Source of the DNA: a virus
IMG/VR virus record: IMGVR_UViG_3300020452_000313
Location: 1-26,239 of that record
Reading direction: 5' to 3' (one strand)
DNA: 26,239 nt
This document shows, piece after piece, positions 1-26,239 of the stretch. Numbering within the stretch: the first letter of the stretch is position 1; the number at the start of each line of letters is the position of its first letter. The notes under the pieces are model-generated. The model was not told the origin of the DNA. It ran no database searches and was given only the letters and a program-made list of their open reading frames with translations. The position numbers and the translations under genes were made by a program.

Positions 1-2
1 TT

Positions 3-31
3 ATTATAGTACATATACTGCGTATATGCAA
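3..31 (-). promoter_or_regulatory. Sigma70-like promoter with a palindrome in its spacer
   Basis: On the minus strand a perfect -10 box TATAAT (8 to 3) lies exactly 17 bp downstream of a weak -35 box TTGCAT (31 to 26). The spacer holds a perfect inverted repeat, CATATAC-TGC-GTATATG on the plus strand (12-28), with 7-bp arms and a 3-bp centre. This looks like an operator, although no regulator is visible here. It would drive minus-strand genes beyond the left edge. It resembles a host-RNA-polymerase promoter rather than the TATAAATA late type seen elsewhere in the window. Function is inferred from pattern only. Confidence 0.5.
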
Positions 32-48
32 GCTATTGTGACACTAAT

Positions 49-375
49 TTAATCGTCCCAATCATCATCCCAATCTAATTCTTCCTCTTCACCAAACATC
101 AGTTCGTAACTATCCGCGTCCTCCTCATCAAAATGATTCATACCCCACTGTAACATCTTATATCCTTGTAAACTACTGAATGATATGGTACTATCTCCCT
201 CATTCATAGCAAAACCTCTCTTCAACCACTCCGTTAGTTCGTGTTCTGGGTATGCATCCATCATCAGTTCAAGTAACTTCTCGAAGTTATCACGCTGTAA
301 GTGCTTATATTCGAGTGGTGGATGATTCAAATGCTTCTGCCACTGCGGATATAATCCATCCTCAATGAACATCAT
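49..375 (-). CDS. Acidic 108-aa protein of unknown function
   Basis: I do not recognise this protein. It is 108 residues and soluble, with no signal peptide or membrane segment. Its last 25 residues are almost all Asp, Glu and Trp and end in DDDWDD, giving a strongly acidic C-terminus. The ATG overlaps the stop of the preceding 222-aa gene (ATGA), so the two are probably translationally coupled. It is the last gene of the adhesion module before a new promoter at the left edge. An acidic tail could mimic DNA or bind a basic partner, but nothing here shows that. Coding status is well supported by the overlap and by the tight packing of neighbours. Confidence 0.8.
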   Translation of the reverse strand: MMFIEDGLYPQWQKHLNHPPLEYKHLQRDNFEKLLELMMDAYPEHELTEWLKRGFAMNEGDSTISFSSLQGYKMLQWGMNHFDEEDADSYELMFGEEEELDWDDDWDD

Positions 376-1040
376 CGCTCAAATACCTCAATGTTACCAT
401 CAATATACTGATGGATATAGTGTACTAATTCATCCTGTAGGTTCATTGGTTCGTTAGTGAATTCAATAATGTATCCTGGTTTCTCAAATTCTAACACATC
501 AAAATCACTTTTCAACCTTCTGGGTGCACCCATGGGTAATTCTACCTTACCATATGTGGCATTTTCCGTACAAATGAATATAGAATTATTATTCATAGGC
601 ATGAAATGCGTAGTTTTATCTACCTTTTGCACATGTCGCTCTAAATTTGGTATTGTCTTAGCATCAGGATTGATACCAACACAGAGAGCACTACCATTAT
701 CGGTCAATGATGTGAACCTCGTGACCCCAGATATGCGAAAACTTACGTTAGTACCAGGTTTGTAACGTAAGTAATGCGGATGTTTTGCTGTCTCGCTCAT
801 CCATATGCCATCAGTAAACAACAGACATCTACTATGCATGTAAAATCTGATCAGAAATTCAGTGGGAATGTCCATCCAATCAGGTATGATCGCATTGATC
901 ATGTCAATGTCAGGTTGTTTTACGTATGTCTTGTGTTCTTCTGGATCGTCACCAAAGAATTTAAAACCTTGGGCACATCCTCTATGATATAAAACTGTAA
1001 AATCTTCAAATGAATCAGTTACAGTGTATGATTTGCTCAT
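372..1040 (-). CDS. Unknown protein, tandem paralogue A (222 aa)
   Basis: The function is unknown. This protein is clearly related to the product of the next gene upstream (1037-1756). Both have an FG[DN]DP motif followed by QPD near the N-terminus (residues 29-43 here), a central HSR/HHR segment leading into an [FL]RISG / LRFSG strand, and a closing [YL]IIEFT...DG.IE pattern that ends in R. The start overlaps the stop of the paralogue by ATGA, and the stop overlaps the start of the acidic protein downstream. The length and mixed alpha/beta character suggest a globular domain. It lies downstream of the fibre and adhesin genes, so it may be a minor virion or host-recognition component, but no motif proves this. 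Confidence 0.8.
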   Translation of the reverse strand: MSKSYTVTDSFEDFTVLYHRGCAQGFKFFGDDPEEHKTYVKQPDIDMINAIIPDWMDIPTEFLIRFYMHSRCLLFTDGIWMSETAKHPHYLRYKPGTNVSFRISGVTRFTSLTDNGSALCVGINPDAKTIPNLERHVQKVDKTTHFMPMNNNSIFICTENATYGKVELPMGAPRRLKSDFDVLEFEKPGYIIEFTNEPMNLQDELVHYIHQYIDGNIEVFER

Positions 1041-1756
1041 CTATCAATAATTTCAATAAGTCCGTCTTCTACTTGTTGTAACCATGTCCTCGTAAATTCA
1101 GCAACATCAGGTTCTTCTCGTGTAAATTCAATTATTAATGTAGGTTTATCTACTGTTATTTGAACTGGATGATCAACTGATACTGGATATGGAAAATGCT
1201 GTATTAATTTCTGTTTATGAAACCAACAATCGTGCATTGGTACTATTATACTATCTTTTCCTGTTGGTGTAAAGGCTCCACTCTCTTCATAAAAATACAC
1301 TCTCCTGTTAGTGGCATGTAGATCTTCATATCCTTGACATGATGCTATGCCATTTTCTTCTTGAGATATCATCCTAGCAAGACCAGAGAATCTTAAATGA
1401 GTGTATGACCCGTTATGATAAATTAATGATCGGTGTGCAGGTCTTAAACTATCACTCTTCCATGTGCTTCCAAACATTACTGATCTATGATGTACTTGTA
1501 AATACTTACCACAATCTCTCACTTCATCTTCGATGGATGCGACTATGCCATTAGGATTATTATCAATATGCTCTTGTACTACATCAGGTTGTGTGTCTAG
1601 AACTATCTCCTTGGCTGGATCAGGATCATTGCCGAATATTTTTTTACCCTTGCGTGCATCAGTTGTGCTGAATACAGTCATACCAAACTGTGTTATGCTT
1701 CTACCAAAAGAATAGTGTGCTATTCTTGAATCTTGTGTCTCTGCAAATTGATACAT
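1037..1756 (-). CDS. Unknown protein, tandem paralogue B (239 aa)
   Basis: This is the second member of a tandem pair with the 222-aa protein at 372-1040. The shared pattern is IFGNDP (residues 40-45) with QPD about 10 residues later, HHR, an LRFSG strand, and LIIEFT near the C-terminus with a final DGLIEIIDR. The N-terminal 35 residues differ most from the paralogue. No catalytic signature, signal peptide or transmembrane segment is visible. It starts 3 bp after the stop of the 165-aa gene, within the adhesion module. The pair most likely arose by duplication and divergence. The product is unknown; a role around tail fibres is inferred from location only. Confidence 0.8.
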   Translation of the reverse strand: MYQFAETQDSRIAHYSFGRSITQFGMTVFSTTDARKGKKIFGNDPDPAKEIVLDTQPDVVQEHIDNNPNGIVASIEDEVRDCGKYLQVHHRSVMFGSTWKSDSLRPAHRSLIYHNGSYTHLRFSGLARMISQEENGIASCQGYEDLHATNRRVYFYEESGAFTPTGKDSIIVPMHDCWFHKQKLIQHFPYPVSVDHPVQITVDKPTLIIEFTREEPDVAEFTRTWLQQVEDGLIEIIDR

Positions 1757-1759
1757 GTA

Positions 1760-2257
1760 TTACCCCTCAGCATCTTCTTCTGCTAGTGCCTGTGTGAGTG
1801 CTTCAAATTGTAAATCAAAATCATCTTCATTATAAACGTTAATGACCTGAGTTGCATTTATGGCACCTGCAACAGGATCAATACTTTGTGGATTTGCCTT
1901 AGCAACTGCTTCGTGGTGCTTCATTAGATCCATCATTGGAACTGACTGCTCTGTATCTATTATGGCATTGAGTGCAGTTAGACTACCAGACATATCAACT
2001 TCTTGTAATCTACTGTTGGCTACCGCACTATAAACCGTATCAGCAATTTGAAATCTTAATGGTGATACTTCTTCTGGTTCCATACTATCAAGATCCATAG
2101 TAATAGGACCATACCAATCATCATTATGTAAGGTTCCATCATTATAATATACCTCAAAAGTTCTCTCCTCTGAGTTATAGTTTGTGCATTTATAGACTGG
2201 TGCGACTTCAGCATCTAGTCTAAACTGCGGATCAATATTTTCTATCGATTCAGTCAT
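1760..2257 (-). CDS. Unknown acidic protein downstream of the adhesin (165 aa)
   Basis: I do not recognise this protein. It is 165 residues, acidic, with no membrane segment. The first half is rich in aromatic and Asp residues and looks like beta strands. The second half (about residues 75-160) looks helical and ends in an acidic EEDAEG tail. Its ATG shares a base with the stop of the glycine-rich adhesin gene (TAATG), so the two are coupled. In T4-like phages a small gene after an adhesin often encodes an assembly chaperone or attachment factor. That is a positional guess only. Confidence 0.75.
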   Translation of the reverse strand: MTESIENIDPQFRLDAEVAPVYKCTNYNSEERTFEVYYNDGTLHNDDWYGPITMDLDSMEPEEVSPLRFQIADTVYSAVANSRLQEVDMSGSLTALNAIIDTEQSVPMMDLMKHHEAVAKANPQSIDPVAGAINATQVINVYNEDDFDLQFEALTQALAEEDAEG

Positions 2258-3255
2258 TAATTTACCTCTGGTCCGTTAATTGTTCCTGCTGTTTCTTTAG
2301 TTATATAGTTGACTCCGTCGATAGCAGCACCAGCACTTCCTGGCGAACCAGTTGTTTGACCTGCAGATTGACCATTTTCACCCAATCCACCACCATTTCT
2401 ACCACCTTGAGCACCACATGAAGTTGTTCCTCCACCACCATTTCCACCAGCATTTGATTGTCCGTTTTGACCACCAATACCACCTTGACCACCAGAGGAG
2501 TTTGGATATCCTGCTCCACCGCCACCTCCTCCACCTGTCTCTTGGGAGAATTGTTGGTAAGTTATAGGACACTGAATACCTTTCATACATGGTTGTTGTC
2601 CATCGTTTACGTAAACGCATTGAGCTCCGCGGCCACCGCCACCTCCTCCTCCACCGCCACCAATCTGACCACTGTTGACTAGTGTAGTTTCTGTTCTAAC
2701 ATATAGTGCAGTTTGTCCATTAGCACCATTACCACCAGCATTATTATTATTACTTCCATTACCACCATTACCACCTCTACCTAAGATGCGTTTGCCAGAG
2801 TTGACATACAATACAACTCTAGATCCTGCAGGTAGAGAATCTATTCTTAAATATCTTTGAGTCGAGTTTACATAAATTGCACCATATGCAATGTTGTTAC
2901 TCCATGAACTAGCACCATCTAATATAGTTGATAATTTAAAAGTAGTGTTGTTGAGGTTCCAGTTTCCTGAGGTTGTGTTATTACCAAAAGATTGTCTTTC
3001 TTGAATTGCATAGTTAACATTGGCAGAGTTAGAACCATTGTTAGCAGCACTCAAAGTGAGTCTAAAACGATATATGTCATATTGTGCAGCATTTCTCCAT
3101 GTACCACCTGATTTTACATATATGTTTTCAGATGAACGCCATGTTCCAGAGTCCTTGACCCATACACGATCAGCATGTTGCCAAGCATTACCACTTTTAA
3201 ATAGTAAATCTCCTCCTAAGCGAGCAGCTGTTTCATCATTGTAAGGAAGTCCCAT
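2257..3255 (-). CDS. Glycine-rich putative receptor-binding adhesin
   Basis: Three parts are visible. Residues 17-58 hold three exact 14-residue repeats with a shared K-x2-x-x-W pattern (FKSGNAW, VKDSGTW, VKSGGTW), a surface module seen in phage fibres. Residues 60-155 are a beta-rich domain. Residues 159-310 are very glycine-rich, including ten consecutive Gly (199-208) and seven at 241-247. Between the glycine blocks lies a non-glycine segment with Cys213, Cys223 and Cys229; Cys280 is further on. The layout recalls T2/S16-type gp38 adhesins, whose glycine-rich motifs form a polyglycine-II bundle exposing variable loops, but no gp38 homology is claimed. It follows the 1525-aa fibre gene directly. 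I infer a tip adhesin that decides host range. Confidence 0.8.
   Translation of the reverse strand: MGLPYNDETAARLGGDLLFKSGNAWQHADRVWVKDSGTWRSSENIYVKSGGTWRNAAQYDIYRFRLTLSAANNGSNSANVNYAIQERQSFGNNTTSGNWNLNNTTFKLSTILDGASSWSNNIAYGAIYVNSTQRYLRIDSLPAGSRVVLYVNSGKRILGRGGNGGNGSNNNNAGGNGANGQTALYVRTETTLVNSGQIGGGGGGGGGGRGAQCVYVNDGQQPCMKGIQCPITYQQFSQETGGGGGGGAGYPNSSGGQGGIGGQNGQSNAGGNGGGGTTSCGAQGGRNGGGLGENGQSAGQTTGSPGSAGAAIDGVNYITKETAGTINGPEVN
3082..3207 (-). repeat. Three tandem 14-residue (42-bp) repeats in the adhesin
   Basis: Residues 17-30, 31-44 and 45-58 of the glycine-rich adhesin align without gaps. Each has a hydrophobic-x-hydrophobic start, then K, a short S/G/D turn, W at position 9 and a polar end. 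Repeats 2 and 3 both contain GTWR. The DNA copies have diverged, so this is a protein-level repeat. Confidence 0.75.
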
Positions 3256-3257
3256 AA

Positions 3258-6200
3258 TTAATACCTAAACCAAATGTCTCCGTTTGAACCTTGCGTCGTG
3301 GGTGCACTTGTACTTATCCATCTTCTACCATATGCATTTGATGCTGAACCAACAGTAAATGTAACTCCACCCGTAGTTGAGTTAACAGACCCGTCATAGA
3401 ATCCTGAAGGATTAGCAAATGATGTAACACCAGTATTATTTACAGTGATGGTGTTTGCACCATTTGTAATACTAATACCTGTTGAACTGCCTATGGTTGC
3501 TTTTGCAAATCCACTAGCAGAACCGATAAGTAGTTGACCATTACTCAGTGTTGAAGTATCTATGCCAGTTCCACCCTTGGTTCTACTGATAGTGGTTGCA
3601 TTCCATGTACCAGTTGTGACGGTACCAATAGTAGATAGAGACGATGCTGAAGTTAAGTTTCCAAGTGTGTCTATTGCAGATTCTATAGTAGCTTCAGTAG
3701 TAGCATCTAAAGCATCAATGTTTTGTAGTGTTGCAACACCAGTAGTATCTTGAATTACCTGAGAGGAACCAACAGTAAGTGCATTACCAATAGTTAAACC
3801 ACCCGATAAACTTAAGTTGTTGTTTATAGTTGTAGTACCAGTAGAAGCACCAATTGATACTGCAGTTGCTGCTCCACCTATGTTTAGTGTAGTTGCTGTA
3901 GTATTGATTAAGTTGAATGTACTATCATCAGTATTGATAGTACCACCATTTGCATTGATTGTACTAACGACGGTGAGTGCGTTACCAACATTGACATTAC
4001 CGCCAGTTTGAAGTGTACCAGTTCCTATTGTGAATGTGCCAGGATTATTAATTTTTATTCCAAGTCCGTTGTTAAATTCTAAATCACCTGTACTATCATT
4101 AGTACCACTACCACCTGTAATTGATAAATTACCAGTGTCACTTAATCCAAACTTAACCCAATTGTTGTTAAGGTATGTGTGTCCTAGATATTGTCCTCTT
4201 GTTGGGTTCTCTTGTAATTTCCAATCACCAGTGTCACCAACTGTAGTTCCAGTTGGAGCTGTAGCTAATACGTCAATGTTCTTAGATGCTTCACCAGTAA
4301 TACCAATAGTTATATCAGCAGCAGTTAATTTACCCTCAACAGCAGCTTCATTACGTACTCTTAACTTACCCTTGAAGTCAGACTCAAGTGTCTGGGATTC
4401 AACAGTGATCTTATCCCTAACAATGATCTCATCAAATGTAGGACGTAAGTTTGTAGTTTCACCAACGATTGATAATGTAGGAGTATCAAGGTTTGCTTCC
4501 TCACCAGTAACAGAACTAATCTTAGTATTACCAATGAATAAGTCACCATTACTATTAAGTCCAGAGTAGAATGCAATACCACCTTCCTCTTTCTGTGACT
4601 GTGATATGAGTATTTCTTGCTCAGTTAGAACTCTATTCTGTACTGAAGGCAGACCAGTTGAGTAGTTACCAGGACCATAACCAACATATTCAAATGTATG
4701 GTTACCAGATCTCAGGATACTTGGTCGTCTTAGTTCAGTATCAGTTGGTGATGTTGCAACTGGGAACATTCTTAATGCTTTATCTATTTCATCTGCTTCA
4801 CCGTCTCTTGCTTCAAGAGTAATATAGTTTGCTAACTGAGGACTATTTGGATTACCTGCGTTAACATAATTGTTTCTAGTTTCTTGAATAAATGAAGTAA
4901 TCGATTCCTTGGTAATAGATCTTGACTTATCCTCAGCTGTACCATCTGTACTTGTAACTAAACCAATCGTAGTATTACTTGCAACAGATGTTGTTGCGTC
5001 TGGATCTTCAGTTGGGTTATCTTTATCTAAAGTAGGGTATAGATCATTGATATTCTGAGAGAATGAGAATGAATTAACACTAGCGTTAGTAGGTGAGATA
5101 CTACCTTTTAATAAGGTACAATAGTAGACACCATTTTGTGTTGACTTCTGAAGTGGTTTCTCGATTTCAATGTCATAGATGTAATATACTTCCCCGTATG
5201 ACTGACCCGTAGGTACGTTTCTTGGTTGTACAATATAACCATTGATAGGATCTCTTGATAGAGATACAGAACTATCAACAACATAACGTATACGATATGT
5301 TCTATCACGAGAGGATCTATTATCTGGTGTACGACGCATGTAACCTGCACCAGTAAATAGAGAACTTCCATAGAAACCAGAACCTTGTACTCCTTCATTT
5401 CCTATATGATAATGAATACCTTTATATCCTGTAACGCCACTGGTTGTACTGTCTCCAGATGTAGCAGCAGTGACTCTAATATACCAGTTATTAAGTTCAG
5501 TATCCCATTGTAGTGGGTGACCAGGATCACCAGGTGTATATTGATTTTCAGTTATACCAGTGTATATACTGTCTGCTGGCGATGTAGTGCCATCAGGAGA
5601 TATCAATGCTGAACATATGACTGGGACTGAGTTGCCAGGAGTTGAAAGAGAATCTATTAATGAAACATATAATTTATCTTGTTTTCTAGCACCGATGTTG
5701 AAACCTTGTAGTTTATATGGAGGTTTTGTTGCTAGTGATCCATATCCATAGAGATATAATCTTGTATTAACAGCACCAATATACGCCCATGTAACTGTAC
5801 CGTCAGTAGCGGTTCCAGTTGTGTGACTAGGAGCAGTTGTAGATCCACCACTTGTTCCACCTGCAGCAGTATAATATGCATTACCGTTAGCAACAATAGA
5901 TGCTCCTGCAGCATAAGCTGTGCTGTTTGCGTGGGATCCATTATTTTGGGTTGCATTTGCCTTGATCTTCTGTACATCAAATGCTACATATCCAACTGGT
6001 ATCTCATTGATAGTACCCTTATATACAGTAATTCCTGATCCAGTTGTACCACGATATCCTCTATTCAGAGTCAATACACCTGTGCTAGAATCTACAGTAG
6101 TTACTTTATATGACTCCTGTGCATCATCTTGTATGAATTTAATATAATCATTAGCTACAATACCATGCTGATTGTTAGATACAGATGGAGTCACGGTCAC

Positions 6201-7835
6201 ATTATTTAAAGTAGCACTAAATGTATATCCACTAACAACTGCATATGTCCTACCTAATTTTTGAGGAGGAATGATATGTGTAATCTGACCTGCTTTATCC
6301 TGTGTAAATGGTGCATTCTTAAATCCTTTTGCTCTTAATGCACAAGATCCGAAGTTAGAGTTAGAGTTGGTAATTGATTGGTCGCCACCACTAAGGGCAA
6401 CGAAATGATCAGCAAAACCAACAGCGAATACAGATACTGCCTGAATAACTGAGTCGTTAGAGCATTTAACATGGAAGTTTCTGTAGTCTGCTTTGTATAT
6501 ACTATCTCCATCTGTGTGTGATCCTGCTCCATATGCTGATCCGTTCCATTTAAGAAATGCATTGTCATCTTTTTGTAGTGATACTCCAGTAAACTGTGCA
6601 ACAACCATGGATTTGAATCCAGTTGCTTTACTACCATCAGCATGCATACCACATGTACCCCATGTTGAACGTAGGGATATGTTAAAGATGTATGGTGATG
6701 AACTATCAACGTTATCAACTTCTACTTGTACTTGAGATCCACTAGAGGTTGGGTTACCCGCAGGTGCACCTGTGCCAGGATCTTTGATAATATATCTAAA
6801 TTGAGTTGGACTTACAATCTCACTAACGAAATATGATCCATTAAATCGTGAAGCAGCAGTTCCTGTGACTCCAGAAATTAGAACGGGAGTACCAACAGAT
6901 AAATTATGATTAGCAGATGTAGTTACTTCAGCAGTTGTAGTGAATACGTTAGCACTAACAAAGTCAGTTACTACAGTTGTAATATCAACAGGACCTGCAG
7001 TTTGAGGACCTACAATTCTATTCTCTTCAACTCTTGCCTGTAGTTCGTCAGCACTTTGAGTTCCAGTAGAATCAGGAATATCTGTAAATGCTTTAGCAAC
7101 TTTCTCATAATATAGATCTAAATCTTTTGTGGTAGTTAAGGCATTACCATCAGTTCCATTGAACGTTGATAATGGATTGACTCCATCAGCATATTCAAAA
7201 CATGTTAGTTTGTGGTGAGAATATGTTGGGGGTGATGATGCAGTTGGTTGTGCAGGATCAGTATATACACCTGAAGAAGGACCATCAAAGAAACTAAACT
7301 GCCAGAAATAGCATCCACCAGTTATTCTAAAGATAGCAGATCTTGCAATGGCACCTGCAGTTGGATCAGGAATATAGAGAGGACGTAGTTTTGTCTTACG
7401 TAAGTCCATACCTACGATAGATGTACCTCTAGGAACTATGACTCCACCTTCTACTGAGTTAAATCTATAAAGAATATTATTTGGATTAGGATTACCAGCA
7501 GCATCTTGAAGATCAAAATTGGTTGCATTATTTAATTCTGATATATCTGCAGGAAGAAATGCTTGCCCAGATGTATTTGTACCTGGTCGGTTGTCAATAA
7601 TATAATCGCCAGGATATAAGACTATAGTAAATGATTCAAATACGTCATTATATTGTCCTGTTCTGTAAGAAAATCTGGCAGACTCTAACAATGCCCTTTG
7701 AATTGTTTTAAAAGGACGGTTAGGAGAGTTACCTCTATTGTCAAATGCGTCTGATGCATCAAAATCATCAGAGTTGACATATAGGCAACGTCCAGTTTTT
7801 GATGTGAAGACGTTCTTAAGTCTTGTTAGTGCCAT
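3258..7835 (-). CDS. Large beta-structured tail fibre/virion protein (1525 aa)
   Basis: This is a very long structural protein. The N-terminus (about residues 20-90) carries the pattern PFKTIQRAL...YPGDY, typical of pectate-lyase-like right-handed beta-helix domains in large T4-like cyanophage structural proteins. Around 305-355 is an HNLSVGTPVLISG beta module. Around 635-685 is an AYAAGASIVANGNAYY...GTVTWAY module of the type found in phage fibres. The C-terminal third has low-complexity Thr/Gly/Asn repeats, then the KGGTGIDTST...LLIGSASGF module common in tail fibres. It ends in a GDIWFRY tip. No enzyme motif is evident. It lies between a 335-aa structural gene and the adhesin. I infer a side or long tail fibre subunit. 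The assignment to a fibre type is uncertain. Confidence 0.85.
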   Translation of the reverse strand: MALTRLKNVFTSKTGRCLYVNSDDFDASDAFDNRGNSPNRPFKTIQRALLESARFSYRTGQYNDVFESFTIVLYPGDYIIDNRPGTNTSGQAFLPADISELNNATNFDLQDAAGNPNPNNILYRFNSVEGGVIVPRGTSIVGMDLRKTKLRPLYIPDPTAGAIARSAIFRITGGCYFWQFSFFDGPSSGVYTDPAQPTASSPPTYSHHKLTCFEYADGVNPLSTFNGTDGNALTTTKDLDLYYEKVAKAFTDIPDSTGTQSADELQARVEENRIVGPQTAGPVDITTVVTDFVSANVFTTTAEVTTSANHNLSVGTPVLISGVTGTAASRFNGSYFVSEIVSPTQFRYIIKDPGTGAPAGNPTSSGSQVQVEVDNVDSSSPYIFNISLRSTWGTCGMHADGSKATGFKSMVVAQFTGVSLQKDDNAFLKWNGSAYGAGSHTDGDSIYKADYRNFHVKCSNDSVIQAVSVFAVGFADHFVALSGGDQSITNSNSNFGSCALRAKGFKNAPFTQDKAGQITHIIPPQKLGRTYAVVSGYTFSATLNNVTVTPSVSNNQHGIVANDYIKFIQDDAQESYKVTTVDSSTGVLTLNRGYRGTTGSGITVYKGTINEIPVGYVAFDVQKIKANATQNNGSHANSTAYAAGASIVANGNAYYTAAGGTSGGSTTAPSHTTGTATDGTVTWAYIGAVNTRLYLYGYGSLATKPPYKLQGFNIGARKQDKLYVSLIDSLSTPGNSVPVICSALISPDGTTSPADSIYTGITENQYTPGDPGHPLQWDTELNNWYIRVTAATSGDSTTSGVTGYKGIHYHIGNEGVQGSGFYGSSLFTGAGYMRRTPDNRSSRDRTYRIRYVVDSSVSLSRDPINGYIVQPRNVPTGQSYGEVYYIYDIEIEKPLQKSTQNGVYYCTLLKGSISPTNASVNSFSFSQNINDLYPTLDKDNPTEDPDATTSVASNTTIGLVTSTDGTAEDKSRSITKESITSFIQETRNNYVNAGNPNSPQLANYITLEARDGEADEIDKALRMFPVATSPTDTELRRPSILRSGNHTFEYVGYGPGNYSTGLPSVQNRVLTEQEILISQSQKEEGGIAFYSGLNSNGDLFIGNTKISSVTGEEANLDTPTLSIVGETTNLRPTFDEIIVRDKITVESQTLESDFKGKLRVRNEAAVEGKLTAADITIGITGEASKNIDVLATAPTGTTVGDTGDWKLQENPTRGQYLGHTYLNNNWVKFGLSDTGNLSITGGSGTNDSTGDLEFNNGLGIKINNPGTFTIGTGTLQTGGNVNVGNALTVVSTINANGGTINTDDSTFNLINTTATTLNIGGAATAVSIGASTGTTTINNNLSLSGGLTIGNALTVGSSQVIQDTTGVATLQNIDALDATTEATIESAIDTLGNLTSASSLSTIGTVTTGTWNATTISRTKGGTGIDTSTLSNGQLLIGSASGFAKATIGSSTGISITNGANTITVNNTGVTSFANPSGFYDGSVNSTTGGVTFTVGSASNAYGRRWISTSAPTTQGSNGDIWFRY

Positions 7836-7851
7836 TTTCTATAATCTGGGG

Positions 7852-8859
7852 TTATGATGCAACCTCAGCAGTCTCTTCAAATCCCATTAGAGTTGCAGAA
7901 ACAGCAGAGGTAGAAGTAATATAGAGACTTTGGTATGTACCAAGTACAAGACCGTTCAATTCATAAGTGGTATTATCAGCGATAGCCTGATCTTTTAATA
8001 TAAATTGCTCCGCAACAGTATCAGATACAGATGCAATTAATAGTTCTTTACCAGTACTATCAATAAACTCAGTGGTTGGAGTAGTGTTACCAGCAGCAGC
8101 ATAGCGTGTTACAGTTGTAGCAACTGGTCTAAACTCATTACCAAAACTCCTTGAAGGTGTATTATTAGCTTCTTCTCTGACTTCCGAAGCAATGTTATAT
8201 ATTTGAGAATAGTCTAAATTATTCTTAAACTCATAGTTTTGGAAGTAAATTACTCCTCTTCTAGAATCATAGTGTCTAATACGTCCTGAGTTACCAGCAG
8301 TTCCACCTGTACCTGCATATGAAGGACCTGCAGAACAAGTTCCACCACCACTAGATGTAAAGTTAGTATCACCAGATACTTCAAATCCCTTAGGATGACT
8401 CATATTTCTAAGCCATAGTCTAGTATTAGCAGCATCCCATCTCTCAATAGTAGCAGTACACGAAGTATATCCTGGTATACCACTGTTTGTCCAAGATAAT
8501 ATCTCACTCGCAGCAAATGTGGACGTACCACCTAAGTTAGCAACATCTAATTGAACAGATGTAGTATATCCGTTTTTTGTAAAGGTATAATCAGAAAATG
8601 CATTACCTGCAGGTGTTTGTCCTGAAGCAGCAGTTAATTGAATTGCTTCTGTCTGATCAACAATAGCAACATCTACAGTAGCACCACTACCAGTTGCATT
8701 ATTAATTAATAATTTACCACTCATCATGGTTGCACCAGGACAAGTATAAAAATTAAACCCGTTGGGTGTAACGGTTGCTCCTACAGCAGTTGTAAGGTTT
8801 ACGTATGGAGTCACTGTGGGGGTGAAACATGCCAGAACTCCGTTTTGCTTGACAGCCAT
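7852..8859 (-). CDS. Virion structural protein, fibre-associated (335 aa)
   Basis: The protein is rich in Thr, Ala, Ser and Gly and predicted largely beta, with no signal peptide and no transmembrane helix. The centre (about residues 145-215) includes a WLRNMSHPKGF segment, a GGGTCSAG loop and RGVIYFQNYEF. I do not recognise a named family. It lies 16 bp upstream of the 1525-aa fibre gene and 6 bp downstream of the 510-aa fibre-like gene, all on one transcript. A fibre or neck/baseplate appendage role is inferred from that setting and the composition. Confidence 0.75.
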   Translation of the reverse strand: MAVKQNGVLACFTPTVTPYVNLTTAVGATVTPNGFNFYTCPGATMMSGKLLINNATGSGATVDVAIVDQTEAIQLTAASGQTPAGNAFSDYTFTKNGYTTSVQLDVANLGGTSTFAASEILSWTNSGIPGYTSCTATIERWDAANTRLWLRNMSHPKGFEVSGDTNFTSSGGGTCSAGPSYAGTGGTAGNSGRIRHYDSRRGVIYFQNYEFKNNLDYSQIYNIASEVREEANNTPSRSFGNEFRPVATTVTRYAAAGNTTPTTEFIDSTGKELLIASVSDTVAEQFILKDQAIADNTTYELNGLVLGTYQSLYITSTSAVSATLMGFEETAEVAS

Positions 8860-8865
8860 GATTGT

Positions 8866-10398
8866 TTAGTTAAATGAATGGAAGTATACTTTTGCTCTGG
8901 AGACTCCTCCAGCACTAGTTGTATCTAATGTAGTAGATGCACCTGTTTGAGGATCAGTTAAAACGATCTCCCTTGCAGATATTTTACCGCCTGTTTTTGC
9001 AACAGGGTTAGTTGTATTAATAGTTATATCACCATCAATCCAACTGTTTCCAGATACGTCTAGTCTGTAACTGGGGGCTTTGCCGATACCGAAATTGCCA
9101 TTACCGTCTAGGACAGCTTGGTCAACGCCACTTTCATCAGCAAAATGCAGTCCGAATCCAACAGCTCTCTTTTGGATGATCGCTTTGGATGATCCTGTAT
9201 CTCCTAGAATAAGAGAGGAACCTGTGGCAAAGATTGAACCCTCTACCTCAAGATTATATGTAGCAGCAGTTCTACCTACACCCAACTTAGCAGCAGACGA
9301 TGCTCCTAATGAATGAGCAGTGCCTGTAGCAACAATATTTCCAGTCGAAGTAATATCTGTCACCATTTCAATAGGACCAGCAGCGGAAGGTCCGCTTTTA
9401 ATCTGAAGACCTGTTGCAGTTGTTTGTATACGATAAGAACCATCGCCACCATGATATATGCCAGTTTCTGTAGTATTTGCCTTAAAATACTTATTACCAC
9501 CAGCATCTTGCAACGTTATTGCAGGTGAGTAGACAAGCAATTGACTCGCAGTGCTTGAAATATATCCTACATCAATTGAACTCACATAACCAAGTTGAAA
9601 GTCGTCATCAGTTCCGAACTTGATGTATTTGTCATCAATCATGTCAATGTTATCATTGGCAGTGATGTCACCAGTAACAGTTGCACCTTGATTGATAACC
9701 AATGTGTTGTTGAATGTAGCACCCGCACTAAAGGATGATGCACCGTTCATCGTAACAGTATCTGCAGCATCAGATCCCAATGTAACATTACCACTCGCAT
9801 CTACGTCAGCAACTGTTAAAGTTCCTGTAAATACAGCACTTGCAAGAGTTTTGTTAGTTAATGTCTGAGAAGCACCTAGTGTTACTAATGTATCAGTAGC
9901 ATTAGATGCACCGTTGGAAGGTAACACATATGTATGAGTTACACCTGTGGGTATTGATGCTGAGTTGAACTTAGCAACTTTTGTTTCATCAACAGAGTTT
10001 GGTACTAAGAATACATCATCGCTTAACGCAAGGATAGAACCCAAACGTATTTTACCAGTACCTTGTGCAGTGATAGTAAGATCTAAATTGGCATCAGCAG
10101 AATCCTTAGCATCTAATTTAAGAGTGCTACCAACCTTTTGTAGGTTAAGTCTTGAATTACCCATTGCCAAGCTAACCTGTCCTTGGATTTCTGAAAATAG
10201 ACCAGTTGATGTTCTACCTTCAAATCCCAAACCAGGTGTAGTATATGAACCACCAGGTAATGCACGGAATATGCTTCCAACTGCAGATCTTTTGTTCTGA
10301 TCAGTTGGATCTGAGTTATCAAGAAGCAGCAGTGTATCAGAGGATGATACCTGTCCTGCAACTAATTCGGTTAAATCTGATATCTTACGAGTTGCCAC
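8866..10398 (-). CDS. Tail-fibre-like structural protein (510 aa)
   Basis: The N-terminus (TRKISDLTEL...SSDTLLLLDNSDPTDQNKRS) resembles the virion-attachment start of fibre proteins in T4-like cyanophages. The middle is a series of short beta repeats of the form G-[ND]-hydrophobic-T, for example SGNVTLGSDAADTVTMNG. The C-terminal half has a GNFGIGKAPSYRLDVSGN module of the type preceding many fibre tips. No intramolecular chaperone or enzyme is evident. It is the first gene of the adhesion module, 28 bp downstream of a TATAAATA late promoter. Probably a fibre or collar appendage; exact location in the virion is unknown. Confidence 0.8.
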   Translation of the reverse strand: MATRKISDLTELVAGQVSSSDTLLLLDNSDPTDQNKRSAVGSIFRALPGGSYTTPGLGFEGRTSTGLFSEIQGQVSLAMGNSRLNLQKVGSTLKLDAKDSADANLDLTITAQGTGKIRLGSILALSDDVFLVPNSVDETKVAKFNSASIPTGVTHTYVLPSNGASNATDTLVTLGASQTLTNKTLASAVFTGTLTVADVDASGNVTLGSDAADTVTMNGASSFSAGATFNNTLVINQGATVTGDITANDNIDMIDDKYIKFGTDDDFQLGYVSSIDVGYISSTASQLLVYSPAITLQDAGGNKYFKANTTETGIYHGGDGSYRIQTTATGLQIKSGPSAAGPIEMVTDITSTGNIVATGTAHSLGASSAAKLGVGRTAATYNLEVEGSIFATGSSLILGDTGSSKAIIQKRAVGFGLHFADESGVDQAVLDGNGNFGIGKAPSYRLDVSGNSWIDGDITINTTNPVAKTGGKISAREIVLTDPQTGASTTLDTTSAGGVSRAKVYFHSFN

Positions 10399-10426
10399 TC
10401 TTCTTACACAATAATACTATCTGCTA

Positions 10427-10434
10427 TATTTATA
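10427..10434 (-). promoter_or_regulatory. T4-type late promoter for the adhesion module
   Basis: The minus strand reads TATAAATA, a perfect match to the T4-type late -10 element recognised by gp55-type sigma. It lies 28 bp upstream of the 510-aa gene's ATG, the right distance for a short leader. It overlaps the TAA stop of the CpeT gene. No -35 box is expected for this class. It would transcribe the fibre genes independently of the upstream hub operon. Confidence 0.7.
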
Positions 10435-10870
10435 ACTTTTTTTGGAACAAGAAGTATCCTTCCGCACCTTCCCAGTAACCTTTGTCCCAACTATGGTATT
10501 GTGTGGCATATAATCTTGCTTTACTAGACAGTGGTTTTCCCTTATATGTGCAGTTTTGTTCGGATACACCTACAAAACAGTCATCATCTTTATCATAAGA
10601 AAATATTATATCACATGCAGTATTTTTTACTATTATAATAGGAACATTGACACCAACAATTTCTGGTTCTGTTATCTCAACTACCTGTTGTCTGTATGGT
10701 TCAGTCTGATATTCATAACGGGAGGATGTATCAAACGTTGTATCACCAATCTTTTTATGTGCCACCACAATGTGTGCCCACTTTGTAGGATTAGATGCAG
10801 CTTGAGTCCAATTGTCAAACTCACCCTCAAACCAATTGCAAAATTTCTCTAATTCCAACGAAATGGACAT
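10430..10870 (-). CDS. cpeT: CpeT-type phycobiliprotein lyase homologue
   Basis: The 146-aa product has the marks of the CpeT/CpcT family, which attaches bilins to phycobiliproteins in cyanobacteria. These are GEFDNWTQA near the N-terminus (residues 16-24), followed by a Pro and a short strand; EPYRQQVVE in the middle (57-65); and a C-terminal Cys, G-K-P-L-S-S and a final YFLFQKK strand. It is shorter than cyanobacterial CpeT (about 200 aa), as is usual for cyanophage copies. It is the last gene of the accessory cassette and overlaps the previous gene by 22 bp. It probably influences host pigment assembly or turnover during infection, but activity of viral CpeT is not shown here. This gene is the best single indicator that the host is a marine cyanobacterium. 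Confidence 0.88.
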   Translation of the reverse strand: MSISLELEKFCNWFEGEFDNWTQAASNPTKWAHIVVAHKKIGDTTFDTSSRYEYQTEPYRQQVVEITEPEIVGVNVPIIIVKNTACDIIFSYDKDDDCFVGVSEQNCTYKGKPLSSKARLYATQYHSWDKGYWEGAEGYFLFQKKL

Positions 10871-11514
10871 TTACCCTCCCTACTCACTCTACCTTTAATT
10901 ATATCCCATGAATTGAACTTAGTAAACTTTCTTAGTGTGTACGCTTCATCTAACTGTTTGATTAGTTTCTCTGGCACATCTCGCTGCTCTAACTTGAAGT
11001 TTGAATCAGATCGTTGAGAATATAATCTAAAGTAATATAACGGTGTACCTTTGGGTAGATATATGTCATTATCTAATACTTTAACACCAACAACCATAGG
11101 TCGATACCATACAGATATTGGGAACGTAGCAGGTACTAAGTCTAATCCATATCGAGAGAGGAGGGGATGAGGGATTTGTTCAATCCACACATCTTTATCC
11201 TCTGTCCATATGGACATTGCATATTTCATTTGTATTTCTGGGTATGTACCACTTAACCAGTTTTCACCCACTTGAAAGTAATCATCATATGCGTCTTGTT
11301 TTAGACTAGATTCAATCCTATCTTCTTTTATCTTAAATCCCAAATCAAATGGTTGTGTAACTACCCATGTGTTATCAGTCCACTTCTTCCATGCAGGACA
11401 TTTGGCATGATCATATCTCATATCATATCCAGTTTTATATGGTTGTGGTGGTTCGTAAAATTCAGAAGGAAGTTGTTTCTCTCCAATTTTATATGACCAA
11501 TATGCCTTCTTCAT
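10849..11514 (-). CDS. Unknown 221-aa protein between 2OG oxygenase and CpeT
   Basis: I do not recognise a named family with certainty. The sequence is rich in Trp and Tyr, with WVVTQPFDLGFKI (about residues 49-61), IWTEDKDVWIEQIPHP (about 102-117) and a PKGTPLYYFRLY strand (about 153-164), suggesting a beta sandwich or cupin-like barrel. That fold is speculation. Its ATG overlaps the stop of the 2OG oxygenase gene (ATGA), and its 3' end overlaps cpeT by 22 bp, so the three are made together. Proteins of this look accompany oxygenase genes in marine phages, and a shared pathway is plausible. No metal-binding signature is clear. Confidence 0.8.
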   Translation of the reverse strand: MKKAYWSYKIGEKQLPSEFYEPPQPYKTGYDMRYDHAKCPAWKKWTDNTWVVTQPFDLGFKIKEDRIESSLKQDAYDDYFQVGENWLSGTYPEIQMKYAMSIWTEDKDVWIEQIPHPLLSRYGLDLVPATFPISVWYRPMVVGVKVLDNDIYLPKGTPLYYFRLYSQRSDSNFKLEQRDVPEKLIKQLDEAYTLRKFTKFNSWDIIKGRVSREGKCPFRWN

Positions 11515-11984
11515 TTCTCAAAATAATTAATATTAAGAACCAACCTTCTAGTGTCTGTAGAAGGAACACCTCTATGTTCTAAGTTAGTATCAAATATAGC
11601 AGCGGTGTTTGCTACACTATTAACTATATCTTCTCTGAACTCAGTATACCCATCATTGTCATTTAAGTACAACACACAAGTTTTACTTGGTGTGGATATT
11701 TTAAGATCCTGATGCCATCCTTGATACGGTGCATTCTTTGGTGTAGCATTGATCTTAATTCTAAACACAGCGATAGCACCTAACTGAATACACATTGTAG
11801 ATAACAAGCGTTTCAGTTTAGGTGTTACATCGTCCGAGAACTGGTGATCGTAATACAACAAGTTACTGTATTGTTCTGGTTCTCCCTCTGACTGTGGAAA
11901 ATACCATCGAAAATTTTTAGCAGTAACTATGTTTTTAAATTCTGTAAATGTATAATGCTTAAGGAAGTTCTGATGTATCTGCAT
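11511..11984 (-). CDS. 2-oxoglutarate/Fe(II)-dependent oxygenase
   Basis: The 157-aa protein has the facial triad of the 2OG-Fe(II) oxygenase superfamily. W-H-Q-D gives His91 and Asp93, LEHRG gives His137, and STDTRRLVL supplies the 2-oxoglutarate-binding Arg (146 or 147). A cupin core with a FRIKIN strand before the HxD is visible. The family couples 2OG decarboxylation to hydroxylation of a protein, nucleotide or small molecule; the substrate here is unknown. I chose the ATG at 11984 over the GTG one codon earlier. The start lies inside the 3' end of the acyl carrier protein gene, a 26-bp overlap. Cyanophages commonly carry several such oxygenases, thought to act in infected-cell metabolism. 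Confidence 0.88.
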   Translation of the reverse strand: MQIHQNFLKHYTFTEFKNIVTAKNFRWYFPQSEGEPEQYSNLLYYDHQFSDDVTPKLKRLLSTMCIQLGAIAVFRIKINATPKNAPYQGWHQDLKISTPSKTCVLYLNDNDGYTEFREDIVNSVANTAAIFDTNLEHRGVPSTDTRRLVLNINYFEK

Positions 11985-12432
11985 CACTAGGCAATGTTTT
12001 ATTCATATAGTCTAAAGGTTTTTTAGACATCATAGGACTATCGGGATGTGGAATAACATTCTTATTCCTGTCATATTTACTAGGGTCAATTCTCTTTGAC
12101 TTGCCTTTGTTTGATTTTGCTTTTTTAATTGCTTCGATTGCATCACCAACTGTGACAATTTCCATTGCCATATCATCAGTTAGTTCAACTGCAAAGCATT
12201 CTTCTAAGAACATTACAAGTTCTACCATATCTAATGAATCTAAACCTAGATCATCAGATAATTTAGAATCCCATGCAACTTCTATCTCTTCTCCTGTCTC
12301 CTTGTCTACAAGTCTTTCCATTATGGTTTCCTTGATAGCAAGCTTAGCAACCTTAAGCATAGTCTGTTTCGACACACGCTTTGATTGCTTAATAAGAGTT
12401 CTAATTTCAGTATAAGTTTGATTGTATGCCAT
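11959..12432 (-). CDS. Acyl carrier protein with extended termini
   Basis: A full ACP domain spans about residues 24-105. It includes the signature DLGLDSLDMVELVMFLEE, in which Ser66 of D-S-L is the 4'-phosphopantetheine attachment site, followed by FAVELTDDMAMEIVTVGDAIEAI, matching helices II-IV of bacterial AcpP. The product is 157 aa, about twice the usual 75-85. It has a basic N-terminal extension (about 23 aa) and a C-terminal tail of about 50 residues rich in Lys, Pro and Asp, with no known motif. The ATG at 12432 shares its A with the stop of the 56-aa gene (TAATG), so I reject the earlier in-frame Met at 12462. ACPs carry acyl chains in fatty-acid, polyketide or lipid A-type synthesis. 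No synthase or transferase is visible here, so the phage protein would have to use host partners. Confidence 0.92.
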   Translation of the reverse strand: MAYNQTYTEIRTLIKQSKRVSKQTMLKVAKLAIKETIMERLVDKETGEEIEVAWDSKLSDDLGLDSLDMVELVMFLEECFAVELTDDMAMEIVTVGDAIEAIKKAKSNKGKSKRIDPSKYDRNKNVIPHPDSPMMSKKPLDYMNKTLPSDADTSELP

Positions 12433-12602
12433 TAAACGTAAACTACCTCGCCATTTAAACATGTATCCCGAACTACATCGAGTATTCTCATAAATTCATC
12501 TCCATTGTCACAATCAATGACTTTGGCAGATCCTTCACTACTTAATAGTGTAAACCTTTTCTTAGGAATGTCAACCGTCACTTTATCGAGAACTTCATTC
12601 AT
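12432..12602 (-). CDS. Small unknown protein coupled to the ACP (56 aa)
   Basis: A 56-codon open frame starts MNEVLDKVTVDIPKK and ends GEVVYV. It reads through the whole gap between the 74-aa gene and the ACP gene. Its TAA overlaps the ACP's ATG by one base, the arrangement used by true gene pairs throughout this operon. The product is small and slightly acidic, with a predicted beta hairpin and a C-terminal helix-strand, and no recognised domain. Coding status rests on the overlap and on filling an otherwise empty slot. It may be an ACP partner, which is unproven. Confidence 0.65.
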   Translation of the reverse strand: MNEVLDKVTVDIPKKRFTLLSSEGSAKVIDCDNGDEFMRILDVVRDTCLNGEVVYV

Positions 12603-12644
12603 GGTGTAATCTGATTAGTACCTCCCAATAATAGCACAAGTATC

Positions 12645-12869
12645 TCAGGTTGTAAAGTAGGGTGTGTCACTTCTTCTTGTGGCACGTAGTTTTACTGCAG
12701 CTGCCTTTTCGATGAGAGACTTACCTATATCACGGTTCTCCATCATGTGCTGCATTGCATTATCTTTATCTTCCTTAACCATTTCTTCGACGTAATCGTC
12801 TAAATGTTTTGCAAGAATGTCTTTAAGAAAATTTGCTTCTTGCTTAGTTACTGACATGTGAAAAGTCAT
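12645..12869 (-). CDS. Small helical protein, unknown (74 aa)
   Basis: The product is predicted to be almost entirely alpha-helical (residues 6-60), with charged and hydrophobic residues alternating as in a coiled coil. The C-terminus is basic with Thr/Ser. The ATG at 12869 has a good AAGGA ribosome-binding site about 7 nt upstream, which favours it over the internal Met at residue 5. It follows the spike gene by 21 bp and heads the accessory cassette. I do not recognise a family. Confidence 0.7.
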   Translation of the reverse strand: MTFHMSVTKQEANFLKDILAKHLDDYVEEMVKEDKDNAMQHMMENRDIGKSLIEKAAAVKLRATRRSDTPYFTT

Positions 12870-12890
12870 TTGTTTCCTTGAAATCTACAG

Positions 12891-13754
12891 TCAATTCAAG
12901 TAAATGTTAGCAGCATCCATATCTATGTTGCCATCAGCATTTATATCCATATTACCAGTAGTATCTGTTCGTACATCACCAGTTACTGTCCTATAATAAC
13001 TGGATGATTGAGGAGCATCAACTGCACCGATAAAGTTTCCACCCGCTATAGGTGTCTTATCATTACCATATACAGTGTCCCTAACTTTACCAAACATCGT
13101 ATTATATTGATTACCTTTGGTAACCTCATATCGAGTGCCTTCAGTATTTAATGCCAAGTTGCCTTCACTGTGTACTGAAACAGCACCTGTATTTGATGTT
13201 TGTTTTATGGCATGGAACTTATCTGTTTTTTGTTCTGCTACTTTATAATGAGAGTGGTATGTTGTACCCTCATTAATATATTTCGCAGTTTTTATTTTTG
13301 TGGTATTTGCTGTCTTCAATGAGTAATTAGATTTAGTTTCATTGAGATAGTTACCACCAACGGTGAGTTTATAATCACCATTGACTCTATGATTGAAGTT
13401 GCCTTCGCATTCATAATGTGTGTCACCTTCGACATATATTCTCAAGTCACCTCGTACAGTTAGAGACATCATATCAGAATCAGGGTTCTTACCAACCTCA
13501 AAAACTGTATTTCTATCAGACCTTACGATAAAGTCTTGATGAGCTTTGATCTGAGTGTTCTTTTTAACATCCATATCAATGTAGTTCTTGGTTTTGCCAT
13601 GAACTATCCTCACTCTTTGACCATCCTTAGAGTTGTTCATCTCTAAGAAGTGTCCACATGAGGTTGACTGCACCCAGTTATGCGGCCATAATATTGGATT
13701 GTCAGGTGAATTATTGGATGTTTCCGACCCACCGCTGAATCTAGTTAAACTCAT
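12891..13754 (-). CDS. gp5-type beta-helix central spike (separate polypeptide)
   Basis: The 287-aa protein consists of many short strands with repeated G-[ND]-x-hydrophobic turns (for example VRGDLRIYVEGDTHYECEGNFNHRV). It ends in a regular repeat, TGNMDINADGNIDMDAANIYLN in two pieces, as in the triple-stranded beta-helix of T4 gp5 and VgrG-type spikes. I infer it forms the membrane-piercing needle under the hub. In T4 this domain is the C-terminus of gp5; here it is its own gene, starting on the stop of the OB-fold gene by TAATG and preceded by a strong GGAGGTGG ribosome-binding site (13768-13761). No catalytic residues are present, as expected for a needle. Confidence 0.75.
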   Translation of the reverse strand: MSLTRFSGGSETSNNSPDNPILWPHNWVQSTSCGHFLEMNNSKDGQRVRIVHGKTKNYIDMDVKKNTQIKAHQDFIVRSDRNTVFEVGKNPDSDMMSLTVRGDLRIYVEGDTHYECEGNFNHRVNGDYKLTVGGNYLNETKSNYSLKTANTTKIKTAKYINEGTTYHSHYKVAEQKTDKFHAIKQTSNTGAVSVHSEGNLALNTEGTRYEVTKGNQYNTMFGKVRDTVYGNDKTPIAGGNFIGAVDAPQSSSYYRTVTGDVRTDTTGNMDINADGNIDMDAANIYLN

Positions 13755-16435
13755 TAGTATCCACCTCCGTATGATGGTGGGTTAGGAGTGCTTGGTGTAC
13801 TCGGAGTAGATGGAGTAGTCGGAGTACTTGGTGTTGAGGGAGTCGATGGAGTAGACGGTACACTTGATGTTGATGTGGTTGATGGAGTAGATGTGGTAGT
13901 TGTAGCAGCCTCCTCCTCATCATCATCAGTTGTTGTCTCCATAGGATGACCTACGCAATCTATGTATGTTTGTGCTGATGGCAATTTAGATAATATTTCC
14001 TGTACTTTAATAGGTCCTGCAAATTGGTATGTAAGTGCAACTACAGCACCACCACCTGTACCGCCTTTATCTTTGACTTTTGGTGCAACAAAACCAAGAA
14101 CTGTTTCTGTTATAACAGGTGTTAAAATTTGACCTTTAGCATCAACATCAGCTGTGCCAATTTGTTTTTCTTTAACACCCTTACCAATAGTTATTATTGG
14201 TTCTTTATAGTCTTTACCAACATTGATAGTTTGTATTGCTTGAACAACAGGGATAAGGTCACCACAACTAGCATATACTGCTTTAGCATCTGGCGGTACT
14301 ACTAGATCTGGGAATTTCTCACTATAGTTGACTGTAAACGTATATCCAGACTGTGTTTTTAATTGCATTCCAGATTTTACATTTGGTTCAAATGTCTTCT
14401 CAATGGTTGCAATGAGAATATGAGTATCAGAATATTGTACATCAACAACCTGCATTACATCTGGATTAGTTGTGTCTTCTGTACCATCAGCATAGGATAC
14501 TAGGTATAGAAGTTCTCCATCGTTTACCTCATTTATAAGTCCAGATTTAGGGATCACAAAGTTCCACTGTTCATTAGGGCAGTATGTGTCAGCAGGATCA
14601 AATCCATATCCTATACCAGTATTTGTTACAGCGATAGAATCGATCTTACCATCTTTAATGTTAGGTTTAAATACAGCACCACCACCTTCAGGTTCGTTAC
14701 AAGTAAATTGTGCACGAGCTTGTGCTTCAAGTGGAACACCACTACCTTTCTTTCTTGTCCATACACCAAGTATAGCACCAATCTTATCAACAATAGGCAA
14801 TGCCTTAATAGGTGTAGTAGATTGTAGATTATCCCAAACTATTTCTGGGAAGCATGGTTTCTTATTGAATACAGAGTTGGAACAATTCAAACTTAATGAT
14901 GGTATCTTACCATCAATACCAAAGTTCATGTCCTCAAATTTTGCAATAGGTCCTCTGGTATCAAAATCCTTAGCACTAAATCCAAGTACATTACCTGCGA
15001 GTGGAACCATAGCACCAGTATTAACATCAAACAACATTTGTTGTCCTAAAAATGTACCTGCTGAGAAACCATTTTTGATAGCACCACTGACAGCTGTAAA
15101 TGCAGCAGGTGGTTTGATAGGGAACTGACTCGTCTTATCGTTTGCTGCGTCTCTACCTTTTGCTTTAGGTCCATGACAGGTTTCATATACAGATGATTTA
15201 ATAGCACCAGTCAATGCACCATCACAGAATAGATCAAGAAGATCAGCGATATTCTGAACTAATCCTTCGATCATATCCATAGCACCTTTGATAGCTGAAA
15301 CAATACCCGATATTGCATCTAATGCTGAGTTAATTAGATCCATTAACTTATTCATGATACCACCAAGGATATCTTGGACTAAACATAAGGCACTATCAAG
15401 TGCTCTCTCAAACAAATCATTAAGTAAACCTTCAACAAAATCTTTTATGTCATTTAATAATGTATCAAATAAACAGTTGATAGTCTTAGCAAGACCATCT
15501 AGTGTTCCTTCAATAGGCAGTGATAATTGTGGATCTGGTATTGCAATTTTATCTAACTGATCACGAATTAAATCGTTGGCTTTTGACATCGCCACACCCT
15601 TAATATTTTTAGTGATACCAGTTAATTTTTTGTTAATTCTAAGTGCAGTATTTTTAACCTCAAAAGCAACATCTAAAACATCACCTGTTGTCTTATCAAT
15701 AAATTCACCAACGGGGTTTGTCTCGATGTTACGGGCAAACTTCATAAACTCAGTAATTGCTCCTTCTACTTTCGTAGATGTTTCAGATCCAACTACACCA
15801 TTACCCATTTGAACAGAGAAACATTTATCTTTCTCTACGTAATTACCAAGATCACTAATAGCTTCTCCTACTGTCTTTCTGGGATTTACAGTGCTAGTTG
15901 AAGATTCACCATCATCTTCTTCTCCTCCTTCTTCAACTGCTTCAAGAACTCCTGTTTCAGCATTTTCTCTAACATTAGATCCTGTACCTTGGGCACCACT
16001 TCCTTGACCAGCATGAACTTCTGGAGAATAGTCACCAGCGACCAGCTTAGGAAAGGGTTCGTCTTCATCATTTTGTGTTTTATATGCATTATCTGGGTTC
16101 TCATCACCTATTGTGCCTACAACTATAGGAATTTGTGCACTTGCACCGTCCATGAAGAATCCAACCACCCAGCCGTTTACTTGCAGCTGATGGTTCATAC
16201 CAATACCAGATCGTTGCGATGCAGTATTAGGCATCATTATAGTTGCCCACGGTAAATCGTAACTAGTCAGTTCTTTTCTACTTGGATTGTGATACCCTAA
16301 AATTCTAACCTTTGCTTTGTTAGTTTCATCACGATCATCTGGGAACTCTTCTGTGCCTGCACCAGTATTCTCGACTTGTCCAACCCACCAGTTGAACCCG
16401 TCTTTTCCAATAAAATTAGCGGTTGATTCAAACAT
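13754..16435 (-). CDS. gp5-like hub protein with OB-fold and Ser/Thr/Pro tail (893 aa)
   Basis: The N-terminal ~115 residues (FNWWVGQVEN...KAKVRILGYH...LPWATIMMP...QVNGWVVGFFMDG...PIVVGTIGD) match the OB-fold domain of T4 gp5/VgrG spikes. The middle (about 220-420) is a long amphipathic helical segment. Residues ~440-830 are mixed, with GYGFDPADTYCP and LVSYADG strands. The last ~55 residues are an acidic run followed by a Ser-Thr-Pro repeat linker ending in YGGGY. The T4 lysozyme (T4L) domain that lies between OB and helix in T4 gp5 is absent. The helix is the next gene. Length is well above T4 gp5 (575 aa). I infer a hub protein contacting gp27-like protein above and the spike below. Confidence 0.75.
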   Translation of the reverse strand: MFESTANFIGKDGFNWWVGQVENTGAGTEEFPDDRDETNKAKVRILGYHNPSRKELTSYDLPWATIMMPNTASQRSGIGMNHQLQVNGWVVGFFMDGASAQIPIVVGTIGDENPDNAYKTQNDEDEPFPKLVAGDYSPEVHAGQGSGAQGTGSNVRENAETGVLEAVEEGGEEDDGESSTSTVNPRKTVGEAISDLGNYVEKDKCFSVQMGNGVVGSETSTKVEGAITEFMKFARNIETNPVGEFIDKTTGDVLDVAFEVKNTALRINKKLTGITKNIKGVAMSKANDLIRDQLDKIAIPDPQLSLPIEGTLDGLAKTINCLFDTLLNDIKDFVEGLLNDLFERALDSALCLVQDILGGIMNKLMDLINSALDAISGIVSAIKGAMDMIEGLVQNIADLLDLFCDGALTGAIKSSVYETCHGPKAKGRDAANDKTSQFPIKPPAAFTAVSGAIKNGFSAGTFLGQQMLFDVNTGAMVPLAGNVLGFSAKDFDTRGPIAKFEDMNFGIDGKIPSLSLNCSNSVFNKKPCFPEIVWDNLQSTTPIKALPIVDKIGAILGVWTRKKGSGVPLEAQARAQFTCNEPEGGGAVFKPNIKDGKIDSIAVTNTGIGYGFDPADTYCPNEQWNFVIPKSGLINEVNDGELLYLVSYADGTEDTTNPDVMQVVDVQYSDTHILIATIEKTFEPNVKSGMQLKTQSGYTFTVNYSEKFPDLVVPPDAKAVYASCGDLIPVVQAIQTINVGKDYKEPIITIGKGVKEKQIGTADVDAKGQILTPVITETVLGFVAPKVKDKGGTGGGAVVALTYQFAGPIKVQEILSKLPSAQTYIDCVGHPMETTTDDDEEEAATTTTSTPSTTSTSSVPSTPSTPSTPSTPTTPSTPSTPSTPNPPSYGGGY
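13760..13885 (-). repeat. Ser-Thr-Pro repeat linker at the C-terminus of the OB-fold protein
   Basis: About 40 residues consist mainly of SVPSTPSTPSTPST-type repeats with T-T-P variants, followed by NPPSYGGGY. The nucleotide copies use mixed codons, so this is not a simple DNA microsatellite. Such a linker would be flexible and extended, perhaps tethering the spike protein. Confidence 0.75.
13761..13768 (-). promoter_or_regulatory. Strong ribosome-binding site for the spike gene
   Basis: GGAGGTGG lies 6 nt upstream of the ATG at 13754, inside the last codons of the OB-fold gene, where it encodes Gly-Gly. It is one of the best Shine-Dalgarno matches in the window and confirms the start of the split-off beta-helix gene. 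Confidence 0.75.
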
Positions 16436-17718
16436 TACTTAACTATGTCCTCAGCTGAGTTATCAAGAGTTTGTGATGTTGCTTGTACATCACCTGCACT
16501 ATCAGTGAATAGTGTCATTTTAGTTGTCATACGATCATTACTAGAGATATATTCTCTATGAATACGACCTATTACATATATCCCACTATTTGCTGTATCT
16601 AAATTTCTGTCCTTTCCTTTGTAGGTCGTGAGTTCTACGATCTCCCCAACTCTAGGTAAAATATTTCCTGTAAATTCTATTTCTACTTTTTTATTGTAGA
16701 ATAATTTTTCCCTTAAACTGGACTGAGAAAGTTGTTTTGTAATATCCTTTGTAAACGTACCCTCAGTATAGAGTGCAGTGTCTACAACTTTAGACATGAT
16801 TCTAGTGGGAACAGTATTCTTTTTAAATTTTTCAAAGTATTTTGGGAGGGTTACATCTCCATTTAACTTTGGAACACTCTTGTAATATTTATGTATGTTG
16901 AAATCATATTCCTTATATCCCATGTCTTTCATATCAAATGTCATCACCTTACTGTTGAATGAACCTATGTTCAATCCCATTAGTATATCACCATTCTCTA
17001 CAATATTGATTGCATCCACAGCTATAATTTGTGGATCAGGTTTTTCTTCTGCAGGTTCCTCATATCCAACAATACATTTGTATTTGAATTTATCATCACA
17101 GAAACTATCGTAAGAACGAAAATTATATCCATCAGCATTTTCATAAAATGCGTAACCAGCACTAGCATTCTTCGTTCCACCTTCTTTAGGTACAGACTTA
17201 GATGCTAAGTAATTAATCATCGTGAAAGGTGACCAAAATGGAGATATAAAAGAAAATGTATTTTTAGTTGGACGAGCATCAATATCTCTAGAGGTTCCTA
17301 AAATTTCTTCAAGAATATCTTCCTTAACTATTTTGTCTATAGTTTTTCCTCCACCTGCACCAAACCTACGAGATACTTTTGTAGAAGCATTATTAATTAG
17401 ATCAGGACTACAACAAACTAAAGTTCCCTTGGATTTACTCCCTTGTAACATTCTTGCTTGTATATCATACACCATCAAATTCTGACTGAAATTGTTACCT
17501 TCACTATCCTCAAACTCAACGTATACTGGTTCCATACCAGACATCTCAGATAAAGCACCATCAGCAGTATCAGTTAATGATATATGCATTTGAACAGAAG
17601 CACTTTTTATGTCTTCAATATATGCTAAAGTTAATAGATTATTAATAGAGAAACCTTTATCCTCTCCATCAATACCCACAATTAGAGCTTTTAATTTAAA
17701 ATTACTTTCTGGTTTCAT
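16435..17718 (-). CDS. gp27-like baseplate hub protein (427 aa)
   Basis: The 427-residue protein lies directly upstream of the gp5-like OB-fold gene (TAATG overlap), the position and coupling expected of the gp27/gpD hub component. The N-terminal ~110 residues form a beta-barrel-like domain (SFSINNLLTL-type strands, VYVEFEDSEGNNFSQNLMVYD). The middle has SFISPFWSPFTMINYLASKS (about 155-174), then a second barrel-like region (about 215-400) with KKVEIEFTGNILPRVGEIVEL, a strand that recurs in tail hub proteins. It would form the ring around the OB-fold trimer and connect tube to spike. Similarity to T4 gp27 (391 aa) is structural rather than by identity, so the assignment is moderate. Confidence 0.65.
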   Translation of the reverse strand: MKPESNFKLKALIVGIDGEDKGFSINNLLTLAYIEDIKSASVQMHISLTDTADGALSEMSGMEPVYVEFEDSEGNNFSQNLMVYDIQARMLQGSKSKGTLVCCSPDLINNASTKVSRRFGAGGGKTIDKIVKEDILEEILGTSRDIDARPTKNTFSFISPFWSPFTMINYLASKSVPKEGGTKNASAGYAFYENADGYNFRSYDSFCDDKFKYKCIVGYEEPAEEKPDPQIIAVDAINIVENGDILMGLNIGSFNSKVMTFDMKDMGYKEYDFNIHKYYKSVPKLNGDVTLPKYFEKFKKNTVPTRIMSKVVDTALYTEGTFTKDITKQLSQSSLREKLFYNKKVEIEFTGNILPRVGEIVELTTYKGKDRNLDTANSGIYVIGRIHREYISSNDRMTTKMTLFTDSAGDVQATSQTLDNSAEDIVK

Positions 17719-19088
17719 GAGAACTGTGCTGTATTAGCATACTCTGTAAAGAATGGAGATTGCTTCACAACTGATATTGCCATGCTTCCACCACTCTCCA
17801 TGTTTAGGTTGGGAATACCTGCCTTTGCCTTCTGAATCATACCAGTCATTTGTTCTTTTATTCCTTCAACACCACCTTGTTCGTTAAGTAATTCATTACC
17901 TTCATTGATAACATTGTTAGTTAATTCAGATATCATACTCTTAGTGCTATTACTATTTGCTATACCTGACATGTTAGTAACCAAGTTCTTACTGATATTT
18001 TTGAAACTATCACCACTTTGAATAGTACTCATACTACTAGTAAGATCATTCATAATATTCATCAGTCCACCAGTGGTGCCACCACCAATGCTTTCATCAC
18101 CAAACATTTCGATCATCATTCTTCTTTTCTGTAAATTATTAACTACACCACCCATCATTGTCTTAGGAGATACTTGATGGTCTTTATCTTTTGCTAACCC
18201 AAAGAAATTTTTGACAGTAGAAAGCATTCCACCACCACCTTGTCCTCCGCCAGGATTGACATCTGACCTCTTATTCTTAACAAAATTGGATCCAGCCATT
18301 GGTGGTGGTGCTCCTTGAGTTATTGGTGGAGGTGAGAAAAACCTATTCTTACCTGATATCTCCTCTGTTAAATTATTTTTGCTTGTGTTTTGTGCAAGAT
18401 TACTGGTTGAATTATCAGTGCTTGAAGTATTAAACAGTCCCAAACTACTACCAATTTTAGTAATAAAATTACCAACATTAGATATCATAGGAACTATATT
18501 TGGAATTTTAGCTATCAATCCCATCAAGGCAGCACCAGCTGCTTTGAGTGGTAATGCAAGACTATCACCAAATGCTTTCTTGAGTCTAGGATCTATCTTA
18601 AAATCTGTCTCTAATTTATTAGAAATATTCTTTTCAACTGTATCGTCAAATCCAGTCTCTGCTAATGATTTTGTTGACGACTTATCTTGAGGAGCTAATC
18701 CACTAGAGGTTTGTCCTCTCGATTTCGGAGACTTAATAGATGGTGAAGATACACCACCTTTATTATAGTTTTGAGTTCCACCTGATGAAGGGTTGGAACT
18801 TGCACCACCAACATTTCCACCACCACTAGCTTGTTGAACATTTACATATTCGTTATTATCAGGCATCATAGGGACTGATAAATTTGGAACACCACCACCT
18901 ACTGCTGATACATTATCAACGCCAGCACCACCAGTTCCACCTTGAGATGCTTCATCCATAAGGAAGTCATTATAGACATCCTTTTTAAACATTGAATTTA
19001 ACAATGCATTTCTATCATCAAGCAACGCAGTCATACTGTTGACTGTGTGCGATAAATTCTCTATACCTATGTACTTGTCGTCGTTCAT
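17715..19088 (-). CDS. Unknown tail-hub structural protein (457 aa)
   Basis: I do not recognise a family. The N-terminal 45 residues are helical (NLSHTVNSMTALLDDRNALL). Residues ~48-145 are Gly/Ser/Asn-rich and probably disordered. A hydrophobic helical segment follows at about 175-225 (LALPLKAAGAALMGLIAKIP). Low-complexity Pro/Gly blocks precede a C-terminal helical part. It is coupled at both ends by ATGA to the tape-measure-like gene and the gp27-like gene. That location matches the gp28/gp29 class of hub and tape-measure components in T4, so it may be a second tape-measure or hub plug. This is inference. Confidence 0.6.
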   Translation of the reverse strand: MNDDKYIGIENLSHTVNSMTALLDDRNALLNSMFKKDVYNDFLMDEASQGGTGGAGVDNVSAVGGGVPNLSVPMMPDNNEYVNVQQASGGGNVGGASSNPSSGGTQNYNKGGVSSPSIKSPKSRGQTSSGLAPQDKSSTKSLAETGFDDTVEKNISNKLETDFKIDPRLKKAFGDSLALPLKAAGAALMGLIAKIPNIVPMISNVGNFITKIGSSLGLFNTSSTDNSTSNLAQNTSKNNLTEEISGKNRFFSPPPITQGAPPPMAGSNFVKNKRSDVNPGGGQGGGGMLSTVKNFFGLAKDKDHQVSPKTMMGGVVNNLQKRRMMIEMFGDESIGGGTTGGLMNIMNDLTSSMSTIQSGDSFKNISKNLVTNMSGIANSNSTKSMISELTNNVINEGNELLNEQGGVEGIKEQMTGMIQKAKAGIPNLNMESGGSMAISVVKQSPFFTEYANTAQFS

Positions 19089-21370
19089 GTTCTAGCTGCT
19101 CCTTTTCCAAATACGTCGATGACCATACGTTGTTGCTTTTCTGTTTCCTCTATAGGTACATACTCTTTTTTTATCACTGGTACAGGATATGGTTCTGGAA
19201 CTGGTATCATTTGAGGTGAAGAAGTAGATGCTGTTTTACTTACATTGACTGGAGTATCTATCAACGTTTGGTTATTTCTTTTTGTTTGTGATCCTAAGTT
19301 AACAAAGTTAGATGATATGTCTCTAAGATTAGGACCTCCCTTGTTGACACTATCCATCTTAGTTTCTTTCTTAACAGGTATATTTGCACCACCTTGACTA
19401 AAGTAAGGTAATGGATCTATTCTAGTTCCAGATTTATTAAATCTTTCAAAGTGTAGATGTGATTGGTTACTACCATCTTTGCCAGGATAATATTGGATCT
19501 TAGCTAATTGATCACCTTTCATTACCTTTTGACCTTTTTCTACAGTATAGTCATGAACATGTCCATATAGATTAGCAGTACCGTCTTGATGAGAAACCAC
19601 AACTGCACCTCCATACTCACCAAATTTAGGAAGTATTTGTTCAACTACACCATCTTCTTGTGCATGTACTGGAGAATCTTCCCATACTCCTATATCAATA
19701 CCTCTATGCATCCTACCCCAACGAGGACCGAATGGTGAACTGAACAATGGATCTCCTTGTGGAAGTATAGTTTTCCATCTATCTGTACCCTTCAGTGATG
19801 TAGTCATGTTAATCTGTGAATTATCTTGACCACCTGTAGTCATCTTAGTAACATCTGATGTAGATTCTGTCGATGATGATGTAGTGTTTGTAATATTAGG
19901 TGTTCCTGATAGATCTGGTAATTCTACCTTATTCACTTTAACATCAGTATCAGCACCAGTTATTTGTGCAATTCTTCTTGCTTCTGATAATAATCCTGCT
20001 GCAGCAGCACTGCCACCTGCCAAAGGACCTAAAAATGCTAATGTAGCACCTACCATGACAGATGCACCTTCTCTATAAACTGCAGATAATGCATCACCAA
20101 TCTTACTCATAGGTAATATAACTTCTGCTTCATTTGCTTCACCAACTAATGCACGACTACCACCAAACATACCACGAGTAGGTGCTGTTATGACTGAACC
20201 ACCAGCACCATATCCGACTCCACCTTTTGCATATGTTATTAAACCACTATCAGGATATCTTTCCTCAAAGGTACTACCCTCTTCTTCGACACTCTCTTCT
20301 GATTTATTTCCTGCAAATACTGCATCATAAAGCTTACCTCCTAACCAATCACCTGCAGCACCACCAATAAACGCACCAACAAGGTTTCCAAATCCAGGAA
20401 TAGCACTACCTAGAGCACCTAGTCCCCATGCTCCAATCAGTGCACCAGCCGTTTTAAACGCTGATCTGCCAAGTGACTCTTTAAATACAAAAAAGTTTAA
20501 TGCGAAATCAACTAAAGCACCAATTATAGGAATTCTTTTTACTATAGGACTAATCAGTTTTTTAGCCGCTTTTAATCCTGTTACACCTGTTTTGACTGCT
20601 CTTTCTGAGAATTCAATTGTTGATTTTGCCATTATTGATTCTAAGGGCAACTGCTTAGTTATGTTCTTGGTTATGTTTGTAGCGGTGTCCCCTATTGTTG
20701 TTTTTGCACCACTTACAAGATTATTAACATTTTTTACTGCTGATTGTTTAATTGCTGAAGCAGTTTCAGTTATATTACCTGGTCTTAACCCTCGTGTGAA
20801 AAAATTATTACCTGCGTGTTTTAGATTACCACCCATGTTCATTCTCGTCAGAAATTCTGGACGATTAGGAATCATGTCTGTCGCATTCTTTAAAGTATTT
20901 TTGACAATATTACCGCCTGGATTTAGTCTTTTAGCTTGTTTAAGAGCAGCATCCATAGGGATATTCTTTGCTCTTAAATTTTTATAGAAATCAATTTGAT
21001 TTCCTCTAAGACCAAGTTTATTCAAAGAACGTGTTACATTACGACTGTTACGGAGGTTCTTAAAGTTTTTTATCTTATCACCTATTCTAGGTTTGTTTCT
21101 TGGTCTAACATTAGGTTTTGATGGTTTTCTTCTAGGTCGTATAAATGGTAAACTAAGTCCTTTACCTCTTCCACGTTCTTTAGCATAATCAAATTGTGTT
21201 GAATTACCACGTTGCCCACCTAATCCACCAACACCAGTACCACCACCATTTCTTCCTCTTAAATACTCAATATATTCTAGTTCAGTGTCAAGAAACGCCA
21301 CCATGCTTTCTCCGAACATGTTTGCACTTCGTGTCAGTGAACTACTGTCTATAGTGAGGTTTTCAGCCAT
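19085..21370 (-). CDS. Tape-measure-like protein with M23 peptidase domain
   Basis: The 761-aa protein has a basic N-terminal third (Arg/Lys/Pro-rich, about 60-120). A strongly hydrophobic Ala/Gly region follows at about 275-350 (IPIIGALVDFAL...GALIGAWGLGALGS). Next is an AKGGVGYGAGG...LVGEANEAEVILPM motif typical of tape-measure C-terminal regions. A zinc M23 (LytM-like) endopeptidase domain spans about 535-655, with HRGID (His555, Asp559), GHVH (His604, His606) and HLHFE (His638, His640), so all ligand and catalytic positions are present. M23 enzymes cut peptidoglycan cross-links, which suits entry through the cyanobacterial wall. It follows the chaperone and its -1 extension by a TAATG overlap, the classic tape-measure position. 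It may replace the lysozyme activity missing from the gp5-like protein. Confidence 0.82.
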   Translation of the reverse strand: MAENLTIDSSSLTRSANMFGESMVAFLDTELEYIEYLRGRNGGGTGVGGLGGQRGNSTQFDYAKERGRGKGLSLPFIRPRRKPSKPNVRPRNKPRIGDKIKNFKNLRNSRNVTRSLNKLGLRGNQIDFYKNLRAKNIPMDAALKQAKRLNPGGNIVKNTLKNATDMIPNRPEFLTRMNMGGNLKHAGNNFFTRGLRPGNITETASAIKQSAVKNVNNLVSGAKTTIGDTATNITKNITKQLPLESIMAKSTIEFSERAVKTGVTGLKAAKKLISPIVKRIPIIGALVDFALNFFVFKESLGRSAFKTAGALIGAWGLGALGSAIPGFGNLVGAFIGGAAGDWLGGKLYDAVFAGNKSEESVEEEGSTFEERYPDSGLITYAKGGVGYGAGGSVITAPTRGMFGGSRALVGEANEAEVILPMSKIGDALSAVYREGASVMVGATLAFLGPLAGGSAAAAGLLSEARRIAQITGADTDVKVNKVELPDLSGTPNITNTTSSSTESTSDVTKMTTGGQDNSQINMTTSLKGTDRWKTILPQGDPLFSSPFGPRWGRMHRGIDIGVWEDSPVHAQEDGVVEQILPKFGEYGGAVVVSHQDGTANLYGHVHDYTVEKGQKVMKGDQLAKIQYYPGKDGSNQSHLHFERFNKSGTRIDPLPYFSQGGANIPVKKETKMDSVNKGGPNLRDISSNFVNLGSQTKRNNQTLIDTPVNVSKTASTSSPQMIPVPEPYPVPVIKKEYVPIEETEKQQRMVIDVFGKGAART

Positions 21371-21537
21371 TACTTGTGTTTACGACGTTGTTCTTCTATT
21401 TGCTCTCTTTCCTTTTGTAGGTGAGATGCTAATAAGTTCACATAGACTTCCCTTTCCCAAGGAATCATATCCATAATATCGCTCAAGCTATATTTATGAT
21501 GTTGAACGAGAGAAAAATTAGTTTGATAGAAGGTCAT
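21370..21537 (-). CDS. Tail chaperone extension, likely made by -1 frameshift (T-like part)
   Basis: The 55-codon frame (from ATG 21537; open from the frameshift site at 21564) encodes YSLSDIMDMIPWEREVYVNLL followed by a long charged helix, LQKEREQIEEQRRKHK. The S-L-x-x-[IM]-x-x-[ML]-[IL]-P-W/F-E-R-E-x-Y pattern is typical of the second part of tail assembly chaperones that sit before the tape-measure gene. The frame is continuous with the gp26-like gene in the -1 frame, so the expected product is a 295-aa fusion (231 + 9 + 55 residues). A free 55-aa protein is also possible, since GAGGG lies just upstream of the ATG. The stop shares a base with the tape-measure ATG. Confidence 0.75.
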   Translation of the reverse strand: MTFYQTNFSLVQHHKYSLSDIMDMIPWEREVYVNLLASHLQKEREQIEEQRRKHK

Positions 21538-21539
21538 CA

Positions 21540-21570
21540 AGCCCTCGTCAAAGAGGGCTATCCGAAAAAA
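21540..21570 (-). promoter_or_regulatory. Programmed -1 ribosomal frameshift signal
   Basis: Minus strand: the slippery heptamer T TTT TTC (21570-21564) is in phase with the chaperone frame (AGT TTT TTC). It is followed by a 4-nt spacer and a perfect 7-bp hairpin, AGCCCTC / GAGGGCT (21559-21553 and 21546-21540), with loop TTTGAC. The zero frame stops at TAG 21560-21558. The -1 frame has a TAG at 21573-21571, so both frames are open together only across this site. After slipping, reading continues CGG ATA GCC into the 55-codon frame. Confidence 0.8.
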
Positions 21571-22256
21571 CTAACTAGACCTTCTATCGTTATTTCATTT
21601 TCAACTTTAGTTTTGGGGTTTCTCACCTTTAAAACATGCTTAAGTGAAGGCATAGTATTAAAGAACTCCTGTATCAAATCAAATTGTGCTGCAGTTAACT
21701 TTTCTATCCATGCTCTTGCTTCTTTAAATGTGAATGTTCCAGAATCTTCTTCGCCAACATATACTCTTTTTACACATTGAGCAACTAAATCGTATGGATC
21801 AACATCACCCTTAGCAAAATTTATAGTAGAGAAGTATTCTAAGTTAGGATATCTCATCTCTAAAGTTATATCATTTCCTAATTTTATTATATTACTATGA
21901 TCATCTGGAAACGTTACCTTTACTTCATTTGCTAAGAATGAAACATCAACCTGTGTCTCTCCATCATCAGGACAGGTAATTTTTAATTTAAGTTCTTCAC
22001 TAATTGATCTTGCACGGATTTGTAAGAAGAGATACTCAATATCAAATAAAGCAAGATCATCTAACTTGATCCTACTGTTGATACAGTTCTTTAAAATATT
22101 TTTGATGGCATCTAGGATTTGAACTTCGTCCTGTGATTCCATTGCAATAATCAATATCTTCTGCTCTTTAACAAGGAAGGGACGATATTTAATTTTCTTT
22201 TTTGTAGAGGGCACCACCAACTCATACGTTGGTGTAACAATATCAGGTAATGGCAT
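21558..22256 (-). CDS. T4 gp26-like baseplate/tail assembly chaperone
   Basis: The 232-aa protein resembles T4 gp26 of the T4 baseplate protein family. The N-terminus LPDIVTPTYELVVPSTKKKI is followed by YRPFLVKEQKILIIAMES (about 25-42), a helical LDDLALFDIEYLFLQIRARS (about 73-92), CPDDGE (about 102-107) and a C-terminal helical part. In long-tailed phages such proteins act with a frameshifted longer form to load the tape-measure protein. It follows gp54-like by 2 bp, and its last codons hold a -1 frameshift signal. The main product would be the 232-aa form. The frameshift product swaps the last residue for 64 others. Confidence 0.82.
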   Translation of the reverse strand: MPLPDIVTPTYELVVPSTKKKIKYRPFLVKEQKILIIAMESQDEVQILDAIKNILKNCINSRIKLDDLALFDIEYLFLQIRARSISEELKLKITCPDDGETQVDVSFLANEVKVTFPDDHSNIIKLGNDITLEMRYPNLEYFSTINFAKGDVDPYDLVAQCVKRVYVGEEDSGTFTFKEARAWIEKLTAAQFDLIQEFFNTMPSLKHVLKVRNPKTKVENEITIEGLVSFFG

Positions 22257-22258
22257 AA

Positions 22259-22993
22259 TTAGGGTTTAAATACAAAGTGTTGGTACTCATAGAAGAATGC
22301 AACGCTACATTTCACAGCTTCGGATTGACCTGCTGAGTAAGGAACAGTGTTAAAAGAATATGGATATGCTTTTCCAAGTCTTACCTTGAATGCTTTTTGA
22401 TATTCTGCTGGTCTCGTAGATGTTGGTTCAGCACCATTAAGACCAGGTTCTGATTTCTTCTCTACACCAAACTTTTCAAGTTTAGTTATAGTAAGGTCGC
22501 AAGTATAATCATTATAATATCTCTGAGCATATGCTAAATGTTCATTTTTATCAGCGTATGTGTCGGGATTATATAATCCAGGATTATTTGGCAGTTTTGT
22601 TGGTTGTATACCTATGATCATATCTTGCCACAATTTGAAGAATGATATAGGTGATGAACCAAGATCACATATAAAAGTTACATCGAGTTCATTATACATT
22701 CTAGCAGTTGCCATCTTTTGAGTCAACCCTTTCTTGGGCATCTTTAGATCAAAAGTATTAAAACTAGTGCCAGGAATTTGTATGTCTTGACATAGTAAGT
22801 TCATTCTATACATGCCCGCATCCATTTGATTTCCAGTATTACTATACCAAGGGTAAGCTTTACCGTTGTCTGCCCAGAACTCTCGCATGACTCCTGTAGG
22901 TTGTATCTCAAACTCAAATAGATTGGAAGCAGATATACCTTTCCCTACTATTTGCTGAATATACGTATCGACTGATATTTTAGGTGATCCCAT
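22259..22993 (-). CDS. 54: gp54-like baseplate tail-tube initiator
   Basis: The 244-aa protein has the tube-protein fold pattern of T4 gp54/gp19: an N-terminal NLFEFEI strand, MYRMNLLCQDIQIPGTSF (about 62-79), a TARMYNELDVTFICD strand (about 95-110) and a FFKLWQDMIIG helix. The C-terminus ends FFYEYQHFVF. gp54 caps the baseplate and nucleates polymerisation of the gp19 tube. Its position, divergent from gp4 and near gp48, and its length (T4 gp54 is 320 aa, gp19 163 aa) favour gp54 over the major tube protein. It is the first gene of the hub operon, just downstream of a late-promoter-like box. Confidence 0.7.
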   Translation of the reverse strand: MGSPKISVDTYIQQIVGKGISASNLFEFEIQPTGVMREFWADNGKAYPWYSNTGNQMDAGMYRMNLLCQDIQIPGTSFNTFDLKMPKKGLTQKMATARMYNELDVTFICDLGSSPISFFKLWQDMIIGIQPTKLPNNPGLYNPDTYADKNEHLAYAQRYYNDYTCDLTITKLEKFGVEKKSEPGLNGAEPTSTRPAEYQKAFKVRLGKAYPYSFNTVPYSAGQSEAVKCSVAFFYEYQHFVFKP

Positions 22994-22998
22994 AAATA
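22991..22998 (+). promoter_or_regulatory. Late-promoter-like box for gp4-gp53
   Basis: CATAAATA, one mismatch from TATAAATA, overlaps the gp54 start codon and lies 29 bp upstream of the gp4 ATG at 23027. Together with the minus-strand box it would form an overlapping divergent late promoter pair in about 30 bp. Confidence 0.4.
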
Positions 22999-23014
22999 CT
23001 CATTATGAGTGATA

Positions 23015-23022
23015 TATTTATT
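23015..23022 (-). promoter_or_regulatory. Late-promoter-like box for gp54 and the hub operon
   Basis: The minus strand reads AATAAATA, one mismatch from TATAAATA, 22 bp upstream of the gp54 ATG. It lies within the only divergent gap in the window, where a promoter for a 10-kb minus-strand operon is required. The match is imperfect in an AT-rich gap, so position carries most of the weight. Confidence 0.4.
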
Positions 23023-23026
23023 TAGT

Positions 23027-23461
23027 ATGGCATATAAGGGAAAATACCGAGTAAGGAACTATCGCAAGTATAAAGGTGACCCCACGGGAGTAATATACCG
23101 TTCTTTGTGGGAAAAAAAGTTTATGGATTACTGTGATTCTAATAGAAAGGTCATTGAATGGTCAAGTGAGGAGCATATTATTCCATATAAAGACCCCGTA
23201 CAAAAGAAATGGAGGAGATATTTCCCCGATTTCTACATGAAAGTAAAAGAAGCAAACGGAAAAGTAAAAACATACTTAGTTGAGGTTAAACCGAAAAAAC
23301 AGGTCGAAGGTCCTAAACCTCAAAAACGACATACCAAGAGATATATCTCAGAGGTTATGACGTTTGCAACCAACCAAGCAAAATGGGAAGCAGCACAGGA
23401 GTATTGCAATGACAGACTCTGGGAGTTCAAAATCATCACAGAGCGAGAGCTCAAAGTTTGA
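23027..23461 (+). CDS. 4: Head completion protein gp4 (PD-(D/E)XK fold)
   Basis: The 144-aa protein matches T4 gp4 (also called gp50/65 head completion). It has the conserved start MAYKGKYRVRNYRKYKGDP, then IYRSLWEKKFMDYCD (23-37), WSSEEHIIPY (45-54), YFPDFYMKV (65-73) and YLVEVKPKKQ (83-92). PD (67-68) and E-V-K (86-88) fit a PD-(D/E)XK nuclease-type active site. gp4 trims or secures packaged DNA so that the neck can join. I chose ATG 23027 rather than the in-frame GTG at 23009, because homologues start with MAYxGK and no ribosome-binding site favours the GTG. It opens the plus-strand operon. Confidence 0.9.
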   Translation: MAYKGKYRVRNYRKYKGDPTGVIYRSLWEKKFMDYCDSNRKVIEWSSEEHIIPYKDPVQKKWRRYFPDFYMKVKEANGKVKTYLVEVKPKKQVEGPKPQKRHTKRYISEVMTFATNQAKWEAAQEYCNDRLWEFKIITERELKV

Positions 23462-23861
23462 TGAATGGATTAAAGGTTTAAAAGGAAAGAGTATAAGTAA
23501 ACCTACATTAAGAAATACCGTCATGGAAATGTTACTTGACGATGCAACTGATCAACCAGAAGTTGATAAATGGTACTACTTTGAATATGATCCCAAATTT
23601 AAGGATCAATTAGGGGAATGGGATGAATTTCCACTTATAAAACTACTTGAAAAAAAGAACGATATATACCTTGGAGCAAATCTACACTATATTAGCGGTA
23701 AAGCTCGATTATCTGCTATAAATACTGATAAGTATCCTAACTCCACTCTACATTATTATATCCCAAAGAATGCAGATAGTATTTTCTTTGAGGTTGCGGA
23801 ACAAGATATACAATTGCTGAGTCAACTACCGCTTGATAAATTCCATCGCAAATATAAATGA
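23409..23861 (+). CDS. Conserved T4-like protein after gp4 (possible gp2-type end protector)
   Basis: From ATG 23409 the product is 150 aa; AGGAG at 23397-23401 is a strong ribosome-binding site 7 nt upstream, so the longer frame from 23364 is unlikely. The core YYFEYDPKFKDQLGEWDEFPL (in two parts, about residues 58-78) followed by LGANLHYI (about 91-98) is a conserved motif of small proteins in T4-like cyanophages, some of which I recall labelled DNA end protector. In T4, gene 2 is adjacent to gene 4, which fits. The N-terminal Ser-rich run is probably flexible. The start lies inside gp4 (53-bp overlap) and the stop overlaps gp48 by ATGA. Coding is sure; the gp2 label is tentative. Confidence 0.7.
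   Translation: MTDSGSSKSSQSESSKFDEWIKGLKGKSISKPTLRNTVMEMLLDDATDQPEVDKWYYFEYDPKFKDQLGEWDEFPLIKLLEKKNDIYLGANLHYISGKARLSAINTDKYPNSTLHYYIPKNADSIFFEVAEQDIQLLSQLPLDKFHRKYK
23717..23724 (+). promoter_or_regulatory. Possible internal late promoter upstream of gp48
   Basis: A perfect TATAAATA, preceded by C, lies within the gp2-like gene about 134 bp upstream of the gp48 ATG. It could add late transcription of gp48 and gp53. Because it is inside coding sequence and the DNA is AT-rich, chance is a real alternative. Confidence 0.35.
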
Positions 23862-25120
23862 CAACCACAGCTCAAACAGAAATAGGTAAGATTCCTGGTG
23901 GATCTAAAAATTATAGCTATCCACAAAACATAGCTGGAATTCCTTTTGCTTCTTTCTTACGTATTTACAAATATGAGTATGAAGAAGGGATGGCAACTGT
24001 TGGTCAAGCCCAAAATGATGCAATAGGAGCATTACAAAATGGTGGGTTACTGAAAAATGTGACTGATGGATTGGGAGATACAGCACAGTGGGCTTATGGT
24101 GATAAGACTGGTGGTGGAGAATATTTGGCACTCACAGAAGATAAAATGATTGCCAAGTTGAAGAGAGAAACAAAAGAAAAGCATAAACCAAACAATGCTG
24201 CTGCAAGAAATTGGACAGATACTCGAACTAACGAAGATTTAATGAACGAGGAGTTTGAGGTCAGTAATGGATGGGGATCAGAACCTACTAAAACTACACT
24301 GAAAGAATTATTAGCTCAGAAAGAAGATGCTAAAAACTTTAGTGATCAAGGTTATCAGAAACACTATTGCAATCTAGCAATGCCAAATGAGTTTCAATAT
24401 AACTATGGTGCAAACTGGAGCAACACATTTAAGTTAGGTACTTTGGCATTAGCTGCTGATGATCCTGCAAGAGCTGCTATGGTATTAGGAGTTGGCGGTG
24501 CACTTGGAGGAGCAACAGGTTTTGCAACTTCAAAATTAGGAGAGAGTGAATCTGATGCAGCAACGATTACTCAAGGTGCGAAAAAAGGTGTAGAGAAAGC
24601 AGCTAACTTATTTGGAGTGAATAGTAATATATTAGATCCAACTAATATTGTTGGTTTAGCAGGTCTAGCACCAAATGAGAATGCTATCCAATTCTTTAAA
24701 AAGATGGAGTTTAGACAATTTAGTCTTAGTTTTGAATTTGCTGCAAGAAGTGACACAGAATCTAAAGAGATACAAGAGATTCTAACTTGGTTCAAGATGG
24801 GTATGCATCCCGTATCAAAACAAGCTAATAGTGGTGGTTCTGGTGTGTTATTAGGTTTCCCAGATGTTTGGAGGATTGAACCTAGGTTTATACCTGGCAA
24901 TGCAGTTGGTGGAAAGTTTGTACCAGGTACAGACAAACCACATCCAATGATGCCACAGACAAAATTATGTGCATTGACTCAAATGCAGGTGGATACTGCA
25001 CCAATGGGACAATTCTCAACAGTTTTTGATGGAACTATTCCATTAGTTACTGTAACTCTCAGATTTGATGAACTAACTGCACTAACCAGAGCAGATTTTA
25101 TGACAAACAAGTACTTATAA
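23858..25120 (+). CDS. 48: gp48-like baseplate tail-tube protein
   Basis: The 420-aa protein resembles T4 gp48 (364 aa), which with gp54 forms the tube platform on the hub. It starts with a Gly/Pro-rich segment (IGKIPGGSKNYSYPQNIAGI) and a FLRIYKYEYEEG strand. An Ala/Gly-rich middle insert follows (about 205-235, VLGVGGALGGATGF). The C-terminal tube-type fold has FRQFSLSFEFAARSDTESKEI (in two parts, about 286-306), LTWFKMGMHP, LGFPDVWRIEPRF and a closing GTIPLVTVTLRFDE strand. It overlaps the previous gene by ATGA and precedes gp53 by 2 bp. Order gp4 / gp48 / gp53 is a cyanophage rearrangement of the T4 order. Confidence 0.8.
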   Translation: MTTTAQTEIGKIPGGSKNYSYPQNIAGIPFASFLRIYKYEYEEGMATVGQAQNDAIGALQNGGLLKNVTDGLGDTAQWAYGDKTGGGEYLALTEDKMIAKLKRETKEKHKPNNAAARNWTDTRTNEDLMNEEFEVSNGWGSEPTKTTLKELLAQKEDAKNFSDQGYQKHYCNLAMPNEFQYNYGANWSNTFKLGTLALAADDPARAAMVLGVGGALGGATGFATSKLGESESDAATITQGAKKGVEKAANLFGVNSNILDPTNIVGLAGLAPNENAIQFFKKMEFRQFSLSFEFAARSDTESKEIQEILTWFKMGMHPVSKQANSGGSGVLLGFPDVWRIEPRFIPGNAVGGKFVPGTDKPHPMMPQTKLCALTQMQVDTAPMGQFSTVFDGTIPLVTVTLRFDELTALTRADFMTNKYL

Positions 25121-25122
25121 TC

Positions 25123-25737
25123 ATGTTATTTAAAGCATTACCAGATCTTTACTACAACGTACAAACATCTCCTGTAGATGTTAAACTTTTAGCAGCAAAA
25201 AATATATGGAGAAGATCTGAAATAGTAGCAGAATTTAAGAACTCTATTACTCTCTTTGATGAGATTCTAGTAAACAATGGAGAAAAACCAGAAATAATAG
25301 CTAATAGAATATATAAGAATCCTTTCCTAACATGGACAATCTTTGTTGCAAATGATATTGTTAACTTTTATGAGCAGTGGCCACGATCATCAAGACAATT
25401 ATCAGAATATGTAAATGCTAAGTATGATAATCCACAAGCTACCAAACATTATGTAACCACAGAAGTTAAACAAGGTACAAGTATTATTGTACCTGCAGGT
25501 AAAGTTGTACCTCAAAATTATTCTATAAGTTATTTTAATGGAACTACTACTGTTACTGCCAACCCAACAGTATCAATAACAAACTATCAGTATGAAGAAG
25601 CATTAAATTCAGAGAAAGAAAAAATACAAGTTATAAGACCTAGTGTAATTGACCAGTTTATTGAAGTATACAAGCGAAGAGTTAGAACAGGTGGTTTAGT
25701 TACAGTTGCAAATAGTGCATACGGTATCAAGATGTGA
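25123..25737 (+). CDS. 53: Baseplate wedge protein gp53
   Basis: The 204-aa protein matches T4 gp53 (196 aa), the last wedge subunit, which links wedges around the hub. Visible features are an N-terminal LPDLYYNVQTSPVDVKLLAAKN-type segment (two strands), NRIYKNPFLTWTIFVANDIVNFYEQW (about 62-87, in parts), DNPQATKHYV (about 102-111), and the C-terminal NYQYEEALN then IDQFIEVYKRRVRTGG. It starts 2 bp after gp48 and ends inside a small downstream frame. In T4, gp53 also follows gp4 in the same cluster. Confidence 0.9.
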   Translation: MLFKALPDLYYNVQTSPVDVKLLAAKNIWRRSEIVAEFKNSITLFDEILVNNGEKPEIIANRIYKNPFLTWTIFVANDIVNFYEQWPRSSRQLSEYVNAKYDNPQATKHYVTTEVKQGTSIIVPAGKVVPQNYSISYFNGTTTVTANPTVSITNYQYEEALNSEKEKIQVIRPSVIDQFIEVYKRRVRTGGLVTVANSAYGIKM

Positions 25738-25883
25738 AACTAAAATTGCCCAAGAAAGAATTATTTCAGTATGCACTTAAAATGAATAGGTGGCCAGTGC
25801 ATTGGTTTGACCAGAAAAAAGATAAAGAGAAAGAGAGACAGAATAAGATAGCAAAATTATACCCACAAAAAAAGACCCCCTAA
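25734..25883 (+). CDS. Small basic protein after gp53 (49 aa)
   Basis: A 49-codon frame with GTG start overlaps the gp53 stop (ATGTGA). The product is very basic and helical: KLKLPKKELFQYALKMNRWP, then a Lys/Glu/Arg/Gln-rich helix and a KKTP end. Its TAA lies in the loop of the terminator hairpin. Cyanophage operons often carry such small frames after gp53, and the composition (Trp, Phe, ordered helix) suggests a real protein. No function is recognised. Confidence 0.55.
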   Translation: MKLKLPKKELFQYALKMNRWPVHWFDQKKDKEKERQNKIAKLYPQKKTP

Positions 25884-25893
25884 GGGGTCTTTT
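25870..25893. terminator. Bidirectional Rho-independent terminator between gp53 operon and gp32
   Basis: A perfect 10-bp stem AAAAGACCCC / GGGGTCTTTT (25870-25879 and 25884-25893) has loop CTAA. A-run on the left and T-run on the right make it active in both directions. It ends the plus-strand operon and the converging minus-strand gp32 gene, whose stop is 14 bp away. Confidence 0.85.
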
Positions 25894-25906
25894 AGTTTTA
25901 TATCAA

Positions 25907-26239
25907 CTAATCTTCTTGTGCTAGTTTAGCGAAGTAAGATAGTGTATCATCTCCAGATGGAACCTCTCTATGGTTACCACCTTGAATAACGTTGTCTTTA
26001 ACAGCTATTGGAGTTGGAGTTGCTTCTTCATCAAACTGTTCATCTTCAACCTTAGAATAGTTACCTTTAAGAGTTCTTTCAAGACGCTCTTTAAGTTCTT
26101 CATAAGGTTTGAATTGATCATCAGCAGTGAATGCAGCGAGACTGTGTTCTTGCTTCCAAATACCTTCAAGTTCCTTATCACTAAGGTCACCTAAAGTCGA
26201 TGCAGCATCGAACTCAGACTTGTCATAGTTCCAGAAACC
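25907..26239 (-). CDS. 32: gp32 single-stranded DNA-binding protein, C-terminal part
   Basis: The frame runs from the right edge to TAG at 25907, giving 110 residues of the C-terminus; the start lies outside the window. It carries SDKELEGIWKQEHSLAAF and FKPYEELKERLERTL, then an acidic, Thr/Pro-containing linker (EDEQFDEEATPTP) and a final GDDTLSYFAKLAQED. This is the pattern of gp32 from T4-like cyanophages, in which the acidic tail binds other replication proteins. gp32 coats single-stranded DNA in replication and repair. The zinc and OB domains would be upstream. The gene converges on the gp53 operon at the shared terminator. Confidence 0.85.
   Translation of the reverse strand, partial: GFWNYDKSEFDAASTLGDLSDKELEGIWKQEHSLAAFTADDQFKPYEELKERLERTLKGNYSKVEDEQFDEEATPTPIAVKDNVIQGGNHREVPSGDDTLSYFAKLAQED

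Follow-up and report, generated by a model that had tools for sequence, protein, structure and literature searches.

Acyl carrier proteins (ACPs) encoded by phages have been known as a kind since 2010, when the cyanophages P-HM1 and P-HM2 were reported to carry both an ACP (T4-GC457) and a phosphopantetheinyl transferase (T4-GC500), the Eurybiavirus-type pair (Sullivan et al., 2010, PMC3037559). Several phage groups are now known to encode ACPs; "acyl carrier protein ACP 2/153" is listed in a review of cyanophage genomes, and ACPs have been reported from other marine phages. In the portions of the open literature covered by our search on phage and cyanophage ACPs, we found reports of genes and no functional test. 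The ACPs of phiCbK, GAP32, pf16, Serratia 3M, and Vibrio P018-4, each the one PF00550 match of its genome, lie among small non-structural genes, and the transferase family PF01648 has no match in any of these five genomes. A link to hypermodified bases was considered and set aside, the sole mention of "acyl carrier" in the portion of PMC5977210 consulted being the "acyl carrier protein reductase" of SP-15. In bacteria, the corresponding protein is AcpP, which has 80 residues and is encoded, for example in Prochlorococcus, next to fabF.

The DNA analyzed here (the window) is a 26,239-base viral contig from an ocean virus of Prochlorococcus-type bacteria. Its ACP gene occupies 11959–12432 on the minus strand, with the ATG at 12432 and the stop ending at 11959, and encodes 157 residues with Ser66 within LGLDSLDMVEL; a first-pass annotation had recognized this reading frame and its serine and had given no strand. 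The protein consists of a basic N-terminal extension (residues 1–32), an ACP core (approximately 33–107), and a basic linker followed by a variable tail (108–157), the C-terminal extension amounting to ~50 residues. The two extensions carry charges of +6 and +5 and the acidic core −14, and the basic character of the N-terminal extension and the linker is conserved among the relatives. The protein passes the Pfam model PF00550 (PP-binding; 39.2 bits, cut-off 20.8) and falls below the cut-offs of the NCBIfam AcpP models TIGR00517 and NF002148 (61.3 versus 70.45 and 62.6 versus 71 bits, respectively), although these still match at E = 2e-17. PHROG 27464, labeled "unknown function," covers nearly its full length at 1e-56, PHROGs annotated as ACP match the core, and a PDB search returns 102 distinct ACP-like sequences at E ≤ 0.001. 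AlphaFold2, run on a 45-row alignment, places helices at residues 3–16, 22–41, 66–80, 86–90, and 95–107, with pLDDT of 77–91 in the core blocks and below 50 from residue 142 onward in the C-terminal tail. VIA-align superimposes the model on holo-PfACP (3gzl) with a Z score of 12.4 and an rmsd of 1.5 over 81 residues, the aligned rows spanning residues 17–109 and the first helix lying outside the comparison. The protein is thus predicted to have a four-helix ACP fold with an extra N-terminal helix (3–16) and a disordered C-terminal tail. This agrees with the helix pattern read in the first-pass annotation and bears out its remark that the long termini are foreign to AcpP. Sixteen residues are invariant in the 45-row alignment (DSLDMVELVMFLEECF), and T6 and I10 are invariant within the extra N-terminal helix.

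Searches of viral contigs gave 82 relatives of the ACP, 80 of which were retrieved and analyzed. Ser66 and SLDMVELVMFLEE are present in 80/80, with the reservation that DMVELVMF, which was among the six search patterns, falls inside the motif stretch and biases its apparent conservation; this pattern starts two residues past Ser66, and the serine itself lies outside it. Median pairwise dN/dS (Nei-Gojobori, 221 non-independent pairs) is 0.14 in residues 1–32, 0.089 in residues 33–107, and 0.24 in the tail. Three of the relatives (L053, L064, and L079) are truncated; they were excluded from the dN/dS, charge, and alignment analyses and included in the serine tally, their motif being present. These values indicate that the gene is under purifying selection, the opposite of the loss of Ser66 with no sign of selection that the first-pass annotation had raised as a counter-indication.

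The window ACP shares its fold, the serine of the DSL motif, and the helix-II surface with bacterial AcpP. Against the AcpP of the single-cell genome Prochlorococcus sp. AG-418-C09, it shows 54% identity over 57 residues, and the residues common to the two (DSLD-VELVM-LEE-F) lie in helix II and the following loop, which are presumably the surface that AcpP presents to its enzymes. The N- and C-terminal extensions occur only in the phage protein, and, unlike acpP, the window gene has no fab genes beside it. In a tree of 68 columns with midpoint rooting that also includes 20 cyanobacterial and five other ACPs, all 18 phage ACPs group together (100/100), and a long stem sets them outside the cyanobacterial group; bacterial loci whose ACP was off-motif or more than 80% identical to a row already kept were left out of this tree. 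A recent origin of the gene from host acpP was considered and rejected, since both the two extensions and the separate long-stem clade, within the limits of 68 columns and a midpoint root, set the phage protein apart. It is a real, selected, and phage-specific ACP.

Its genomic position is equally constant. The window proteins correspond to the baseplate, tail, and fiber region of a T4-like cyanophage, including gp53, a tail tube cap, a gp4-like head closure protein, tail tube, baseplate hub, gp5, and fibers. Directly upstream of the ACP gene lies a gene for a 56-residue DUF7294 protein (PF23966, phrog_662; 12432–12602, minus strand), whose TAA stop shares one base with the ACP start (TAATG), a stop-start overlap that is likely to couple their translation. 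The TAATG overlap recurs in 57 of the 80 relatives, the other 23 having an ATTATG start, and DUF7294 immediately precedes the ACP in all 80, so that the placement in a tail operon noted in the first-pass annotation extends to a fixed spot across the family. Further upstream on the same strand are a gene for a 74-residue protein (phrog_25405; 12645–12869), found in the same three isolates as the ACP, and one for a 287-residue T4 gp5-type C-terminal β-helix spike protein (phrog_24638, weak PF22178 match; 12891–13754). The 74-residue gene sits between the spike gene and DUF7294 in most relatives and not in a divergent group. In all relatives long enough to include it, the spike gene precedes the ACP by two to three genes. 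On the downstream side, likewise on the minus strand, the 3′ end of the ACP gene overlaps the gene for a small 2OG-Fe(II) oxygenase-like protein (158 residues; 11511–11987), which is followed by a gene for a 221-residue protein (phrog_17480; 10849–11514) and by a CpeT-like gene (PF06206; 10430–10870). CpeT and fiber genes are found downstream of the ACP in all relatives whose contig reaches them, whereas the oxygenase-like and 221-residue genes are optional neighbors. The P-HM1/P-HM2 ACP is a homologue (51–58% identity over 93–99% of the length), and in P-HM1 it likewise has DUF7294 on one side and cpeT on the other, except that these two optional genes are missing. Modification of something on the ACP by the oxygenase was rejected because the oxygenase-like gene is absent beside the ACP in P-HM1, MED4-213, and many relatives. 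In six other cyanophages, whose genomes have no PF00550 match by Pfam, the spot after DUF7294 is either empty up to the fiber gene or occupied by tRNAs, 2OG oxygenases, or small genes; because the spot is so variable, it may be a cargo slot.

Among the 25 window proteins, Pfam finds no acyl synthase, acyl transferase, phosphopantetheinyl transferase, or fab family. The absence of such partners claimed in the first-pass annotation therefore stands, for the window only; close relatives encode a phosphopantetheinyl transferase elsewhere in their genomes. In P-HM1, this is PHM1_077, a protein of 152 residues annotated as 4′-P-pantetheinyl transferase, encoded ~23 kb from the ACP and matching PF01648 with 34.4 bits (cut-off 25); an alignment of ten copies shows GVDIE and WCQKEAYTK to be invariant. 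A tblastn search of 50,697 phage records found the ACP family in six and the transferase in the identical six, namely P-HM1, P-HM2, MED4-213, and duplicates. Strict pairing of the two genes, which this result at first suggested, is refuted by longer environmental genomes (77–87 kb and 189 kb). A search of 21 records, consisting of P-HM1 and 20 environmental contigs with the ACP, finds PF01648 in P-HM1 alone, and most of the contigs do not extend as far as the spot. Three ACP-bearing contigs of 77–87 kb have no transferase, also with search filters off, though they contain the P-HM1 flanking genes (079, 081, PAAR, and gp25 in 3/3; 082 in 2/3). The transferase is thus missing from most ACP-bearing records examined, which weakens the argument from co-occurrence, and its absence from long relatives implies that a host enzyme must usually serve, if the phage ACP is activated at all. 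One protein encoded near the transferase, PHM1_082 (9858–10367 in locus L084), is annotated as a "putative RTX toxin" and was considered as an acylated RTX protein; Pfam finds in it no RTX repeat and no acyltransferase, and it is probably a baseplate part, encoded beside the PAAR gene.

A natural host cell is available for a relative of this phage. The single-cell genome AG-418-C09 includes a 189,106-base contig that carries a phage-type ACP and that matches 45 of 47 P-HM1 proteins at E = 1e-5 or better (psbD via the psbA frame only), the two proteins having no match being the transferase and purM. By its gene content, this contig is apparently the nearly complete genome of a T4-like cyanophage, deposited as bacterial sequence. 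The window ACP has a match at 1e-5 in 347 of the 400 genomes from that family, and in AG-418-C09 alone does the match reach the level of the phage protein (2e-28); the next match, at 1e-15, is a 96-residue frame of host-like length. A profile search for PF01648 found nothing on the phage contig, whereas the cell encodes a single PF01648 protein, which length and motif assign to the Sfp type, as well as an AcpP of its own adjoining a frame that we read as fabF. Here too, the host enzyme must serve if the phage ACP is activated.

Together, these observations lead us to a proposal that we regard as evenly balanced between right and wrong: that the protein is a phage-owned carrier of the fatty-acid-synthesis type, made with the baseplate-hub and tail-fiber genes, charged by host fatty-acid synthesis, and acting late. 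The ACP would be produced together with the baseplate-hub and tail-fiber proteins, and in the infected cell Ser66 would be loaded with phosphopantetheine by the Sfp-type transferase of the host, giving the presumed holo-form; in the P-HM1/P-HM2/MED4-213 group, the small phage transferase might load it as well, or instead. Host fatty-acid enzymes would then charge the protein with acyl chains. Charging by the host is suggested by the AcpP helix-II surface that the phage protein keeps. Counting against the proposal as a whole, Pfam finds no ketosynthase, acyltransferase, thioesterase, or acyl-ligase family among 88 P-HM1 proteins, a set that omits the largest structural proteins. The acyl chains would finally pass to an acceptor important late in infection, the timing being suggested by gene position. 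Counts of the T4 late-promoter motif in the window show no enrichment (TATAAATA, 2 found versus 3.34 expected; TATAAAT, 9 versus 11.18), which speaks against this timing. No partner that uses or accepts the acyl chains was identified, and each of the three uses put forward in the first-pass annotation (redirection of fatty acids, decoy, and acylation of a virion protein) is no more than a possibility.

The first of these uses would make the gene an auxiliary metabolic gene, whose product tops up the host AcpP pool and so sustains membrane or thylakoid lipid synthesis during infection. The retained AcpP surface residues and the further metabolic genes of P-HM1 fit this idea, and a role in lipid metabolism has been proposed for the ACPs of other phages (R22Y and roseobacter prophages). 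It is nonetheless unlikely in our judgement: the protein has two extensions that host AcpP lacks and falls in a long-stem clade outside 20 cyanobacterial AcpPs, which speaks against a recent host copy, and the gene lies among tail genes rather than metabolic ones, with no fabF or fabG beside it, in contrast to what is reported for roseobacter prophages. Alternatively, the protein could be a decoy or regulator that binds ACP-dependent enzymes or sensors of the host through helix II and its basic extensions, acylated or not, and blocks or redirects them. Such binding would be in keeping with the sixteen invariant residues and the conserved basic N-terminal extension and linker, yet the retained Ser66 and a dedicated transferase in one group favor carrier chemistry, and we consider a decoy improbable.

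Quite improbable, in turn, is a role as an adaptor subunit like the ACPs of respiratory complex I or of the Ycf2-FtsHi motor, in which the protein would be part of a tail-assembly intermediate or of a host complex. Both complexes appear among the structural matches of the model, the extra helix has the invariant T6 and I10, and the gene is located in the baseplate-hub cluster; the fold, however, is common to every ACP, so that the matches carry little weight, and no partner was identified. The location also invites the idea of a private acyl transfer for the tail, in which the ACP, armed in one sub-group by a mini-Sfp transferase that the phage itself encodes, loads fatty acids into the membrane-piercing β-helix of the gp5-type spike or acylates another virion protein. 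There is a precedent in T4, where the gp5 β-helix is reported to contain palmitic, stearic, and oleic acid, possibly aiding its folding (PMC4576200). Among cyanophage records, the spike has the same three-phage range as the ACP: a tblastn search with the spike protein finds P-HM1, P-HM2, and MED4-213, its remaining hits being Vibrio and Rhizobiales phages and a few more, and PF22178 matches weakly in the ACP-bearing P-HM1, MED4-213, and single-cell contig and not in six cyanophages without ACP. However, the 74-residue gene and a 335-residue fiber gene share this three-phage distribution, which may therefore reflect lineage only; PF00550 is found in 0/3 examined T4-like phages with the spike domain, and in other cyanophages the ACP spot resembles a cargo slot, which makes placement alone weak evidence. 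With the correlation confounded by lineage, transfer to the tail is the least probable of these readings and very doubtful; if true, a contractile tail would have in the ACP its dedicated lipid-loading factor.

To the gene reported in 2010, the present analysis adds its strand and exact anatomy, the fixed spot after DUF7294, the conservation of Ser66, the patchy occurrence of the transferase, and a natural Prochlorococcus host cell with a relative of the phage. The lineage is a good test case for the use of phage ACPs, as it has members cultured on Prochlorococcus MED4 and combines a strictly conserved ACP with a fixed place in the tail cluster and a sub-group that has a transferase. Naming the cargo and the acceptor would reveal either that abundant cyanobacteria of the ocean undergo a new kind of lipid takeover or that tail assembly includes a lipid step.

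Several further features of the region were observed. The oxygenase-like protein encoded at 11511–11987 is labeled "DNA endonuclease V" by PHROG 274, yet it also resembles 2OG-Fe(II) oxygenases by profile (phrog_61, and Pfam at a score under the cut-off); the endonuclease name stands next to cpeT in the RefSeq record of P-HM2, and for this protein it is probably an error. Four relatives (L024, L039, L041, and L042) have ~1.6 kb of extra sequence between the 74-residue gene and DUF7294 (approximately 4200–5790 of the locus), which we read as a second cargo spot just before the DUF7294-ACP pair. An insertion of 1.5–1.7 kb between the 221-residue gene and CpeT is present in L046, L050, L057–L060, L066, L068–L070, L072, L074, L077, and L080; these relatives are divergent, and the C-terminal tail of their ACP differs too. 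Finally, two adjacent minus-strand genes of the window (372–1040 and 1037–1756) have no Pfam match and lie in the region that in P-HM1 contains the neighboring genes PHM1_034 and PHM1_035, which cross-match each other's homologues, and the window pair may likewise be tandem paralogues.

Follow-up and report, generated by a model that had tools for sequence, protein, structure and literature searches.

A conserved -1 frameshift signal and a probable two-form tail assembly chaperone in a T4-like phage

In phage lambda, the tail assembly chaperone (TAC) is made in two forms, G and GT, in a 30:1 ratio, and G/GT-type frameshifting is also known in the contractile-tailed phage P2; the same 2016 review presents T4 as an exception to this widespread mechanism (PMC5009743). 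T4 gp51 is needed for assembly and is not found in the particle; gp26 is listed among the chaperones, and whether it is part of the hub is debated (PMC3004832). In cyanophages, gp51 was described as lacking its first ~200 residues, with no mention of frameshifting (PMC3037559). The TAC genes of T4-like phages were identified by Vladimirov, Gautam and Davidson (2022, Virology 566:9), as cited in PMC10885494 and PMC12846349, and poly-T -1 signals are known in their TAC-N genes (PMC12846349, published in 2025, citing Vladimirov). For Pakpunavirus Adele and for Vandenendeviridae/Andersonviridae, a conserved -1 slip on a poly-T run was reported where TAC-N ends, the downstream frame having been annotated as a gene of its own; unlike in the case described below, the motif is GTTTTT and the phages belong to a different family (PMC12846349). 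The mechanism in general was thus known before, as was the assignment of these proteins as chaperones, and the present locus would be one more case. The preliminary description of this DNA, which knew of no description for the phage group, was too strong in this respect, given the identification of 2022 and the example of P2. In the accessible literature, where Vladimirov et al. (2022) was available through citing papers, we found no description of the extent of conservation, of slip-codon loss after duplication, or of the overlap between the -1 stop and the tape-measure-like gene that follows.

The window, as the whole analyzed stretch is called here, comprises 26,239 nucleotides of IMG/VR record IMGVR_UViG_3300020452_000313, and all features of the locus lie on its minus strand. 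According to profile matches, the gene order is tail tube, TAC, and then a tape-measure-like gene, the match of the latter being weak. The tail-tube-family gene (22259..22993, 244 aa) matches phrog_45 (E 1.5e-25) and PF23849; the gp26-like gene (21558..22256, 232 aa), taken here as the short form TAC-N, matches PF12322 and phrog_150 (E 1.3e-70); and the downstream 761-aa gene (19085..21370) carries an M23 peptidase domain (PF01551) and has a weak match to phrog_10030 (tape measure). In RHph_I1_18, a "tail tape measure protein" is annotated at the same position, one small gene further on. With high confidence we consider the locus to encode a two-form chaperone (TAC-N/TAC-NC) of a marine T4-like phage, produced by -1 frameshifting of the lambda G/GT type. 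As in lambda, the shift would fall at the 3' end of the TAC gene, ahead of the tape-measure-like gene, and would give a short form plus a rare extended one; unlike in lambda, the slip sequence is T TTT TTC and the tail is of the contractile T4-like kind, and no similarity in sequence to lambda G/GT is to be expected. Elsewhere in the window, a gp5-like protein (Gp5_OB, 13754-16435) ends in a long C-terminal Thr/Ser/Pro repeat tail.

The gp26-like frame ends with GGT CTA GTT AGT TTT TTC GGA TAG. All elements of the claimed signal were confirmed on this strand: an in-phase slippery heptamer, T TTT TTC (21564..21570), a 4-nt spacer GGAT (21560..21563), and a perfect 7-bp hairpin with a 6-nt loop (AGCCCTC-TTTGAC-GAGGGCT, 21540..21559). 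As was also claimed, the zero and -1 frames share the slip region only, since the zero frame is closed by TAG at 21558..21560 and the -1 frame by an upstream TAG at 21571..21573. Past the slip, the -1 frame runs to a TAA (21370..21570) and would form the C-terminal extension of the long form, TAC-NC; translation across the slip gives a fusion of 295 aa with the junction LVSFFRIALFDEG. The length of 55 codons given earlier for this frame holds when counted from an inner ATG (21535..21537), while counting from the slip gives 66. As in -1 frameshifted TAC genes, the last part of TAC-N contains an X XXY YYZ heptamer in the right phase, and the -1 frame is open where it is crossed.

TAC-N covers positions 2-218 of the 219 of PF12322 (E 2.5e-62, above the curated cut-off), and this family was found at one place in the record, itself a 26-kb fragment. 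The -1 peptide matches phrog_634 (gp51; E 4.4e-23) as well as positions 242-280 of phrog_150, just past the end of gp26. It is homologous to the C-terminal end of T4 gp51, a protein with a gp26-like N-terminal part, and the predicted fusion is collinear with gp51, leaving no gap at the junction; all belong to the same family (PF12322, phrog_150, phrog_634). In T4 gp51, residues 1-201 cover PF12322 and residues 3-248 cover phrog_150 including the extension, and in an unconstrained alignment the final FF of gp26, the first FF of the -1 peptide and VF of gp51 fall into the same columns. Given this coverage and the shared junction columns, T4 gp51 corresponds to the predicted fusion, with the extension fixed in frame, and gp26 is its short paralogue.

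The AlphaFold2 model of the window protein (pLDDT 88.9) points in the same direction. Its residues 1-94 match Rbstp2171 (3fgx, Z 8.2), described as a phage tail assembly chaperone (PMC9603447), and the HK97 TAC gp13 (2ob9, Z 7.3), the next match having Z 3.3, although such middling values can reflect merely a common arrangement of elements. The N-terminal part is thus predicted to have the tail assembly chaperone fold of the HK97 gp13 type; unlike gp13, the window protein has ~140 further residues with additional alpha/beta elements. Foldseek found no significant match to the gp26 model in PDB, and a second look at PDB with the model of gp51, folded as a natural fusion, gave no TAC match, which excludes nothing.

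Within the signal, conservation is centred on the heptamer. T TTT TTC is in phase, 10 nt ahead of the stop, in all 80 close IMG/VR relatives (51-98% amino acid identity). Among more distant relatives, with much lower identity, T TTT TTY is in phase in each of the 82 readable loci (65 with T TTT TTC and 17 with T TTT TTT), and its distance to the zero-frame stop varies from 7 to 40 nt; being retained at such variable distances, the signal goes with the FF codons and is independent of where the stop lies. Isolates with T TTT TTC include P-SSM2, P-HM1, S-PM2, KVP40, phiAS5, AsFcp_4, LPCS28, BUCT608, UB, Atu_ph07, and Desulfovibrio phage 7757, and those with T TTT TTT are phiN3, C48C1, and pf16. 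The preliminary description had proposed aligning the junction across related phages, and this alignment bore it out: the heptamer and the frame offset are kept where the -1 frame is kept, in the 80 close and 82 distant loci and in most of the examined isolates, which represent diverse T4-like genera. Variants are T TTT TTG in RHph_I1_9 and T TTT TTA in RHph_I1_18; in the latter (L102, 3190-3240) the slip reads T TTT TTA AAC and the zero frame runs about ten codons longer before its stop, so that this is a variant of the same site. In Vibrio phages BX-1 (L105) and D506 (L106), the two most distant relatives, no X XXY YYZ heptamer was found in the last 60 nt; they have GTTTTTC and ACTTTTC instead, retain a -1 frame that overlaps the zero frame and resembles the others in its C-terminal pattern, and may use a different slip or another mechanism.

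Codon choice at the junction differs from that in the rest of the gene. The sequence xxT TTT TTC occurs at two of 83 other FF dipeptides of the same gp26 genes versus 81 of 81 junctions. Across 78 distinct genes, neither slip codon varies (TTT 78/78, TTC 78/78), and these two are the only conserved phenylalanine columns with one codon, the eight other invariant ones all mixing TTT and TTC. Among the 67 remaining conserved columns, only one has a single codon in at least 99% of sequences. Owing to the relatedness of the genes these trials are not independent, yet synonymous positions outside the junction have plainly changed.

The hairpin is less general than the heptamer. In the window, the 46 nt following the heptamer have a folding energy of -14.8 kcal/mol (z = -3.5 versus shuffled sequences), and z was below -2 in 50 of 73 distinct segments, isolates included. 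In the clade of the window and in cyanophages the hairpin begins 4-5 nt past the heptamer, its arms differing by clade (AGCCCTC/GAGGGCT versus AGTATGGCTCA/TGAGTCATACT). Covariation in cyanophages is weak, with one U-A to G-C replacement in two sequences and most pairs invariant; hence, the case for the hairpin rests on energy and on its recurrence with different sequences. The expectation that it would be conserved across T4-like phages was not borne out, as the mean z in 46 distant segments was -0.57 versus -0.37 in controls, and the hairpin is most plausibly an enhancer restricted to certain lineages, namely the clade of the window and cyanophages.

The earlier reading of the locus as a G/GT-type pair agrees with these results, namely with the retained heptamer and offset, the homology to the gp51 C-terminus, and the predicted TAC fold. 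They establish the signal, its conservation, the homology and the predicted fold; how ribosomes would slip, how often, and what the two products would bind is inferred from them as follows. Most ribosomes would terminate at the end of TAC-N (232 aa). A minority would slip by -1 on T TTT TTC, with P-site TTT and A-site TTC re-pairing as TTT TTT; they would then move beyond the zero-frame stop and append ~64 residues, yielding TAC-NC of 295 aa. Where it is present, in the window's clade and in cyanophages, the hairpin 4-5 nt downstream probably raises the slip rate. If the roles are like those of lambda G and GT, the tape measure protein would be coated by the short form, and tail-tube subunits would be recruited by the rare long form.

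Several other explanations were considered. The first assumes that gp26 and a free 55-aa gp51-like product are made separately, the latter by re-initiation at the ATG at 21537, with the hairpin hiding a GAGG-like motif of Shine-Dalgarno type (21546-21543) until opened by a ribosome. A GAGG-like motif just upstream of the ATG is indeed present in 26 of 73 distinct loci, all window-type, and the separate-gene reading fits most database annotation: in KVP40, P-SSM2, and phiN3, a short gp51 is annotated as a gene of its own. However, the possible inner start moves among codons 4, 5, and 11 after the slip, and in 10 of the 73 loci, including L036-L037 of the window's clade, no ATG, GTG or TTG precedes the conserved core. 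Most members of the window's clade have the inner ATG itself, but L036-L039 have lost it, and outside the clade it is found in other places or absent. Moreover, the residues ahead of it (RIALFxEG) are themselves homologous to gp51. What is universally kept is the heptamer and not a start of a free 55-aa protein, the alternative raised in the preliminary description; as the sole explanation, separate initiation is improbable. In addition to frameshifting, a free 55-aa product could be made in the window's clade, judging from its sequences. In many T4-like records, the -1 frame is listed as a separate short gene, started later, or missed.

Transcriptional slippage, in which RNA polymerase would slip on the T run and the fusion would come from edited mRNA, is even less probable. 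The run consists of six T, seven in a minority of loci, and six T are short for polymerase slippage; besides, in most loci T6 is followed by C, the phase is fixed, and an RNA hairpin lies downstream in many. An assembly error or a decayed gene behind the frame break might be suggested by the continuous gp51 of the T4 group and by a homopolymer indel that breaks gp51 in L097, but more than 160 contigs and many finished isolate genomes break the frame at identical codons, which refutes this explanation and makes its probability negligible. Equally negligible is the possibility that the hairpin is a terminator or another regulatory RNA and the heptamer incidental, since no T tract follows the hairpin, the terminator and Rfam scans gave no call and no match at the junction, and the hairpin changes or vanishes while the heptamer stays.

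Comparison with T4 suggests how its exceptional arrangement could have arisen. There the two forms are encoded by two divergently oriented genes and the slip codons have been lost, whereas in the window both are predicted from one gene with a -1 slip. In the maximum-likelihood tree, the gp26 and gp51 proteins of the T4 group form sister clades (99/94) that fall together with the frameshift-type Straboviridae KVP40, LPCS28, AsFcp_4, and phiAS5 (91/90), a placement to be read with caution because of long branches (0.65 and 1.64). Those split-type gp26 genes that keep FF (T4, KMI13, L093, L097, and L098) read TTC TTT, which is not slippery, indicating that the slip was lost where a separate gp51 exists. 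On the simplest reading of these sequences, one duplication of a frameshifting gene would have been followed by retention of the extension, in frame, in the gp51 copy and by its loss in the gp26 copy. This suggests that frameshifting is ancestral for T4-like tail chaperones and that T4 gp26/gp51 arose via duplication and subsequent slip-codon loss. The joining of gp26 by the slip would also explain why cyanophage gp51 looks truncated by ~200 residues. In the Klebsiella-phage-like L097, a one-base difference in an A run relative to L114 (at ~2850) splits gp51 into two frames, which is probably a sequencing error or a mutation.

Finally, the -1 frame is in contact with the next gene. In the window its TAA stop and the ATG start of the 761-aa gene share a base in the sequence TAATG (21368-21372), and no Shine-Dalgarno (SD) motif was found upstream of this start. 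Overlap or near-contact is seen in most relatives (TAATG, ATGA, ATGGCTGA), the commonest offsets being +2, -5, and -1 in 72 loci, and an SD-like motif precedes the tape-measure-like gene in 15 of these 72. With overlapping stop and start codons, usually lacking SD, mainly frameshifted ribosomes would reach this point and re-initiate. Judging from the overlap, it is conceivable, albeit rather unlikely, that frameshifting also sets the output of the tape-measure-like protein; if so, a single slip would fix both the chaperone ratio and the tape measure supply. Another in-phase T TTT TTC is located within the 761-aa gene, at window position 20804.
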